Source: Bacillus pumilus
GTDB lineage: Bacteria > Bacillota > Bacilli > Bacillales > Bacillaceae
DNA: 64,000 nucleotides
Assembly (NCBI RefSeq): GCF_003431975.1
Contig: NZ_CP027116.1
Location: forward strand, 2,108,001 to 2,172,000
Direction: 5' to 3'
How positions within the stretch are numbered: position 1 is the stretch's first letter; the number at the start of each line of letters is the position of its first letter. Under the pieces are notes generated by a model, which saw nothing but the letters and a program-made list of their open reading frames with translations, was not told where the DNA came from and made no database searches. The translations under genes were made by a program, and so were the position numbers. Below, in pieces: positions 1 to 64,000 of the stretch.

Positions 1-56
1 GTAAAGAGTTAATTCCAAAAGACGATTCATTTGAGGCAAGATATTTTATTAAATAA
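1..56 (+). CDS. C-terminal fragment of an upstream phage gene
   Basis: An open frame enters from the left edge and stops at TAA 54-56; only about 17 residues (ending ARYFIK) are visible. It lies 17 bases before the next gene on the same strand, so it is probably the end of another head-module gene. Nothing more can be said about its function from this fragment. Confidence 0.5.
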   Translation, partial: KELIPKDDSFEARYFIK

Positions 57-73
57 TTGGAGGCAAAATTAAA

Positions 74-610
74 ATGGCAACAAAACTTCAAAAAGCTATT
101 ACTGAAGTAGGTAAACATACTACTGGCAATTTAAATTCATTAAAAATTAAAACAGTGGCGCATGGCGCTAAAGTGTCTGGTTCTGATATTGATAATTTCA
201 CATTGGTGGAACTAGGATTCAATTCAGACGGAGATCGTATTGCGAAAAAATTGTCTGATAAGACGAAAAAAGCTTATTTGATTGCGACTCCAGAAACTCG
301 TTACATGGGTGAGTCACTAAGAGACTTTTACAATGGTGACGGCGAACGTGCAAGAATTGTTATTTTAGAGCCCGCTTATACTCGCTTCGATGTTTCGGCA
401 TTCACGCTTAACACTGGTCAAACTGAAGTTAAACGTGGACAAGTAGCCCATTTCGACATTGCAACGGATAAATATATTCTGAGTGATGCTGCAGCACCGC
501 ATGAAGACTATGAAGGCTCTTCAGCTAAATTCCTAGTAGTCAATGGTGAAGATGACCTTAGTTATACGATGGGTCAAAAACTTGTTCGACTTGAAGTAAT
601 TGAAGCTTAA
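74..610 (+). CDS. Phage head-associated protein preceding the major capsid gene
   Basis: 178 residues from ATG with the ribosome site TTGGAGG 10 bases upstream. I do not recognise a named family. The protein is soluble, with no signal peptide or membrane segment, and has a basic N-terminus and a central mixed alpha/beta composition. It sits immediately upstream of the probable major capsid gene with the same strand and a 41-base gap. In many tailed phages that slot holds a decoration or capsid-stabilising protein. The structural role is inferred from position only. Confidence 0.55.
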   Translation: MATKLQKAITEVGKHTTGNLNSLKIKTVAHGAKVSGSDIDNFTLVELGFNSDGDRIAKKLSDKTKKAYLIATPETRYMGESLRDFYNGDGERARIVILEPAYTRFDVSAFTLNTGQTEVKRGQVAHFDIATDKYILSDAAAPHEDYEGSSAKFLVVNGEDDLSYTMGQKLVRLEVIEA

Positions 611-651
611 GTAATTACATACAAAAATTTCTCAATAAAAGGAGCATTTTA

Positions 652-1665
652 ATGTTTGATAATGTAAAAGTTAGAGGCCTATTCAGCCGTGTTCTCAACA
701 ACCAAATGGAGCAAAAGGATGAATCGGATATCAAAGAATGTATTAAAAAAGTATTTGGTGATGGCACAGTAAATCCTGACCCTTCAATGTTACATCAATT
801 CAACAATTTGGTTGTTGAACAAGCAGATGCCATTGCAAAGCCTAAAGTTACAGAGTTGTTTAAGCTTTTTGCTGATACTGACCAAGAAAAACCAGGAACG
901 CTCAAACAACTTAAAATTCCGAAGAAAAACAAAGCTAAATTTGTATGGTCTGCATCTGGTTCAGGCGTAGATTTAGTTCGTGTTGAAGGTCGTGAGTCCA
1001 TTACTGCAGTGCCACAAACACTTTCTACAGGATTCTACTATGAACCTCTAGATCTCGTTACGGACACTGTTGTTGCTTTTGATAAGCTTGTTAATGACAT
1101 TGCTGATGCAAAAGTTCGTCTATATTTAGATAAAATTCACGAATTAACCGCTTCGGCAGTTAGCTCTGGAAAAATCCCTGCAAAGAACGTACAAACTGGA
1201 TCCAACCTAACTATTCAAAAATACAGTGAGTTAGCTTCTGTTCTTCAACGTTATGGAGGTCGCCCAGTATTTATTGCAGATTCATTGCTTATTGACTATT
1301 TTGCTAATCAACAAGGGACTGATCCGAAATACGTCAATCTTCTTTCTGACAAAATCAAAGAGGAGCTTCTTACAGCTCTAAACCCATCTACAATCGGAAG
1401 AACTACAGCTGTTAACTTGATTAACCCATTCACTGATGAAACAAATACAAAAGTTGAGTTGCCAGTAAATAAAGGGTACATGTTTGCTGGTGGAGTATCA
1501 CAAAAACCATTCTCTGTTGTGGAATACGGTGGTTTAAAACAAATGACTGAACAAGATATTGAAGATGAGCGAGTAAAAATGAAAATCACTCAGTCTGCTT
1601 CTCTAGTTCTACTGTTCGGCGAAGCTATCGGCATCATCGAAGAACAGGCTGCAGTATCCATTTAA
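652..1665 (+). CDS. Probable major capsid protein
   Basis: 337 residues, ribosome site AAAGGAGC upstream of ATG. The protein fits an HK97-type capsid subunit. It has a charged helical N-terminal region (residues 1-80), then a long beta-rich domain and a C-terminal part carrying VEYGGLKQMTEQDIEDER and a hydrophobic strand near the end (ASLVLLFGEAIGI). Length and position, ahead of a string of small connector-like genes and the tail tube gene, are those expected for the major capsid gene of an SPbeta-type phage. No catalytic motif is seen. The assignment rests on gene order and general shape, not on a diagnostic motif. Confidence 0.65.
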   Translation: MFDNVKVRGLFSRVLNNQMEQKDESDIKECIKKVFGDGTVNPDPSMLHQFNNLVVEQADAIAKPKVTELFKLFADTDQEKPGTLKQLKIPKKNKAKFVWSASGSGVDLVRVEGRESITAVPQTLSTGFYYEPLDLVTDTVVAFDKLVNDIADAKVRLYLDKIHELTASAVSSGKIPAKNVQTGSNLTIQKYSELASVLQRYGGRPVFIADSLLIDYFANQQGTDPKYVNLLSDKIKEELLTALNPSTIGRTTAVNLINPFTDETNTKVELPVNKGYMFAGGVSQKPFSVVEYGGLKQMTEQDIEDERVKMKITQSASLVLLFGEAIGIIEEQAAVSI

Positions 1666-1701
1666 ATTAAGTTAAAAAGGATTGATTAGGAGGAATATTA
1701 A

Positions 1702-2172
1702 TTGACGGAAAAAGTTAAATTAGGACGTTATAGAAATACATCATACTTTGTAGGATACACTGGCGACGGTGCAAATAAACAATATACTTGGGCTGGTAGT
1801 AAAAATGGAAAAGTCGATATCAAAGAAGTTCCAAGAGAACTAGTTGATTGGTTAACAATGAGTACCGTATGTTTTGATAAAGGTGAATTGGTTTTGATTG
1901 AGGAAAATGAGGAATCAAAAGAAATCCAAGACTCTATTAATGATGTTGAGACTTATGTTAACAACACTCATACCAAAGAAGAAATTGAGACCATGATTAA
2001 ATCTAGCACCGTTCCTCAACTTAAGAAGAAACTAGCTGAGATCACTGTGGAAGCAGAAAAGCAATTTGTGATTGATGTTGCATCAGAATTCAGTGACGAT
2101 ATCGCTAAAGGTAAGCTAACAGTTTTAGCTGAATGGATGGGCGTTGAAGACAGTTCTATTCTTTTTGATTAG
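1702..2172 (+). CDS. Phage structural protein, head-tail region
   Basis: 156 residues from a TTG start set by an excellent ribosome site (AGGAGG, 1689-1694). The first 70 residues look like a small beta fold ([15 protein letters not shown], then VPRELVDWL). The second half is acidic and helical, ending [13 protein letters not shown], and resembles a short helix-extension-helix type segment ([20 protein letters not shown]). Its place right after the capsid gene suggests a connector or capsid-accessory role. No family is recognised with certainty. Confidence 0.55.
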
Positions 2173-2182
2173 GTGGTAATTT

Positions 2183-2584
2183 ATGAATACTACATATGAT
2201 CAAATTTGGCAATGTTTCTTGGATAACTGCAAAACCTCTGACATAAACCTCCCTTCTGATGACGAAGGTATTTACTCTCAAATCAAGAATGCCTCCCTTC
2301 TCTTCAATAATCGGTTTAGAGATAATCGGATTAAATGTGACAATGACACAGAAACTGTAGATCGTCTTCTAAATGAAGATGATCTGCTTATCTTGGGAAA
2401 CTACATACGTTTGGTGTTTTTGAAAAATGAATTAACCGCTTATTCGAGTACATGGCAACCCTTCTCCAAAGACATTGGGACAACTCATTTTTCAGCTCAA
2501 ATTAAAGCACTTGAATCCCAGGTGAATGAGCAGCAAAGAACAATTGACAAAATAATTTTTAATACGGAGGTAGATTTCGTATGA
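2183..2584 (+). CDS. Probable head-tail connector protein
   Basis: 133 residues; ATG follows the ribosome site TAGGTGG. The protein is mostly helical and acidic: a DDLLILGNYIRLVFLKNEL segment at about residues 72-90, then a polar helix that ends in a short coiled-coil-like stretch (LESQVNEQQRTIDKI). This size and helical make-up are common for adaptor proteins placed between capsid and tail genes. It overlaps the next start by 4 bases (ATGA type), indicating translational coupling. The function is inferred from context. Confidence 0.5.
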   Translation: MNTTYDQIWQCFLDNCKTSDINLPSDDEGIYSQIKNASLLFNNRFRDNRIKCDNDTETVDRLLNEDDLLILGNYIRLVFLKNELTAYSSTWQPFSKDIGTTHFSAQIKALESQVNEQQRTIDKIIFNTEVDFV

Positions 2585-2817
2585 AATTATATGTAAAGGA
2601 TCAATTGTATTCTAGCTGCGTTCCACTTAATGAACACCTTATTAGACTAAGCAAGAAAAATAATTCAGTGCTATTCAAATTGGAAGAATTCCTAGATAAA
2701 AAACTGATTGCTGACCCCTCTTTGTCTGAAATCAGAGACATTATTTTGTCAGTAAGTGGCGATATCGTACGATTGGAAAATTCAATTGTTTGTGGTGATC
2801 ATGATGAGGGACTTTAA
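2581..2817 (+). CDS. Small phage protein of the connector region
   Basis: 78 residues starting in a 4-base overlap with the previous gene. The sequence is polar and helical with no transmembrane segment or known motif. Its end overlaps the likely start of the next gene, so it is part of a tightly packed, co-translated run of neck genes. Unknown function. Confidence 0.45.
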   Translation: MKLYVKDQLYSSCVPLNEHLIRLSKKNNSVLFKLEEFLDKKLIADPSLSEIRDIILSVSGDIVRLENSIVCGDHDEGL

Positions 2818-3448
2818 GAATTATCATAAGTTTAATCCTAATCAGAAGATTTCTTTTGATGGTCAGGGTATTTTTGAACGTGGATTAGAAGGGTTTCAAG
2901 GTGAAGAGGTTTTTGTTGACGGTGTTTCCGTGAAATGTCTGATTCAATCTAAATCAAATGATGGATTATTTAGATATATACTAGCTAAACCTGATGAGAT
3001 TAAATTGGGTAGTGTTGTTGAATGGGATGTCGGCAAATGGTTGATTGTAACACAGCCTTATGACAATAAGATTTACAAAAAAGCAGAAATGCGACTGTGT
3101 AACAGTTCAATTAAACTATCGTCAGGTGACATATATGTAGATACAGGTGAAATCAATGAAATCACTGGAAAGTCAATTAAAAAACTTGTTCCTGGTGAAA
3201 GCATTGAAATCCCTTGTGTATTTGAGCGAACTGTTTCAGTTAACGGCTCTGATCAACCGATCAATCTTCCTGATGGCCAAGCTCACATCACTCTCCCCTA
3301 CTCCACTAATCCTCAATTAAAAATTGGGTTAAAAACGCAATTTTATTCAGAAGAGTACGTTGTCCATGATATTGATTATTCAAAAGTAATTGATGGCGTG
3401 GGTACCATTAAACTCATTGCAAAAAAGAAAGTCAGTGATAACAAATGA
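2801..3448 (+). CDS. Phage neck or head-closure-like protein
   Basis: Starting at the ATG-ATG pair at 2801/2804 gives 215 or 214 residues and a short overlap with the previous frame. An in-frame GTG further upstream is less likely because it would overlap much more. The protein is beta-rich (KFNPNQKISFDGQG, then EWDVGKWLIVTQPYDNK and the closing region KVIDGVGTIKLIAKKK). This alternation of strands resembles the small head-closure or stopper proteins that follow connectors, but no signature motif proves it. The next gene starts 4 bases before its stop. Confidence 0.5.
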   Translation: MMRDFKNYHKFNPNQKISFDGQGIFERGLEGFQGEEVFVDGVSVKCLIQSKSNDGLFRYILAKPDEIKLGSVVEWDVGKWLIVTQPYDNKIYKKAEMRLCNSSIKLSSGDIYVDTGEINEITGKSIKKLVPGESIEIPCVFERTVSVNGSDQPINLPDGQAHITLPYSTNPQLKIGLKTQFYSEEYVVHDIDYSKVIDGVGTIKLIAKKKVSDNK

Positions 3449-3960
3449 GTATGATGGTTCAAGAAATGACTGAGTTGTTTAATAGAGCATGGCAGGATAT
3501 CGATCTAAATCGTCTTCTCTACTACAAAGACACCCCTCTCTCCTCTGATCTTCCTGATGTCCAAGAGTTGGACAATTACTTCGAATCGACTTCCGATGAA
3601 CAAACTCCAATCTTCAAAACAATCTTCAAAAGGGCTGCTAAAACAAGCGATCTAACTGATGACAAACCTATTTGTAGAGTGTGCATATATTTCGGCATCT
3701 CTTCACCGCTCTCTCCACATTTAAGCGAGAAAGTACTAGAGCGAGACTTACATTTTGATATATACACTCACATTGACACATTTGAAGAAAACGAATTTAG
3801 AAGTCTTAAAATTATTGACAGACTTTCGGCAATATACTTAGGCAAGAATGTTGCTGGTTATGGGAAAACGCAATTTGTGAGAGGGCAACCAATCGCCAAT
3901 CCTCCAAATGGTTACACGGGATACAAATTGATTTTAAAGATAGGCGGGCAAAAATGGTGA
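3445..3960 (+). CDS. Probable tail-completion or tail-terminator protein
   Basis: 171 residues, coupled to both neighbours by short overlaps (4 and 7 bases). The sequence is of mixed fold with a central strand segment (KPICRVCIYFGIS) followed by LHFDIYTHID, a pattern seen in phage tail-terminator proteins where a beta sheet carries two helices. The C-terminus is GYKLILKIGGQKW. It lies just ahead of the tail tube cluster, which is the normal site for such a gene. The call is inference from position and predicted fold. Confidence 0.45.
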   Translation: MSMMVQEMTELFNRAWQDIDLNRLLYYKDTPLSSDLPDVQELDNYFESTSDEQTPIFKTIFKRAAKTSDLTDDKPICRVCIYFGISSPLSPHLSEKVLERDLHFDIYTHIDTFEENEFRSLKIIDRLSAIYLGKNVAGYGKTQFVRGQPIANPPNGYTGYKLILKIGGQKW

Positions 3961-4682
3961 TTGCATTTAATCTTGATTATTTAATCACTGGCCAACCCAT
4001 TAAAACTCCATATGGCGAGTGTTCTTTTATTAAAATTAAAGATTATCCACAGTTCCAAAACCATTTAGCTTTGTTCAAAATGTCAAAGAAAGAAATAATT
4101 TATAACTACAGTAAGAAAGAAAACAATCAATATGGTGAGTTAGATGAATTAATAGCTGAGTTAAAAAAAATGACGTTGTTTGAGATAACTGGTGAGCTAG
4201 AAAACTTCAAAGAAGCATATGAATCGATCTTTAATTACATGTTCGGGAAAAACATCTTAGAAGACATTTCTGAAGACGATTTTAATGAAATTAGAAATTT
4301 GATTCTAAAAATGTGTGTTCTTAAGGAAGAGAAAATCAGCTCTAATCCCGAAATTCAAAGAGCAAACGAGCGAAGTCAACGGGTTAAACAAGCAGATTCA
4401 GGTAACGTTGAACTAGCTGACATTATTGACAGTGTTGCAATTGGCGCAAATACTCCAATTCATGTTATCAATGAAGGTTCGATGTATCAGTTGTACAGGC
4501 TCTATTATCGAATAGCGCAATTCAAGAATTACGAAACCACCACTTTGTTTGCAACTGTAAGCCCAGAAGCTGGGAAAAACATAGAAAGTTGGAGTAAGTC
4601 TATAGACTTATTTGAAGAAGAAAAACACTACATGAGTAGAGAAAGCTTCTTTAATTCAACTAAAGGTTTCGCACAAGGATGA
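3954..4682 (+). CDS. Phage protein of unknown function before the tail tube gene
   Basis: 242 residues, overlapping the previous gene by 7 bases. It is acidic and largely helical (ELIAELKKMTLFEITGEL, residues about 63-80) with two moderately conserved-looking blocks separated by a polar segment (NPEIQRANERSQRVKQADSG). No membrane segment or enzyme motif is visible. A helical protein in this slot could be a tail-assembly factor, but I cannot recognise a family. It is separated from the next gene by 42 bases that carry a strong ribosome site. Confidence 0.5.
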   Translation: MVIAFNLDYLITGQPIKTPYGECSFIKIKDYPQFQNHLALFKMSKKEIIYNYSKKENNQYGELDELIAELKKMTLFEITGELENFKEAYESIFNYMFGKNILEDISEDDFNEIRNLILKMCVLKEEKISSNPEIQRANERSQRVKQADSGNVELADIIDSVAIGANTPIHVINEGSMYQLYRLYYRIAQFKNYETTTLFATVSPEAGKNIESWSKSIDLFEEEKHYMSRESFFNSTKGFAQG

Positions 4683-4724
4683 TGCATCGCATTGTCTTTT
4701 TTTATTTTAAGGAGGAATTTTATA

Positions 4725-5516
4725 ATGAAAATGGTAATTCAAGATACCGCTGATGTTTATTTCAGACGAAAATCTGATGGACATCTTGTGTTCACAACAG
4801 AAGCTCAGTTAGCGTCACTATCTGGAGCTATTTCTGAGGAAAAGTTGTTTGGCGGTATCGGAAATAAACCGATCTACATTCTTAAGACTCAAAAAGAGCT
4901 AACGCTATCTGTTAGAAACGCTTTATTTGACTTAGAGTTCTTAGCGATGTCGCAAGGTGAAGGTGTTCAAGAAGATGTCACTGTTAAATTGTTTGACCGA
5001 GAGCACAGTATTGAAGTTGCGGAAGACAATAGCATCGAATTAAAAGGGAAGCCTCTTGCAGATCATATGGTTACTTTTTACAACAAAAAGAATCAAACAT
5101 ATCAAGTCATTTCTAGTAGCGATGGAAAATACACACTGCCAACTGCATTTGTGTCTCCGAAGGAAACTGTTACTGCAGTATTCCATGTCGAAAAAATGGG
5201 CAGAAGTATGAATATCAAGGCTTCTCGTTTTTCTGAGAGATACGAAGTTGAATATAGAACAATTGCTTACAATCCAGAAACTGAGCAAGTTTACTCTGAT
5301 ATTATCATCCAGTTCCCTAACGTTTCACCTTCAGGAGAATTCGAGCTCTCTTTAGAAAATGGTCAAGCGTTGACTCCAGAATTCAAATTCGAAGCTCTTG
5401 CTGATATGGACACAGACAACATGGCTGTAATTTCAGAAATTCCTCGTGATCAATCAGAAAATAAAACTCCTACTCAGCCAGACGAAGGTGCTACCGATGG
5501 TGATCTAGGAGAATAA
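4725..5516 (+). CDS. Probable major tail (tube) protein
   Basis: 263 residues from the ATG that follows AAGGAGG (4711-4717). An in-frame upstream codon at 4692 would place this ribosome site inside the gene, so it is rejected. The N-terminal 90 residues are typical of tail tube subunits (KMVIQDTADVYFRRKS, then LFGGIGNKPIYILKTQKEL). A 60-residue insert of carboxypeptidase-like beta type follows (LADHMVTFYNKKNQTY), then a closing tube-like segment (NVSPSGEFELSLENGQ, KFEALADMD). The last 20 residues are acidic and disordered. The tube role fits the motif pattern LTPEFKFEALADMDT and the position ahead of tail fibre genes. Confidence 0.65.
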   Translation: MKMVIQDTADVYFRRKSDGHLVFTTEAQLASLSGAISEEKLFGGIGNKPIYILKTQKELTLSVRNALFDLEFLAMSQGEGVQEDVTVKLFDREHSIEVAEDNSIELKGKPLADHMVTFYNKKNQTYQVISSSDGKYTLPTAFVSPKETVTAVFHVEKMGRSMNIKASRFSERYEVEYRTIAYNPETEQVYSDIIIQFPNVSPSGEFELSLENGQALTPEFKFEALADMDTDNMAVISEIPRDQSENKTPTQPDEGATDGDLGE

Positions 5517-5535
5517 CTAAAGGAGGGTTATATTA

Positions 5536-6111
5536 TTGACTGACTTTTTAAACCAGTCTAACGGACGATATACATCATCTAAAGACGATGGCAATGGCAA
5601 CCCTATCACTTCTGTTGAAGTGAACAACAATGAGCCGATTGATGTGACTCTATCAAATGAAAAACTTTCTGTAGAGGTTTCTAACACCTCTTCAGTGCCA
5701 GTAGTTATTAGAAATACAATCCCAATTAAAACAACTGTCCAAAAAGGCTATAAAGAAGCGCTGCTTGCTGAAAATGTAGATATTGTAAGTGGGGAATCTT
5801 CTGTCCACACCCTTGATCTGGTAGATGATTTTGGCTTGTTTAATACATACGGAGTTTCATTATTAACAGCGCAAGAAGATGAATTAGGAAAAGTTGATTG
5901 TGAAATTTACGCAATCCCCAAAGCCGCCTCTGCATTTTCTCCTTCTTCCCAAAGCGATAACACCGTGTTATTCAAAGACTCTGCACTTACAAAAGACTCC
6001 CCTCTTTCTAAATCGTTTTCTTTTAGATCGCCAAAAATTTCAATTGTTGTGAAGGCGAGTGGAACTGTTGATTTAACAGGCATTACTTTAGCTGTATGGG
6101 GTATGGATTAA
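5536..6111 (+). CDS. Phage tail-associated protein (YomU position)
   Basis: 191 residues from TTG, with AAGGAGG upstream. The protein starts with a polar, poorly ordered segment and continues as beta strands (VEVSNTSSVPVVIRNTIPIK), ending with a repeat-like strand block (ISIVVKASGTVDLTGITL). No signal peptide. Between the tail tube gene and fibre genes this is likely a virion surface or tail-decoration protein. In SPbeta order it would correspond to yomU; that correspondence is from gene order only. A terminator follows. Confidence 0.5.
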   Translation: MTDFLNQSNGRYTSSKDDGNGNPITSVEVNNNEPIDVTLSNEKLSVEVSNTSSVPVVIRNTIPIKTTVQKGYKEALLAENVDIVSGESSVHTLDLVDDFGLFNTYGVSLLTAQEDELGKVDCEIYAIPKAASAFSPSSQSDNTVLFKDSALTKDSPLSKSFSFRSPKISIVVKASGTVDLTGITLAVWGMD

Positions 6112-6120
6112 TTTATTTAT

Positions 6121-6145
6121 GAGGAGGTCTCCCCTCCTCTTTTTT
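6121..6145 (+). terminator. Terminator after the tail tube block
   Basis: GAGGAG pairs with CTCCTC across an 8-base loop, followed by six T residues. It closes the capsid/tail-tube transcription unit or reduces expression of the fibre genes. Confidence 0.6.
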
Positions 6146-6152
6146 ATAAGGA

Positions 6153-6521
6153 GTGATTATTATAGCTACAGAAGAAATAGCTCCTATTGTAGTAATTCCT
6201 GATCGTGCATCATTTGTTTTTCATGAGAAGTCCGTCTCCCCTTCTGATGGTGAATCATTAGAAGTTAAACATTACCAAAAATTAGCGATCAGCATCACTG
6301 GGACATCTACTTCAAGGAAAATTTCGTTTGTGGGATTAACGAATGATGATCAGGAAATTGAATTAGGAGGTACTCAGTTAAGTGATTACCGAATAGCAAC
6401 TGGAACAGCAGGAATCAATGAGGCTTGGGAATTCTCGATTTTCCCTTTCAAAAAAATATTCGTTAAATTAGAAGATGTGACTGATGGAGATATCTCTGTG
6501 TTTGGGGAGGTTTCGACATAA
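6153..6521 (+). CDS. Small phage tail protein with an uncertain start (YomS position)
   Basis: 122 residues if counted from GTG 6153. That GTG overlaps the only ribosome site (AAGGAG, 6148-6153), so true initiation is more likely at an ATT or ATA codon at 6159 or 6162, giving about 119 residues (ATEEIAPIVV). The protein is beta-rich with no membrane segment (KHYQKLAISITGTSTSRKIS). The next gene starts at the overlapping TAATG, so the two are coupled. It probably belongs to the distal tail or fibre set. SPbeta yomS is the positional counterpart. Confidence 0.5.
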   Translation: MIIIATEEIAPIVVIPDRASFVFHEKSVSPSDGESLEVKHYQKLAISITGTSTSRKISFVGLTNDDQEIELGGTQLSDYRIATGTAGINEAWEFSIFPFKKIFVKLEDVTDGDISVFGEVST

Positions 6522-7603
6522 TGCTTGATTCGTTAGTAAGAGGGTTGTATAAAAGGCTGGAGAGACAAATCGCCAATCTCAAAGACCTCTTTGTAACCAG
6601 TGAGGATTCCATGAAGCGTGATGTTGAAAGCTTCAAAAGTGATAATGATTCATTTAAGTTGCAAATTAAAAGTGACTTCGAAACTCATAAGCAAGATACT
6701 AAAAACCCTCATGCTGTCACAAAAGAGCAAGTTGGGCTGGGCGATGTATTGAACATTGAACAAGCCAGCAAGACAGAGTTTAATAAACATCAAAACAATT
6801 CTGACATCCACGTTGAACAAGATCAAAAAGAGCAATGGGATAAAAAAGAAACCATTGAAGGTTCTCAAGAGAAAGCTGATTTGGCTTTAGTAAATTCTAA
6901 AGAATACACAGATGAGCATGAACTGAAAACAAACTTACATATTCAGCCAGGTGAGAAAGACAAATGGAACGGTTATGAAAGTTTGATAGACATGTTAGCG
7001 ACAACTTTGGATGCTGCACAAAAATACAAGTTGACTCAAGATGACGGGAAAGCTCAAAATCTTGCAAACGGAACGGATGTACTAGCACTTCCCACTGGAG
7101 TTTACACTGGACAAAGTTTAACTAACGCCCCTTCTTCAGCTGATCCCTTCCTATTTTTAATCAATTCTAAGGACACCTCTAATAAGACAATCTTGGCAAT
7201 TTCATTGAAAAATAATGAAACATGGCTTTTCTCGAAACTGCAAAATGTAAATTCAACTTGGAACAAGCTCTTATCCTCTAATGATCTTAATGTGGTTTGG
7301 GTTAATACTACTTTAGTAGTCGGAACTACAAACCCGCAATACCCACTAAGGCACAGATACATTCCTGTTTCTAAAACTTTAGAGATACAGGGAACGTTCA
7401 CAGCGCCTCTAGGTGCAACGATTGCTAAATTGTCCTATTTCCCTGTGCAAAACATTGATTTTACTGGTGTTACTGTTGGTTCTTATGGACAAGCACGAAT
7501 GACACTAACGACAACAGGAGACTTAATCTATTCTGGTTTGTTTTCTAAGGATGATAGCAAAGTTGAAAGAGTGTCCTTAAATGAAACTATACCACTATCA
7601 TAA
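6521..7603 (+). CDS. Tail fibre or receptor-binding protein (YomR position)
   Basis: 360 residues, start overlapping the previous stop. Residues 1-60 form a polar coiled coil. Next come linker motifs widely shared by phage fibres: NPHAVTKEQVGLGDV at about residues 62-76, then HIHV/HIQPGEKDKWNGY-type segments. The C-terminal 170 residues are a beta-rich head (LALPTGVYTGQSL, TWLFSKLQNVNSTWNKLL, GTFTAPLGATIAKLSYFP). The layout of coiled coil, NPHxVTKxQVGL linker and globular tip is that of a trimeric adhesion fibre. Positional counterpart of SPbeta yomR. The host receptor cannot be deduced. Confidence 0.65.
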   Translation: MLDSLVRGLYKRLERQIANLKDLFVTSEDSMKRDVESFKSDNDSFKLQIKSDFETHKQDTKNPHAVTKEQVGLGDVLNIEQASKTEFNKHQNNSDIHVEQDQKEQWDKKETIEGSQEKADLALVNSKEYTDEHELKTNLHIQPGEKDKWNGYESLIDMLATTLDAAQKYKLTQDDGKAQNLANGTDVLALPTGVYTGQSLTNAPSSADPFLFLINSKDTSNKTILAISLKNNETWLFSKLQNVNSTWNKLLSSNDLNVVWVNTTLVVGTTNPQYPLRHRYIPVSKTLEIQGTFTAPLGATIAKLSYFPVQNIDFTGVTVGSYGQARMTLTTTGDLIYSGLFSKDDSKVERVSLNETIPLS

Positions 7604-7617
7604 AGAGGGTCACATCT

Positions 7618-7890
7618 ATGAAAACAATATTTTACTATGATGAAAACTTTATTTACTTAAGACAATCTGATTACTTTGAAGGAGAAGTTTTGCCAGAAAT
7701 GAGCACAGATATCGCACCTCCCCAATCACTATATTTAGGTAAATTCTATCCAGAAGAAAATACCTGGAAAGAATCAGCTACTCAAGAATACATGGATTCT
7801 TTTAAAGTTGAACCTGATCCTTCTGAAATAAGCATAGTTAAACAACGGTTATCTGATCTTTATTATATTATTGCGATGGGAGGGATTTAA
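7618..7890 (+). CDS. Small tail-fibre-associated protein (YomQ position)
   Basis: 90 residues beginning at ATG after AGAGGGTC. It has the form of the short proteins that follow phage fibre genes: two strands with tyrosines (IFYYDENFIYLRQSDYFEG), a proline-rich turn (PPQSLYLGKFYPEENTWKE) and a C-terminal helix. Such proteins are often fibre-assembly or XkdW-like factors. The following gene encodes an XkdX-like protein, and the XkdW-XkdX pairing in the PBSX prophage supports this reading. Confidence 0.5.
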   Translation: MKTIFYYDENFIYLRQSDYFEGEVLPEMSTDIAPPQSLYLGKFYPEENTWKESATQEYMDSFKVEPDPSEISIVKQRLSDLYYIIAMGGI

Positions 7891-8040
7891 TTGGATATTA
7901 ACTGGTATGAATTGATCAAAAGTTTTTATGATGAAGGTTCCTGGTCTAAAGAAAGAGTATACAATACGGTTGCTGCTGGACGAATTACGCCTGAACAATA
8001 TGAACAAATTACTGGGGAGCAGTATACTCCACCACAATAA
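7891..8040 (+). CDS. XkdX family phage protein
   Basis: 49 residues from TTG 7891, directly adjoining the previous stop, with GGGAGGG upstream. The sequence NWYELIKSFYDEGSWSKERV followed by VAAGRITPEQYEQITGEQY is the characteristic form of XkdX proteins, in which a short aromatic helix is followed by the phrase 'G.IT.EQY..ITG'. XkdX-family genes sit at the end of fibre clusters in Bacillus phages. Their molecular role is unknown. Confidence 0.75.
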   Translation: MDINWYELIKSFYDEGSWSKERVYNTVAAGRITPEQYEQITGEQYTPPQ

Positions 8041-8075
8041 AGTAAGAATTTTATTTGAATACAGGAGGATTGCCT

Positions 8076-8258
8076 TTGAGAATATTTGATGTATCTGAGG
8101 ATATTTTACTCTTAAAAGGCTTCTGGAAAGAGCCTTTCTACGGAAAACTAAAATGGCTTTTCTTTTTGTACCCTATGTGTCTACTTACAGAGACATTTTT
8201 CAAACTCACTATAATTTTATATTCAATTAAACATTTTTTGATTTTCAAAAAACGCTAA
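8076..8258 (+). CDS. Small membrane protein (YomP position)
   Basis: 60 residues. The start is taken as TTG 8076 because AGGAGG at 8062-8067 ends 8 bases before it; the longer in-frame reading would swallow that ribosome site. The last 40 residues are strongly hydrophobic (WLFFLYPMCLLTETFFKLTI) and then basic (FKKR), so one or two membrane passes are likely. It could be a minor holin-like or superinfection protein, but no family is recognised. Confidence 0.45.
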   Translation: MRIFDVSEDILLLKGFWKEPFYGKLKWLFFLYPMCLLTETFFKLTIILYSIKHFLIFKKR

Positions 8259-8286
8259 CACCTCTCCCCTATTTGAGGTGTTTTTA
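8257..8286 (+). terminator. Rho-independent terminator
   Basis: AACACCTC pairs perfectly with GAGGTGTT over a 10-base loop, followed by a T-rich tract. It separates the fibre genes from the tail-assembly pair downstream. Confidence 0.7.
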
Positions 8287-8306
8287 TTTTAATCATAAGG
8301 AGAGAT

Positions 8307-8789
8307 ATGATGACAACACAAAAATTAACCCTTGATCATATTAAAGATGGGAATAAAAAATACGATGAGAAAGTCAGAGTTCAGTTGGATGAAAAGTTTC
8401 ATGTGCATATATACCCTAACTTTGATCCGACTAAAATCACTCAAATGATCAAAATGGCTTTGGAAGATGCAGCTGAAATTGAGTCTAATAAAAAGATCAA
8501 ACACAAGCTTAATTTCGTTGATCTTTTAAACCTTTACACAATCCTTACTTTCAGCGATATCGCTACTATTCCACAAGGTATTGCTTCTAAAGTCAACTTA
8601 ATGACTGAATTAGTTAAGTCTCCATATTATAAAACAATTAACGATTCTTTTCCTAAAGAAAGCTTCGAAAGTATTGATGAGAAATTGCGTTCTATGACTG
8701 AAGGTATGATCAAAACTCAAGAGGCACTTACTGATAAAGCGAACGAAGAAATCTTGAAAAAAGTTGAAAAACTAACTGCTGAAGCGTAA
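8307..8789 (+). CDS. Probable tail-assembly protein (YomO position)
   Basis: 160 residues, ATG-ATG start after AAGGAGAG. Almost wholly helical and charged, with a short strand near the start (KVRVQLDEKFHVHIYPNFD), then KHKLNFVDLLNLYTILTFSD and a long C-terminal acidic helix. The shape resembles phage tail-assembly chaperones, which are encoded upstream of the tape measure gene. No slippery frameshift site was found at its end. Its stop overlaps the next start (TAATGG). Function is inferred. Confidence 0.5.
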   Translation: MMTTQKLTLDHIKDGNKKYDEKVRVQLDEKFHVHIYPNFDPTKITQMIKMALEDAAEIESNKKIKHKLNFVDLLNLYTILTFSDIATIPQGIASKVNLMTELVKSPYYKTINDSFPKESFESIDEKLRSMTEGMIKTQEALTDKANEEILKKVEKLTAEA

Positions 8790-9211
8790 TGGCCAAGAAT
8801 CATAAAGAATTAGCCGTTATGCTTGAAAAAGCAGCTTTAAAAGCCTTGCAGACTGGCAGTCATACAAAAGAGCTCTTAGTCAAAACAGGTCAAGAGCAAG
8901 TCCAAACAGTTGTATATGATTCATATAGTCCAGTGGAATATAACCGAACTGGTGAGTTAAAGGCTTCTTTTGTTGTAGCAAATGAATCAAATGGAATCTC
9001 TCTAGATAACGTGCGAGCAGATGATGGACGAGATGTTGCAACAGTTGTTGAGACTGGCGAAGGATACCAATTTCCTGACGAATATGGTTATGGTTATGGC
9101 GATCCCCGTCCTTTTATGGGCAACACTACAGAAAAATTGAAACACAGTGGTGCTCTATTGGAAGCTGCTATGAAAGATGTTCGCAAGGCTGGTTACAAGA
9201 CAATCAAATAG
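8789..9211 (+). CDS. HK97 gp10-like neck/tail protein (YomN position)
   Basis: 140 residues. The sequence shows the usual pattern of this family: an N-terminal helix (ELAVMLEKAALKALQ), a tyrosine/arginine box (SYSPVEYNRTGELKASF, residues about 44-60), a glycine-rich loop (YGYGYGDPRPFMGNT) and a C-terminal amphipathic helix. The 'Y.RTG.L..S' and 'RPFM' marks are those of HK97 gp10-type proteins that complete the tail or neck. It is coupled to the gene before it and is followed by the recombinase gene after 19 bases. Confidence 0.65.
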   Translation: MAKNHKELAVMLEKAALKALQTGSHTKELLVKTGQEQVQTVVYDSYSPVEYNRTGELKASFVVANESNGISLDNVRADDGRDVATVVETGEGYQFPDEYGYGYGDPRPFMGNTTEKLKHSGALLEAAMKDVRKAGYKTIK

Positions 9212-9230
9212 CCTGGCGGTGAATTTTTAA

Positions 9231-10232
9231 ATGAGCAAAGAAATCGAACAAAATATGCTCCGCAAAAGAGCGCAGAAGCTCCCTGAAGTTACAGATGAAA
9301 TGTGGGCACAGGTTGACCAAGAACATCAGGAATTGGTGTCAGAGTTTCTAGATGCCAACTCATTCAGGGATAAAACTAGAAAGCAGTACAATTCCACCCT
9401 TCGCCAATTTTTCTGGTGGGTACACACTTCTTTAAATGGCAAGAAGCTTTATAAAATTACCAAAAGGGATTTTATAAGATATCAGAGCTTCTTAAAAAAT
9501 CGTGGTATGTCTTCGAGTGGAATATCATTGAAAAAAGCTTCAGTATCATCTCTTAATAATTATATTGAGAGTATTGTTGCAGAAGAAGAACAAAACTATA
9601 AAGCTTTTAGAAATTTCACCCGTGGCCTACCTGCAATTCCTAAGACAGTTACATATGAAAAAGTTAAAGTTACATATGATGATTACAAGCTGATGATGGA
9701 CACATTAAAAGAAGATGAAAATTACCTTGGTATGGCTTGGTTAGCGACAGCATTCAATGTTGGTGCTAGAAGAGCTGAAATTGTACAGTTTAAAACGGAG
9801 ATACTTGATTATCCCATCAAGGAAGGCAACCCTTACATTACCGCTCACAAAATAATCGGTAAAGGCAGAGGTGAGGGAAAACAATTGGAATATATGGTTA
9901 ACTTAGAGGCTTTAGAATACATGCGAATATGGAAAGAAAAACGTGGATATGATCATGACTATATCTTTACGACTCAATATGGCGGAGAACCAAAACAGAT
10001 GTCGGAGTCTTGGGCAGATTATTTTTGTTCAGATGTACTTTCTGACATTCTTGGCAGACGTATCAATCCCCATCTATTCAAGGCATCATGTATTACTTAT
10101 CTCCTTGAAGTTAAGAAGGTCAAATTGGAATTGGTCAGCAAGAAAATAGCGCATCATGAAGATGTTTCAACAACAATTAAACACTATGACTTAAGAGATT
10201 TCGAGGAAGAAAAAAATCAAATTTTTAGTTGA
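9231..10232 (+). CDS. yomM: Tyrosine recombinase-like protein with an altered active site (YomM-like)
   Basis: 333 residues. An N-terminal core-binding domain (RDKTRKQYNSTLRQFFWWVH, residues 46-65) precedes a catalytic domain. Arg I is present (VGARRAEIVQF), the strand lysine is present (HKIIGKGRGEGK), the late histidine is present (KKIAHHEDVSTTIKHYD) and the nucleophilic tyrosine is in KHYD. The second arginine, normally in HxxR, is replaced by lysine (NPHLFKASC). Known SPbeta relatives of this fold include both recombinases and non-catalytic regulators, so this copy may bind DNA without cutting, or work with Lys. It opens the accessory island between tail-assembly and tape-measure genes. 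Confidence 0.75.
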   Translation: MSKEIEQNMLRKRAQKLPEVTDEMWAQVDQEHQELVSEFLDANSFRDKTRKQYNSTLRQFFWWVHTSLNGKKLYKITKRDFIRYQSFLKNRGMSSSGISLKKASVSSLNNYIESIVAEEEQNYKAFRNFTRGLPAIPKTVTYEKVKVTYDDYKLMMDTLKEDENYLGMAWLATAFNVGARRAEIVQFKTEILDYPIKEGNPYITAHKIIGKGRGEGKQLEYMVNLEALEYMRIWKEKRGYDHDYIFTTQYGGEPKQMSESWADYFCSDVLSDILGRRINPHLFKASCITYLLEVKKVKLELVSKKIAHHEDVSTTIKHYDLRDFEEEKNQIFS

Positions 10233-10278
10233 AATCCCTCTTTTATTCAGAATCAAGATCCTTCTTTTGAGGGATTTT
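10232..10278 (+). terminator. Terminator after the recombinase gene
   Basis: AAATCCCTC (10232-10240) pairs with GAGGGATTT (10269-10277), followed by TTGC. The loop is long at 28 bases, so efficiency is uncertain. The position immediately after the yomM-like stop supports the role. Confidence 0.45.
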
Positions 10279-10342
10279 GCTTATGGTTAAAATACAAACA
10301 CCTTTAATCATTTGGTTCTTGGTGATAAGATCAGAATAGCAA

Positions 10343-10351
10343 TTGTGCATA
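10343..10351 (+). promoter_or_regulatory. Possible operator, first copy of TTGTGCATA
   Basis: The nonamer TTGTGCATA lies 26 bases before the xre start and recurs at 10756-10764 upstream of the next gene. The context around the two copies (AATTGTGCATATCTGAAA and TTTTGTGCATAATGGAAA) is also similar. It may be the binding site of the regulator encoded between them; the motif is short, so chance is possible. Confidence 0.25.
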
Positions 10352-10376
10352 TCTGAAAGTGTTAGGAGTAATACAT

Positions 10377-10724
10377 ATGCCTAGTCTATGTGAACGACTG
10401 AAACAACTGCGATATGTTTACCGACCTAAATTGACTCAGCAAGCTCTTTCAGAGGAATTGAATATTACTAGAGCAGCATATGCTAGATACGAAACTGGCG
10501 ATAACGAGCCAGACATTGAAACTCTGATAAGTTTAGCTAAATTTTACAACGTAAGCATTGAGTATTTGATAACAGGAAAAAGAAACATAAGGTGTACTAA
10601 CTTATTTTCTCATAGGGTTAATCCTAAACTAGTAATGCTTTACTACGAGCTTCAGGATGCGCCTGATGATAAATTAGATCAATTAATTCATTTCTGGGAA
10701 TATATTAAGTTTAAAGACAGATGA
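10377..10724 (+). CDS. Xre-family transcriptional regulator
   Basis: 115 residues from the ATG preceded by TTAGGAG; an in-frame start at 10359 would overlap this site. Residues 5-65 form a classical helix-turn-helix of the lambda-repressor type (LTQQALSEELNITRAAYARY, then ETGDNEPDIETLISLAKFYN and the standard VSIEYLITGK). The C-terminal 45 residues are helical and may dimerise. It is a stand-alone gene with its own spacing on both sides and a repeated 9-base motif flanking it, consistent with autoregulation. It could be a secondary lysogeny regulator. Confidence 0.8.
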   Translation: MPSLCERLKQLRYVYRPKLTQQALSEELNITRAAYARYETGDNEPDIETLISLAKFYNVSIEYLITGKRNIRCTNLFSHRVNPKLVMLYYELQDAPDDKLDQLIHFWEYIKFKDR

Positions 10725-10755
10725 GTTTACCTCATTGGAATAATCAGGGTATATT

Positions 10756-10764
10756 TTGTGCATA
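10756..10764 (+). promoter_or_regulatory. Possible operator, second copy of TTGTGCATA
   Basis: Second copy of the nonamer described at 10343-10351, located 31 bases after the xre stop codon and 83 bases ahead of the next start. A plausible weak promoter for the downstream gene (TTCCCA, 17 bases, TACAAT) lies between it and that start. Confidence 0.25.
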
Positions 10765-10847
10765 ATGGAAATAATATAAGTTAATTCTCTTCCCAATAAT
10801 TAAGTCTAGTGTTACAATTATTTTATTAACGTAAAGGTGGGATAGCT

Positions 10848-11063
10848 ATGGGCAAAGTACTAACCATGTTACCATCCCTTGATAGAGCAAAAGTAAACCA
10901 AGCGATAAGCCAAAAACACAAAAGACGCAGTCTTCTCAGTCAAGCATTCGCTGAATTAAAACAAGAGACTGGCATTGATCATCGTAAAGTTATAAACGGA
11001 GATACAAAAGAAAAAAACCGTTTAAAGATGAAGCAATACCAAGATGCACTAAAAGACAAATAA
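10848..11063 (+). CDS. Small basic protein, candidate antitoxin of the MazF-like pair
   Basis: 71 residues, ATG after AAAGGTGGGA. The chain is basic and helical (LPSLDRAKVNQAISQKHKRR) with no recognised ribbon-helix-helix or AbrB signature. It is placed 29 bases upstream of the start of the MazF/PemK-like gene on the same strand, which is the normal antitoxin-first order of type II modules. This placement is the only basis for calling it a candidate antitoxin; it may instead be an unrelated phage protein. Confidence 0.4.
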   Translation: MGKVLTMLPSLDRAKVNQAISQKHKRRSLLSQAFAELKQETGIDHRKVINGDTKEKNRLKMKQYQDALKDK

Positions 11064-11092
11064 TTGTACACTTGGGGAGAGAAGATTGTTTT

Positions 11093-11608
11093 ATGGCCAA
11101 ATTTAATCAAAACAGAAGTTTTTTTAGAGGCGAAGTATACTTTGTTAACTTTCCTAGAGAGCCGAAATTAGGTAAGGAAAGCTCTAGAATTATGGAAGGC
11201 CCTCACAGGGCAGTAGTTCTATTTGACAGTACGTTTCCTAGAAAGACTGTAGTAGTCTTGCCTATAACATCCCTGTACTCTGATAAAAATACAACTAAGG
11301 ACACTATATCCTCTGATGTTATACTGAAGAGACTTGAGTATACAAACTTAAATGGCAATGACGCTATATATAACAATACAATCACACGTGATTCATTCAT
11401 AAAAGTTGATCAGATAAGGTCTGTTTCGAGAAATTACCTTGAACGGCATGTAGGTAAAATCTTAGAAAAAGACATGGTAAAAGTTGATTTACAGCTTATC
11501 AATGTTCTAAGTCTTCAAGAGACTATTGAAGAGATCATCGAACAGCGTGTTGAGGAAAGATTGTTGGAAATTGTTGAGCAGCAAGAAATTGAAAATAATC
11601 AAGATTGA
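11093..11608 (+). CDS. MazF/PemK-like toxin family protein
   Basis: 171 residues from ATG 11093 (ribosome site GGGGAGAG). The N-terminal 110 residues show the MazF/PemK barrel pattern: RGEVYFVNFPREPKLGKE, then GPHRAVVLFDSTFPRKTVVV followed by LPITS. The segment ITRDSFIKVDQIRSVSR matches the later conserved strand in which a polar D..R/Q pair lies. MazF proteins cut single-stranded RNA. The last 60 residues are a long acidic coiled-coil helix (ETIEEIIEQRVEERLLEIV) not found in minimal MazF, which may mediate oligomers or partner binding. A terminator follows. Confidence 0.65.
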   Translation: MAKFNQNRSFFRGEVYFVNFPREPKLGKESSRIMEGPHRAVVLFDSTFPRKTVVVLPITSLYSDKNTTKDTISSDVILKRLEYTNLNGNDAIYNNTITRDSFIKVDQIRSVSRNYLERHVGKILEKDMVKVDLQLINVLSLQETIEEIIEQRVEERLLEIVEQQEIENNQD

Positions 11609-11610
11609 TT

Positions 11611-11635
11611 AAACCTCACTTAACGTGGGGTTTTT
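11611..11635 (+). terminator. Terminator after the MazF-like gene
   Basis: AAACCTCAC pairs with GTGGGGTTT (one G-T pair), loop of 5, then T residues. Strong intrinsic terminator. Confidence 0.75.
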
Positions 11636-11694
11636 CTATGCCATCATTTAACAAATCTCCCCTTCTGCCGATAATTCTTTTGAGGTGATTTGGA

Positions 11695-12213
11695 ATGAGT
11701 TGGTACCCGTTCAAAAATTTTAGGGAAAAGAAAGCTGCTATAAAAAAGTTTAAAAACGAAGAGTTCAACAAAGCAAATCTTAGGATTAACTTAGTGAGCA
11801 TGAAAACAAATGTGTTCGTTGAATAATTAGAATTTCACTTCTCTCTCGATGGACAGAGGTATCGATCTTATAGAAGTAAGCTTCGAGTAATAAATTCACT
11901 TGAAGAAGAAGTGCTGCTGATAGCCATTTCGAGAATTAAGGGGTTTGAAAAGGTTTATGAAACTAAGTATATTACTTTTTATGTCGGTGCTATTCTCACA
12001 GCTGTAGTACAAGTATTAACAACATTCGGCAATTTGTTTCCTGGTTACACTATTGTTGTTAGCCTTATTGTTATGGCTTTTTCCATGTTAACATTAAAGT
12101 TATTTTTAAAGTTAATGATTAAGGATAAAAAATTCATAGCTGTGCTTATCTCATTTAGAGATTTATTAGAGAAAACTCTAGACAAAAAGAACTCAATAAA
12201 TGAAAGTGAATAA
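11695..12213 (+). pseudogene. Membrane-protein gene with an in-frame stop, paralogue of the next gene
   Basis: Reading from ATG 11695 (GAGGTG upstream), 43 codons lead to TAA at 11824-11826. The same frame then continues open to 12213. Across the stop the translation aligns with the neighbour at 12316: FNKANLRINLV against FTKQNLKRNLV, DGQRYRSYRSKLRVINSL against DGQDYPEHKKKMMILKSL, and ISFRDLLEKTLDKKNS near the end against a similar helix. Two membrane segments follow (FYVGAILTAVVQVLTTFGNL and TIVVSLIVMAFSMLTLKLFL). Thus one nonsense change appears to have broken a duplicated gene; the downstream part alone could still be made from an internal start. Confidence 0.65.
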
Positions 12214-12315
12214 TTTCTCTCCCCTATTTCCTCATGAAGATTTGTATGTATTGTAATTAGAATCGCACTCAAACTTACTGTCTTTCTTCCGATATTATCC
12301 ATGAGGTGACAATAA

Positions 12316-12840
12316 GTGAGAAGCACACTGAAGGAAAATAGAGAAATTAAGAAATTGAGAAAACAGAAGTTTACTAAGCAAAATTTAAAGCGAAATTTGG
12401 TGGAGTTGAGTTCACGTGGACTCATTGTTTACTTAACAGAGATCTTCCCTAGAGATGGTCAAGATTATCCCGAACATAAAAAGAAGATGATGATTCTGAA
12501 ATCATTAGATAAGGAAGATATAACATGCGCAATTGCGAGGTTGGATCGGATTAATCATGTTAATGATCAAAAAAGATTCTTCTTCTTTATTGGAGCAATG
12601 TCAACAATTATCGGTGCTGCAATTGGTACCATTCTTGGAAATATAGAATTCGATCCTGATGAAACCAATTTAGATATTGCTACAACTATTGCAATGATAT
12701 ACATAGTTCCCGTAATTATTTGTCTAATGTTTTCTTGGGCAGTGATAATGGACAGTTTCAGCAAAGCAACAGTTAACTATTTTAAAGACTTGCTTATCCT
12801 TGCAAGAGATGAGAAAAAGAACGATATTGAAATTGAATAG
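12316..12840 (+). CDS. Small integral membrane protein
   Basis: 174 residues from GTG, with GAGGTGA 7 bases upstream. A basic N-terminal arm (RSTLKENREIKKLRKQKF) precedes a cytoplasmic segment, then two membrane helices (FFFFIGAMSTIIGAAIGTIL and ATTIAMIYIVPVIICLMFSW). The C-terminus is a charged helix (YFKDLLILARDEKKNDIE). It is a tandem paralogue of the broken gene at 11695-12213. No known family is recognised. In SPbeta the slot next to the tape-measure gene also holds small proteins of unknown role (YomJ to YomL). A role in superinfection exclusion is possible but not shown. Confidence 0.6.
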   Translation: MRSTLKENREIKKLRKQKFTKQNLKRNLVELSSRGLIVYLTEIFPRDGQDYPEHKKKMMILKSLDKEDITCAIARLDRINHVNDQKRFFFFIGAMSTIIGAAIGTILGNIEFDPDETNLDIATTIAMIYIVPVIICLMFSWAVIMDSFSKATVNYFKDLLILARDEKKNDIEIE

Positions 12841-12906
12841 CTTCTCCCCTGCCCTTTTTATTCATATCCAGTTTACTTCATCTCAAATTGTAGCTTTACA
12901 AAGGGA

Positions 12907-13018
12907 GTAGTTTTAAACGACACCCTATCAGTATGATAGGAACACTATGCCGGTCACCACTACCATTTAAAATGATAGTGGGAAAGTCCACTTTCCGAAT
13001 ACTGTCGTTTTAAACTAC
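12907..13018. repeat. Three-hairpin element closed by a 16-base inverted repeat
   Basis: Left arm 12907-12922 and right arm 13003-13018 pair over 16 positions with one T-T mismatch (GTAGTTTTAAACGACA against TGTCGTTTTAAACTAC). Inside lie three successive hairpins: CCTATCA-GTA-TGATAGG (12924-12940), CACTACCATT-TAA-AATGATAGTG (12958-12980, one mismatch) and GGAAAGTCCACTTTCC (12981-12996). The result is a cloverleaf-like fold in either DNA or RNA. The end box TTTAAAACGACAC occurs in the two arms and again at 13055-13068. A repressor-binding array, a structured RNA or a miniature element are all possible. Confidence 0.6.
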
Positions 13019-13054
13019 GGTATTATATTTAGAGTGAAATAGATTCTGATGTCA

Positions 13055-13068
13055 TTTAAAACGACACC
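13055..13068 (+). repeat. Third copy of the TTTAAAACGACACC box
   Basis: The box TTTAAAACGACACC at 13055-13068 repeats the left arm of the three-hairpin element in direct orientation (TTTTAAACGACACC, 12911-12924), 37 bases beyond its right arm. Two direct copies and one inverted copy in 160 bases suggest protein-binding sites. SPbeta is reported to carry repeated operator-like elements; identity with those is not claimed. Confidence 0.4.
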
Positions 13069-13162
13069 AGCTTCACGATTAAGAATGAGTATCCCCTCCC
13101 CTGTTCCTCAGGATTGGGTATCATGGTATACTATAGGAAAAATATACTGGTGGTGGGAATGA

Positions 13163-13792
13163 GTGGGTTGGCTTATTTTTGGATTTTTAGCGTTTTGCGG
13201 AATAGGCATTTTTCTAGTCATGAAATCAATAGATCATCAAAATAACAGAAAAAAAGCACTCGATAGCATTGATGACGAAAATTATTCCCGAACTTATACT
13301 TCAACTGACGGATCAACCAAATTATTCTTTGATGAAACAAGTGAAAAAGTAAAGATTGGCTACATTTCAATTGACAACTTTAAGGACAGTAATGTTTCTC
13401 CCATCATAAAGACGTATGACTTCAAAGATATAGTTGATGTGGAAGTAAATATAGATGGTAGTACTGTTTCAAAAGTGTCTAAAGGAGATTCGATTTTAGG
13501 GGCAACTGTAGGTGGAGCAATCGGAGGCGGAATTGGTGCCATAATCGGAAGTAATAGTGCTTCTAGTAAAACAAGCGATTACATCAATTATATTCATTTA
13601 AGAATTTGTTTTGAAGACTACGATACACCCTTCTATGATGTTGCTTTTTACAGTGGAGTTGTTTATGATCCTGAATTACCAACATCGATTAAAAAATCAT
13701 CACCTGAAGCTCAGAAAGCTTTAAAGGAAGCAGAAACTTGGTTTAGATATTTCAAATTAGCTATACGAAACGCTGAAAAAGTCGCTCATTAA
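13163..13792 (+). CDS. Membrane-anchored protein with a glycine zipper
   Basis: 209 residues from GTG (GGTGGTGGG upstream). Residues 1-22 form a membrane segment (GWLIFGFLAFCGIGIFLVMK). The middle is a soluble beta-rich domain, interrupted at about residues 113-130 by a glycine zipper (GATVGGAIGGGIGAIIG) that can insert in membranes or pack helices. A conserved-looking strand domain follows (YINYIHLRICFEDYDTPF). Similar architecture occurs in many Gram-positive phage and host proteins of unknown function. It sits at the end of the small membrane-protein group. Confidence 0.55.
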   Translation: MGWLIFGFLAFCGIGIFLVMKSIDHQNNRKKALDSIDDENYSRTYTSTDGSTKLFFDETSEKVKIGYISIDNFKDSNVSPIIKTYDFKDIVDVEVNIDGSTVSKVSKGDSILGATVGGAIGGGIGAIIGSNSASSKTSDYINYIHLRICFEDYDTPFYDVAFYSGVVYDPELPTSIKKSSPEAQKALKEAETWFRYFKLAIRNAEKVAH

Positions 13793-13955
13793 TTTGGGCG
13801 ACTTAATTTATTTGGTTCTTTGTCTTCGAATATGTCAAACAACAAACTGATTAGAATTCTTTTCTGAACTCGACAATTTTGGTTTATTTTAGTTACAGTT
13901 TATGAGTGGCTAAAAGAGATTCTTTCCCCAATGTAGAGTTAGAGCGCCATTTCAT

Positions 13956-14195
13956 TCAGTTATTTAGTCGTTCCTCTAAGTCATAGATCTTTCTATCCAC
14001 TTCCGAGAATCTTTTATCTGTGTATCTAAGCTCACGTTCGAGATCCTTTTTGATTAATTTAAGCATAGCCATAATTTCTTCAGGTTCATTTTCTTCCAAC
14101 TTGGTAACTGTGGATTTAATTTCTTTCACATCTTGTTTGATGATTGATACGTCCGCAGCCAATTGTTCAATTAAATTAAATAGCTTTTCGTCCAT
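13956..14195 (-). CDS. Small coiled-coil protein
   Basis: 79 residues on the minus strand, ATG preceded by GAGGAGAGGTG. The sequence shows unbroken heptad-type helix from end to end (LIEQLAADVSIIKQDVKEIK, then LERELRYTDKRFSEVDRKI). No other motif. It is cotranscribed with the Xre-like gene upstream of it, and so may act with that regulator. Proteins of this type are common near phage immunity genes, but their function is unknown. Confidence 0.6.
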   Translation of the reverse strand: MDEKLFNLIEQLAADVSIIKQDVKEIKSTVTKLEENEPEEIMAMLKLIKKDLERELRYTDKRFSEVDRKIYDLEERLNN

Positions 14196-14243
14196 TTTGT
14201 TTCACCTCTCCTCTAATTATAACATCACTTGCAATACTTTTGC

Positions 14244-14453
14244 TTAAGACTCCTTTTCTATGATTTCAAGTAAATCATCTATCTCACAGTCTAATGCGTT
14301 GCAAATTTTTTCTAGAGTATCAAATTTAATTCCATCGGTTTCTTCATGGTAAAGCCTTGTTATACCGTTTCTGTGAAGACCTGTTATTCTTGATAATTCT
14401 GCAATATTAACTCTTCTATCTCCCATAATTCTTGATAAATGCACTTTGATCAA
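14244..14453 (-). CDS. Small Xre/Cro-type repressor
   Basis: 69 residues from TTG 14453, with AAAGGAGAG upstream. The whole protein is one helix-turn-helix domain (NIAELSRITGLHRNGITRLY, then FDTLEKICNALDCEIDDLLE), the form of short Cro/YozG-like regulators. It is divergent from the BRO antirepressor operon and shares a 190-base intergenic region with back-to-back promoters. A classic two-way switch with the antirepressor is a reasonable inference. Confidence 0.8.
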   Translation of the reverse strand: MIKVHLSRIMGDRRVNIAELSRITGLHRNGITRLYHEETDGIKFDTLEKICNALDCEIDDLLEIIEKES

Positions 14454-14490
14454 GTACTGACTCTCCTTTATACGATCACTTAATGTTTAA

Positions 14491-14519
14491 ATTATACACC
14501 ACAAATAAAATAATTGAAA
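14491..14519 (-). promoter_or_regulatory. Candidate promoter for the Cro-like gene
   Basis: On the minus strand a perfect TATAAT (14491-14496) lies 17 bases from a weak -35 TTTCAA (14514-14519), about 38 bases upstream of the TTG start at 14453. Confidence 0.45.
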
Positions 14520-14526
14520 CTAATTG

Positions 14527-14555
14527 TTGACTTTGCACATTACAGTGTATATCAT
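14527..14555 (+). promoter_or_regulatory. Candidate sigma-A promoter for the antirepressor operon
   Basis: TTGACT (14527-14532), a 17-base spacer and TATCAT (14550-14555). It faces the 14652 operon and overlaps the region likely bound by the divergent Cro-like repressor. Confidence 0.5.
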
Positions 14556-14651
14556 AAGGGCATAAAGAACATCGTGGTGTTCATAATTAACAGTGAGGTG
14601 ATATATTTATTTAGTAAGTTGCGATTATGAAAGGTACAAGGAGGAGTAGAA

Positions 14652-14882
14652 ATGTCAGTTAACAATGTTACTGGGACTATATTGTTAGACGTTTCAAAAA
14701 GTGTTGATTCTAATAAAGAGGAATTGGCCATATTGGAGTCTTATTACTCTATTTCAGAAGAAAGAGTCCAACTAGACGAATTGATGCTTATGCACAAGAA
14801 CGGTAAAAAATTAGGCACTGTTAAGGTACATAACGTGAGTATTTCTTGGAATAATTTTATTGGGGGATTAAAAAATGAATAA
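14652..14882 (+). CDS. Small phage protein upstream of the antirepressor
   Basis: 76 residues, ATG after AAGGAGGAG. The sequence is of mixed fold with a polar N-terminus (SVNNVTGTILLDVSKSVDS) and ends in KVHNVSISWNNFIGGL. No membrane segment or known motif. It overlaps the BRO gene start by 8 bases, so the two are translated together; it is the first gene of the operon controlled by the divergent promoter pair. Confidence 0.5.
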   Translation: MSVNNVTGTILLDVSKSVDSNKEELAILESYYSISEERVQLDELMLMHKNGKKLGTVKVHNVSISWNNFIGGLKNE

Positions 14883-15576
14883 TTTTGAAAAAGTCTTTGA
14901 TTATAAAGGGAATAATGTAAGAACGTTTATGAGAGATGAGGAAATTTGGTTTGTTGCAAAGGATGTATGTGATGTATTAGGTATGACTGATGGAAGAAAG
15001 TCAGTTAATCTTTTGGACAATGATGAGCGGAATACTGTTCCGGTCACCGATGTGTTAGGTAGAAGTCAAAAAACATTAATCATCAATGAGCCAGGTTTAT
15101 ATACATTGATTTTAAAAAGTCGCAAACCCGAAGCGAAACAATTTAAACGTTGGGTGACTCATGACGTACTGCCTACAATTCGCAAAAGTGGTATGTATGT
15201 CGCTGAAGATGCCACAAGAGAGCAGAAACTTTTTAATTACGAATTATTAGAAGAGACTTTTAGAAATTGTGGGATTGAAAATCTGCATGAACTTTATAAG
15301 GAATGTGTGGATTATTACAAAGAAAATAGAATCCGATTAGATTATAAAAGAAGCTCAAAACATCGAAGAAACGATAAGAAAAAATCACTATCAGATTCTC
15401 GAATTGAAATAATGAAGAAGATTGAAAATGTGCTCCAAGAGCGAGAATTAAAATATAAGCAATCTCTTAATTTTGCCTTTGTATCAGTTGTATCTGAATT
15501 ATTGAAGATAATTGCTCTTGATATAAAATCAATAAAACATAACAAAACTAGAGGAAAGTTGGCTCAAGCGAGATGA
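14875..15576 (+). CDS. BRO-N domain antirepressor
   Basis: 233 residues. Residues 5-110 match the BRO N-terminal domain: FDYKGNNVRTFMRDEEIWFV, then AKDVCDVLGM, then the signature EPGLYTLILKSRKPEAKQFK followed by RWVTHDVLPTIRKSGMYV. This domain binds DNA or partner proteins in phage antirepressors. The C-terminal 120 residues are basic and helical and lack the usual KilA-C or Ant domains, so the partner specificity is open. It is divergent from a Cro-like gene and coupled to a small gene downstream. It likely counters a repressor on induction. Confidence 0.8.
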   Translation: MNNFEKVFDYKGNNVRTFMRDEEIWFVAKDVCDVLGMTDGRKSVNLLDNDERNTVPVTDVLGRSQKTLIINEPGLYTLILKSRKPEAKQFKRWVTHDVLPTIRKSGMYVAEDATREQKLFNYELLEETFRNCGIENLHELYKECVDYYKENRIRLDYKRSSKHRRNDKKKSLSDSRIEIMKKIENVLQERELKYKQSLNFAFVSVVSELLKIIALDIKSIKHNKTRGKLAQAR

Positions 15577-15785
15577 ACAAGTATGTTAATCCTGTGATGC
15601 TAGATGTAGTTGCAATGGTTGAACAGACTTCTTCATCACAACAGGAAGCTGATTTATCTACTGACCATCTATTAGCTAAATTTAATGACATACTTGAGAT
15701 TGTTTTGATAAACAGGCATGGAGAAACATTAAAGCTCGAAGCCTATGAGTTAAATTATGAAGTGAACGAATCCGAAGAAGGATAA
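15573..15785 (+). CDS. Small hypothetical protein, third gene of the antirepressor operon
   Basis: 70 residues starting in a 4-base overlap with the BRO gene. Acidic, with an N-terminal helix and a strand pair (ILEIVLINRHGETLKLEAYE). No family recognised. Translational coupling implies it acts together with the antirepressor or the phage switch. Confidence 0.45.
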   Translation: MNKYVNPVMLDVVAMVEQTSSSQQEADLSTDHLLAKFNDILEIVLINRHGETLKLEAYELNYEVNESEEG

Positions 15786-15801
15786 AGAAGAATGTAAAAA
15801 C

Positions 15802-15845
15802 AGCTGTGCTGAATGTATTCTCCTACAAACGGCACAGCTTCTTCA
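15802..15845. terminator. Terminator between convergent genes
   Basis: AGCTGTGC (15802-15809) pairs with GCACAGCT (15832-15839) across a 22-base loop, followed by TCTTC. It lies between the plus-strand antirepressor operon and the minus-strand lipoprotein gene and could serve both. Confidence 0.5.
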
Positions 15846-15853
15846 ATAAGGCT

Positions 15854-16546
15854 TCATTTAGAAATTGATGTTAATATTCCGTCTTCAAAGTACAAATATT
15901 TGTTTCCCTTATAAACCCACTGTTTTAAGGTTCGATTTTTTGTGATATTTGTATTTACCTTTGTCGGTCTTCCCCACCCATTTATTAACACATCATCTTC
16001 CGTCATTCCAATAGATATGCTTTGTGGATTCAACGTCCTATCCTCTATTTGTTTCTTTCTTTCATATTCTTCAGTCTCATTCTTATCTTTTACTTCGTTT
16101 TGGTTTTTGAGAGTCTCTAAAGATTTGATTTTATCTAAATTATCTTTCTTGAATTGCTTAAAGTTCAAATCACTATGATCATTTGAATATTTAACTTTAT
16201 CTAGCATGGCCTCAATGTATGCATATGAATCATAGTTCTCAACGTTTGCTTTCTTTTCATTTAAGTCTTTATTTTTTTTAAAAGCAGAAGCTATAAAATA
16301 ATAATCTTTTTGAAAAACGTTGTTCAATTCAGAAGTTTTGCTGATAACCTCATCAAATTTTTCTTCCTTTATAAGCTGTATAAGCTTTCTATCTTCTTCA
16401 GTTAAATTATGACTATCATTAGCGGAACTCTTTTCTTCATTAGCGATTACAGTTTTAGTACTAGAAGATTCTTCTGTTACCTTGTTTTGTCCACATCCAG
16501 ACAAGATAACAATAGTTCCCAATATAAATAATATGGATTTATTCAT
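15854..16546 (-). CDS. Secreted lipoprotein, probable lysogenic-conversion gene
   Basis: 230 residues, minus strand, opposite to all neighbouring late genes. The N-terminus is a lipoprotein signal (MNKSILFILGTIVILSGCG) with lipobox ILSGC, so Cys18 should be lipidated and the protein held on the outer face of the membrane. The middle is a charged helical region (QLIKEEKFDEVISKTSEL). The last 60 residues (SIGMTEDDVLINGWGRPTKV) form a small domain like those of SmpA/BamE-type proteins. Orientation and isolation mark it as a gene expressed in the lysogen. Surface-bound phage lipoproteins often block superinfection, so that is the leading guess. Confidence 0.7.
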   Translation of the reverse strand: MNKSILFILGTIVILSGCGQNKVTEESSSTKTVIANEEKSSANDSHNLTEEDRKLIQLIKEEKFDEVISKTSELNNVFQKDYYFIASAFKKNKDLNEKKANVENYDSYAYIEAMLDKVKYSNDHSDLNFKQFKKDNLDKIKSLETLKNQNEVKDKNETEEYERKKQIEDRTLNPQSISIGMTEDDVLINGWGRPTKVNTNITKNRTLKQWVYKGNKYLYFEDGILTSISK

Positions 16547-16644
16547 GGCGTTCCCCCATTTACCTTATGTTAAAAGTATAGCTGTAATAAACTGCTTAAT
16601 CAAACACAATTTCCCGCATGGAATGAAAGGATGTGAGCAATTAA

Positions 16645-19600
16645 TTGAGCGAACAACTAAAAATATTCGTTACTCCTGTAGCAGACACATCTCCACAAAC
16701 GACCGAAAACCTGAACAAGCAAATTAGACAGCTACAGACTAAACTAAATTCACTTGAATTAAAAACGAACATCGATAACAATACGTTAAAGGCTTTAAAA
16801 GAGTTCACTGCTGCAATGGACAAATATCAGTCCAATTTAAAAAATTATAATGATACCGTTAAAGAAACGACTAAGATTACTCAACATCTTAATGGGAATG
16901 TCACTAAGGTAACTCAGGAACATAAGCGCAGTGGCGAAATTCTCCAGAGAACAACCGAAAAAATTAAAGAGCAAACTAAAGAAACAAATAATTTAGCCTC
17001 CGCACAACAAAAACTTGGTCAAGTCGTTAAAAATACCGAGAGAATGAATGCTCAAGGTAAAGTTACTGGTTCTACTCAGAAAAATCGTGATGGTTACAAG
17101 GATTATACATACAATCTCGATGAAAAAGGAAATGTAAAAAACTCTACTGTTTCCACTAACTTCGATAAAAAAAGAAAAGATATTGATGCGTTAAACGCCT
17201 CTCTTCAAAGACTTCGTGAGCAAGGTATTTTATCCGATACCACCCTCTCTTCCCTTGGTCGTAAAATCAACCTTGCTCAATCCTCAGCCCAAATTGATTC
17301 CCTCAAGCAAAAAATTCGTACATTAGATGACAAGTCGTCTGCTGTTGCAAAGAATAACGAGCTAAAGCAAACGATTGCACTGTACCAAAGGCAAGCTCAG
17401 TTAAATGCAAACAATTTAACGAGTAAGTATGGCAATAACTTAAGTAATCAGAGTAAGGCACAGATTCAAGAATACCTTCTTGCTGTTACTCAGCTCACTT
17501 CTAAAACCCCTGCACTATCTTCAAAAATTAAAGACCTCAATATGCAATTTAGAGAGCTTTCAAGCTCTATTCAAAACTCAACCCAAAGAGCTACATCGTT
17601 TGGACAACAATTGGGCGATGCTTTTAGTCGTATTCCAGCATATTTGCTTTCAGGTTCTATATTTTATGGAGCTATTACAGCTTTAAAAAATATAACCCAG
17701 CAAGCAATCGAAATCGACACTCTAATGACAAATATCCGAAGAGTCATGGATTTGCCAGATTACAAATTCAATGAGCTCCTTCAAACTTCATTAGATTTAA
17801 GTAATGAATTATCAAACAAAGTATCAGATGTTCTTGAAATTACGGGAAGTTTTGGGCGTATGGGCTTCCAAGCAGATGAATTATCCGATTTAACGAAAAC
17901 TGCACAAGTTTTGCAGAATATTTCAGATTTGAGCGCAACAGACACAGTAAATTCACTTACTGCTGCTATGCTTAACTTTAATATTTCCGCAAAAGACTCA
18001 ATTTCTATCGCTGATAAGCTCAATGAAGTTGACAATAATTTTAGTATAACCACGCTCGACATGGCTAATTCGATAAGAAAAGCTGGAAGTACCGCTTCCA
18101 CCTTCGGTGTTGAATTAAATGACTTAATTGGCTATACTGCGGCCATCGGAAGCACCACACGAGAAAGCGGAAATATAGTCGGTAAACGAATTGCTGACTT
18201 TAAATCTCTTCTGATTGACTTGGAACTCCTAACGTATAGACGAGGACAACAAGGGGCAAGCGTAATGGCAGCCTGAACGACTGAGCGAAGAGACACTTTT
18301 TGTGAAGCGACAGTCTGAACTTCTATGGAAACATAGAGAGTGTGGTTGAAGTGCCCCACCGCCATTCATTAATGGTCAGTAACCTTTAAGGTGAAGTAAC
18401 AGAATCGAACTCGTTAAAAACCATATTTGCAAGAATAGGCAACAACAGAAGTTCAATTAAAGCATTAGATCAAATTGGGATCTCTGTACAAACTGCTGCT
18501 GGAGAAGCAAAGACCTCTAGCGAACTTATTGGAGAAGTTGCGGAAAAATGGGATAGCCTATCAGATGCCCAGAAGCAAAACACTTCCATTGGTGTAGCTG
18601 GTATTTATCAATTGTCCAGATTTAACGCCCTACTGAATAACTACTCAATCTATCAAGACGCAGCTAACACGTCTGCAAACTCAATGGGTTCGGCATGGAA
18701 AGAACAAGAAAAGTATGCTGATAGCTTACAGGCACGGATAAACCGCCTTCAAAATACGGTTACTGAATTTGCTGTTGCCGCCAGTGATGCCTTCATTTCA
18801 GATGGTCTTATCGCATCTACAGAAGCGCTAGGAAATTTCATGGGGTTAACAACTGGGCTAGTTAAAAACATCGGCTTCCTCGCCCCTGCCTTCGGAACAG
18901 CTACAGTCGCCACATTATTGTTCTCATCTGCACTTAGAAGTACGTCAATGCAAAGTGGAAATCAGATAATAAACACGCTAAGAGCACTCCCTGCAAATCT
19001 GCAAACCTATTCTATAAAAGCAGCAACTGCAACAGCTACTACTAATATATTATCGCATTCGTTTGCAGCGCTAGGTAAAGCTGCAAGATCAGTAGGTATA
19101 TTTTTAGCTGGAACCGCCCTTCCTATTGCTGCTTTTGCCGCTCTTGGATTTGTGGTCGAAAAGCTTGTAAGCACTTATGCTGATGCCAAAAAAGCTCAAG
19201 AGGAATTTGAAACAGCGCAAAAAACTTCCATCGAAGCGTGGACTACAAACAAAGAAGCTACTCAAGGGTTAATTGACAAGTATAAAGAACTTCGTAAAGC
19301 TAAAGATGACAACCAATTAACGCCTGAAAAAGAACAAGAGTACTTATCAGTCTCACAACAGTTAGCAGCAACATTCCCCAACCTAGTTGAAGGATATGAC
19401 GCTCAAGGTAATGCCATCATAAAGAACAATGAAGCCTTAAAAGAGGCAATTAAATACACTGAAGAGATGGCAAACTTCAATAAGCGTGATTTGAAAGACA
19501 ACGCAGCTTCTAATTTTGAAGATCAAATTAAAAAGCTAAAAGATTTGAACAAAGAAATGGAAGCTAATAAAACTTTAGCTGATAACTACAAAGAAGGTTC

Positions 19601-22600
19601 AAGTTGGATTACAAGAATCTTCGAAAACCCCTTCGCTAATGATGATGATTACGTAAAAGAAGGATACAAATACGAACGTGAAGCCTTGCGTGCGAAACAA
19701 TCAATAGTAAGTGCAAATGCAGAGATTCAAGCTTCAGTATTAGATGTAATCAGTGCGTTTAACTCCATTGATATTAACCCTAATATTAAAAAGTCCATAA
19801 CTGACATCCTGAATACAATGGACTTCAGCAAGTTAAGTCCTGAACAACTTAAGAGCTTTTCGCAGCAAGTAGCTACAATAATGGACTCCCTTCAAAAGTC
19901 TCTTAATAATAGCAATGGTTCAGAGTTTGATAAGCAAACAGCATCACTAAAATCTCTTATTACTGAGTTTTCAGATGGAAAAGTAAAAGTTGATAACTTG
20001 AACCTCTCCTACTCTACCCTTAAAGATTCGTTAGATCAGGCTAAAAATGCTGGTGATTCAGCAAAGGTAGTTTGGAACGAGAATGGTGAAGGTGTAGATG
20101 AGTTAGGTGAATCAGTTGGAAATCTATCTGACAAACTCAAAGAAGTTAAAGGCGACATTGAAGCTACTGTAGATGTTTTAGATCAATTACTGCAATCTGG
20201 CCAAGCTACAGCGGCAATGGAAGCTTTGCAAGGCGATGTCTACGATGATTTAGCTGATCAGGTATCCCCTCTCAATGGATTACTGGAAAAAATGGCAGAA
20301 GGTAAATCTATTTCTGCTTCAGAAGCGATGAAGCTTATCCAAAAGGAAAAAGATTTAGCAGGTGCGATTTCAGTTGAAAACGGCATTGTGAAAATTAATC
20401 GTGATGCAGTAATCAAGCTACGAAACGCTAAGGTTAAAGCATATGCAGATATGCAAACTTCCGTAAAACAAGAGTTATTGAATCAAGCGAATGCCTTAAA
20501 TAAGAAAATCGGGTATTACAAATCTGAAATCACAGCAATTAAAACTGTTCAAGATGCATTGAGAAAAAAGGCAGAGTTGGAAAAGTTAAAAGAAGATTCT
20601 TTGAAAATGACCAATGGTAAGCAAGATCAACTTGCGATTGAACAATTTAAGGCTGCTCAAAGAGATCTTGGTGAATTATCTGGTATCACTGACCAACTAG
20701 AAGAATTAGATAAGCTTTCAGAATTAACTCAAGCATCTTTAAATGAAACAGGAACGTCTTTTGAAACAATGTCGGATTCAGCTGACAAGGCTTCAAAATC
20801 AACGAAAGATTCAATCTATGTTGCAGACAAATATAAAGAAGCATTAGAGCGAGTCAATAAGCAGATTGAAGAACAAAACAGAAAAACTAATGACTACCCT
20901 AAATGGTCACAGAAATATCGTGATTCCATTAAGAAGGAAATCAAGGCGTTAGAACGAAAAGAAAAACTTCTTAAAAGTCAGATTAAGCTTCTTAAAGAGC
21001 AAATTAAATCTGGCTACATTGCTCAAACGGGTATTGTTGATTCTTCTTCATCCTACTCCCCTTCTAGCTCTTCATATTCTGCTTCAGGCGGTTCTTACTC
21101 TGGTAAGTATTCAAATATTATCAATCAGGCTGCATCGAAATACAATGTCCCAGCTGCTTTAATTGCTGCAGTTATTAAGCAAGAATCAAACTTCAACCCA
21201 AATGCTCGTTCATCAGTTGGAGCAACAGGATTAATGCAACTTATGCCAGCTACAGCTAGAGGTCTTGGAGTTAAAAATTCAAAAGATCCTTATCAAAACG
21301 TTATGGGCGGTACCAAATATCTTAAGCAAATGCTTGATAAGTTTGGATCGATTGAAAAGGCATTAGCCGCCTACAATGCGGGGCCTGGAAATGTAACCAA
21401 GTATGGCGGTATTCCTCCATTTAAGGAAACCCAGAATTACGTAAAGAAAGTAAATAACTACTTTAAACAAATGGGTGGCTCTCTATCCTCTAGTGGTGGA
21501 TCAGCTGCTGGTTACTATGACTCCATGAGAAGAACATCTCACTTTGGTCAGCAAGAAAAAGGATTGCGCTCCACTCCTCATAAAGGTTTAGACTTGGCTG
21601 CTAAATCTGGTACTCCTATCAAATCACTTAAATCAGGTAAAGTCCTCACAGCCGCATACTCTAAATCTGCTGGTTATTGGGTCGTTGTTCAACAAGATGA
21701 TGGCACAGTTGCTAAGTATATGCATATGCAAAAAGGACTCAATGTTAAAGCTGGACAAAAGGTTCAGGCTGGCCAAACTCTCGGTAAAATGGGAAGCACT
21801 GGTCACTCTACAGGCACTCACCTTCATATGCAGATCGAGAAAAACGGTAAACCGATTGATCCCGAAGCCTACATGCAACAAATTGGCTCTGACCTGTCTA
21901 GTTCTGATGCTGAACGTCAACAAGCCATTTCACAAGCTAAATCTGATTTACTGGGACTTGAAGGCGACCTCTCTTCTGTTAAAGACCAAATTCAAGATTT
22001 GCAATACGAACTAGTCCAATCTAAGCTTGATGAATTTGAAAAACGTAAATCTGATTTAGAATTGAAAGTTGCTCAAAATCAATCTAAAGCTAGTCGTTAT
22101 CTCAATGACAGTGCTCAGTTTAGAAAATACACGAATGAGCAACGTAAAGCAGTTGAAGCACAACAAAAGATTCAAAGTCAAAAAGTTAGTTGGATTAACA
22201 AAGAGTTAAAGCAAAATAAGCAATTAAACGCTGCTCAACGTGATCAATTACGTGAAGAATTAAAACAAGCTAAACTTGACCTCATCAGCATCAAAGATCA
22301 GGTTTATGAGTTACAGGCTACTATTGTTCAATCTAAAACTGATCAAATTCTTAATAACATTGATAAGTCAGTCAAAAAGACTGAATCAAAGCTTAAGAAC
22401 ATCGATATCAAGATACAGACAACCGAAGAAGACAAAGATAAAGTTATGTACTATAGTCAGCAAATCAAGCTGATTCAGCAACAACAAAAAGAAGCTGCAA
22501 AGTACATAAAAGATTTAGAGAAACAAAAGAAAGCAGCTAAGGGTTTCCCTGAAATCCAAAAACAAATTTCGGACGAAATATCTTCTTGGAAAGATAAGCA

Positions 22601-23717
22601 AAAGGATTTCAACTTAGAGCTTTATCAGACCAAGAAAAGTATTAAGGATATTTATAAGTCGCTTGCTGATGAAGTTGTCTCCATTTATAAAGAGATGTAC
22701 GAAAAGATGCGTGATATTGAGCTTGAAGCTCATCGGAAAGCTACTCAAGATATCATTGATGGTATTGACAAGGAAGACGATGAAGCTAAGTTCCAAAAGG
22801 ATTTAAAAGATCGTCAGGAAAGCGTCCAAAAGCTTTTAGATCAGATAAATCAATATGCGCTCGATGACTCTGAGTTTGGTAAGTCGAAAGTAAAAGAACT
22901 TACTGAACAGATGCAAAAAGAACAGCTTGATTTAGATCAATTCCTAAAAGATCGTGAAAACTCCAAGCGTAAAGAGGCGCTTCAAGATCAACTTGAAAAA
23001 GACGAAAAATCAATTAACACCAAGTATGATGACCTTGTAAATGATGAACGTGGATTTAAGGATTTAGAAGGAAAATTGATGAACGGTAAGATTAGTGACA
23101 TCAATAAACAGCTTTCTGAGTTCACTAAGTTTATTAATTCAAACATGGAGTTAATCGGTAAGTCTATCTCTAACAACTTAATTGATAAGCTTAAAGAGGC
23201 TTCAAATGCTCTAGGTGTTGTTGTTAAGGGTAACACAACAGGTAAAAAGGTAGCTGCTTTTGACACAGGCGGTTACACAGGCACTGGTTTGGGGAGTGGC
23301 AAGCTAGCCGTACTCCATGATAAAGAGCTAGTTCTTAACAAGACTGACACTGAAAATATGCTTAAAGCTGTCGAAACCGTTAGAGACATCAGCCAAATTG
23401 ATGTGCCGTTTTCCCCGAAATGGGGAACTGGACAAAAGTTGAACTCAGTTTTGTCTAACGTTCCGACTGAAGCAGTTAAATTAGCGGGAGCGAACATTGT
23501 TAAGAGCGCATCATCCGCCATTAGCATTATTCCTAGCGCTATCACAAAACTTACAAAAGCTCCTCAGTCTACAGTTATGTCTTCTGTCTCGAACGACCAG
23601 GGCGATGTTTACAATCTAACCTTGCAGATTGATAAGATGGTTGGTGATGAAAATGGCGCAAACAATGCTTTGGAAAATATCAGAAGAGGATTAAAGCAAA
23701 TGAAAGGTAAGGTATAA
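16645..23717 (+). CDS. yomI: Tape-measure protein with two cell-wall hydrolase domains, split by a group I intron
   Basis: Exons 16645-18183 and 18408-23717 join in frame into 2282 residues, close to SPbeta YomI (CwlP). Start is TTG. The first 500 residues are coiled coil and tape-measure-like; the splice junction restores [19 protein letters not shown], a typical tape-measure motif. Hydrophobic segments lie about residues 620-710. An SLT transglycosylase domain spans about 1410-1525 (catalytic Glu1439 in IKQESNF, then GLMQLMP and AYNAGPGN). An M23 endopeptidase domain spans about 1555-1665 (His1571 and Asp1575 in HKGLD; His1651 and His1653 in HLH). A long coiled coil follows. It sets tail length and opens the wall during DNA entry. 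Without splicing, translation stops at 18274 after 543 codons. Confidence 0.9.
18184..18407 (+). ncRNA. Group I self-splicing intron in the tape-measure gene
   Basis: 224 nt, no open frame for an endonuclease. P1: exon AGTCGGT (18177-18183) pairs with GCTGACT (18193-18199), with the U-G pair at the splice site. P3: TCTCTTC (18205-18211) with GAAGAGA (18287-18293). P5: TCCT with AGGA (18243-18246). P7: GACTG (18279-18283) with CAGTC (18311-18315). P8: CAC with GTG (18302-18304). P9: CTATG-GAAA-CATAG (18323-18336). Further hairpins are CCATT/AATGG (18362-18375) and ACCT/AGGT (18382-18392). The intron ends in G18407, and exon bases AACTCGT can pair with 18186-18192 as P10 with one mismatch. Removal fuses codon 513 to the next frame. 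Confidence 0.88.
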
Positions 23718-23762
23718 GAGTCTGAAATCAGGCTCTTTTCCTTTTAACTAAGGAGATTTTAA

Positions 23763-24554
23763 ATGATAAAAGAAAGCCAATATTTTTTATTTAATCATAT
23801 AAGATCTATTGATATGAGTGTTGTTAATGTTAATACCGAAGGAGGCCTACAAGAAGAGAACTTTTTAGCGGGAAAGACAATAAATGAAACATTTCTGAAA
23901 GATAGGCCTGAACCTATCGTTGACAGTATTGTTTATGAACCTTTTGAGATGCCTTTAAACTTTTATGTTGACCAGAACATCCGTGAAGGATTTTATAAAA
24001 ATAGAAATCTAACTCAAAAGAAACTAAGAGAGATTGCAAAATGGTTGACGGTTACTGACTACTCTCCCCTCTCCTTCAGCTCGAATTTAGATATCGTTTA
24101 CTACGCAATTCCATTGAATGCTATGGATTTAGTACATAACTGTTCTGAGGACGGTTATATAAGATTAACTATGAAAGTCCTCCCTTTTAAATACAGTACG
24201 AAAATCTCAACACCATGGATAAATCCTTCAAATAAAATAGGCAACATTCTCACTTTTGACAATAAAGGAGATATAACTGTCCCTCTCTCAATGGAGATTC
24301 AAAAAATAGGTGATGGCAATGTAACAATCACGAATCTTAGTGCTTACCGAACTCCTTTCACAATTGATGATTTAAAAGATAGAGAAATTCTAAAAATAGA
24401 CTCAGTAAAAGAGTTAATGGAATCCAGTTTGAATGGATACGAATGCTATGAACAATCAAACGAAAGCTATGTGTTTCTTGGTGAGGGTCAAAATAGAATC
24501 AAAGTTGAGGGGTCTTGCTTGATAAGATTTAACTATCGGTTCAAATACTATTAA
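23763..24554 (+). CDS. Distal tail protein-like (Dit; YomH position)
   Basis: 263 residues, ATG after AAGGAGA. N-terminal half is strand-rich with a pattern found in siphophage distal tail subunits (SIDMSVVNVNTEGGLQEE, then PFEMPLNFYVDQNIREGFY and REIAKWLTVTDYSPLSFSS). The C-terminal half has strands ending CLIRFNYRFKYY. The gene lies right after the tape measure and before the tail-tip gene, the conserved order tape measure, Dit, Tal. The positional counterpart in SPbeta is yomH. Confidence 0.75.
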   Translation: MIKESQYFLFNHIRSIDMSVVNVNTEGGLQEENFLAGKTINETFLKDRPEPIVDSIVYEPFEMPLNFYVDQNIREGFYKNRNLTQKKLREIAKWLTVTDYSPLSFSSNLDIVYYAIPLNAMDLVHNCSEDGYIRLTMKVLPFKYSTKISTPWINPSNKIGNILTFDNKGDITVPLSMEIQKIGDGNVTITNLSAYRTPFTIDDLKDREILKIDSVKELMESSLNGYECYEQSNESYVFLGEGQNRIKVEGSCLIRFNYRFKYY

Positions 24555-24564
24555 GGAGGTTACT

Positions 24565-27255
24565 ATGAATTTAGGAAAGCTTAAATTCAAGCCAGGTGCA
24601 CTTAAATTAGAGCTTTGTAAGACGAACAAAAAGAAAATCGCAAATATTGTTGATTTTAATAACGCTTCAGTCAACCTAAATCATGCAGCCATTAATGATT
24701 TGAGTTTTAGCGTACCTCTTAAAGCTAGATATGGTGATGAAATAAAAACTAACCACATTGCTCAACTTATCAAGCAATGGTATTTGATTAAGGCCACTTT
24801 TTTTAACCGAACTGAGTATTATGTGATTGACAGTATTACCAAAAATAACACTATTGAAAAAGAACAGATACAAGTAAATTGCCAACTCTCTCCTTACATG
24901 CTAAACAAGCCAAAAATCAGGCAGTATGAAGGTATATCAAAGAATTTACAAGAAATTGGTGAAGTTTGTCTTAAAGGAACTAGTTGGCATATAGGTGAAA
25001 TTGAAAGTACGCTTAATGAAAAAAGACGATCATTTTCCATCGGATCAATTACATCAAGATTTGATTTTCTAAGGAATATTTGTGAAACATTTGATGCTGT
25101 TCCTGCATTTGACACTATCAACAATGAAGTATCCTTCTTCGAAAAGGACAGTGTATCTAAATACAAGGGTGTTAAGATTTCATCTCATAACTTTATGATT
25201 GATATGACGGATACTAGAAGCATGGAAGATGTCGTGACTAGGCTTCATGTTACTGGAAAAGACGGAATTGTTATCAATTCAGTTAATCCAACAGGTCAAG
25301 GTTACTTGGATGACTTTAGCTTCTTTTTAAGTCCATTTCAACGTGATGAAAAAAGGAATGTAATTAAAAAAAGTGACTACATGAGTAACGAATTATGCCA
25401 TTCCTTGTTAGACTACAACGAAATGGTAAACAAGGAATCTGAAGTATTTAAAGCTCTGTTGAATGAAAAAAAACGGATTGAAGCCAATAAGATGGCTCAG
25501 GAAAATGAACTGTTCGTGCTGAAAAGTCTAGAATTGCAACAAATTCTGGATCGTATTGAAGTGGTTAAAGAAACCAATGGCGATACTAAGGATTTAATTA
25601 AACAAAGGGATGCCAAGAGCAAACAGGTAGACGCAAAAAAGGCTGAGATTGGTCAAAGCGATGCAAAACTTTCTTCAATTAACGATCAGATTGAGAAACT
25701 TAGAAAACGATTAGACATGAATAATTTTTTAGGTGAGAAACTGTCAATTGAATTGTCTAAATTTGTTCATGAAGATGAATGGACTAACGACAACATATTT
25801 GATGAAACGGAATTATATGAAAAAAGCTATGAAGAGTTAGATAAGCGGAAATCTCCTCCAATTGACATCAAAACGAATATAGTCAATTTTTATAATGCTC
25901 TAAGTGAAAAGGAATACTGGAATAGAATCTCTATAGGCGATATTATTAGGGTTCAAGACAAGCAATTTGGAACTGAATATAGAGCAACTTTGACAGGTAT
26001 GAGCTTGAATTTTGACGATACGTCTATATCTGTAACAGTCTCAAATGGAAAAAAAACTAAAAAAGAAGATGACTTTGTTCAATTGCTTTATAAAGTTGAT
26101 AAAGCTTCGACTGAATTCAACACTCGTAAAATTGACTACAATCGACTTACTACTAACTACAATGCACGTAATGATCGTATTTCCACCCCTCCCTCTCCTC
26201 CTACTATCGGAATGGACTCTGTCACTCACAAAGTAAACGAAAATGGATCTGTTGATATTTCAGTATCATGGAATTATCCAACCTCTGATGAAGATAAATA
26301 CAATATAGACGGTTTCATTGTGCATTGTTATCCTGACACATCTTCAGATACCTACTTGTTCGGAGCTTCGTTAGCTAAGGAGCAACGAATTTCTGTTAGA
26401 TATGATAAGCGAATAGCTACCTTTACTTCACAAGTTCCAACAAAATATTTCACTTTTGGAGTACAGTCATATAGAAATGTTGAAACTTCTATTAGCTCAA
26501 ATGGTGTTTTGTTATCTGATATAGTTCAACCACAAACACCAAGTGAGAATCCTTACAGACCATCCAATACTGTTGAGGTTAAAGGTAAAGTAAACGGAAT
26601 ACGTCAGATTTCTACGCCTGAAAAGCCTTCTAGTCCAGATATCAACACTCTCTGGATTGATCCTACAACTAATAAATCTGAATTGTATGATGGCGAAAAG
26701 TGGATTGTCCAATCTGCAGGAAATGCAGACTCATTAAATGGTATTCCTCCTGCATTGCATGAGGAACCGAACACTATACCTGTTAGAGATGACAACGGTG
26801 TGATTTCAGCATCAATATCAGGCAGCGCATCTAAATTAGGTGAGTATACAGACAAAGACTTTATTCTAAACACAGCAAAAGATTCACCAAATGGAGTTGC
26901 GGCATTAGATGCTAACGGAAAAATTAAGTCGACCAATCTTCAGCAAATTAGTTATGTTGGTACATACATCGGCAATGGGATTCAAAACAGGGCAATCCCC
27001 CTCCCCTTCCCCCCCTCTCTAGTTAAGGTTAAATCAACAGTTCAAAATGATCCTGCATTAGCTATTGTTAGCACAAGTGGTGGTTATGTGGAGGAAATAT
27101 TCGAATCAAATATCTATTTTAAAGGAATAAACAATCTTCCTGATAACACAAATGGAAGGTTATTAGAGCTTGGTTTTTCCACTGGTTCAGACTCTTCTTT
27201 AAAAGGCAACAAACAAGGGGTCACATACTTCTTCGAAGCGTATAGAAATTTATAA
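24565..27255 (+). CDS. Tail tip / tail-associated protein (Tal-like; YomG position)
   Basis: 896 residues, ATG after AAGGAGG. Residues 1-400 correspond to the prophage tail endopeptidase-type baseplate hub (SPYMLNKPKIRQYEGISKNL, DAVPAFDTINNEVSFFEK). A coiled coil spans about 285-385. A fibronectin-like domain follows at 545-640 (VDISVSWNYPTSDED), then linkers typical of fibres (INTLWIDPTTNKSELYDGEK and SPNGVAALDANGKIKSTNL). The C-terminal 90 residues form a beta tip. Hub plus adhesion extension fits the tail tip that contacts the cell. No peptidase residues can be assigned with certainty. Confidence 0.7.
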   Translation: MNLGKLKFKPGALKLELCKTNKKKIANIVDFNNASVNLNHAAINDLSFSVPLKARYGDEIKTNHIAQLIKQWYLIKATFFNRTEYYVIDSITKNNTIEKEQIQVNCQLSPYMLNKPKIRQYEGISKNLQEIGEVCLKGTSWHIGEIESTLNEKRRSFSIGSITSRFDFLRNICETFDAVPAFDTINNEVSFFEKDSVSKYKGVKISSHNFMIDMTDTRSMEDVVTRLHVTGKDGIVINSVNPTGQGYLDDFSFFLSPFQRDEKRNVIKKSDYMSNELCHSLLDYNEMVNKESEVFKALLNEKKRIEANKMAQENELFVLKSLELQQILDRIEVVKETNGDTKDLIKQRDAKSKQVDAKKAEIGQSDAKLSSINDQIEKLRKRLDMNNFLGEKLSIELSKFVHEDEWTNDNIFDETELYEKSYEELDKRKSPPIDIKTNIVNFYNALSEKEYWNRISIGDIIRVQDKQFGTEYRATLTGMSLNFDDTSISVTVSNGKKTKKEDDFVQLLYKVDKASTEFNTRKIDYNRLTTNYNARNDRISTPPSPPTIGMDSVTHKVNENGSVDISVSWNYPTSDEDKYNIDGFIVHCYPDTSSDTYLFGASLAKEQRISVRYDKRIATFTSQVPTKYFTFGVQSYRNVETSISSNGVLLSDIVQPQTPSENPYRPSNTVEVKGKVNGIRQISTPEKPSSPDINTLWIDPTTNKSELYDGEKWIVQSAGNADSLNGIPPALHEEPNTIPVRDDNGVISASISGSASKLGEYTDKDFILNTAKDSPNGVAALDANGKIKSTNLQQISYVGTYIGNGIQNRAIPLPFPPSLVKVKSTVQNDPALAIVSTSGGYVEEIFESNIYFKGINNLPDNTNGRLLELGFSTGSDSSLKGNKQGVTYFFEAYRNL

Positions 27256-27272
27256 GAAAGGAGTGATTCTAA

Positions 27273-28091
27273 ATGGATTTCCCAAAACTTTATAATGATC
27301 CAATCTTATACCACAAACGAAAAGACACTTACGATGATCCATACATGAGTTACGATGAAACACACTCTATTCTTAACGGACGAATACTTTTAACTGAAAA
27401 CCCCAATCGAGAAAACAGAGTTGTTATTACTGGCGGAAACAAAGAATGGAAAGAAATTGAAGATGGTGAATTAGAAGATGATTGTTATCGTGTTGATTAC
27501 ATGATGGGGGTTATCTTTTTTAATGATTCCAACGAAGGTAAACAACTTCAGGTTAAATACATTGGTGAAGGGGCATATTTCTACCCTGCTGCCCGTATTT
27601 GGGTTAAACGTTCAGGTAATACAGTAGTTGAAACACTTCAAGGTTTAATTGATGAAGCAGAGGATTGTATTATTCGAATGAACGAGAGAATTTTAGAATG
27701 CGAACGGGTCATCAAACGCTGTATAGAGATAACTACTTGGTGCCGTCAAATCACCTCACAGTATGAACGTGTCGTTGAGGAAACAAAGAAAAAATACTAC
27801 CCGTCTGTCAATAACTACTCAGATTTAATTGTTGAATATCCAAACCCTCAAGTTGGTTGGACTGTCGCTGTTAAGAACATAAAAACAGTTTATCGATGGG
27901 ATGGATTCGAATGGGTTGATATAGGTGTTTCAGAAGTCTATGAAGGATTCAATATTCTTTTGAGTGCTTATGAGCCACACAGTTTAAATTATATTTGGTA
28001 TCAAGATGAGAGTTTAAGTCCTACAAAGAAAAGAGTTGTTATTTCTAACGCAGCTCCAGAAACAGGACAGATATGGTATAAACCTGATTGA
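27273..28091 (+). CDS. Phage tail accessory protein (YomF position)
   Basis: 272 residues, GAAAGGAG before ATG. The N-terminal half resembles a structural strand domain that ends DYMMGVIFFNDSNEGKQLQV. A short helical segment with several cysteines follows (IIRMNERILECERVIKRCIE, then TTWCRQITSQYERVV). The C-terminus has two repeats of a small fibre-like element seen in other phage tails (YRWDGFEWVDIGVSEVY and the closing ETGQIWYKPD). It is placed between the tail tip gene and the large fibre gene, so it likely attaches or assembles the fibre. Confidence 0.55.
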   Translation: MDFPKLYNDPILYHKRKDTYDDPYMSYDETHSILNGRILLTENPNRENRVVITGGNKEWKEIEDGELEDDCYRVDYMMGVIFFNDSNEGKQLQVKYIGEGAYFYPAARIWVKRSGNTVVETLQGLIDEAEDCIIRMNERILECERVIKRCIEITTWCRQITSQYERVVEETKKKYYPSVNNYSDLIVEYPNPQVGWTVAVKNIKTVYRWDGFEWVDIGVSEVYEGFNILLSAYEPHSLNYIWYQDESLSPTKKRVVISNAAPETGQIWYKPD

Positions 28092-28115
28092 TACACATAA
28101 AGGAGGAATTAATTA

Positions 28116-30233
28116 ATGGGTTTTAGAATGCCACATCCTGATACTGGTGAATATGTACCAATGGCCATTGAATTGCTGAAATCTGACGGTGTTGGATATA
28201 CCGCACCTGAAATTAAAGCCAAATTTGATGGAATTCTAGATTCGGTAACAAACCTGTCTACAACAACTACTGATAAGCTAAAAGAAATGGCTGATTTAAT
28301 TGGAGACATTGGTGAGCTTGCAGGTGATACTGGAAGTATTGTGGACACAATCAAAAAAGAACTAAATCAGCGTGGGATAAATGTTAAATGGCTAGGAGCG
28401 GTTGGAGATGGTGAAACAGATGACACTCCAGCCTTTCTTGCAGCAGAAGCATTGTCTAATAATGAGTATCCTATTTTTGTGCCACCAGGCACATATTTAG
28501 CTGATCAAGCCGATTTAAAAGGAAATTATTTTGGTAATGGTGCATTTCTTATTGTCAAAGAAAGAGAAGCTTTCAACGCAACTGCTCCCCCAAGTCAAAA
28601 AAGAGACCAGCGTCTATTCCCTCTTACATCTTTTCCTCTACCTATCCTCAATGAATTCTATGGCAAAAACTCAGGATATAAAATTACTTTAGATGCTTAT
28701 GGAAATACATCTACGGGCGAAGAGTCTTTAAAAAATCTTACTTCTGGAAAGCAAAATACGGCTATCGGCTTCCTATCCCAGATGAACAACCAAACCCAAT
28801 ACTCAAACGTTTCAATTGGTGGAAGTTCTCTAGCACAAGGGAGCTATTACAGCCGTACTACAGCTATCGGAAACAACTCCTTAAAATGGGCTGGTATTAA
28901 AGATCCGATCGTATCTAGGCATGAATTGTGGTTTAATGAGAAGGATTTAAACAACATTTGGAATATTTCAGGAACAGATTCTTACATCTTGAAACAGATG
29001 AACCCTGAAGTTGAAAAATTAATTCAGCCTACTGGGTACCCTGCTCCACAAGGTGCAGTTATTGTTAACGAGGGCGGAGGATTCCCCGCAGCAACTTCTT
29101 CATCTCAAGTGCTAGGGAATACTGGAATTGGTCGTAACGCCTTGCTTCAATTGGTTAGAGGTATCCATAATACCGCAATTGGATATCAAGCTCTCGCAAG
29201 ATCTTATACTACCGAAAAATGTACTGCTATTGGTGCATTTGCATTGGCCAACAACCTTGCTGGTAAAGAAAATATCGGTATTGGTAGAAATGCAATGAAG
29301 TATAACCAAACTGGTCAAAAGAACATTGTTATCGGTAATAACGCAATGGGTTATGACGTATTCGGGACTAGAAATATTTTCATTGGGCATCAAGCAGGTC
29401 AAAGATCAAACGGAAATAAGAATGCATCTCACACTTTAAATACCGTTATTGGTACTTATGCTCATCAAAACAAAACAGATGGTGAAGCGAACGTTTCTAT
29501 CGGTGCTAGAACACTTCTAAATGGTGCAAATGGTAGTCGAAACGTTGTTGTAGGTACTGAAGCTGGTATCAACTATACTGGCAATAATTCTATTATCATC
29601 GGTAATAAAGCGATGCCTAGCAGCAACCAAGATCGATTGTTATGGATTGATTATGGAAATGACGGCAATGCCTCTCCTTTCATCTATGGTGATATGGGAA
29701 ATAATATTATGAACCTTCGTGCAAACTTGCGACCTGACACGGATGCTTCTCAATCATTAGGTGCTCCTTCAAGACGATGGGCTAACATCTATGCTTCAAA
29801 TGGAACAATCAACACTTCTGATGAGAGATACAAGCAAAACATCACTGATATTCCTGACGAATGGCTAGATGCATGGTCTGAAGTAGATTTCTGTAGATTT
29901 AAGTTTAAAGATGCAGTAAGTGAAAAAGGAAGTTCTGCAAGATGGCATATTGGTGTCATTGCTCAGAGAATTGATGAAGTGTTTAAAAAGCATGGCTTAG
30001 ATGCAACTGAAATTGGATTACTTTGTTATGACAAATGGGATTCTGAATTTGTAAACAAAGTAGATTCTAAAACAGGTGAATTCACTGGAGAAACAATTGA
30101 AGTCGTAAAAGGTGGATTCATGTGGGGGATTCGTGCTGATGAATGCCAATTCCTAGAGATGGCTCTTATGAGACGTGAAACCCAAAAAATGCAACAAGAG
30201 ATGCGTGAACTTAAAGCAGCTTTATTAAAATAA
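28116..30233 (+). CDS. Tail fibre/spike with self-cleaving C-terminal chaperone (YomE position)
   Basis: 705 residues, AAGGAGG before ATG. Residues 85-140 have the pectate-lyase-type entry motif VKWLGAVGDGETDDTPAF with IFVPPGTYLA. Residues 200-510 contain repeated YadA-head-like units of the form 'xTAIGxxAL' or 'NIxIGxxA' (TAIGFLSQM, TAIGNNSL, TAIGYQALA, NIGIGRNAM, NIVIGNNAM, NIFIGHQAG). The end carries a peptidase G2/S74-like intramolecular chaperone beginning NTSDERYKQNITDIPDEW, in which the Ser and Lys fit the self-cleavage pair. Such domains fold the trimer and are then released. The protein is probably the main host-range spike. Confidence 0.75.
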   Translation: MGFRMPHPDTGEYVPMAIELLKSDGVGYTAPEIKAKFDGILDSVTNLSTTTTDKLKEMADLIGDIGELAGDTGSIVDTIKKELNQRGINVKWLGAVGDGETDDTPAFLAAEALSNNEYPIFVPPGTYLADQADLKGNYFGNGAFLIVKEREAFNATAPPSQKRDQRLFPLTSFPLPILNEFYGKNSGYKITLDAYGNTSTGEESLKNLTSGKQNTAIGFLSQMNNQTQYSNVSIGGSSLAQGSYYSRTTAIGNNSLKWAGIKDPIVSRHELWFNEKDLNNIWNISGTDSYILKQMNPEVEKLIQPTGYPAPQGAVIVNEGGGFPAATSSSQVLGNTGIGRNALLQLVRGIHNTAIGYQALARSYTTEKCTAIGAFALANNLAGKENIGIGRNAMKYNQTGQKNIVIGNNAMGYDVFGTRNIFIGHQAGQRSNGNKNASHTLNTVIGTYAHQNKTDGEANVSIGARTLLNGANGSRNVVVGTEAGINYTGNNSIIIGNKAMPSSNQDRLLWIDYGNDGNASPFIYGDMGNNIMNLRANLRPDTDASQSLGAPSRRWANIYASNGTINTSDERYKQNITDIPDEWLDAWSEVDFCRFKFKDAVSEKGSSARWHIGVIAQRIDEVFKKHGLDATEIGLLCYDKWDSEFVNKVDSKTGEFTGETIEVVKGGFMWGIRADECQFLEMALMRRETQKMQQEMRELKAALLK

Positions 30234-30299
30234 AACTATGATTTTATAGGAATACATCCAATACATAACAGAGAAAACCAGAGCATGTGTGAGAACGAG

Positions 30300-30328
30300 A
30301 GAGCTTGGGCTATCCCCTGCTCTTTTTT
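30300..30328 (+). terminator. Terminator after the tail genes
   Basis: AGAGC with GCTCT, and an inner GGG-CTAT-CCC, followed by six T. It also shows that the amidase start upstream of 30363 (a longer in-frame reading from 30285) is unlikely. Confidence 0.75.
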
Positions 30329-30362
30329 AGTGCTCAAAAAACTAATTGGAGGAATTTATTTA

Positions 30363-31724
30363 ATGAACATTACTCAAAGTTTGTTGACTCCCAACAAATA
30401 CTCCAGACCTCAAACAGCTCTAAAGAAAGTAAAAGCTGTTGTGATTCACTGGGTTGCCAACCCAGGATCATCTGCAGAAGGCAATCGAAATTTCTTTAAC
30501 AATCGAAAGAGTGGTACATCAGGTTTTGGATCAGCGCATTACATTGTCGAGGGTACAAAAGTAATTCAATGCTTACCGAATAGTGAGTTAGCTTATCACG
30601 TTGGCTCAAATGTTTACACAGCAAGTGCGCTTAGAAACTTAAGCTCTTATCCAAACAACTGCACTATCGGCATTGAAATGACTCACCCTGATTGGACTGG
30701 TAAGCCTGATGCTACAACTTATAAAACAACTGTAGAATTAGCTGCTTCCCTTCTCAAAACTTACGGACTCAAATCTGAAAATCTGTGGACTCATAATCAA
30801 GTGGTCGGCTGGAAAGATTGTCATCGTTATTACACTAACAATCCTAGCGCATGGGTTCAATTTGTCAGCGATGTTAATAAAGCTTTAACAGGAAAAACTG
30901 TGACTATTCCAACACCTAAACCATCAAACAAAAATGACCTTGAGTTAGTCGAGGCTTATGGTCTTGGTGATAAAGGTGCAAAAGTTAAAGAAATTCAATC
31001 TAACCTTATTAAACTCGGTTATAAGCTACCGAAATATGGCGCTGATTCTCACTTTGGTGACGAAACTGCCATTGCGGTGAAGGCATTCCAAAAAGCAAAC
31101 AAGCTTGCAGTAGATGGAATCGCTGGCAAAGCAACTCTTGCTAAAATCAAAGAGTTGTTAACTAAATCAAAAACCCCTTCATCCCCAACTCCTTCAAAGT
31201 CTAGCTCTTCTAAAGCAAGTGGCTCTCTAAAATCTAAAGTTGATGGTCTTCGATTTTATGCTAAAGCTTCATGGGGTGATAAAGATGTTGTAGGTACTGT
31301 GAATAAAGGTATTGGCTTCCCTACTGTTATTGAAAAAGTTAAGGTCGGAACATCATACCAATATAAAGTGAAAAATTCTAAAGGTGCGACGTTTTATATC
31401 ACTGCTTCTGATAAGTATGTTGAAGTAACAGGCGAAGTGAAAACATCTACTCCTGCAAAGAAAGCTTCAAAGCCAAAACAGGCCTCTAAGAGTTCATCAA
31501 TTAAATCTGTTGGAAAGATCAAAATTGTCGGCGTGTCAAATGCAGCTATTATTATGGATAAGCCTGACCGCAATTCAGCCAAGAATTTAGACACCATCGC
31601 ATTGGGCAAAACAATTGAAATCTCTGGCTCTGTTAAGGGTAGCAACAATCCTAAAGGATACTGGGAAGTAATCTACAAAGGAAAGCGTGCCTATATTTCA
31701 GGTCAGTATGGAAGCAAAGTATAA
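30363..31724 (+). CDS. blyA: N-acetylmuramoyl-L-alanine amidase (endolysin)
   Basis: 453 residues from the ATG preceded by TTGGAGG. Residues 10-150 form an amidase_2/PGRP-like domain: AVVIHWVANPGSSAEGNRNF, the later histidine in ENLWTHNQVVGWKDCHRYY and the substrate-binding region between them. Residues 210-285 are a peptidoglycan-binding repeat (LGDKGAKVKEIQSNLIKLGY, then FGDETAIAVKAFQKANKLAV). Two SH3-like segments follow (VDGLRFYAKASWGDKDV and ISGQYGSKV at the end). The start, MNITQSLLTPNKYSRPQ, matches BlyA of SPbeta, but this copy is longer by a second C-terminal wall-binding domain. It cleaves the wall at lysis after holin release. Confidence 0.9.
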   Translation: MNITQSLLTPNKYSRPQTALKKVKAVVIHWVANPGSSAEGNRNFFNNRKSGTSGFGSAHYIVEGTKVIQCLPNSELAYHVGSNVYTASALRNLSSYPNNCTIGIEMTHPDWTGKPDATTYKTTVELAASLLKTYGLKSENLWTHNQVVGWKDCHRYYTNNPSAWVQFVSDVNKALTGKTVTIPTPKPSNKNDLELVEAYGLGDKGAKVKEIQSNLIKLGYKLPKYGADSHFGDETAIAVKAFQKANKLAVDGIAGKATLAKIKELLTKSKTPSSPTPSKSSSSKASGSLKSKVDGLRFYAKASWGDKDVVGTVNKGIGFPTVIEKVKVGTSYQYKVKNSKGATFYITASDKYVEVTGEVKTSTPAKKASKPKQASKSSSIKSVGKIKIVGVSNAAIIMDKPDRNSAKNLDTIALGKTIEISGSVKGSNNPKGYWEVIYKGKRAYISGQYGSKV

Positions 31725-31787
31725 CTAAATTAATAGAGATTTTTGTGGATTTACAAACATCCATGAGAATTTATAAAAATCAACTTC

Positions 31788-31814
31788 AAGGAGGTGAACT
31801 AAAGTCACCTCCTT
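31788..31814 (+). promoter_or_regulatory. Hairpin that would sequester a perfect Shine-Dalgarno sequence
   Basis: AAGGAGGTGA (31788-31797) pairs without mismatch with TCACCTCCTT (31805-31814) over a 7-base loop. No T tract follows, so it is not an ordinary terminator. It lies 18 bases upstream of the XhlA-like start and includes a consensus ribosome site that no large frame uses. It could time translation of the lysis genes, or be an end point for mRNA processing. Confidence 0.45.
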
Positions 31815-31832
31815 CTCTAAGGCTGGTGTCAA

Positions 31833-32222
31833 ATGGAAAGTAATGACGTTCATGTTCGTATAAGCTTGCTTGAAGAAAAATCAAATCAGCAAGCAATTCA
31901 AATTGTTAAGCTAGAAGATAAAACAAATACACTCAACAGAATTGAAATGATATGCGAACAACAACTTGAATTTAATAAAGAATCCCAAAAGCAATCGAAA
32001 GAGTTAACTTCAACACTCATTGAAATGAGTAACAATTTAAAAAACCTCAATAAATCTTATGAAAAATTAGATACACGGGTTGAAACTCTTGAACGAAGTG
32101 ATTCAACAAGAAAGATAGATCCTTCGCAGTTTACCAAAGATATTTTTTATAAGATTCTTCCCTCAGTAGCTGCAACGATAATCGGAGCATATTTGCTATA
32201 CCATTTTGGAATTAATAAATAA
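31833..32222 (+). CDS. XhlA-like lysis accessory protein
   Basis: 129 residues. A long coiled-coil region (residues about 8-90; LLEEKSNQQAIQIVKLEDKT and ELTSTLIEMSNNLKNLNKSY) is followed by one C-terminal membrane segment (FYKILPSVAATIIGAYLLYHF) and a short tail. This is the haemolysin XhlA form that works together with holin and amidase. In SPbeta the equivalent slot holds the shorter bhlA, so here the lysis cassette differs. The ribosome site is weak (AAGGCTGGTG), and a hairpin with a perfect Shine-Dalgarno sequence lies just upstream. Confidence 0.75.
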   Translation: MESNDVHVRISLLEEKSNQQAIQIVKLEDKTNTLNRIEMICEQQLEFNKESQKQSKELTSTLIEMSNNLKNLNKSYEKLDTRVETLERSDSTRKIDPSQFTKDIFYKILPSVAATIIGAYLLYHFGINK

Positions 32223-32235
32223 GGAGCTTGATGTA

Positions 32236-32487
32236 ATGAAAATCAACTGGAAAGTACGTTTAAAAAAGAAAACATTTTGGGTGTCAATCCTCTCTGCCAC
32301 CCTTTTATTCGTTCAAATGATCGCTGAAGCATTCGGTTATGACTTAACAGGATTTAGCGATGATCTAACTGTGAAATTTAATGCACTTCTCACATTTTTA
32401 TCCATTGTAGGTATTGTAGATGACCCTACTACTAAAGGTGTATCTGACAGTGATCAAGCTTTAGAATATGACGAGCCTAGAAAATAA
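32236..32487 (+). CDS. bhlB: Holin of the phi LC3/BhlB family
   Basis: 83 residues from the ATG with AAGGAGC upstream; a longer reading from 32206 would overlap the previous gene. The sequence is that of BhlB/XhlB: a basic N-terminus (MKINWKVRLKKKTFWVSI), a membrane helix (VSILSATLLFVQMIAEAFGY), a polar turn, and a second hydrophobic segment with the family phrase 'TFLSIVGIVDDPTTKGVSDS'. The holin permeabilises the membrane and lets the amidase reach the wall. Its stop overlaps the next start (TAATG). Confidence 0.85.
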   Translation: MKINWKVRLKKKTFWVSILSATLLFVQMIAEAFGYDLTGFSDDLTVKFNALLTFLSIVGIVDDPTTKGVSDSDQALEYDEPRK

Positions 32488-32753
32488 TGAATACAGTCAA
32501 CATTAAGTATTCGCCATACCCAAATAAATTCAGCGAAGCCCAAATTAATGCTGAGGGCGAGGAGAAAATTCTAACTCTGTTGTTAGATGAAGTCGAAGTT
32601 CCCCAAGCTGATGAAGAAAGTGAACCGGCCATCTTCCCCGTTCTCAAGATTTCACTCTCTGAAGGCTTGGGCAACGAAGATATTTTAAGGATGGAAAAAC
32701 AAGACGCTAAAGCATTTCTTCAAGTTTTAAAAGATATGATTAAACAAATGTGA
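32487..32753 (+). CDS. Small protein downstream of the holin
   Basis: 88 residues, coupled to the holin gene by a TAATG overlap. The sequence is acidic and soluble (EVEVPQADEESEPAIF) with a C-terminal helix (KQDAKAFLQVLKDMIKQM). No family is recognised. It might modulate lysis timing (antiholin-like function) or be unrelated. A strong terminator follows directly. Confidence 0.5.
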   Translation: MNTVNIKYSPYPNKFSEAQINAEGEEKILTLLLDEVEVPQADEESEPAIFPVLKISLSEGLGNEDILRMEKQDAKAFLQVLKDMIKQM

Positions 32754-32777
32754 GAGGGCTAACCCCTCTCTTTTTTT
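32752..32777 (+). terminator. Terminator of the lysis operon
   Basis: GAGAGGG with CCCTCTC, a 5-base loop and seven T residues. Strong. Confidence 0.85.
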
Positions 32778-32796
32778 CATTTTTAGGAGGTTAACT

Positions 32797-33244
32797 ATGA
32801 TATTAGTATCTGGATACAAAGGCTCTTTAAAACTAGAGTCAACAACCATAGGTGTTTCCAGTAACATTCTCAAACGAGCATGAATGGAGTGCTTGCGCAT
32901 TTGCTTCAAGCAGCATAGGAGGTGGCAGAAGATTATATGTGACTGATATAAAGAATGAATATTCTGTTGCTACATCAATTTTCTGCCTAACATATTTAGG
33001 ATTAGGAGGTAAAAATAAAATTGGTGAAAACATATTGATGAGCAATATCATTTACGGAAGCACAAGTGAAGGATTAAAAGGTACGATACCAGAGGTTTTC
33101 TCTTTCGGTTCTACAGATGGGCTTGTACATGGCGACTTAATAAAAGATCAGGAAAAAGAATACAAGATTTTCGAAACAACATCTGGCACCTCAACTATCT
33201 ATTCATCATTTATTTCAAAATTTATTGCCATTAGAGTTCAGTGA
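32797..33244 (+). pseudogene. Frameshifted small phage gene after the lysis cassette
   Basis: ATG 32797 has a fine ribosome site (TAGGAGG) and encodes 28 residues (MILVSGYKGSLKLESTTIG) before TGA at 32881. A second frame, shifted by +1, opens at about 32852 and runs to 33244 (VTFSNEHEWSACAFASSS and further). The second frame has no ribosome site of its own, and the two fit end to end around 32852-32870, as expected when one base is lost or gained. 'VTFS..HEWSACAF' is the pattern of beta-sandwich modules found in phage tail and wall proteins. Programmed +1 frameshifting is possible but no slippery signal is evident. Confidence 0.55.
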
Positions 33245-33252
33245 ACAACAAA

Positions 33253-33284
33253 GCCCCTTCTTATTTGAGTAGGGGTATTTTTTT
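33253..33284 (+). terminator. Terminator
   Basis: CCCCT pairs with AGGGG over a 12-base loop, then TATTTTTTT. Ends the plus-strand late transcript. Confidence 0.55.
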
Positions 33285-33602
33285 CGATTTTAAGTAAACA
33301 AAAAATAAACTCCCCCTTGAGCTGTGGTAGGTAAAAGGGAAAGTCTATCCTTAAAACTATCTGATTGATTAGCCAGCACTTGAGTGCTCATTGTACATTA
33401 AAAGGATGTTAGCGCATCCTTATTTCTTTCTAGTTACAAATAACAAACATCTTATGAAAGTGGACAGTTGTTGAAATGTCTGTTTTTGTTTAGCTCAGGC
33501 TATTGCACTAGCCCAAGCTAATTCCACCTCAAAGGAGGTGAAAAATATTTAGCTATCCTGATCCTAATTTCATTTTATCTAAATTCAATGTTTATTTCAA
33601 CT
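33285..33602. other. Hairpin-rich non-coding region between late genes and the SOS cassette
   Basis: About 318 bases without an open frame worth calling. Visible structures are AAGGATG/CATCCTT (33402-33421), TAGCTcaGGCTA/TAGCCcaAGCTA (33491-33520) and CACCTC/GAGGTG (33526-33540, again embedding a Shine-Dalgarno-like AAAGGAGGTG). The first may end the convergent uvrX transcript. In SPbeta the comparable interval carries the sublancin genes; none is present here. Confidence 0.45.
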
Positions 33603-34868
33603 TTAACTTTGATGACCGCCTGTTAAACCAGCTCTATATAACGCTGTACCACCTTTAGTGTATGAAACTGCCCTCAACAACGCCTTTGATCCATATTTAT
33701 TTCTAATGCCATCCATAACATAACCCAGCTGTCTTTTCTCTAATCCTCTTTCATCAAATAAAGTTAGCTGCTGATTAAAATCCTCTTCAATTTTACTTAG
33801 AGTAACGGAAATGCTTCTAACTGTTTTATGTTGATAAAACGTGTTAAACAACTCCATGCACGTCTTATATATGTCCATAGTGATATTGGTAGGACTTTCA
33901 ATTGTTTTACTCCTGTGAAACCCTCCACCATATTCCTCTTTGCTGTAGCCTATGCCCAAACTGATTGTTCTTCCCGCTTTCTTATGATCCCTTGTTCTCT
34001 TAGCAACCTCTTCACATATTTCCAAAATGACAGCTTTTATTTCGTCTTTAGTTGTATAGTCTCTGAGTAAGATTTGACTCTTTCCAAAGCTCACTTGTCC
34101 CTGTAAGACTGGAGCGCCTATCTCAGACAAATCAATTCCCCAAGCATGGTGGAACATTTGATTCCCCATTACTCCGAATTTATTTTCTAAGATTTCTAAG
34201 GGATACTTCGCTAATGCGCCAACTGTGAATATCCCCATTCGATTCAAGTTTTGTTCCATTCGTCTCCCAATTCCCCACATTTTAGAGATTGGTCTAACTG
34301 GCCATAGTTTTCCTGGAATATCTTCATATCTCCATCTAACAATACCGTTCGGTGCTTTCTTACTTTCTAAATCTAGGGCAAGCTTACTGATCAGCATATT
34401 GTCACCAATTCCAATTGTGCAAGGCAATCCAAATTCTCGCATGATAGCATCCTGGATGTGTTCAGCAATTTCTTCCACACTGTTCCACATTCTCATAACT
34501 CCATCAACTTTTAAAAAAGATTCATCGATTGAATAAGTGTGAACATCACATTCTGGTACGTATCGGTAAAACAGCTGTGTAATTTTCGTTGAAACGTTTA
34601 TAAATGTATCCATTTTGGGATTAACAACATGGATTCTTGGATCATCAGGTATTTCAAACAGCCTTGAGCCAGTTTTAATTTTGAAATCTTGCTTGAGTTT
34701 AGGGCTTGCTGCTAACACGACACTCCCCTGTCTCTCTGTGTTGCCCACTACAGCTAAATAACACTCTAGTGGATCTAAACCCATCATAACTGCTGATATG
34801 GAAGCATAAAAAGATTTCATGTCTACACACAGTATCTTGTGACGTGGAAACTTGGTGTAATCAATCAT
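33603..34868 (-). CDS. uvrX: Y-family (UmuC/UvrX-like) DNA polymerase
   Basis: 421 residues from ATG 34868. Catalytic palm motifs are visible: DMKSFYASISAVMMGL (first metal ligand Asp) and VHTYSIDESFLKVDG (SIDE box, with the second acidic ligands). Thumb HhH-type segments follow (MWGIGRRMEQNLNRMGIF, VGALAKYPLEILENKFG). The C-terminal finger domain contains SFGKSQILLRDYTTKDE. Family members copy past damaged DNA in low-fidelity mode. The gene overlaps yolD by a few bases, and two LexA-type boxes stand upstream of the pair. It is the SPbeta uvrX equivalent, about 5 residues longer. Confidence 0.88.
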   Translation of the reverse strand: MIDYTKFPRHKILCVDMKSFYASISAVMMGLDPLECYLAVVGNTERQGSVVLAASPKLKQDFKIKTGSRLFEIPDDPRIHVVNPKMDTFINVSTKITQLFYRYVPECDVHTYSIDESFLKVDGVMRMWNSVEEIAEHIQDAIMREFGLPCTIGIGDNMLISKLALDLESKKAPNGIVRWRYEDIPGKLWPVRPISKMWGIGRRMEQNLNRMGIFTVGALAKYPLEILENKFGVMGNQMFHHAWGIDLSEIGAPVLQGQVSFGKSQILLRDYTTKDEIKAVILEICEEVAKRTRDHKKAGRTISLGIGYSKEEYGGGFHRSKTIESPTNITMDIYKTCMELFNTFYQHKTVRSISVTLSKIEEDFNQQLTLFDERGLEKRQLGYVMDGIRNKYGSKALLRAVSYTKGGTALYRAGLTGGHQS

Positions 34869-35190
34869 AAGAAACACCCACTATGTCATCTAACAAAACA
34901 AAGTGTATATCATCTGACATATCCTTTATATGTAGCATCTTCTTTTCGTAATTGATGTATTGTGTGAAACCTTTAAGTTGATTGACAACTCCTGAATCAA
35001 AAATTGAAAAATTCAACACCTTGTTAACACTCATGGCGTAAGCAATTGTTGCTTCAAATTCTTCTGCTTGCTGTTCATCTATAATTGGTTTATCTATTTT
35101 TTTCGTTTCTGCTAGATCGTGTTTAAGTCGTGCAACATGCTCAGGTAACATCATAGCTGTCCACTTAACCGTACCTCTGTCTCTAAGCAT
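34861..35190 (-). CDS. yolD: YolD-like protein, partner of the Y-family polymerase
   Basis: 109 residues, GAAGGAG before ATG. It has the YolD-like pattern: MLRDRGTVKWTAMMLPEHVA at the start, the central helix and the conserved end FTQYINYEKKMLHIKDMSDD followed by DIVGVSYD. YolD-like genes form operons with UvrX or YqjW polymerases in Bacillus. The pair is expressed as one operon in the SOS response, as the LexA boxes suggest. The biochemical role is not established, but it probably helps or restrains the polymerase. Confidence 0.85.
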   Translation of the reverse strand: MLRDRGTVKWTAMMLPEHVARLKHDLAETKKIDKPIIDEQQAEEFEATIAYAMSVNKVLNFSIFDSGVVNQLKGFTQYINYEKKMLHIKDMSDDIHFVLLDDIVGVSYD

Positions 35191-35225
35191 TTAATCACTC
35201 CTTCTTGAATGATTAAATAGTAACA

Positions 35226-35237
35226 GAACAAACGTTC
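35226..35237. promoter_or_regulatory. LexA (DinR) box, yolD side
   Basis: GAACAAACGTTC, an exact GAAC-N4-GTTC palindrome as bound by Bacillus LexA, 36 bases upstream of the yolD start. It should repress the yolD-uvrX operon until DNA damage. Confidence 0.75.
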
Positions 35238-35255
35238 TTTATCAATCAGTTTTAG

Positions 35256-35267
35256 GAACTTTTGTTC
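35256..35267. promoter_or_regulatory. LexA (DinR) box, nuclease side
   Basis: GAACTTTTGTTC, also GAAC-N4-GTTC, with flanking bases G and G as in the consensus CGAAC...GTTCG on one side. Spaced 30 bases centre to centre from the first box and 70 bases before the start of the divergent gene at 35337, so the nuclease gene is probably SOS-controlled too. Confidence 0.65.
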
Positions 35268-35336
35268 GATGTAAATATTGGTATACAAATTCTATCCTTC
35301 TGTTACAATTTATGTATAACAATTAGGAGGTTAACA

Positions 35337-36347
35337 ATGTCACTTACAGCGAACTTAAGCAAAGTGCCACAATTCAAAGAAATAGTTGCTGCTATTGCGC
35401 CTAAAAAGAAAGATTTCAAAACTGCAAGTGGGAAAAATCCCTTTTCTAAAGAGTATGAAACGTTAGTACCTTATACATTGGAGAACCCATCTGATGCAAG
35501 CTTAATAGGGACTGCTTTTGATTACTTAGCGAGGTTTAGAATAGCCCAAATAATAAATCTAGAGATGAGCTTTAAAGAACTAGTTGCCTATAACGGACTT
35601 AAAAAATTGCAAAAATTCACTGGGGATAATAGTTTGGAAGATAAATATTATTCAACTATTCAAAAAGACATTGATACCTTTATTAAAGGCGAACAATCAT
35701 TGAACAATGAGGTTTGTGTGACAGCCTTAAAACTTGCGAACTTAGAGAGGTACTCTAGAGCTAATATACTTGCAGGTGTTAGCGAGACTGATATTTTCGA
35801 TATACAAAGAAAGGACACGCTAACTAATGAACTAAATGGATTAATGAATACATTCGAAGAAAAATTCATTGGTAGTGGATTTATTAAAACAGACAGCAAA
35901 GTGGTTTTCAACCCTCACTTTGGCATTGCTTCCCTATTGGTTGATGGTGCAGATGCAGATATTCTAGTTGATGATGTACTTTATGATTTCAAAGTAGTTA
36001 AAGATGTGGGATACAAGTCTGCGGATGTTCTTCAGTTAACTGGATACTTTCTACTTAATAAACTTTTAAAAGAAATAGAGATCAACTATGGCGTTTCAGA
36101 AAGTCTTCCTTTTGATGACATTGAATTCAGTAAGATTTGTCTTTATAAAGCAAGATTCGGTGAATGTGAATACTTTGATTTTAAGGATATCAACGAGCAA
36201 GATATTCGTGCTGCGCTTATTAGACTTGCTGAATACTTTTTAAACAATCCTGATAAAACAGTTAAATATACAATGCTAAAAGCTCATCCAGGTTATGATT
36301 TAGAAGAATATGATGATGCTTTACGTTCTATAGTTGATTCAAACTAA
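35337..36347 (+). CDS. Putative RecB/Cas4-type PD-(D/E)XK nuclease
   Basis: 336 residues from the ATG with TAGGAGG upstream; a longer in-frame start overlaps the operator and is rejected. The central part has the nuclease motifs: Asp206/Asp208 (DGADADILV), then Asp217-Phe-Lys219 (LYDFKVVK), then a QxxxY box (Gln233-Tyr237 in QLTGYFLL), the arrangement of RecB-family and Cas4-like enzymes. The rest is helical with no helicase motif. It is divergent from yolD-uvrX and shares their paired LexA boxes. Function may lie in DNA repair or in attack on competing DNA. The family assignment rests on these motifs alone. Confidence 0.6.
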   Translation: MSLTANLSKVPQFKEIVAAIAPKKKDFKTASGKNPFSKEYETLVPYTLENPSDASLIGTAFDYLARFRIAQIINLEMSFKELVAYNGLKKLQKFTGDNSLEDKYYSTIQKDIDTFIKGEQSLNNEVCVTALKLANLERYSRANILAGVSETDIFDIQRKDTLTNELNGLMNTFEEKFIGSGFIKTDSKVVFNPHFGIASLLVDGADADILVDDVLYDFKVVKDVGYKSADVLQLTGYFLLNKLLKEIEINYGVSESLPFDDIEFSKICLYKARFGECEYFDFKDINEQDIRAALIRLAEYFLNNPDKTVKYTMLKAHPGYDLEEYDDALRSIVDSN

Positions 36348-36348
36348 G

Positions 36349-36372
36349 ACACCCCTTGATGGGTGTTTTTTA
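36349..36372 (+). terminator. Terminator of the nuclease gene
   Basis: ACACCC pairs with GGGTGT, a 6-base loop (CTTGAT) and a T6 tract. Confidence 0.75.
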
Positions 36373-36447
36373 ATAATAGAAAAGGATGCTTTTTAGCACC
36401 CTTTAAACTTAAAAATCATTAAATTAAAAGTAACATTTGTCTAACTT

Positions 36448-37017
36448 TTAATCTCTTTCCTTTAACATTTTTAAGAGATCGTCACTAAGTTGGATATCAA
36501 TATCTTCTATATCAATATCTTCATCATCATCTTCAACAACAAATAACCCTTCAATAAATTCAGTAAAAGTATTAGCAATCAGGAACATATCCTGTTCTCT
36601 ATCTCTAAGTTCATGATCCCAAAAGTAAATCTTCCCTTGATTTATTTCACTAACATCTAAACAAATTAGGTCTCCGCCGTCTGCGTCTGCGATAGGAATT
36701 ATTTGTTCTGGCAGTTGTTCTTTATATGTTTTTATGGCTTCTCGTATATCATAATCATTCTGCTCCAACCCATAAAACAATTCGACTGGCACTGATTCAC
36801 CAACTAGCCACACTGGTTTTTCTCTTAAATGGGTATATACATTGTCCTCAATCCAACATTCCCCGTATTCACTAATAAAACTCTTATAATCGGAAGAAAT
36901 ATGAAATCCGTTTTCTTCTTCTATTTTTTTCATTTCGTTTAATGAGTTATTTGTTTTGGTTGATCTAATATCAATAGTGTATTGATCAAGTTTGTCTTTA
37001 ATCCGTTTAAAGCTCAT
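36448..37017 (-). CDS. SMI1/KNR4-family immunity protein
   Basis: 189 residues. It shows the SMI1/KNR4 (SUKH-type) pattern: MKKIEEENGFHISSDYKSFI near the start, then SEYGECWIEDN, then the core IIPIADADGGDLICLDV followed by GKIYFWDH and the C-terminal FTEFIEGLF. Such proteins neutralise the toxin module encoded just upstream. It is transcribed in the same direction, immediately after the LXG toxin gene (start 1 base past the toxin's original stop). An acidic tail ends the protein. Confidence 0.8.
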   Translation of the reverse strand: MSFKRIKDKLDQYTIDIRSTKTNNSLNEMKKIEEENGFHISSDYKSFISEYGECWIEDNVYTHLREKPVWLVGESVPVELFYGLEQNDYDIREAIKTYKEQLPEQIIPIADADGGDLICLDVSEINQGKIYFWDHELRDREQDMFLIANTFTEFIEGLFVVEDDDEDIDIEDIDIQLSDDLLKMLKERD

Positions 37018-37018
37018 T

Positions 37019-38784
37019 TTAATAGCCTCCTCTTAAGTCTGATGCAGCACCAATATGTGGCACATTTTTATGTAAGTCAGTCGGAACAAGCTGTATTGTT
37101 TTATTGTCTAAATGATGAGGAGTTAGCTTCACTTTTGCAAGCCATTCTTTCGCCTCATGTTGAGATTTAAAACCATACTGTTTTTTAGTTTTTTATATAC
37201 CAAACTAAAATCAGATTTTTCACCAGTTAATTTCCCCTCTTTAAAATGAAGTCGACCCTTTTCCCAAGGAGTGAAATTTGGGCGTTTATCTATAAATTCA
37301 ACTGGTTTTCCTCCAGTAATGGCCTTTACTTTTGGGTTATCTGAATACCATTTCCCGTTACCTGGCACACCTTCCCATCTTCCATTCGATCTTGGAAGAC
37401 GAGTTCTTGGGTTTTTTATTCCTTCAGCCAGCATTACTAAACGTTCTTTTAAAGAAGCTCCGTCTACAACATTATAAGGAACATTTTTAATCCCTGCTAG
37501 TTGATGCTTTGGCGAATAAGGTAGCAAGTCGTTGATGGTAACGTTATTAGCGAGATGCTTAGTTTTATTCACACCACTTACAACAGCTGTTTTCGTTGTT
37601 GCTACGCCAGTTTTAGAAACAGAACCTAAACCTTTCGTTCCGAATATAGAAGTGGCTATGGTACCTGTTGCGTAGCTAACCCAATGTGCTCTCGAATAAG
37701 AGTCACCGTTTACCATATCTCTTTCATAGGAGTCTGAAATCGCCTTTCCAATCGCCTTCGACGTTTCTATTGGATGAGAAACAGCCGTTACGACTGATTC
37801 AACGGCACCCCCAGGGTCTGTTACAAGATCGTAGATGCCAACTACTGTATCTTTCGCCACATCGTATAGACCAACTGCAGCACCTTTTACACTATCAACG
37901 AATACCTCTGATGCTTCTTCCTGTGCTTTGATTTGAAGGAGCTGGCTGTAATACATTTTTTGATCGTAAGAAAGATTTTCATATCCAATTTCATCGACAA
38001 TCTCAAAGTATTTCGCTTCTGATATACACGAAGGATCATTGAGCTTTTCTTTCAATTCTTTAATTCTTCGTTTCTCTTTTTCTTCTTTTTTCACTTTTAA
38101 ATAGGCTTTCACCTGTGCATCGATTTTATCATGATTCTTGTACACAGCTGTTTCATGAAATGCTTTTGCATCATAATACATAGGCTGAGCGTTCTTTCCT
38201 TGTCCTGTAGCAGCCATCATTTTTGCATAAAAAGTTTTGAGGTGATTCTCAATCGCTTCTGACTTTGCGTATTCTGTTTTTAGCTCATGATCTATTTTAT
38301 GTAAAACATCAATTGTCTCTTTTCTTTTTTTGTTCGCATCGTCTAAATGTTCATTGACCTCTTTACTTGAAAATGTGTGTAATTCAATTAAATCACTGAT
38401 ATCGTCAAAAATAGTGGAAAGAGCATCTTTTTGTTCTTTGACCATATCTTTATTATTCTGAATGCCTTGCTTCAATTGAGCGTCTAAAAAGTGCTCATCA
38501 ATAAATGTGCTCCCGCCTAATGATTCATCATCAAGCTTTCCTTTCACTCCATCTAAAAAAGCCTTTTGCATCTCGATAAAATCAAGATAAGTGTCGGTGT
38601 AAAGTGCAAGATCATTATAAAAAGCTTTGATATTATCTGCACCTTTCCCGGTAAATTCATCACCTAACCCCGACACACTTTTTAATGCTTTTTTCACAAC
38701 TTTCATTTCTTCTTGAAGCTGTTCATATGCCTTTGATCTTTTCTCAACAGCTGATATAAGGGAGGGAGCATCTAATATTTTCAT
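37019..38784 (-). pseudogene. LXG polymorphic toxin, nuclease tip out of frame
   Basis: From ATG 38784 the frame gives 551 residues. Residues 1-220 are an LXG secretion/delivery domain (MKILDAPSLISAVEKRSKAY, with helical repeats to about 230). A linker with hydrophobic segment (VDSVKGAAVGLYDVAKD) follows, then the entry of a nuclease domain (NGKWYSDNPKVKAITGGKPV, then FIDKRPNFTPWEKGRLHFK). At about 37187-37194 an A-tract (CTAAAAAACAG) is one base short; the other frame continues as WLAKVKLTPHH and IQLVPTDLHKNVPHIGAAS to a stop at 37019-37021. That tip is the HNH-type catalytic end of YobL/YokI-like toxins. The present frame stops at 37129 without it. Confidence 0.75.
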
Positions 38785-38872
38785 ATAAATAAGACTCCTT
38801 TGTGAAATATTCTTTTACTAGAATACCACAAGGAGCCTTATACTTTAATCCATTTTATCTATTTTTAACCAT

Positions 38873-39007
38873 TCACCCTCCAGAGCTACCTCTTGATGCA
38901 ACTGTTTGGATATCCTCATGTTGAGGTTGAATTAAACCATTTGTAAAGAAAAGTGTACCTAGTGCTATCACAGATATTGATAATGTTATGAATATTGATT
39001 TTTTCAT
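38873..39007 (-). CDS. Phr signalling peptide precursor
   Basis: 44 residues, ATG immediately after the rap stop. A basic start and secretion helix (MKKSIFITLSISVIALGTL) are followed by FFTNGLIQPQHEDIQ, then a C-terminal region TVASRGSSGG. Phr peptides are exported, trimmed and re-imported as pentapeptides or longer to inhibit their Rap partner. SRGSS has the basic residue at position 2 seen in many Phr signals (for example SRNVT of PhrE), so a peptide from the last 8 residues is a fair prediction. It would inhibit the adjoining Rap. Confidence 0.75.
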   Translation of the reverse strand: MKKSIFITLSISVIALGTLFFTNGLIQPQHEDIQTVASRGSSGG

Positions 39008-40120
39008 TTAATTCACTCCTTTTCCTACATACTGGCTTGCACGTAAGGCTTTTTTATAGTAATCCAATGAATGTTGAAGCAAGCCTCTTCTCTCTAAGTA
39101 CTTCGCCACATCAACCAAGATTTCCTCTAAATCAACCCATACTCTTTTTTCTTCAAGCTCTGAGCACAAGGTGTTAATATTATTTATTTGCGATTCAGCA
39201 ACATCACAAGCAAGCTCTTTCAATAATTTAAATTTAACCTTGAAAATTTCATGATCAACTTGTTCAGACAAGCTATAACCACAATCGATTAATTCTATTG
39301 CTTCCTTACTTTGAGTTGATATTTCAACTCTAGATAATTCGTACAAACATCTCAATTTCAATAAATCGTTTTTTTCGATTTCTCTTCTATAGCTTAAGGT
39401 GCGCCTGTATAGTTCGGCAGCATCTGAGTAATTGCCTTTTTTACTTTCTAAAAATCCCATATTGTAATACAGGTGTATGATTAAGTGATTATCGTCTATT
39501 TTCTTAATCATTCCCTCTGCTTCATTAAAAAGGTCACTTGCATCATCATATTTAAATTGATCTATTAAGTTTAATGCGTGAAGTAACCTACAGTTGATTT
39601 GTCTTTTGACATAAGTTTCATGTGCATTAAATGTATCTGTAGCGATTTGAGCATGATATTTAGATAGGAAAGTCATTTTCAAATCATAGAATAAAACAGC
39701 TAATTTATAATGGAATTCAGCTTTTTCTATTTCATCATCAACATAAGCCAACTTTTTTTCGGCTATTCTGAAGTAGCTTAGTGCCTTATCATAATCTTGT
39801 AAGTAGTCATGATATATCCCATTATAAAAATAGAAGTAATATGACATGAGTTTATTTGTTTTTTCTTCTTTTTCGTCAGGAGCGTTTCTCTCAAAGAACG
39901 GCTTGTCTAAATTTCTGCTAATATTCTGAAGTTTTAGCTTAAGTCTAAAGCTCAATAGTTGATAATACAAAAGAATATCTTGATTTTCTTCCATTGATTC
40001 AATTGCTTTGTCTATGTCATCTTGCATCTCAATAGCTGCTGATAAATCCCCTTTTTGTATGGCAAGATTCCAAGTATTTAACATGTTCCCTACCTTCTGA
40101 GAGGCTATTAATCTTGTCAT
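39008..40120 (-). CDS. Rap-family regulator (response-regulator aspartate phosphatase type)
   Basis: 370 residues, the usual Rap length. An N-terminal three-helix bundle (LNTWNLAIQKGDLSAAIEM) is joined to TPR repeats (YHDYLQDYDKALSYFRIAEK, HLYYNMGFLESKKGNYSDAA, AELYRRTLSYRREIEKND). Rap proteins dephosphorylate Spo0F~P or bind ComA, and are inhibited by their Phr peptide. Phage-borne Rap-Phr pairs let a lysogen influence sporulation and competence. The target cannot be told from sequence. The promoter region (40121-40200) contains the palindrome ACATTT-N5-AAATGT. Confidence 0.85.
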   Translation of the reverse strand: MTRLIASQKVGNMLNTWNLAIQKGDLSAAIEMQDDIDKAIESMEENQDILLYYQLLSFRLKLKLQNISRNLDKPFFERNAPDEKEEKTNKLMSYYFYFYNGIYHDYLQDYDKALSYFRIAEKKLAYVDDEIEKAEFHYKLAVLFYDLKMTFLSKYHAQIATDTFNAHETYVKRQINCRLLHALNLIDQFKYDDASDLFNEAEGMIKKIDDNHLIIHLYYNMGFLESKKGNYSDAAELYRRTLSYRREIEKNDLLKLRCLYELSRVEISTQSKEAIELIDCGYSLSEQVDHEIFKVKFKLLKELACDVAESQINNINTLCSELEEKRVWVDLEEILVDVAKYLERRGLLQHSLDYYKKALRASQYVGKGVN

Positions 40121-40328
40121 CCTGTTACCCCCTTGTAAACAATTCTTTTGTATAATTTTAACATGACATTTACAACAAATGTAAAGTTAAGGCAGTCATT
40201 TTGTAAGTTTTCGGTATACCGCAAAATGTTTATCTATAAAAGATATGTTTTATGGGAAACAAAAATTTAATAAAATACAAATTACATACATAGCAAAGTG
40301 TGGTATCATAGACTAAGAGGAGGTGAAT

Positions 40329-40577
40329 ATGATGACAGAGTCCATACATAGCGAAATTTCTGTAAGTGATTTTATAAAGTCGAGTTACATACGTGTACGA
40401 AAGTTTATTGAGGATACTCTAGATTCTTTAGAAATTGATGAGGCAGAGAGTGTTTCGAAGTTCTCTAAAGGAGGATATAACATAACAGTTTATTCAAGAA
40501 ACAAGCCATCGGATGAAGCTATCGATCAAACTAATAAAGCAGTAAATCAATTGATGAACAACTTGTCTATAGACTAG
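40329..40577 (+). CDS. Small hypothetical protein at the prophage end
   Basis: 82 residues from ATG 40329 with AGGAGG 5 bases upstream. The protein is soluble with a helix followed by a strand pair (FSKGGYNITVYSRNKPSDE). It lies between rap and the attachment site on the opposite strand, and a terminator follows. Unknown function; its place at the very end is one often used by phage morons or excision factors, but it shows no helix-turn-helix. Confidence 0.55.
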   Translation: MMTESIHSEISVSDFIKSSYIRVRKFIEDTLDSLEIDEAESVSKFSKGGYNITVYSRNKPSDEAIDQTNKAVNQLMNNLSID

Positions 40578-40599
40578 AGCCTATCGTATGGCTCTTTTT

Positions 40600-40600
<1 letters not shown>
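40576..40600 (+). terminator. Terminator at the prophage right end
   Basis: GAGCC pairs with GGCTC over an 8-base loop, then TTTTTT. It should isolate the prophage from the host operon. Confidence 0.7.
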
Positions 40601-41639
<1,039 letters not shown>

Positions 41640-41653
41640 TCATTTTTTTGCAT

Positions 41654-41690
41654 AAAAAAAGCATTGCTGTCCATGAGGAGCAAGCAATGC
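41654..41690 (-). terminator. Riboswitch expression-platform terminator
   Basis: On the minus strand GCATTGCT pairs with AGCAATGC followed by seven T. An upstream stem AGCTC/GAGCT at 41711-41725 can form the alternative antiterminator. Ligand-bound aptamer favours this terminator. Confidence 0.8.
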
Positions 41691-41740
41691 GAAAACGATC
41701 CACGGATCTTCAGCTCAAACAAGAGCTGTTTCATTTTGCT

Positions 41741-41809
41741 CACTCATAGTCGGACTGTATCGGTGTCCGGTAGAAACTTGCGTGCCATCATCACGCGATT
41801 ATATGAGTG
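41741..41809 (-). promoter_or_regulatory. Guanine (purine) riboswitch aptamer
   Basis: Minus strand: P1 is ATGAGTG/CACTCAT-type pairing of 41803-41809 with 41741-41747. It contains the ATAATC junction, loop L2 TGATGAT-like, the strand AAGTTTCTACCGG and CCGACTAT, all standard for the xpt class. The pyrimidine that selects the ligand is C in GACTAT, the guanine/xanthine type. A -10 box TATAAT lies just upstream (41823-41828). It switches off xpt-pbuX when guanine is plentiful. Confidence 0.93.
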
Positions 41810-41863
41810 TTATAGTGTTCAAATTATAACAAGATTTCAGACGCTTGGAAAGCACTTTTCTAG

Positions 41864-41910
41864 AAAAATTCCGAACTTAAATAATAGATCGGGTTCAAAT
41901 GTTCGTTTTT
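41864..41910 (-). promoter_or_regulatory. Paired PurR boxes upstream of xpt
   Basis: AAAATTCCGAACTT (41865-41878) and, in the other orientation, AATGTTCGTTTTT (41898-41910) match the PurBox consensus AWWWCCGAACWWT, the second with one mismatch. Two inverted boxes with a 19-base gap are the arrangement used by Bacillus PurR. Confidence 0.65.
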
Positions 41911-41924
41911 AGAATATTCAAGCA

Positions 41925-41955
41925 TCAAAAAAGCACCCTTCTGAGCAAAGGGTGC
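41925..41955 (-). terminator. Terminator of ypwA
   Basis: GCACCCTT pairs with AAGGGTGC, followed on the minus strand by TTTTTT. Confidence 0.8.
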
Positions 41956-41962
41956 CTTTCAT

Positions 41963-43468
41963 TTAAGATAAATACAGTTTCGTATATTTATCCGTTAAAT
42001 AATCGATTAAATATTGAACATTTAATTCCTCACCAGTCGCATCCTGAATGATTTCAGATGGCTTCTTGCGTTTTCCATGCTGGTGAACATGTTCTGTGAG
42101 CCATTCTTTTATCGGTGCAAAAGACCCATTTTGAATCAGCTCATCAAAATTCGGTAAATCTTTGATCATTTGATGCTTTAATTGCGCCGCATACATATAG
42201 CCAAGTGCATATGAAGGGAAATATCCAAAGCTACCATCAGACCAGTGAACATCCTGCAAAATGCCGAGGGCATCATTAGGAGGCGTAATACCAAGGTATG
42301 ATTGATATTTTTCATTCCAAAGCGCAGGCAGGTCTTCAACTGCTACTTCTTCATTGAAAATCGCTTTCTCAATTTCATAGCGGATGATAATATGGAGCGG
42401 GTATGTGAGCTCATCTGCTTCAATTCGAATGTAAGTCGGCTTCGATTCATTCACTGCATGCACAAAATCTTCTAATGAGACATCTTTAAATTGTTCAGGA
42501 GACGCTTCTTGCAGCTTTTGATAATGCGTTTTCCAGAAGTCCTCATGTCTACCGATAAAATTCTCAAAGAAAAGAGACTGCGATTCATGGATTCCCATTG
42601 ATGTACCGTCACATAATAGCGTTCCGCTCAGCGCCTCATCAATATTTTGCTCATAGATGGCATGACCACACTCATGAATCGTGCCAAAGATCGCCATCCG
42701 AAAATCATGCTCATCATAACGGGTCGTCACACGAACATCCCCTCTGCTTAATGTCACAGCAAACGGATGAACCGTTGTATCTAGACGTCCTGCGTCAAAG
42801 TCATACCCTAACTCTTTTAAGAAAAAGAGACTCAGCTCTTTTTGCTTGTCGATCGGGAAGCTTTTCGATAAAAATGAAGTATCTGGTTTATTTGGCGAGG
42901 CTTCGATTTTTTTCACTAGAGGAACGATGGCCTCTCGAAGTGCGCCAAATTTTTGATCGAGCTGTTCAACTGTCATATCGGGCTCATAATTATTAAGCAG
43001 CACATCATATGGCGTTTTTTTCACGCCCCAATATTGGATAAACCGCTTATTAAATTCAATGAGCTGCTTTAAGTATGGTGCAAAGAGTGAAAAGTCTGAT
43101 TTCTCCCTTGCTTCTACCCAGACATGCTCTGCTTTTGATTGCAAAATCGAGTATTCTTTAAATTCTTCTTTTGGAATTTTGCTGCTTTCGTCATACTCTT
43201 TTTGTGATAATTCAAGCGCCTTTTGTGTATCTTTTGACAGCTCATCTCGGTGTTTACTTAATGCGTGAAGAAGATCTCTCATTTCATCAGAAGTCTTCAT
43301 ATTAAAAATATCACTTGATAATTGACCGATCGTTTCAGCTCTGAAATCAGCGCTTTTTTTAGGTGCCTGAGTTCTAGAGTCCCAATAAAGTAAATGGAGC
43401 GCCTCAGTATAGTGGGCGATTTTTCCTAGTAATTGATAAAACGCTTTCTCTTTTGATTCAAGACTCAT
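41963..43468 (-). CDS. ypwA: M32-family carboxypeptidase
   Basis: 501 residues, the family length. The zinc motif is IHECGH in GTIHECGHAIYEQNIDEA, followed by the later glutamate in GIHESQSLFFENFIGRH. Motifs DPSG-like RGDVRVTTRY and the substrate region IRIEADELTYPLHIIIRY are visible. The enzyme removes C-terminal residues from peptides in the cytoplasm. Single-gene unit between terminators; the same gene follows pbuX in B. subtilis, so the prophage has separated this gene from the rest of pbuX only on the xpt side. Confidence 0.93.
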   Translation of the reverse strand: MSLESKEKAFYQLLGKIAHYTEALHLLYWDSRTQAPKKSADFRAETIGQLSSDIFNMKTSDEMRDLLHALSKHRDELSKDTQKALELSQKEYDESSKIPKEEFKEYSILQSKAEHVWVEAREKSDFSLFAPYLKQLIEFNKRFIQYWGVKKTPYDVLLNNYEPDMTVEQLDQKFGALREAIVPLVKKIEASPNKPDTSFLSKSFPIDKQKELSLFFLKELGYDFDAGRLDTTVHPFAVTLSRGDVRVTTRYDEHDFRMAIFGTIHECGHAIYEQNIDEALSGTLLCDGTSMGIHESQSLFFENFIGRHEDFWKTHYQKLQEASPEQFKDVSLEDFVHAVNESKPTYIRIEADELTYPLHIIIRYEIEKAIFNEEVAVEDLPALWNEKYQSYLGITPPNDALGILQDVHWSDGSFGYFPSYALGYMYAAQLKHQMIKDLPNFDELIQNGSFAPIKEWLTEHVHQHGKRKKPSEIIQDATGEELNVQYLIDYLTDKYTKLYLS

Positions 43469-43542
43469 GCGTTTGTTCCCCCAATCAATAAAATATGTAT
43501 GTACGTTTCAAGGCTACTTCAATAAATGTTCTTTTGTCAATG

Positions 43543-43572
43543 AAAAAGGAGGATACACAGATGGTATCCTCC
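43543..43572 (-). terminator. Terminator of ypvA
   Basis: GGAGGATAC pairs perfectly with GTATCCTCC, followed on the minus strand by TTTTT. Confidence 0.8.
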
Positions 43573-43598
43573 CCTCTTTCTCGCCGTTCATATGTGAT

Positions 43599-45545
43599 TT
43601 AAGATGTGATGATTGGTTTCACTGGCAGAACGGATTCAATTTTACTTTGAAGCTCCGTATCTTCCTTACGGTCAAAATAAATATGAATGCTTCCTGCATC
43701 TTGGCTTGTCCGAATCAGTCTTCCAATACCTTGTCGTAAGCGCAGCAGCATGTACGGAAGGTCAACTTCAGCACGAGCATCCTTTGCTTCATTCCGTTTC
43801 GCCTCAAATACCGGATCATGAGGTGGGTAAGGAAGTCCCCAGATGACCACATTTGTTAGGGATTGTCCTGGAATATCCAGCCCTTCCCAAAGGTGAACAG
43901 AGCATAGCACAGATGTCTCATCTGCTTGGAACTTTTGAACAATCGTACTGATTTCCTCGTCTCCCTCAAAGTACACGTGGAAAGGCAATGTTTCATCCGA
44001 TGCCTCAAGCTGCTTTCTAAAGAAATGAAGTTCATCAAATGAAGGGAACAAAATGAGAGACCGTCCTCCGTTATCTTTCAGCTGAGTGATCACTTGCTGT
44101 CCTTTTGCCTCTTGCTCTTGAAGCTGCTGAATCCCATGGAAATAGATCTTCATTTGCTCATCGTAATCATACGGTGAATCCACACTCATTGATAAGTAAT
44201 CTTTGATACCAAGACTTTCAGCTAAATAATCAAAGGATTGATTTTCAGACAATGTAGCAGAAGAGAAAATGTATGGTCTTTTTTGTGAGAATACTTTTTC
44301 TCCAAGCACCTCTGCGACCGTTTTTGGCATAACAACAAATGTCGTATCTAACTCCTGCTTTTCAAGCCAGCTAATTGCATTTTTTTGATAAAGCGATAGT
44401 GAATACGCCATTTGTTCAATGTACTCTTCCACAACAGACAATTCGTATTGGTCAATTGTATACATCTCAGATTCAAACACAAGTGCTTCCCCGATTTTTT
44501 CAAGCAAGTCACACAATTCACTTGCAGAACGCTTCACTTCATCTACGCGGCCAATTTCGAGTCGATGTGAGCCCTTGATTTCTTTGGCATGCGTTTTTAA
44601 GAGATAAAAGAATTCATCGTTTGTGGCAAGTGCATCTTCAACGAGCTCGGCAAACTCTTCGCGTATATCGTTTTGCAGCAGGCGTTCTAAAAATGTTTCG
44701 AGCATGGACTGCTTCACTCGGTACGTGAGTGCTTTTTGTGCAGCAAACTCAAGCAGGTGCCCTTCATCAAATACAACAGAACTATGTTCAGGAAGCAGCG
44801 GCAGCTGGCCCTCACGTTTGCGGGATTCCTTCGTCCACACATGCTCCATGTAAAAATCATGAGAACAGATGATAAGATCAGTTGCTTTCCGGTAATGATC
44901 TCTTGATAAATTCAGACCGCAGCGATGACGCATATCACATGTCAAACAGTCCTGAAACGAGTCATATCCAATGCGTGACCATTCATCATTGGATAGCTCT
45001 GGATATTCTTTTCGATCACCATACGGATAAAAGTTTTGCATACCATGTGATTCATGAACAAATGAAGGAAGCGATTCATAAATATCGAGCCATTTCTCAT
45101 CATCTTCACGCTGCATGGTTTTCTCTAGTTTCTTTAAGCATAAATATTGATCATGCGATTTACTTAATCTCGCATCTATTTGAATATCAAGGTGATTGGC
45201 AATTTTATAGATATCACCCTCTTGTTTCACAAGCTGTTCAATTAACGTTTCGTCTGCACATGCAATAATCGCAGGTTTTCCTGTATATCTTGCATATGTG
45301 ACCGCAAATAATAGATAGACGATGGTTTTGCCTGTTCCTACCCCGGCTTCGGCAAACATCACACTTTTTTCTTTAAAGGCTCTTTCTAGTTGAAAAGCCA
45401 TAAATATTTGTTCATCTCGAAGATCAAAGCCCTTTTCTGGCAAAATGTCATAGAACACATCACCAATCCAGTTGCCCAGTTCTTCGTAAAAATTATGTTC
45501 TTTTGATAATGAAAAAGGCAAACGAGATGCTGTCACCTGCTTCAA
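43599..45545 (-). CDS. ypvA: DinG/XPD-like ATP-dependent helicase
   Basis: 648 residues from TTG 45545. Walker A is AGVGTGKTIVYLLF, the DEAH-type box is VVFDEGHLLEFAAQK, and an iron-sulfur domain has the cysteine cluster CLTCDMRHRCGLN with CLKKLEK ahead of it. Motif VI is LRQGIGRLIRTSQDAG. Superfamily 2 DNA helicase of the DinG/Rad3 group, likely in DNA repair or processing of unusual DNA structures. The ribosome site is poor, so the exact start is uncertain; GTG three codons downstream is an alternative. Confidence 0.88.
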   Translation of the reverse strand: MKQVTASRLPFSLSKEHNFYEELGNWIGDVFYDILPEKGFDLRDEQIFMAFQLERAFKEKSVMFAEAGVGTGKTIVYLLFAVTYARYTGKPAIIACADETLIEQLVKQEGDIYKIANHLDIQIDARLSKSHDQYLCLKKLEKTMQREDDEKWLDIYESLPSFVHESHGMQNFYPYGDRKEYPELSNDEWSRIGYDSFQDCLTCDMRHRCGLNLSRDHYRKATDLIICSHDFYMEHVWTKESRKREGQLPLLPEHSSVVFDEGHLLEFAAQKALTYRVKQSMLETFLERLLQNDIREEFAELVEDALATNDEFFYLLKTHAKEIKGSHRLEIGRVDEVKRSASELCDLLEKIGEALVFESEMYTIDQYELSVVEEYIEQMAYSLSLYQKNAISWLEKQELDTTFVVMPKTVAEVLGEKVFSQKRPYIFSSATLSENQSFDYLAESLGIKDYLSMSVDSPYDYDEQMKIYFHGIQQLQEQEAKGQQVITQLKDNGGRSLILFPSFDELHFFRKQLEASDETLPFHVYFEGDEEISTIVQKFQADETSVLCSVHLWEGLDIPGQSLTNVVIWGLPYPPHDPVFEAKRNEAKDARAEVDLPYMLLRLRQGIGRLIRTSQDAGSIHIYFDRKEDTELQSKIESVLPVKPIITS

Positions 45546-45611
45546 CCCCCAACTTTTGAATCATTCAGACATTCAATAGTAACATTTATGATGGGGAATG
45601 ACAATCTTTTT

Positions 45612-45809
45612 TTACGATCGCAAACGATGTTGATAGTTTTCCTTCATTAAAAATGCATGCTCAGATCTCTCTATGTAAGCTTGAGCAAGCGCTAAATCTT
45701 CGATAGCTGCCGTAAGCTGAGCAGATTGTCCACCTTCATGCCCTTCTATTTCTTGAGCAGTCGAAGTGAGTGCTTTTTGGATTAACTGAATTTGATCATA
45801 ATGAATCAT
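45612..45809 (-). CDS. yptA: Small conserved protein YptA-like
   Basis: 65 residues, GAGGTGTCTTC before ATG. The protein is soluble and helical (MIHYDQIQLIQKALTSTAQE, then LAQAYIERSEHAFLMKENYQ). The order ypvA-yptA-ypsC is that of B. subtilis. No function is known. Confidence 0.65.
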   Translation of the reverse strand: MIHYDQIQLIQKALTSTAQEIEGHEGGQSAQLTAAIEDLALAQAYIERSEHAFLMKENYQHRLRS

Positions 45810-45880
45810 GAAGACACCTCTTTTTTTAAAATCAAGTTCAGTTTATTCCGTCCTGTGAAGGTTTATACCTTTTATGCAAT

Positions 45881-45908
45881 AAAAAAGCCACACCATCTAT
45901 AGGTGTGA
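45881..45908 (-). terminator. Terminator of ypsC
   Basis: CACACC pairs with GGTGTG (loop ATCTATA), flanked by A and T tracts that suit either strand. Confidence 0.65.
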
Positions 45909-45915
45909 CAATTTT

Positions 45916-47070
45916 TTATGATTCCGTTGACTGTTTTCTAGGCCGGCGTTTTCCCCAATATTGATAATAGTCTGTTTTAATAAACCCATTAAACAATTTT
46001 CTTTTTTTCGTTGCTTTTCTACCGAAGCACTCTTCGAACTGTTCGTGTGACGTTAAGATGTAAATGGACCAAGTGTCTAGGCTCTTAAATGCCTCCCCCA
46101 TGCCTTGATACATTTTTTCAACAGCTGGTTTGTCACTGAGTCGTTCTCCGTAAGGCGGATTTCCGACAATCACACCATACTCTTCTTTTGTTTGAAAGTC
46201 TTTGACTTGCATTTGTTTAAACTCAATCAATTCACTTAGTCCAGCTTCTTCTGCATTCATTTTTGCAATGTCTACCATCCGGTGGTCGATATCACTTGCA
46301 ATAATGCGGAGTGGTTGATCATAATTTGCTTTTTCTTCCACTTCATGGCGCGCTGTGTTCCATACATCTTCACCGATCCATTCCCAAGACTCGGACGCAA
46401 ACTCTCGGTTAAATCCTGGGGCAATGTTTTGTCCTATCATGGCGGCTTCAATAGCGATTGTTCCTGATCCGCAGAAAGGGTCAACAAACGGACGGTCAGG
46501 TGTCCAGTTTGTTAATAGGACGAGTGCAGCAGCAAGGGTTTCTTTAATAGGTGCTCCGCCTTGATCCGCACGGTACCCGCGCTTATGAAGACCCACGCCA
46601 GATGTATCAAGAGTAAGCACGGCTTTGTCTTTTAAAAGTGCCACCTCAATTTTGTACTCAGGTCCTGTTTCTTCAAGCCATTCAGACTGAATGTTGTATG
46701 AGGATCTGAGCTTTTGCGCAATTGCCTTTTTGACGATACGCTGACAATCCGGCACACTGGCAAGCTGTGATTTCACAGATTTACCGATGACAGGAAACGT
46801 ACTGTTTTTCGGTAAAAAAGAAGCCCAGTCAATCGCCTTTGTCTGTTCAAACAGCTCATCAAATGTTTTTGCCGAAAATTCAGCTACTTGTACCTTGATT
46901 CGGTCTGCTGTACGCAGCCAGAGATTTGCACGGCAAATCGCAAGAGCGTCTCCTTCGAAAATCACTTTTCCGTTGTCTACCGTGCAGTCGTAGCCAAGGT
47001 CTCTTACTTCTTTTGCAACAATTGCTTCAATTCCCATTGGAGCTGTTGCGATGAGTGTATAGGTTTTCAT
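45916..47070 (-). CDS. ypsC: THUMP-domain 23S rRNA methyltransferase family (YpsC)
   Basis: 384 residues. N-terminal ferredoxin-like and THUMP region (IATAPMGIEAIVAKEVRDLG, then LWLRTADRIKVQVAEF). The methyltransferase domain has DPFCGSGTIAIEAAMIGQNI and the catalytic NPPYGERL box, the form used by N2-guanine or N6-adenine methyltransferases. It resembles RlmL of E. coli, which modifies 23S rRNA G2445. Single gene between terminators. Confidence 0.88.
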   Translation of the reverse strand: MKTYTLIATAPMGIEAIVAKEVRDLGYDCTVDNGKVIFEGDALAICRANLWLRTADRIKVQVAEFSAKTFDELFEQTKAIDWASFLPKNSTFPVIGKSVKSQLASVPDCQRIVKKAIAQKLRSSYNIQSEWLEETGPEYKIEVALLKDKAVLTLDTSGVGLHKRGYRADQGGAPIKETLAAALVLLTNWTPDRPFVDPFCGSGTIAIEAAMIGQNIAPGFNREFASESWEWIGEDVWNTARHEVEEKANYDQPLRIIASDIDHRMVDIAKMNAEEAGLSELIEFKQMQVKDFQTKEEYGVIVGNPPYGERLSDKPAVEKMYQGMGEAFKSLDTWSIYILTSHEQFEECFGRKATKKRKLFNGFIKTDYYQYWGKRRPRKQSTES

Positions 47071-47111
47071 TGATTTATCACCTGTTTTCTCGTCCTTTTA
47101 TGTATTCAAGA

Positions 47112-47147
47112 TAAAAGCTCTCCATATGTTGAAATAGGAGAGCTTTG
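47112..47147 (-). terminator. Terminator of rnpB
   Basis: AAAGCTCTCC pairs with GGAGAGCTTT across a 13-base loop; T tract on the minus strand. Confidence 0.7.
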
Positions 47148-47165
47148 TTTCATCATGTTTAAAAT

Positions 47166-47569
47166 AACGGATATAACGTTCTGTAAGCCATGTTTTGTTC
47201 CATCGTACTGCAAACGGCAAAAGCCTCGTACTCAGGTGGTAATCATCTATCTACAGAATTCTCTGTCCTTCTCTCCGTTTGGTTCCTTTGAGAAAGTTCC
47301 CCTACCAAGTTTGGGTTTCTCGCTCGAGGGGTTTACCGCGTTCCACTCTCACCATTTCTAGTGAGACTTCGTCACTGTGGCACTTTCAAGGATACTTTGC
47401 CATATCCTAAAAGGACGTAGGCATTTTTCCTGCCGTCAGCCTTTCCCAGACTGCCCTGGCTTATTTTTTCGCCAGGCACGAACACTACGGGCATCTCAGC
47501 ACCGTGCGAGCATGGACTTTCCTCTGCAATGTCTAAAAGCATTACAGCGATTACCCGAACGTTAATCAA
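47166..47569 (-). ncRNA. rnpB: RNase P RNA, type B
   Basis: About 404 nt on the minus strand. Conserved segments are clear: near the 5' end AACGTTCGGGTAATCGCTG, then AGAGGAAAGTCCATGCTCGC and GGTGCTGAGATGCCC, later GAGTGGAACGCGGTAAACCC and CTCGAGCGAGAAACCC, and near the 3' end ATGGCTTACAGAACGTTA. The first and last AACGTT blocks pair to form P1. It is the catalytic subunit that trims tRNA 5' ends. Ends are approximate by a few bases. Confidence 0.95.
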
Positions 47570-47623
47570 TAAGCGTTATTATAAACGACAATGACATCTG
47601 GCACAAGCCTTTTTCAGCAAAAC

Positions 47624-47929
47624 TCAATCATAAAGTTTACTGCCGAAAACGTGTTTTTCAAGGTTAGATAGTCTTTTTAAAATATCAAAGTTTGTTGTAT
47701 TAGACTGTGCAGGCTGTCTTTTCCCTTGTTCAACGGCTTCTTCAAGCTGTTTAGACAAGTGAAGGTTTTCTTGTTGAAGCTTTTCGATTTCTTGGTTGAA
47801 TGTCTCATAGTCTTTAATGACCATATCTAAAAATTTATCGACTTCTTCTTGTTTGTAACCTCTGACACCTGTTTTAAATTCTTTTTCTAAAATTTCTTTC
47901 GCAGAAAGCTTTACTTTATCAGCAAGCAT
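47624..47929 (-). CDS. gpsB: Cell-division and shape regulator GpsB
   Basis: 101 residues from ATG 47929 (AGGTG upstream); a longer in-frame reading includes that ribosome site. The N-terminal membrane-binding coiled coil starts [20 protein letters not shown] and [17 protein letters not shown], as in DivIVA relatives. The C-terminal trimerisation part is [19 protein letters not shown]. GpsB shuttles PBP1 (PonA) between side wall and septum; ponA itself is about 10 kb away here. Confidence 0.95.
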
Positions 47930-48004
47930 CTTTTTCACCTCATATCGTGAATTCATAGTATATTTTTTCAGAAATACGTGACGTTGTCAAATTTTCTCTT
48001 GCTT

Positions 48005-48547
48005 TTAGTCAAAAAACGGATCTTCTGCCTCAACTTGTGCTCTAAGATCATCCATTGTGATGTACATAATCGGGTAGTCGGTATAGGTTTCCGCTTCTTT
48101 GATCATGTACTTTGGCGAGCCGTCATGCTCAGGATCATAAAGGGCGAGAAGGCCATCTGTTTTCTCAATAAAAAAACGGTTCTTTTGTTTAAATTGTGCC
48201 GGACTTTCATACGGTCTATGCGTAACACTTTCTACAAAATCGGCCTGTGTAAGAATCCCTTCATACAACTCTTTGTTTTGTTCATTCCAGCGCTCTTCCT
48301 GTTCATAAAATGGCGTGATGACAGCAAGTTTTAACGCTGGATACTCCTCTTGAAGCTCAAATACCACTTCAGCTGTCCAGATTTCTGTGCCAAGCTGGCC
48401 TGATATGAGCACCCATTCGAGTCCTTCTTCAATCAAGGCTGTCAGCCTTTTTCGAAGCTCCGCTTTTATGTATTGAAGTGCCGGCTCATCTTGTTTGAAG
48501 ATGCCAAGCTCAAATGGCTTGTACCCTGTGACAGCAATAATTTTCAT
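48005..48547 (-). CDS. ypsA: YpsA-like nucleotide-binding (SLOG) protein
   Basis: 180 residues from ATG 48547, matching B. subtilis YpsA length. The start is [17 protein letters not shown], and the central glycine motif is [19 protein letters not shown] with NFFPPF-type [17 protein letters not shown]-fold proteins bind nucleotides or ADP-ribose-like ligands. YpsA is reported to affect cell division, in keeping with its position beside gpsB. An in-frame reading to 48709 runs through the cotD terminator and is rejected. Confidence 0.88.
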
Positions 48548-48563
48548 TTTTTCACCTGCTTTT

Positions 48564-48588
48564 AAAAAAAGGGACTTATAAAAGTCCC
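48564..48588 (-). terminator. Terminator of cotD
   Basis: GGGACTT pairs with AAGTCCC (loop ATAA) followed on the minus strand by TTTTTTT. Confidence 0.85.
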
Positions 48589-48596
48589 ATTTCACT

Positions 48597-48833
48597 TTAT
48601 CTGTTACAGCAAGGTCCTCCGCAGTTAAAGTGTTGATGTGTTGCCGGGTCCACCTGAGAAAACGTATGCGGGAAATAGTGAACATGTTGGAAATTTTGAT
48701 GATGAACATTTGTCACATGCTGCGGATGGATATGCGGCACAATTGTTGTTGACTCGCTGTGTGTACAGCAATGATTCGTCGGATGAACAATTGGCTGTGT
48801 AACGTTCGGCTGGCAATGATGATGATGGTGCAT
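48597..48833 (-). CDS. cotD: Inner spore coat protein D
   Basis: 78 residues, AAGGAGAGGGG before ATG. Very rich in His, Cys, Pro and Gln, starting [18 protein letters not shown] and with the CotD end NCGGPCCNR. Part of the mature spore coat and made in the mother cell late in sporulation. Stand-alone gene between gpsB-ypsA and mrfB, as in B. subtilis. Confidence 0.93.
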
Positions 48834-48915
48834 GTAGCATTCCCCTCTCCTTAATTTTCTTACATTAACAATGTATGAAAAAAGAGGTGTACATGTACTA
48901 ATGCATTAACCTATT

Positions 48916-49011
48916 TTAAAAGTTTGCAAGAAAAACATCCTTGTAATTTGAAAACACAAAAGCGACCAAAATGACAACAAGAAAAAACAAGTAGAAAAGA
49001 CCCTTATACAT
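48916..49011 (-). CDS. 31-residue hydrophobic peptide
   Basis: A short frame from ATG 49011 with GAGGAG upstream reads MYKGLFYLFFLVVILVAFVF and ends in SNYKDVFLANF. One membrane helix with a short basic start. No family recognised; the good ribosome site and clean stop argue that it is real. It lies in the 315-base gap between cotD and mrfB, so it may be a small sporulation or membrane peptide. Confidence 0.45.
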   Translation of the reverse strand: MYKGLFYLFFLVVILVAFVFSNYKDVFLANF

Positions 49012-49148
49012 GCTCTACGCTCCTCATTCAATATCTAACGTTATTTTACAGGATTCGTGACTTTTCTACAATAAAAGTGCTAAACAATTTTTATTTTCGG
49101 CCGAGAGCCGAACGTTGTCATGTTTTGCGCTTTCCCGGGCAATAATGT

Positions 49149-50396
49149 TTATTGCCCAGCTTTCCTCAAAAGCCTTTTTTTTCGCTTCTCAAGTTCTTCT
49201 GTGTCTCGCTGACTTAACGTTGAGAAAGTTAATAAAGATTCAGTAATGGATAGAGCTGACCTTGCATCTTTCTGGCGGTGCTCTTTATACTTCGCAAGCT
49301 CTATACCCGCTTTTAACGCTAAATGGGCATCGCTTGATTCAAATAGCTTCCCCCATATTTGAACCGCTTCATCCCACTCGTTTTGTCGTTTATATTGTAA
49401 TGAGAGATCATAAGACGCCTCATTTGCATGCTCAAAATCGGCATTCGTTAATTGTTGCAAATGCTTCGTTGCTTCCTGTACATCACGATGAGCAAGGTGC
49501 CATCTCGCGAGCGCATATTTCTCATTGTGTTCCTTTACTGCATCATTAGATAGTATTTTTTTGGATAGATGAATGTAGAGGCTGATTAACGATAAAACGT
49601 CTAGTTCATTATGAGTCAAGATTCCTTCAATCAGCTTCGGGTTCTGTTCCTTTAAAAAATGAAAATAGATCATCGGTGCCAAGAACCCTGGCGTATCGCC
49701 TTCACGATGCACGTGCAGCTCTTCTTTTTCCACAACGGATAGCGCCATTCGTTCATATTTATGCTTCCACAATCGTCTAGATCCGTGCAGAAGATCAAAA
49801 TGGCCGAATTCAGGAAGTGCAGGGATTTGATCGCGTAATAGCGTATGTCTCGTTTTCACTTGAGGCCAATCGAATGATTTCCCATTATATGTAACTAGCG
49901 ATTCTACGTTCACTTCATCGAGAAAACTTTTGTACAAAGCCGCTTCATTTCCTGGATTGGTGAGTAAATGCTGTTTCACCACCACTTTGTCGGAAAAGAC
50001 CCGTGCATGTCCAAGCAAAAAAATCATATTTCCCGTACCGCCAGATAATCCTGTTGTTTCTGTATCAAAGAAGAACAGCTCATGCGGCTCGTAACCTTTA
50101 GCAGATAGCGAATGCTGGATGTCGCTTTCGTTCCACGCCTCGATGATCTTCGGCAGTTCCGCAAATGAATAAAGTCCATGCTGATCTTCTAAAGAATAGG
50201 TGACTTCTCGAATGAGACAAAAGGAACCCTCAAAATGATAAGGAATTGCACCTAACTTTTCCCATTCGTTTAAAAATGGGATCTTTTCTGAAGTCACAGA
50301 CTGAGGTGGCCCTTCTACTGTCTTCTGCCGGTTTTCATGAGTCTGATTGTGCGATAGGTGTTTCTTCATTCTATTTAATTTCCCTTTTAAAGACAT
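49149..50396 (-). CDS. mrfB: DEDD exonuclease MrfB (YprB)
   Basis: 415 residues. The exonuclease domain has FFDTETTGLSGGTGN (first acidic pair), VTYNGKSFDWPQVKTR and LTHNELDVLSLISLYIH (later Asp and the HxxxxD-type end). The C-terminal third is helical and TPR-like (LAHRDVQEATKHLQQLTNAD). MrfB works with MrfA in repair of mitomycin-type damage in Bacillus, independent of UvrABC. The gene follows mrfA by 24 bases in one operon. Confidence 0.9.
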   Translation of the reverse strand: MSLKGKLNRMKKHLSHNQTHENRQKTVEGPPQSVTSEKIPFLNEWEKLGAIPYHFEGSFCLIREVTYSLEDQHGLYSFAELPKIIEAWNESDIQHSLSAKGYEPHELFFFDTETTGLSGGTGNMIFLLGHARVFSDKVVVKQHLLTNPGNEAALYKSFLDEVNVESLVTYNGKSFDWPQVKTRHTLLRDQIPALPEFGHFDLLHGSRRLWKHKYERMALSVVEKEELHVHREGDTPGFLAPMIYFHFLKEQNPKLIEGILTHNELDVLSLISLYIHLSKKILSNDAVKEHNEKYALARWHLAHRDVQEATKHLQQLTNADFEHANEASYDLSLQYKRQNEWDEAVQIWGKLFESSDAHLALKAGIELAKYKEHRQKDARSALSITESLLTFSTLSQRDTEELEKRKKRLLRKAGQ

Positions 50397-50420
50397 GAGC
50401 TGGTACGCTCCTCCTTTCCT

Positions 50421-52667
50421 TTAAAATACGGACATCAATTCAACGATGCTGCTTTTCCCGTTAACCTCTTTCATTTCCATGCCAATGCAGGATGGACAGC
50501 CATTTTCACAGCGGCATCGCTCAATCAGCTGAATGGCTGCGCCTGCGATTTCATCGAAACGAGCTTGTACTTCCTTACTTAAGCCGATTCCGCCAGGATA
50601 ATGGTCATATAAGAAGACGGTAGGTTTTCCGGTATGTGCCGCTTTAATTTGTGAAACAACATGTATATCTGAGCGGTCACACATCACAAAAGCAGGTACA
50701 ATGTGCTGAAGAACATTTGCAATGCCTAGAAGCAGCTGTTCAAGAGTTTTCTCTTCAAATCTCCGCTCTGCCTCGTGTAATTCAAACCAAGCCGCACTCG
50801 TATGAATTTCTTCTTCCGGTAAGTGAATTGGACCAGAGCCGATATTTTCACCCGAGCTTAACCGGATTTTTTTAAAAATCGTCGGCATTGCGTTGACGGT
50901 CACATCACCGTAGTGAACAGATACAGCTTCCTTCTCTGTCGTCTGATCGATTTCAAGTACCTTAAGTTGAACAGCTAAATTCGCATCTGTATAGTATTCT
51001 ACATCTACTTGTTTCACATAAGCCTTCAGGTGCTCGTAATCTAGCTTTTCCACTTGATACTGAACCCCTTCATGTAAATAAATGGCTTCATCATGAAGCA
51101 GCGTCATCGCACTGAAACGGTCCATCTCTCCAATAATCCGAACATTCGCCACATCTGATTGATCCACAATTACGACATTTTCCTGGCTTGCAGACCGGAG
51201 GCTGATGTCATGCGCTGGGAACGATTGATCTGACCAATAATAGCGGTTCCCGCTAAAATGAAGAACGCCTTCCTCATGTAAGTATTGCAAAATCTCTTCT
51301 ACATCCATCTCGCCAAACTGTTCATCTTCTCGAAACGGGAGCTCGTAGGACGCACATTTTAGGTGATCGACTAGAATGATGAGATTTTCAGGATTGATTC
51401 TTGCCGATTCAGGCGGTCTGTTAAAGAAATATTCAGGGTGTCTGACAATATATTGATCAAGTGGTGACGAGCTTGCGACCATGATAATGAGCGCTTCCTC
51501 ATGACGCCTTCCAGCTCGTCCTGCCTGCTGCCATGTACTCGCTACACTGCCAGGATATCCGGTCATGATACAAACCTTTAGCTGACCTATATCCACCCCT
51601 AATTCTAGAGCGTTCGTACTGACAACACCTAGAATATCACCTTCTCTTAATCCTTTTTCAATTACACGCCGCTCTTTTGGCAAATAGCCTCCGCGATATC
51701 CTCGAATCGATTTTGGACCGATCTCTTTTTTCACTAGCTCTTGAATATGACTTAAAATTACTTCTACTCTTACTCTGCTTCTAGCAAAAACAATCGTTTG
51801 GATTTTTTCTTTTAAAAACGTTTTAGCCAATTGATTGACGACAGTGGCGGCACTTTGTCTAATATTTAATGGCTTGTTTACGACTGGCGGGTTGTAAAAC
51901 ACAAAATTCTTTTTACCGCTAGGTGCCCCGTTTCGTTCGATCAGGTGCACTTTACACCCCGTTAGCTGCTGCGCTAGCTCTTTTGGATTTGCAATCGTTG
52001 CGGAAGTACAAATAAAAACCGGGTCACTCCCATAAAATGTGCAAATTCGCTTTAACCTGCGAATGACATTGGCCACATGACTGCCAAATACGCCTCGATA
52101 TGTATGAAGCTCATCAATGACAATATACTTCAAATTTTCAAACAAGCTGACCCATTTCGTATGATGAGGCAAAATGGCTGAATGCAGCATATCTGGGTTT
52201 GTAATGACAATATGCCCTGCTTGTCTAACTCGCTGCCGAATGGCTGGGGAGGTATCCCCGTCATATGTTTCACTATGAATCGGAATATCCATCTCGTCGA
52301 TGATTTCGTTGAGTTCACTTTTTTGATCTTGTGCGAGCGCTTTTGTTGGGAATAAATAAAGGGAGCGGCTTGTCTGATCTTCTGCGATAGACTGAAGGAC
52401 GGGCAGATTGTAACAGAGTGTTTTACCTGAAGCTGTTGGTGTGACAGTCACCACATGCTCTCCGTTCATCACACGTTCAAAGGCTTCCTTTTGATGAATG
52501 TAGAGTTCGCTCACGCCTCGTTTCTCAAGCGCCTTTTTCAGCCTGTCGTTTACTCTTTCAGGCACCGGAGAGGTCTGTGCAGGCTTCGCTTCAATTTCAT
52601 GCCAATGCTCGACCTGTTCGTCTTTCTTTAATTCTTCTATGAGTTCGTTCATTGTTTTCTTTTTCAT
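50421..52667 (-). CDS. mrfA: DNA helicase MrfA (YprA) with C-terminal metal-binding domain
   Basis: 748 residues. Walker A TPTASGKTLCYNLPVL, box II IVIDELHTYRGVFGSHV, motif III FICTSATIAN and motif VI TWQQAGRAGRRHEEAL identify a superfamily 2 helicase. The C-terminal domain has four cysteines in a cluster (RCRCENGCPSCIGMEM), the DUF1998 zinc site. 3'-to-5' helicase of the mitomycin-repair pathway; operon leader for mrfB. The promoter region is shared back-to-back with the flavin oxidoreductase gene. Confidence 0.93.
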   Translation of the reverse strand: MKKKTMNELIEELKKDEQVEHWHEIEAKPAQTSPVPERVNDRLKKALEKRGVSELYIHQKEAFERVMNGEHVVTVTPTASGKTLCYNLPVLQSIAEDQTSRSLYLFPTKALAQDQKSELNEIIDEMDIPIHSETYDGDTSPAIRQRVRQAGHIVITNPDMLHSAILPHHTKWVSLFENLKYIVIDELHTYRGVFGSHVANVIRRLKRICTFYGSDPVFICTSATIANPKELAQQLTGCKVHLIERNGAPSGKKNFVFYNPPVVNKPLNIRQSAATVVNQLAKTFLKEKIQTIVFARSRVRVEVILSHIQELVKKEIGPKSIRGYRGGYLPKERRVIEKGLREGDILGVVSTNALELGVDIGQLKVCIMTGYPGSVASTWQQAGRAGRRHEEALIIMVASSSPLDQYIVRHPEYFFNRPPESARINPENLIILVDHLKCASYELPFREDEQFGEMDVEEILQYLHEEGVLHFSGNRYYWSDQSFPAHDISLRSASQENVVIVDQSDVANVRIIGEMDRFSAMTLLHDEAIYLHEGVQYQVEKLDYEHLKAYVKQVDVEYYTDANLAVQLKVLEIDQTTEKEAVSVHYGDVTVNAMPTIFKKIRLSSGENIGSGPIHLPEEEIHTSAAWFELHEAERRFEEKTLEQLLLGIANVLQHIVPAFVMCDRSDIHVVSQIKAAHTGKPTVFLYDHYPGGIGLSKEVQARFDEIAGAAIQLIERCRCENGCPSCIGMEMKEVNGKSSIVELMSVF

Positions 52668-52818
52668 ATTGCATCACCTCTCATTCATAGTGTACCGAAT
52701 ATTTGTTTGCATGACTAGGCGGCAATTTTTTGATGCGTAGCTTTTGAGCAGATATTTTGAACTGTTGTAACAGTTTCTATTACACTTCTATAGTGAAATG
52801 ATTTTATCAAGGAAGAAG

Positions 52819-53946
52819 ATGATGAGATTGAAAAATGAATTTAAGCCTTTGTTTGAACCTTTTACATTCCCAGGAGGCGCCTCTATTGATGGCCGGTTAG
52901 TGGTTGCACCAATGACACACTTCGGTTCTCATGATGATGGCACCATTTCAAAAGATGAAATTGATTTCATTACGGCGAGATCAAATGAAATGGGCATGGT
53001 TATTACAGCATGTGCGAACGTGACTCCAGATGGTAAGGCATTTGAAGGACAGCCTTCTATCGCAAGAGATGAAGATATACCCGGCCTGAAAAAATTAGCT
53101 TCTGCCATTCAGGCAAAGGGAACAAAAGCCATCATTCAAATTCATCACGGCGGCTCTCAGGCCCTCCCTCACTTAGTACCAAATGGTGATGTGGTTGCTC
53201 CGAGTGATGTGTTTAAGGATGGAAAACAGATTGCACGCGCTTTAAAAGAAGAGGAAATTCCCCATATCATTGATTCTTTTAAAGAAGCGACTAGACGAGC
53301 TATTGAAGCAGGGTTTGACGGCGTGGAAATCCACGGAGCAAATGGTTATTTATTACAGCAATTTTATTCTCCACATAGCAATCAGCGGACAGATCAGTGG
53401 GGAGGACATGAAGAAAAACGTCTAGCCTTCCCTATCGCTGTAGTAGATGCAGTGAAAGAAGCAATTGAAGAGCATACGACAACACCATTTATCTTTGGAT
53501 ATCGATTATCCCCTGAAGAACCAGAAACGCCTGGTTTAACGATGACAGAGACGTTTACCTTAGTCGACGTTCTTAAAACTAAAAACCTTGATTATTTGCA
53601 TATCTCTTTAATGGAGATTGACTCTAAAGCAAGACGTGGTGCAGATTCTGATAAGACACGTATGGAGCTGCTAAAAGAACGCTGCGGGGATAACCTCCCA
53701 CTCATCGGTGTGGGCAGCGTCATTACTGCTGATGATGCACTAGGTGCTTACAATCAAGGGATTCCACTCATCGCTGTCGCAAGAGAGCTGATTGTCGACC
53801 CAGATTGGGCGAAGAAGATAAAAGAAGGCAGAGAAAACGAGATTGAAACTGTCATTAAACGCAGTCAAAAAGACAAATATTTGATTCCAGAGAGATTATG
53901 GTCTGTTATGGAAGCGAGTCAAGGCTGGGTTCCGATGGAAGATTAA
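52819..53946 (+). CDS. Old-yellow-enzyme family NADH:flavin oxidoreductase
   Basis: 375 residues starting at ATG 52819 (or 52822), with AAGGA upstream. The barrel begins with RLVVAPMTHFGSHDDGT. FMN and substrate residues include IIQIHHGGSQ (the HxGG loop), GFDGVEIHGANGYLLQQFYS (His-Asn type pair) and the closing GVGSVITADDALGAYNQG followed by IPLIAVARELIVDP. It reduces activated double bonds with NADH or NADPH. This gene is not at this place in B. subtilis, where a YqiG-type relative lies elsewhere, so it is a local insertion in the mrfA-ypqE interval. Confidence 0.85.
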   Translation: MMRLKNEFKPLFEPFTFPGGASIDGRLVVAPMTHFGSHDDGTISKDEIDFITARSNEMGMVITACANVTPDGKAFEGQPSIARDEDIPGLKKLASAIQAKGTKAIIQIHHGGSQALPHLVPNGDVVAPSDVFKDGKQIARALKEEEIPHIIDSFKEATRRAIEAGFDGVEIHGANGYLLQQFYSPHSNQRTDQWGGHEEKRLAFPIAVVDAVKEAIEEHTTTPFIFGYRLSPEEPETPGLTMTETFTLVDVLKTKNLDYLHISLMEIDSKARRGADSDKTRMELLKERCGDNLPLIGVGSVITADDALGAYNQGIPLIAVARELIVDPDWAKKIKEGRENEIETVIKRSQKDKYLIPERLWSVMEASQGWVPMED

Positions 53947-53953
53947 TGTCATT

Positions 53954-53988
53954 AAAAAACTACCCACATATGATTGGGTAGTTTTTTT
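53954..53988. terminator. Bidirectional terminator
   Basis: AACTACCCA pairs with TGGGTAGTT, A tract on the left and T7 on the right. It serves the flavin oxidoreductase gene (plus) and ypqE (minus). Confidence 0.88.
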
Positions 53989-53997
53989 GTGTCATGA

Positions 53998-54510
53998 CTA
54001 TTTTAATTTAACGGTAAAAAGCTTAGATGTCTGTTTTTCAACAGATCTCTTTGGTTCTTTATCAAGTCGCTCGATCAAGTCACCATTCATAATCACAATC
54101 GGTGTCACTGTGCTTGCCGCTTTCTGTTCAATCAGTTCTAAATCACATGTAATAAGGGGATCACCGATCTTCACTTTATCCCCTTCTTTTATGTGTGCTT
54201 CAAATCCTTCACCATTTAATCCTACTGTTTCAAGTCCGATATGAATCAGAAGCTCAAGCCCTGAGAGTGTTCGAATGCCAATTGCATGTTTTGTATGGAA
54301 GAGTTGGATGATTTCACCCTCTGCTGGTGACACAATCGTTCCATTTTTTGGTTTTACTGCTACGCCGTCTCCCATCATCTTTTGAGAAAAAACAGGGTCT
54401 GGTACATCCGTCATATCCATTAACTCCCCATCAGCTGGAGAATAAATGACTTCTTCCTTTACATCATCTTGGTTTTTTCCGAAACCGAATAATTTTTTCA
54501 GCAATGTCAA
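53998..54510 (-). CDS. ypqE: PTS enzyme IIA-like protein (glucose family)
   Basis: 170 residues. The IIA-Glc fold is clear: [20 protein letters not shown], the first histidine in [10 protein letters not shown], the phospho-accepting His in [18 protein letters not shown], and the closing [14 protein letters not shown]. It carries phosphate between HPr and IIB domains, or regulates as crr-type IIA. Stand-alone gene, as in B. subtilis. Confidence 0.9.
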
Positions 54511-54672
54511 TTGCTCCCTTCAAGCTTTGCTTCTAGATCTATTCCGCGTATGAAACGCTACGCTCATACACCTTGCTCCATTCAACACTATTTAATCATA
54601 ATTTTTTCCTCTCATCAATTGATAACCGCCTGAGCCCTTTCTGCATAGGCTGTAGATGAGAGGTGATTCAAA

Positions 54673-55092
54673 ATGAAACATGAAGGCGAGAAAAAACATG
54701 AATTGCTGGCAAACGAAGATATTCTCTATGAAGCGATTGAACAATTTTTCGCATCCTCCCCATTCCATGAGATATTAAATAGTGCGGAGGCGCTTATGAC
54801 AACATCGCATTCACTTGCATCGATTACGACCGATGTGACAGAAGATGAGCAGTTTGTCTATATCGAGATCCAGTTTCCAGACCATTTTGTCGAAGGGGAT
54901 ATTGCGCTTGAAGTAAAAGCACAATATTTACACCTATCCGTGCAGGAGAAAATCAAAACAGATACAACGTCCTCGTATTCGAGCTTTACCAAAACCATTT
55001 TAATGCCGGCAAAAATAGATGAAACGAACATGAAGAGCGTGTGGAAAGATCAAACACTTCGTGTGACGGCACCAAAGCAAAGAGCCCAATAG
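54673..55092 (+). CDS. Hsp20-like small protein
   Basis: 139 residues, GAGAGGTG before ATG. The second half shows an alpha-crystallin-type strand pattern (DEQFVYIEIQFPDHFVEGDI, LHLSVQEKIKTD, FTKTILMPAKIDETNMKSVW and the end TLRVTA). The N-terminal 45 residues are helical and acidic. Spore coat CotP/CotM-type members have this length. Chaperone-like or coat role is possible. The gene sits alone between ypqE and yppG. Confidence 0.65.
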   Translation: MKHEGEKKHELLANEDILYEAIEQFFASSPFHEILNSAEALMTTSHSLASITTDVTEDEQFVYIEIQFPDHFVEGDIALEVKAQYLHLSVQEKIKTDTTSSYSSFTKTILMPAKIDETNMKSVWKDQTLRVTAPKQRAQ

Positions 55093-55110
55093 ATCGATCT
55101 ATTGGGTTTT
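55085..55110. terminator. Terminator between convergent genes
   Basis: CCCAATAGAT pairs with ATCTATTGGG, a long perfect palindrome with TTTT on the right. Serves the Hsp20-like gene. Confidence 0.75.
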
Positions 55111-55112
55111 AG

Positions 55113-55562
55113 CTATGCTTTAAAAATGCTTGTAAATCCTTTCGCCAATGAGCCTACTTGATTCATCGTACTCATCATTTGCCCAGCTGTATCAAACATT
55201 TTGTTAAAGTCGTATTGTCCATTCGTCTTCTTGAATTGCGACAGCACACTTTTAAATTGAGATGATTGCTGTTTTTGCGGTCTTGGCAAAGGATAAGGGT
55301 TCATAGGCGGCTGCATAGGCATCATGCCTGGCGGCTGCATCTGGGGTTGATTCATCCCTTCAGGTGGCTGAAAAGGCGGCCCATTTTCTTGGTAGTAAGG
55401 CGGCTGATAGACAGAAGATGGTGCCTGATTCATTCCACCTTGATGTGGCGGCATGAAATATTCTGGAGGCTGGGGAGGCTGCTGCTGCATATCTGGATAC
55501 GGAAATGGCCCTTGATTGAATGGGTTGAATTCATAAGGCTGCTGGTTTGAATAAGGGATCAT
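55113..55562 (-). CDS. yppG: Proline/glutamine-rich protein YppG
   Basis: 149 residues from ATG 55562 (GAGGAG upstream). The N-terminal 100 residues are low-complexity Pro, Gln, Met and Tyr ([35 protein letters not shown]), typical of spore-surface or coat proteins. The last 45 form a soluble helical domain ([20 protein letters not shown]). YppG-like genes occupy this place in B. subtilis; a spore role is inferred from composition. Confidence 0.75.
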
Positions 55563-55670
55563 ACATCTCGCTCCTCTCGCTCTCAACACATAGTCTTGTC
55601 ACTCATATATTATGATGAAAAGCAGAAGATGTGCCTAAAGCAGCTATAAGAAAAAACGCAGCATATGTCT

Positions 55671-56042
55671 TCAGCTGCGCTTGTTGATTTCTTCTATTAA
55701 AAGGTTCAGTGTGTAAATCACTGACTCAACTAAATTTTTCACACGGGGTGCATGCTGTTTACCAAAATAAGATTGCAGGACAACCTCTTTTCCATTTTCC
55801 TGTACCGCCTCAAGCTGTTCTTGGTGTAGATATCTAGGTTTCGCCAGATGAATAAACGAGATCGAAGCAGTGAGCCATTCTTCCATTTTCTGATCAAATG
55901 TCTCAACGGCCGGCTGAATGTCGGTGTGAAAATCATATACGGGGTATTCCTCTTCAGCCTTTCCCTTTTGGTACTGTTCATACGCTTCTTCGATCCATAC
56001 TCTCAGCTCTTGTGTACGTTTAAGTAACGTTTGATTATCCAA
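55671..56042 (-). CDS. yppE: YppE-like protein (DUF1798)
   Basis: 123 residues starting from TTG 56042, which follows AGAGGTG by the right distance and gives the B. subtilis length; the upstream ATG (56072) would put that ribosome site inside the gene. Mostly helical: TLLKRTQELRVWIEEAYEQY, YDFHTDIQPAVETFDQKMEE, then RVKNLVESVIYTLNLLIEEI. The DUF1798 helix bundle has no known activity. Confidence 0.8.
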   Translation of the reverse strand: MDNQTLLKRTQELRVWIEEAYEQYQKGKAEEEYPVYDFHTDIQPAVETFDQKMEEWLTASISFIHLAKPRYLHQEQLEAVQENGKEVVLQSYFGKQHAPRVKNLVESVIYTLNLLIEEINKRS

Positions 56043-56100
56043 AGTGTTCACCTCTATAAACCATCCTATCAAACGTTTCCTGATTGCTCAAATAGAAAAG

Positions 56101-56337
56101 CTATCCTGCGTGGTATGCTGGTCTTGCCGTCAGTTTATACTCGGCTGCGTGAATCTTCACTTCACAGTCCTTTACTTCTGATTCAAGCCGGTCTATCATT
56201 TGTTCTTGCTCCTCTAAGGCTGCATGTGTTGTCTTCGTCACCGCAAGAGACAGCTCTTCTTCCACGGCATCAATTTTCCGCTCGATTTCCTCTAATAACT
56301 GCATAATGGATTCTTTTGATACAAATTCGCTCATCAT
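56101..56337 (-). CDS. yppD: Small coiled-coil protein YppD-like
   Basis: 78 residues, AAGGAGG before ATG-ATG. Coiled coil throughout (ESIMQLLEEIERKIDAVEEE, then LEEQEQMIDRLESEVKDCEV). Short and acidic. The order yppE-yppD-sspM-yppC parallels B. subtilis. Unknown function. Confidence 0.65.
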   Translation of the reverse strand: MMSEFVSKESIMQLLEEIERKIDAVEEELSLAVTKTTHAALEEQEQMIDRLESEVKDCEVKIHAAEYKLTARPAYHAG

Positions 56338-56530
56338 CAGATTCCTCCTTTATCGTCTCTCGTTACATTCTCTTTTCTTTCACACCCTCCTTCACACATG
56401 ACAAAACTAGAAGCAAATCGCCAATCTAAGTGTCGATGAGCGCTATTTCTTCCTTTTCGACATATGCTTGTCCTTCTTTGTATGATTGCGTCCGATTGTG
56501 TAAATTCTAAGGACAAAGGAGGTAGATTTC

Positions 56531-56635
56531 ATGAAAAAGCAGCCAGCACCAAAAGAGCAAAAGCCAAAAGGGAAAGAAAACAGTACAGATCAGCTTGATA
56601 AAAAGCTCGGCGGTCCAAATCGACCATCCACGTAA
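56531..56635 (+). CDS. sspM: Small acid-soluble spore protein M
   Basis: 34 residues, AAGGAGG before ATG. Reads MKKQPAPKEQKPKGKENS and ends DQLDKKLGGPNRPST, where the C-terminal LDKKLGGPNRPST is the mark of SspM. Expressed in the forespore. It is too short to be found by length filters. Flanked by a terminator that also serves yppC. Confidence 0.93.
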   Translation: MKKQPAPKEQKPKGKENSTDQLDKKLGGPNRPST

Positions 56636-56660
56636 AAAAAGCAGGTACCCCCTGCTTTTT
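56634..56660. terminator. Bidirectional terminator (sspM / yppC)
   Basis: AGCAGG pairs with CCTGCT, with A tract left and T tract right. Confidence 0.78.
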
Positions 56661-57615
56661 ATTTATGCAAAAAATAGTGCTCTAATGAAAAAAGAAAACG
56701 AAGCTGTCTTTTTTTTTGAAAATACCAGTCGGTCAGCTCAATTTGTTTTGGTAACGTCTCTCGATCAAACAAGGATGGACTCAATTTCTTTTGAAACCAA
56801 TCGTCCCTTTGATCGTCTAATGAATGTGTCATCACCGGATAAACCGTGCGAAGAAAAGGTGTTGATCTCCTAGCGATTCCCAAAAACGACTCAAAGTCAA
56901 ACCGTGACCCTGTATGCGGCACGGTATGCAAAAAATGATAAAAATCCGAAAACAAATCGGCTCGAAATAATAGTTTCGCTAGTTTTTTCCCTAATGTAAT
57001 CCGCTCCTTTACATGGGAAAACTTCCGTATGGTTAACCCGTACAAATGCCCGTCCACTGTTGGAAAAACAACGGTTTGAAAATGTCCCCACTCGCTGAAC
57101 AGATATTGAATCGAGTGAAAAACATTCTTTTTCAGAAGAGGATTTTGTATAATAGGAGATTGTATAGTATATTGTTCATTTATGATGAGTGCATACAGCA
57201 GGCGCTCTGTGTCATACTCTAGCCAAAAACGTGCCCACTCAGTACGCATAAAACGAGAAACAGAAAAATAAGGAAGCAGATGAAACAAAGGCTTACTGCA
57301 TTTCTTAGACCATTCATACAAAAGAAGCTGAGGATAAGCGTCTGAAAAGATCAGCCAATTCGCTCTTTCATATGCTGTGAAAAAAAGGTGTCCCTCTTGA
57401 TCTGTTAAACCTGGATGGAAGAGCTCGCCCTTTAAATCCGTCATGGACCATCCAGCATTTCTTGATACAAAGGAAGCAAGGAGCGACCATTTCATCTCTG
57501 GATGACGATCATAAAAGCGCTTGTACGCATTTGTCCTTGTCAGATTGTCTTTATTTTTCACCTTTGTTTCACGCAATATATGCTGAGTGATAATGTGCTC
57601 TTCTTGTGACAACAT
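56659..57615 (-). CDS. yppC: YppC-like protein (DUF2515)
   Basis: 318 residues from ATG 57615 (TTGGAGAG upstream), near the B. subtilis length; a longer reading to 57660 would overlap recU. Helical with aromatic-rich blocks (LLASFVSRNAGWSMTDLKGE, TAYERANWLIFSDAYPQLLL, WARFWLEYDTERLLYALIIN). A membrane segment is not evident. Function is unknown; it is divergent from recU-ponA. Confidence 0.85.
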   Translation of the reverse strand: MLSQEEHIITQHILRETKVKNKDNLTRTNAYKRFYDRHPEMKWSLLASFVSRNAGWSMTDLKGELFHPGLTDQEGHLFFTAYERANWLIFSDAYPQLLLYEWSKKCSKPLFHLLPYFSVSRFMRTEWARFWLEYDTERLLYALIINEQYTIQSPIIQNPLLKKNVFHSIQYLFSEWGHFQTVVFPTVDGHLYGLTIRKFSHVKERITLGKKLAKLLFRADLFSDFYHFLHTVPHTGSRFDFESFLGIARRSTPFLRTVYPVMTHSLDDQRDDWFQKKLSPSLFDRETLPKQIELTDWYFQKKRQLRFLFSLEHYFLHK

Positions 57616-57658
57616 AGAAATCTCTCCAATACAAAATGCATTAAAAGGAGGCTGAAAC

Positions 57659-58279
57659 ATGATGATTCGGTATCCAAACGGAAAATCGTATCAGCCCATT
57701 CAACAAATTGGGACAAAAAAAAGAATCAGCGGCGAATCCTCTTATAGTAACCGCGGGATGACACTTGAGGCTGACTTGAATGAAACCAACCAGTACTATT
57801 TGGTTAACGGGATCGCAGTCATTCATAAAAAGCCTACCCCCGTTCAAATTGTGAATGTGGATTATCCAAAAAGAAGCGCTGCTGTAATCAAAGAAGCCTA
57901 TTTTAAACAATCATCCACAACGGACTATAATGGGGTGTACAAAGGGCGCTATATCGATTTTGAAGCAAAGGAAACCAAAAGCACCACCTCGTTTCCGCTC
58001 AAAAACTTCCACGACCATCAAATTGAGCATATGAAACAGGTTGAAAAGCAAGGCGGTATTTGTTTCGTTATTATATCCGCATTTGGCTCCGTTTATTATT
58101 TGCCCGCTTCAGATCTCTTTTTCTTCTGGGAGCGGCAGCAGCAAAACGGCCGTAAATCCATTAGCAAAGACGAATTAATGGAAGCTGGCCACTTAATGAC
58201 ACTTGGATATTCGCCAAGAATTGATTATATTAAAGTAGTGGAGACACTTCATTTTTCGGATGAAAGTGAGCAGCAATGA
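57659..58279 (+). CDS. recU: Holliday junction resolvase RecU
   Basis: 206 residues. Landmark segments are [20 protein letters not shown], the catalytic [20 protein letters not shown] (D-x-E-x-K type) and [18 protein letters not shown]. It cleaves four-way DNA junctions in recombination and chromosome segregation and modulates RecA. It is followed by ponA after 37 bases, the conserved recU-ponA operon. Confidence 0.95.
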
Positions 58280-58316
58280 CGTTCGAAAAAGGTTTAACAC
58301 GAAAGGTTGAGATGTG

Positions 58317-61016
58317 ATGTCTGATCAATTTACAAGTCGTGAACAGCGACGTAAAGCAAGTCAAGAAAACAATAAGAAGCAAAAGAACAAAAAAGGCAAA
58401 AAGAAAGCAGGTCTATTTAAAAAAATATTTTTATCTTTACTCGTGATCGGTCTTCTATGTGTAGTGGCCGGAATCACAACTTTTGCCGTTTTTGCATCAA
58501 GCGCTCCTTCAATTGATGATAGTAAGCTTAAAACACCGTATTCTTCAAAGCTTTATGACATAGACAAAAAAGTGTTTGCAGAAGTCGGCGCGGAAAAGAG
58601 AACGTATGTCTCGATTAAAGATATACCCGATGTGGTAAAAGAAGCATTTATTGCGACTGAAGATGCCCGTTTTTATAAACACCACGGAATTGATCCAATC
58701 CGGATTGGCGGTGCCCTTGTCGCAAACGTGGAAGACGGCTTTGGAGCTGAAGGTGGAAGTACAATTACACAGCAGGTTGTAAAAAACACTCTTCTTAACA
58801 ATCAGAAGACGTTAAAGCGAAAAGTACAAGAAGTATGGCTCTCAATTCAGCTTGAGCAAAAATACTCTAAAGATGAAATTTTAGAAATGTATTTAAACCG
58901 TATTTTCTTCTCTCCTTATGCTTATGGTGTTGGGAAAGCAGCTGAACAATTTTTCGGCGTGACAGATTTAAACAAACTAACTGTTGCACAGGCTGCCACA
59001 CTTGCAGGTATGCCGCAGAGTCCTTCTGCCTATAACCCAGTAAAAAATCCTGAGGCAGCGGAAAAACGCCGTAATATCGTTTTAGGCCTCATGAAAAAAC
59101 AAGGCTACATTTCAGAGAAAGACTATGACGTTGCAAAAGCAACACCTATCAGCAAGACAGTTGTCCCTGCTGATAAATATAAGAGTCAAAACTCAAGTAA
59201 GTATTCTGCTTACATCGAAGAAGTCATGGAAGAAGTACAGAAAAAAGCCAAAGTGGATGTATCAACTGATGGACTAAAAATCTATACATCACTTGATCGA
59301 AAAGCTCAGGACCACCTAGATGATATCATCAATGGAGATTCAGCTGGATTTACGAAAGGTATGCAGGCAGGTGTCACCCTGCTTGATACGAAAAATGGTG
59401 AAATTCGTGCGATTGGCGGTGGACGTGATGTGCCAGCCGGCGGCTTTAACTATGCGACTGATGCAAAACGCCAACCAGGTTCAACAATCAAGCCGATTTT
59501 AGATTACGGTCCAGTCATTGAAAACAAAAAATGGTCAACGTATCAGCAAATTGATGATGCACCGTATACGTACTCAAACGGTACACCAATTAATAACTTT
59601 GACAGAAGACATTTAGGGAAAATGTCAATGAGAAGTGCTTTGGCACAATCACGAAACATCCCTGCCTTAAAAGCTTTCCAAGAGGCTGGCACAGACAATG
59701 CCGTTCAATTCGCCAATAATTTAGGTATGGACTTACCGTCTGACATTCCTGAGTCTTACTCAATCGGTGGATTTGACGATGGTGTCTCCTCTCTGAAAAT
59801 GGCTGGTGCCTTTAGTGCATTCGGTAATAATGGATATTATAACGAACCGCATGCTGTCAAGTCTGTTGAATTTAATGACGGCACAAAGCTGGATCTTACG
59901 CCAGATTCCAAAGCGGCAATGAGTGATTACACAGCATTTATGATCACAGACATGCTGAAAACCGCTGTCCAATCCGGTACTGGAACACTTGCACAAGTAC
60001 CGAACGTTCAAGTAGCTGGTAAAACAGGTACAACGAACTTTACACAAGATGATATCAATAAATATAATATCCCTTCTGGCGGTGCGAAGGATTCGTGGTT
60101 TGTCGGTTATACGCCGCAATACACAGCAGCTGTTTGGACCGGCATCGGTAATTCAAAAGATGCGGACGGCAAAATGTGGCTCACAAATTACGAGCAGCGC
60201 GTTGCAAAAATTGTCTTCCAGCGATTAATTTCTCAAATTGACGATGGAAGCGGCTCATTTGAAAAACCAGACAGTGTCGTGGAAGCTACGGTTGAAAAAG
60301 GATCAGATCCAGCGAAATTAGCCGGACCAAATACACCAAGTGACAAGAAGACTACAGAATACTTTGTCAAAGGTACTGTTCCGACAAAAGTGTCTGACAC
60401 TTACGAGAAAAAAGAAGCCGATAAACCATCTGACTTAAAAGCGGTGTATGATGAAGAGAAAAAATCCATCACACTGACTTGGGGCTATGATGACGACGCA
60501 GATGCTACTTTTAATGTGAAACAAGCGGTAGATAATGGCGGCTATAAAGAGATTCAAAACAGCTCTGCTAAAGAAGCCTTCATCTCTGATGTCAAACCTG
60601 GCTCTACTTATAAATTCCAAGTGACAGCCACTGTGGAGGACGTCACAAGTAAAGCGGCTTCTACCTTCCTTACCATCAAGGATGACGAAGATGAAGAAGA
60701 AAAAGCAGATGATGAGAACAAAGAAGAAGAAGAACCGCAGCAGCCTGACGATGACCAAACTGATCAAACCGACGATAACAAAAATCAGCCTCCAGGCACA
60801 GGTACTGACGAGCAAAAGCCTGATGACAAAAAAGATCAAGATCAAGGCGGGAATACGGAAAACGGCAATAACGGTTCCGATAATGGCTCAGACAGTACAA
60901 ACGGGAACAACTCCCAAACTGACAATAAAGATAAAAAGAAAGATGACGACGCAAAAACGAACGCTCAAAGTCAAAATTCGCAGTCGAACTCTACTTCTCG
61001 AAAAGAAGATGAATAA
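58317..61016 (+). CDS. ponA: Class A penicillin-binding protein PBP1
   Basis: 899 residues from ATG 58317; GTG 58314 is the alternative. A basic N-terminus (SREQRRKASQENNKKQKNKK) and membrane helix (LFKKIFLSLLVIGLLCVVAG) lead to the glycosyltransferase domain (EAFIATEDARFYKHHGID, EGGSTITQQVVKNTLL). The transpeptidase has KRQPGSTIKPILDYG (Ser-x-x-Lys), ALAQSRNIPALK (SxN) and VAGKTGTTNF (KTG). A fibronectin-like module (TWGYDDDADATFNVKQ) and a long acidic, Gln/Asn-rich tail end the protein. It makes and cross-links peptidoglycan; GpsB regulates its position. Confidence 0.95.
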   Translation: MSDQFTSREQRRKASQENNKKQKNKKGKKKAGLFKKIFLSLLVIGLLCVVAGITTFAVFASSAPSIDDSKLKTPYSSKLYDIDKKVFAEVGAEKRTYVSIKDIPDVVKEAFIATEDARFYKHHGIDPIRIGGALVANVEDGFGAEGGSTITQQVVKNTLLNNQKTLKRKVQEVWLSIQLEQKYSKDEILEMYLNRIFFSPYAYGVGKAAEQFFGVTDLNKLTVAQAATLAGMPQSPSAYNPVKNPEAAEKRRNIVLGLMKKQGYISEKDYDVAKATPISKTVVPADKYKSQNSSKYSAYIEEVMEEVQKKAKVDVSTDGLKIYTSLDRKAQDHLDDIINGDSAGFTKGMQAGVTLLDTKNGEIRAIGGGRDVPAGGFNYATDAKRQPGSTIKPILDYGPVIENKKWSTYQQIDDAPYTYSNGTPINNFDRRHLGKMSMRSALAQSRNIPALKAFQEAGTDNAVQFANNLGMDLPSDIPESYSIGGFDDGVSSLKMAGAFSAFGNNGYYNEPHAVKSVEFNDGTKLDLTPDSKAAMSDYTAFMITDMLKTAVQSGTGTLAQVPNVQVAGKTGTTNFTQDDINKYNIPSGGAKDSWFVGYTPQYTAAVWTGIGNSKDADGKMWLTNYEQRVAKIVFQRLISQIDDGSGSFEKPDSVVEATVEKGSDPAKLAGPNTPSDKKTTEYFVKGTVPTKVSDTYEKKEADKPSDLKAVYDEEKKSITLTWGYDDDADATFNVKQAVDNGGYKEIQNSSAKEAFISDVKPGSTYKFQVTATVEDVTSKAASTFLTIKDDEDEEEKADDENKEEEEPQQPDDDQTDQTDDNKNQPPGTGTDEQKPDDKKDQDQGGNTENGNNGSDNGSDSTNGNNSQTDNKDKKKDDDAKTNAQSQNSQSNSTSRKEDE

Positions 61017-61017
61017 C

Positions 61018-61052
61018 GAAAAAGCACTTGCCATATGGGCAAGTGCTTTTTT
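61018..61052. terminator. Bidirectional terminator (ponA / ypoC)
   Basis: AAAGCACTTGCC pairs with GGGCAAGTGCTTT (loop ATAT), A and T tracts on both sides. Confidence 0.88.
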
Positions 61053-61560
61053 AACGGTTTTGTCTGATCTTTTTAAGTGCTTCATATTTCCCATACTGCT
61101 TTTTTAGTTCTGTGTATAGCTCGTCCAGTTGAATAAAGCAGTGATATTGCGTTGGTTTGAGTAAGATGAACTCTAGACGTTCCGTCCAATTAATCGGAGC
61201 AACAGGAAATGTCTCTTGCTTGATATGTTCCCATTCAAGCGTTTGACACCTCTCCCCTTTGATCCAGTAAAACATCGCAATCATACTGACAATCCCCTGC
61301 AGCATATCGTCTTCTTCACAACGGGATTTTCTTGTTTGAAAACGAGGAAGCATTTTTTCTTTTAATTCATTCCAGCGTTCAAACATGACAGGAATAAATT
61401 CTTCTGTGTTCTGCCATGGAAGCCCCTCTGTTAAACGTTCTGAAGATAAATCATAGGCAAGTGGGCTTGCTTTAAGTATGTCTTCTCGATCGCCCTTTAT
61501 CTCTACCTTTTTCTCTTTTAGCTTTTCGACATATGCGGTAAACACAGCTGCTGCGCTCAT
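61051..61560 (-). CDS. ypoC: YpoC-like protein
   Basis: 169 residues from ATG 61560, overlapping the nth stop by 4 bases (ATGA). Helical, Trp- and Arg-rich blocks (ERWNELKEKMLPRFQTRKS, MIAMFYWIKGERCQTLEWEH, EFILLKPTQYHCFIQLDELY). It is the last gene of the dnaD-nth-ypoC operon. Function unknown. Reading to 61608 would overlap nth more. Confidence 0.8.
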   Translation of the reverse strand: MSAAAVFTAYVEKLKEKKVEIKGDREDILKASPLAYDLSSERLTEGLPWQNTEEFIPVMFERWNELKEKMLPRFQTRKSRCEEDDMLQGIVSMIAMFYWIKGERCQTLEWEHIKQETFPVAPINWTERLEFILLKPTQYHCFIQLDELYTELKKQYGKYEALKKIRQNR

Positions 61561-62219
61561 GCCATCTTCACCAGTCCTTTTTTCAGACGCTTCTGTCCTT
61601 CCCTGCACATATCAAGAAGCGGGCAAGACTCGCATTGCGGACGCTGCGCCTTGCAATGATATCTACCAAAAAAGATCAGGCGGTGATGTGTGACTGACCA
61701 ATCTTCTTTTGGCACTTTTTTCATCAAAGTTTGCTCAACTTCAAGAACAGAATCCTTCCAGCGGCAGATGCCTAGACGCTTGCTGACTCGTTCCACATGT
61801 GTATCTACTGCAATTGCTGGCACCCCAAAAGCGACCGAAACGACAACATTTGCTGTTTTCCGGCCCACCCCAGGAAGCTTCACAAGCTCGTCCCTGTCCT
61901 TCGGCACTTCTCCACCATATTCTTCAATCAGCATTTTGCTCAACTTTTGAATATTTTTGGCTTTATTTCGATAAAGGCCAATTGAACGAATATCTTGCTG
62001 CAATTCTTCAAGCGGTACACTTAAATAGTCGTCTGGTGTTTTGTATTTTTGAAATAACGTTTTGGTGACTTTGTTTACAAGCACGTCTGTACACTGTGCA
62101 GATAATGCCACTGCGATCACAAGTTCAAATGGATTGGAATGCACAAGCTCACACTCTGCCTCTGGGAACATATCTCCTATTACATCTAAACATTCATTGA
62201 TTTGTTTTTTTGATAACAT
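61557..62219 (-). CDS. nth: Endonuclease III
   Basis: 220 residues from ATG 62219 (AAAGGAGAAGG upstream). Helix-hairpin-helix LVKLPGVGRKTANVVVSV with the catalytic Lys, and the Asp in AIAVDTHVERVSKRLG, are present. The iron-sulfur cluster cysteines are in CKAQRPQCESCPLLDMC. The enzyme removes oxidised pyrimidines and cuts the abasic site. It is preceded by dnaD with 17 bases between. Confidence 0.95.
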   Translation of the reverse strand: MLSKKQINECLDVIGDMFPEAECELVHSNPFELVIAVALSAQCTDVLVNKVTKTLFQKYKTPDDYLSVPLEELQQDIRSIGLYRNKAKNIQKLSKMLIEEYGGEVPKDRDELVKLPGVGRKTANVVVSVAFGVPAIAVDTHVERVSKRLGICRWKDSVLEVEQTLMKKVPKEDWSVTHHRLIFFGRYHCKAQRPQCESCPLLDMCREGQKRLKKGLVKMA

Positions 62220-62236
62220 GCCTTCTCCTTTATTGG

Positions 62237-62941
62237 TTATTGTTCCAGCCAATTATAAAAAGGAACTTGTCGTTTATAAGTTGTCGTCTCTTCTTTTGAA
62301 GGTGGCGCTTTTTGCTGAGAACGGAAATGCTGGCTATGCTCTTTTGCTTCTTCCGCAGTTTTCAGCCCTTTCTTTTTCCACTCAAACAGAATTCGGTCGA
62401 TATAACGGAAATTTAATTTTCCTGATAGAACCGCTTCTCTTAACGCTAGACGAATCATTTCAGCATCATGATGGTCTTGATCCATCCAGATTGAGAGTGT
62501 TTCTCCTTCAAGAGGGGAAAGTGGTCTGCCGAATTCATCTTCAAATAAGGCGTATAAAGACTTTTCAGCCTGCACATGAAGTTTTTGACCTTCTTTTGCT
62601 TGTTTTGCTTCTAAAAAGTCATACAACGCACCCCACAGAGGCTCAACTGAGTACCGGTCATGCTGTATACCCGATCTGTCCTCAAACGGCTGAATCGAAA
62701 TAAACCCTTTTTGAATTAAATGCTGCACCATATACGCACACTCTTCAGCTGTAATGGTCATGCCTTGGGATAGCTCTTCAAATGTTTGAAAGAAAACGCC
62801 CTGCTCTTCATTCATTTTAATTTTGAGCATTACCATCATCTGTGATTCATTCAGTCCTAACTGCTCATAATGAGCAATCAGCAAATTAGGCAAACTTGTT
62901 GAACCCATTTGCTGCATATTAATAAATTGCTGCCTGTTCAT
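62237..62941 (-). CDS. dnaD: Replication initiation protein DnaD
   Basis: 234 residues from ATG 62941, with GAGGTG 7 bases upstream. N-terminal winged-helix (MNRQQFINMQQMGSTSLPNL, then LGLNESQMMVMLKIKMNEEQ and FISIQPFED). C-terminal DnaD domain: EDEFGRPLSPLEGETLSIWM, then EAVLSGKLNFRYIDRILFEW and KKKGLKTAEEAKEHSQHFR, ending QVPFYNWLEQ. It acts with DnaB and DnaA to load helicase at the origin. It starts the dnaD-nth-ypoC run. Confidence 0.95.
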   Translation of the reverse strand: MNRQQFINMQQMGSTSLPNLLIAHYEQLGLNESQMMVMLKIKMNEEQGVFFQTFEELSQGMTITAEECAYMVQHLIQKGFISIQPFEDRSGIQHDRYSVEPLWGALYDFLEAKQAKEGQKLHVQAEKSLYALFEDEFGRPLSPLEGETLSIWMDQDHHDAEMIRLALREAVLSGKLNFRYIDRILFEWKKKGLKTAEEAKEHSQHFRSQQKAPPSKEETTTYKRQVPFYNWLEQ

Positions 62942-63004
62942 CGGATACACCTCTTCACTTTCAGTATATCACGTTTTATTTCACGTGCCCCAAAAAGACG
63001 TTTG

Positions 63005-63030
63005 AAAAAGCCTCCAACATATGGAGGCTT
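63005..63030 (-). terminator. Terminator of asnS
   Basis: AAGCCTCCA pairs with TGGAGGCTT (loop ACATA), followed on the minus strand by TTTTTC. Confidence 0.85.
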
Positions 63031-63037
63031 CTACGTC

Positions 63038-64000
63038 TTAAGGATATAAACGGTTTAATAATCTTGGGAAAGGAATCGTTTCACGTACATGCGGCGCTCC
63101 ACTAATCCAAGCAACTGTACGCTCAAGTCCAAGACCAAAACCTGAATGCGGTACAGAACCGTATTGTCTTAATTCTGTGTACCATTTATAAGTTTCTTGA
63201 TCTAGCCCATGCTCTTTCAATCTTGCTTCAAGCAGCTCTAGATCATGCACACGCTCAGAACCGCCAATGATCTCTCCGTAGCCTTCTGGTGCAATCAAGT
63301 CTGCACAAAGAACGACATCATCACGATCTGGTGCAGGCTGCATGTAAAATGGTTTTAATGAAGTTGGGTAATGAGTGATAAAGACTGGTTTATCGTAGCT
63401 TTCGGCAATCGCTGTTTCGTGAGGCGCTCCGAAATCATCTCCCCATTCAATATCATCAAAGCCTTTTTCGTGCAAGAATTTAATCGCTTCATCGTAAGTG
63501 ATGCGCGGGAATGGTGCTTTGATGTTTTCTAATTTTGCTGTATCACGGCCAAGTGTATGCAGTTCAACTTTACAGTTTTCCAATACACTTTGAACAACGT
63601 GAGACACGTAATTTTCTTGATATTCAAGGTTTTCATTAAATTCAACAAAAGCCATCTCAGGCTCAATCATCCAAAACTCAATTAAATGACGTTTCGTTTT
63701 AGATTTTTCAGCTCTAAATGTTGGACCAAATGAGAATACTTTTCCGAGTGCCATCGCCGCAGCTTCCATGTAAAGCTGTCCACTTTGAGAAAGGTACGCA
63801 TCTTCATCAAAATATTTCGTAGCAAATAGCTCGGTAGTACCTTCAGGTGCACTTCCAGTTAAAATCGGCGGATCTACCTTCACGAAGCCTTCTTGATGGA
63901 AGAACTCATATGTAGCACGAATAATTTCGTTACGAATTTTCATAATGGCATGCTGTTTTTTTGAACGAAGCCATAAATGACGATGATCCATTAAAAATTC
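63038..64000 (-). CDS. asnS: Asparaginyl-tRNA synthetase, C-terminal part (cut by window edge)
   Basis: About 320 residues of the class II catalytic core are visible, running off the right edge ([20 protein letters not shown]). Motif 2 is [19 protein letters not shown] with the region ending EPEMAFVE, motif 3 is [15 protein letters not shown] and the C-terminus [15 protein letters not shown]. The full enzyme is about 430 residues, so roughly 110 N-terminal residues (anticodon domain) are missing. It charges tRNA-Asn. Confidence 0.95.

Follow-up and report, generated by a model that had tools for sequence, protein, structure and literature searches.

An endonuclease-free, putatively self-splicing group I intron in the tape-measure gene of an SPbeta-like Bacillus prophage

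The tape-measure gene of an SPbeta-like prophage in Bacillus pumilus poses the question of whether a virion gene with an interrupted reading frame is broken or whether the interruption is removed from its message. In the window, which denotes the entire 64,000-nucleotide stretch of DNA that was analysed, the 5′ frame from TTG 16645 runs into a TGA at 18274–18276, which would stop translation of an unspliced message, and reading picks up again at 18408, both as the first-pass annotation had described. We delineate a 5′ exon of 513 codons (16645–18183; the TTG start is predicted), a phase 0 insert of 224 nt (18184–18407) between a glycine and an asparagine codon (GGT-AAC), and a 3′ exon of 1769 codons plus stop (18408–23717); these and the intron elements given below lie on the forward strand. 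Joined, the exons comprise 2282 residues, in agreement with the length previously given for the product after removal of the insert. In profile comparisons the two exons match consecutive stretches of phrog_4211 (195–771 with E 2e-144, then 772–2449) and of phrog_14917 (5′ exon to position 495, 3′ exon from 496), so that the profiles run through the junction without gap or surplus; the Pfam domain PhageMin_Tail (PF10145) is likewise split there into 3–130 and 136–195. The 3′ exon carries the remaining tail domain, an SLT transglycosylase (PF01464, E 3e-32) and an M23 peptidase (PF01551, E 8e-31). This is the domain order of YomI/CwlP-like proteins and bears out the earlier assignment of the host gene to the tape-measure/CwlP type. 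The longest stop-free stretch in the six frames of the 224 nt amounts to 60 codons, and by this check coding capacity for a homing endonuclease is absent from the insert, as had been claimed. An intein was also considered and is ruled out by the in-frame stops in the insert. Upstream of the tape-measure region lies a PemK/MazF-like toxin gene (11072–11608) and, just in front of the tape-measure gene and antisense to the tail genes, a 230-codon ORF (15854–16546, −) with a weak PHROG match.

The ends of the insert are defined by related genes, which were taken from viral contigs, genomes and phage records and are denoted by L numbers. In 15 relatives, of which L020 and L029 seemingly represent a single contig, the site is empty: ESGNIVG directly adjoins N[SA]LKTIFA, joined exactly at the predicted intron ends. 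The comparison with intron-less yomI genes proposed at the outset thus yields alleles that lack exactly these 224 nt; 8 of the 15 carry inserts at other sites of the gene. The same two motifs are 223–225 nt apart in L003, L012, L013, L014, L016, L018, L019, L027 and L028, the introns of L003 and L028 being identical. Upstream of the insert, the last 30 exon bases of the occupied alleles L012 and L013 are identical to those in the empty alleles L009 and L010.

The insert presents the canonical group I helix order P3-P4-P5-P6-P7-P8 with the P3/P7 pseudoknot. Its core was evaluated in alignment A2 comprising 30 introns over P3–P9, 12 from the window's site and 18 others retrieved by a 16-base match. 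P3 (18205–18211 with 18287–18293) is paired in 99.5% of the alignment cells, and 6 of its 7 pairs are changed on both sides. P4 (18219–18222 with 18250–18253) and P6 (18254–18257 with 18271–18274) are paired in 100%, while P5 (18227–18230 with 18243–18246) is the weakest helix with 80.7%. P7 (GACTG, 18279–18283, with CAGTC, 18311–18315), by analogy the presumed guanosine-binding helix, is paired in 100% of cells and includes one compensatory pair, and the P8 hairpin (CAC/GTG, 18294–18304) is paired in 94.4% with all 3 pairs changed on both sides. P9 is read from the sequence as the hairpin TCTATG-GAAA-CATAGA (18322–18337). The seven-pair P3, P7, P8 and P9 with its GAAA loop named in the first-pass annotation were all found. 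Altogether, 96.1% of 900 cells pair in the group I structure and 18 of 30 core pairs show changes on both sides; the 133 compensatory cells compare with a mean of 42.9 after shuffling (0 of 500 shuffles as high) and with 9–24 for slid control structures. RNAalifold recovers P3, P4, P5, P6 and P8 without a supplied structure. In two further alignments, A3 (18 introns) and A5 (15 introns), every member was retrieved by a 16-base exact match to the window's intron, and the columns covered by such a match are consequently pre-selected. Folding of the single window sequence gives a z of −1.74, with 12 of 200 shuffles folding equally well, and its minimum-energy fold does not recover P3; single-sequence folding would on its own be weak evidence.

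The splice sites are marked by pairings that involve the exons. P1 is formed by the exon strand AGTCGGT (18177–18183) and the internal guide strand GCTGACT (18193–18199) with 7/7 pairs and a U-G pair at the splice site, the U being at 18183, precisely as previously predicted. Across five exon/guide haplotypes from 18 occupied alleles, in which exon and guide both vary and the guides of L161 and L167 were located by hand, 35/35 positions pair; the seventh position occurs as A-U, U-A and C-G, the sixth shows a G-C to A-U change, and 4 of 120 re-pairings of the haplotypes do as well. At the other end, the terminal G (18407) is a G in 10 aligned occupied rows, and the P10 guide part (18186–18192) pairs at 6/7 positions with 18408–18414, which upholds the earlier reading of both elements. 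In a comparison leaving out L161 and L167, guide and 3′ exon of L095, L115 and L134 differ together and retain 6/7 pairs once the register is moved by one position; weaker P10 pairing is seen in L133 (three adjacent pairs), L158, L162 and L076, and L153, L154 and L156 have no more than two adjacent pairs.

A message ending at 18274 would leave the 3′ exon untranslated unless translation restarts. Over the 500 codons after the intron, the window differs from L012 with dN 0.056 and dS 0.79 and from L013 with dN 0.053 and dS 0.74, all of these alleles being occupied. By these ratios, taken against other occupied alleles, purifying selection on the 3′ exon is strong, which makes it very probable that the intron is removed from the message. 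A frame break near codon 444 of its 3′ exon led to the exclusion of L028 from this comparison. The break in this Bacillus pumilus 36R_ATNSAL copy lies near 5382 and reflects either a sequencing error or decay.

Prophages decay, and the insert could be a once-active group I intron that no longer splices, so that the tape-measure gene would be broken and the prophage defective. We consider this quite unlikely, given that the window keeps its core pairs save the outer P5 pair 27-48, which is absent in 17 of the 30 rows, and that the 3′ exon is open over all 1769 codons under the selection described. Programmed translational bypassing, in which ribosomes would hop over the insert on an uncut RNA, would accommodate the in-frame stop and the conserved structured RNA, a combination that bypassing elements do possess. 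However, the group I order of the helices, the terminal G, P10 and the joint variation of the guide sequence with the 5′ exon all speak for a splicing RNA, and a hop of 224 nt would be longer than those known; we regard bypassing as barely credible. An error of sequencing or assembly, or unrelated sequence inserted by chance, can be dismissed, as the same insert occurs at the same codon junction in 14 of 80 mapped loci and in further independent contigs.

The insertion at an exact site, the compensatory changes in a conserved core and the intact, selected exons are matters of observation. We infer that the intron splices, and by itself, and with high confidence favour an ORF-less group I intron in the tape-measure gene that would be spliced out to restore the complete protein; as first proposed, the compact group I intron has held on every computable test made. 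In the transcript, the intron would fold and bind guanosine at P7, the RNA would be cut after the U of P1, and the exons would be joined with the help of P10, whereas an unspliced message would specify a fragment of 543 residues. That the intron gates production of a lytic virion protein, as also proposed before, is a suggestion.

Covariance models built from other introns recognise the insert. Model R2 (18 members) was planned from introns outside the tape-measure gene; as three of these members (L060, L063 and L080) are tape-measure introns, the one in L060 possibly at the site occupied in the window, the held-out model R3 was built without these three from 15 introns, of which 12 adjoin head, coat or portal exons and 3 are unassigned, none of them from the window's set. 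R3 gives the insert 118.3 bits (E 9.8e-31) and no other position of the 64 kb more than 12.6 bits; R2 gives it 119.3 bits, followed by a stray match of 17.2 bits (E 0.027) at 33466–33551. By simple arithmetic, the 16 retrieval bases explain at most about 32 bits of a model score. Model R1 detects no second family intron, either within the window (E below 0.8) or in the remainder of the own genome (E 0.01); among 44 genomes of the genus it has a match in 2, and among 80 of the family in 2, the own genome counted in each, and DNA similarity to the intron occurs in 3 of the 44 genus genomes. A class B RNase P RNA (47179–47562, −) and a purine riboswitch (41727–41826, −) in the window are ordinary host features.

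The Infernal search with the general group I model, recommended in the first-pass annotation, which had listed a missing hit among the refuting outcomes, did not deliver the expected hit: Rfam RF00028 reports nothing at the intron at gathering and has no match in the window even at E 10. At gathering, RF00028 also misses the site-C intron, i.e. the one at the window's site, in 13/13 occupied loci searched, as well as the family introns of L008, L014, L033, L035, L037, L041, L043, L057, L076 and L085; the 13-locus search that included these ten loci does return introns for L006 and L007. At E 10 it does not match the introns of L003, L008, L039 and L041, and in a short stretch searched from L019 the site-C intron obtains a sub-threshold 25.6 bits (E 4.5e-4; cut-off 50). 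Because family introns are missed while others are reported, we read the silence of RF00028 as a limit of this model and not as evidence against a group I intron. A 2025 study calls the Rfam model incomplete (PMC11878797).

The tape-measure gene is an intron hot spot. Of 99 relatives, 80 loci were kept and mapped by conserved anchors, which were used in place of gapped tblastn because the latter hid 225-nt introns. Within about 130 codons, 22 of the 80 loci carry 39 inserts of 223–333 nt, counts that do not represent independent events as many mapped contigs are close kin; the other 58 are without inserts, two of these (L126 and L132) giving a poor score at the final anchor. A low score at that anchor was also obtained for L153 and L154, for which tblastn shows the same downstream insert. 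Seven insertion sites were read by eye from the junctions and are numbered after SPBc2 YomI: site A at 466/467, A1 at 472/473, A2 in codon 477, B in codon 506, C (the window's site) at 522/523, D in codon 594 and D2 in codon 597, with A1 and A2 based solely on sequence likeness and position. Insert ends were chosen for a U before and a G at the close, so that agreement in these bases is partly built in, and the cut of site B in L081 is two bases too long. RF00028 matches a second, upstream intron of the same gene in L042, L054, L079 and L081 and a downstream one in L086; at sites A and D of L019 it gives 36.5 and 35.5 bits, below the cut-off. L016, which is outside the 80 loci, has inserts at A, A2 and C: in L016:1998-2641 a micro-exon of 32 nt separates two group I-like introns, and the third intron occupies the window's site. 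The longest stop-free stretch in 14 introns read is 72 codons, below the length of known endonucleases.

Introns at site C are more alike than the exons around them. Between L158 and L162 the intron is 97% identical and the neighbouring exon DNA 59%, and among the 12 alleles compared, pairs with exons 53–60% identical have introns 77–97% identical. In tree tests on groups picked after the trees had been seen, the exon proteins reject L158 and L162 as neighbours (p 1.1e-7) and the group L153/154/156/158 plus L162 (p 0.016); of the groupings set against the introns, the nine-row exon group is rejected (p 0.013), the L153/154/156/158 clade is not clearly rejected (p 0.052), and neither the eleven-row exon group (p 0.15) nor L153/154/156/158/162 (p 0.34) is rejected. 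The intron tree is poorly resolved, with 1 of 11 branches starred. As introns reach 97% identity in alleles whose exons share 59%, they have probably moved laterally between divergent phages without an endonuclease of their own. The exon ends with TCGGT in 17/17 occupied alleles tabulated versus 3/12 empty ones, a bias compatible with selection on P1 or with co-conversion. Movement to a new site may be illustrated by L023 at site A and L059 at site D: their introns are 92% identical, are both preceded by CGAT at positions about 130 codons apart and, judged by their sequences, are one intron at two sites. According to the Hausner review (PMC3984707), trans-acting endonucleases mobilise ORF-less introns and in-frame stops possibly aid intron folding; both would fit the window's intron. 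A search of the own genome for candidate trans-acting endonucleases gave no HNH_3 or LAGLIDADG_3 match, 2 GIY-YIG and 3 HNH matches, none of which lies within the window, although the prophage may reach beyond it.

The family extends to other genes. Two pattern scans with 16-base pre-selection yielded 55 loci; R3 matches 48 of them at E 0.001 and 7 not. Seventeen of the 48 represent site C. For the other 31, the ORF beside the core was tested in 24 loci, the remaining 7 repeating a tested printed sequence, and was assigned to the major head protein in 13 (in L033 only at E 4e-4), a P22-like coat protein in 1, a portal protein in 2 and a tape-measure protein in 3, with no assignment in 5. The core therefore adjoins a head, portal or tail exon in 19/24 loci, a count that describes adjacency of core and gene. 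In L069 a LAGLIDADG ORF runs into the core, apparently in P6, and in L082 an HNH ORF lies beside it. Several core matches per locus, some of them weak, occur in L033, L041, L046, L057 and L080, with up to four in L057 and L046. Two loci were found by DNA similarity outside the 16-base pattern, Staphylococcus phage Twort (L005) and Roseobacter phage CRP-118 (L008:597-1000, OR420741.1). In the latter, the ribonucleotide reductase gene is annotated as two CDS, and the core between them, where no feature is annotated, scores 95.8 bits with R1 and 98.2 with R2.

Introns of this kind are already known, as a tail-gene intron of mycobacteriophages BAKA/Optimus and the intron-bearing orf142 of Twort are precedents. 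The BAKA/Optimus intron (265 bp, no endonuclease gene, splicing seen by RT-PCR) shares with the window's intron its small size, the lack of an endonuclease gene, the location in a virion tail gene, the U before and the G at its end, but belongs to another host phylum and another tail gene and is likened here by description only; a capsid intron of LittleE serves as a further mycobacteriophage comparison case (both PMC3706429). Twort orf142 encodes a tail tube protein (as cited in PMC11878797). The split terminase gene of Twort is 81.5% alike over 77 bases of the P1–P6 region (blastn), but differs in being a packaging gene with an annotated endonuclease gene (IepA), and the L005 stretch is not reported by R1, R2 or RF00028. 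In Staphylococcus phage StB12 (L006:64-802, JN700520.2), three CDS annotated as tail-associated peptidoglycan hydrolase, presumably one split gene, have RF00028 introns, one of about 220 nt and one of about 270 nt, between or over them; this is, however, another gene, and the matches to the family model are weak (29.4 and 26.2 bits). Bastillevirinae phages also contain group I introns, in some cases several per gene, but only in rNDPLs, DNA polymerases and terminases, in contrast to the window's intron in a tape-measure gene (PMC11878797). Among titles and abstract openings, with subscription papers mostly outside, we recognised no description of an intron in an SPbeta-like tape-measure gene.

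The 2025 study asks why the introns of its phages are confined to nucleotide- and DNA-metabolism genes and, in answer, considers endonuclease warfare or energy-sensing switches (PMC11878797). A tail gene in which about 130 codons contain as many as three introns, none of them endonuclease-sized, adds another class of genes, and introns in structural genes make both the warfare and the switch explanation testable there. The results also suggest that searches relying exclusively on RF00028 undercount phage introns. Tentatively, and with doubts that outweigh our confidence, we propose that the window's intron belongs to a family overlooked by the standard model and located mainly in virion genes, for which the tape-measure gene of Bacillus phages would serve as a hot spot: introns lacking an endonuclease would cross between divergent phages there and reach new sites, via reverse splicing or a trans-acting endonuclease. 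If this is true, phage introns would be reported as restricted to DNA-metabolism genes in part because introns elsewhere escape detection.
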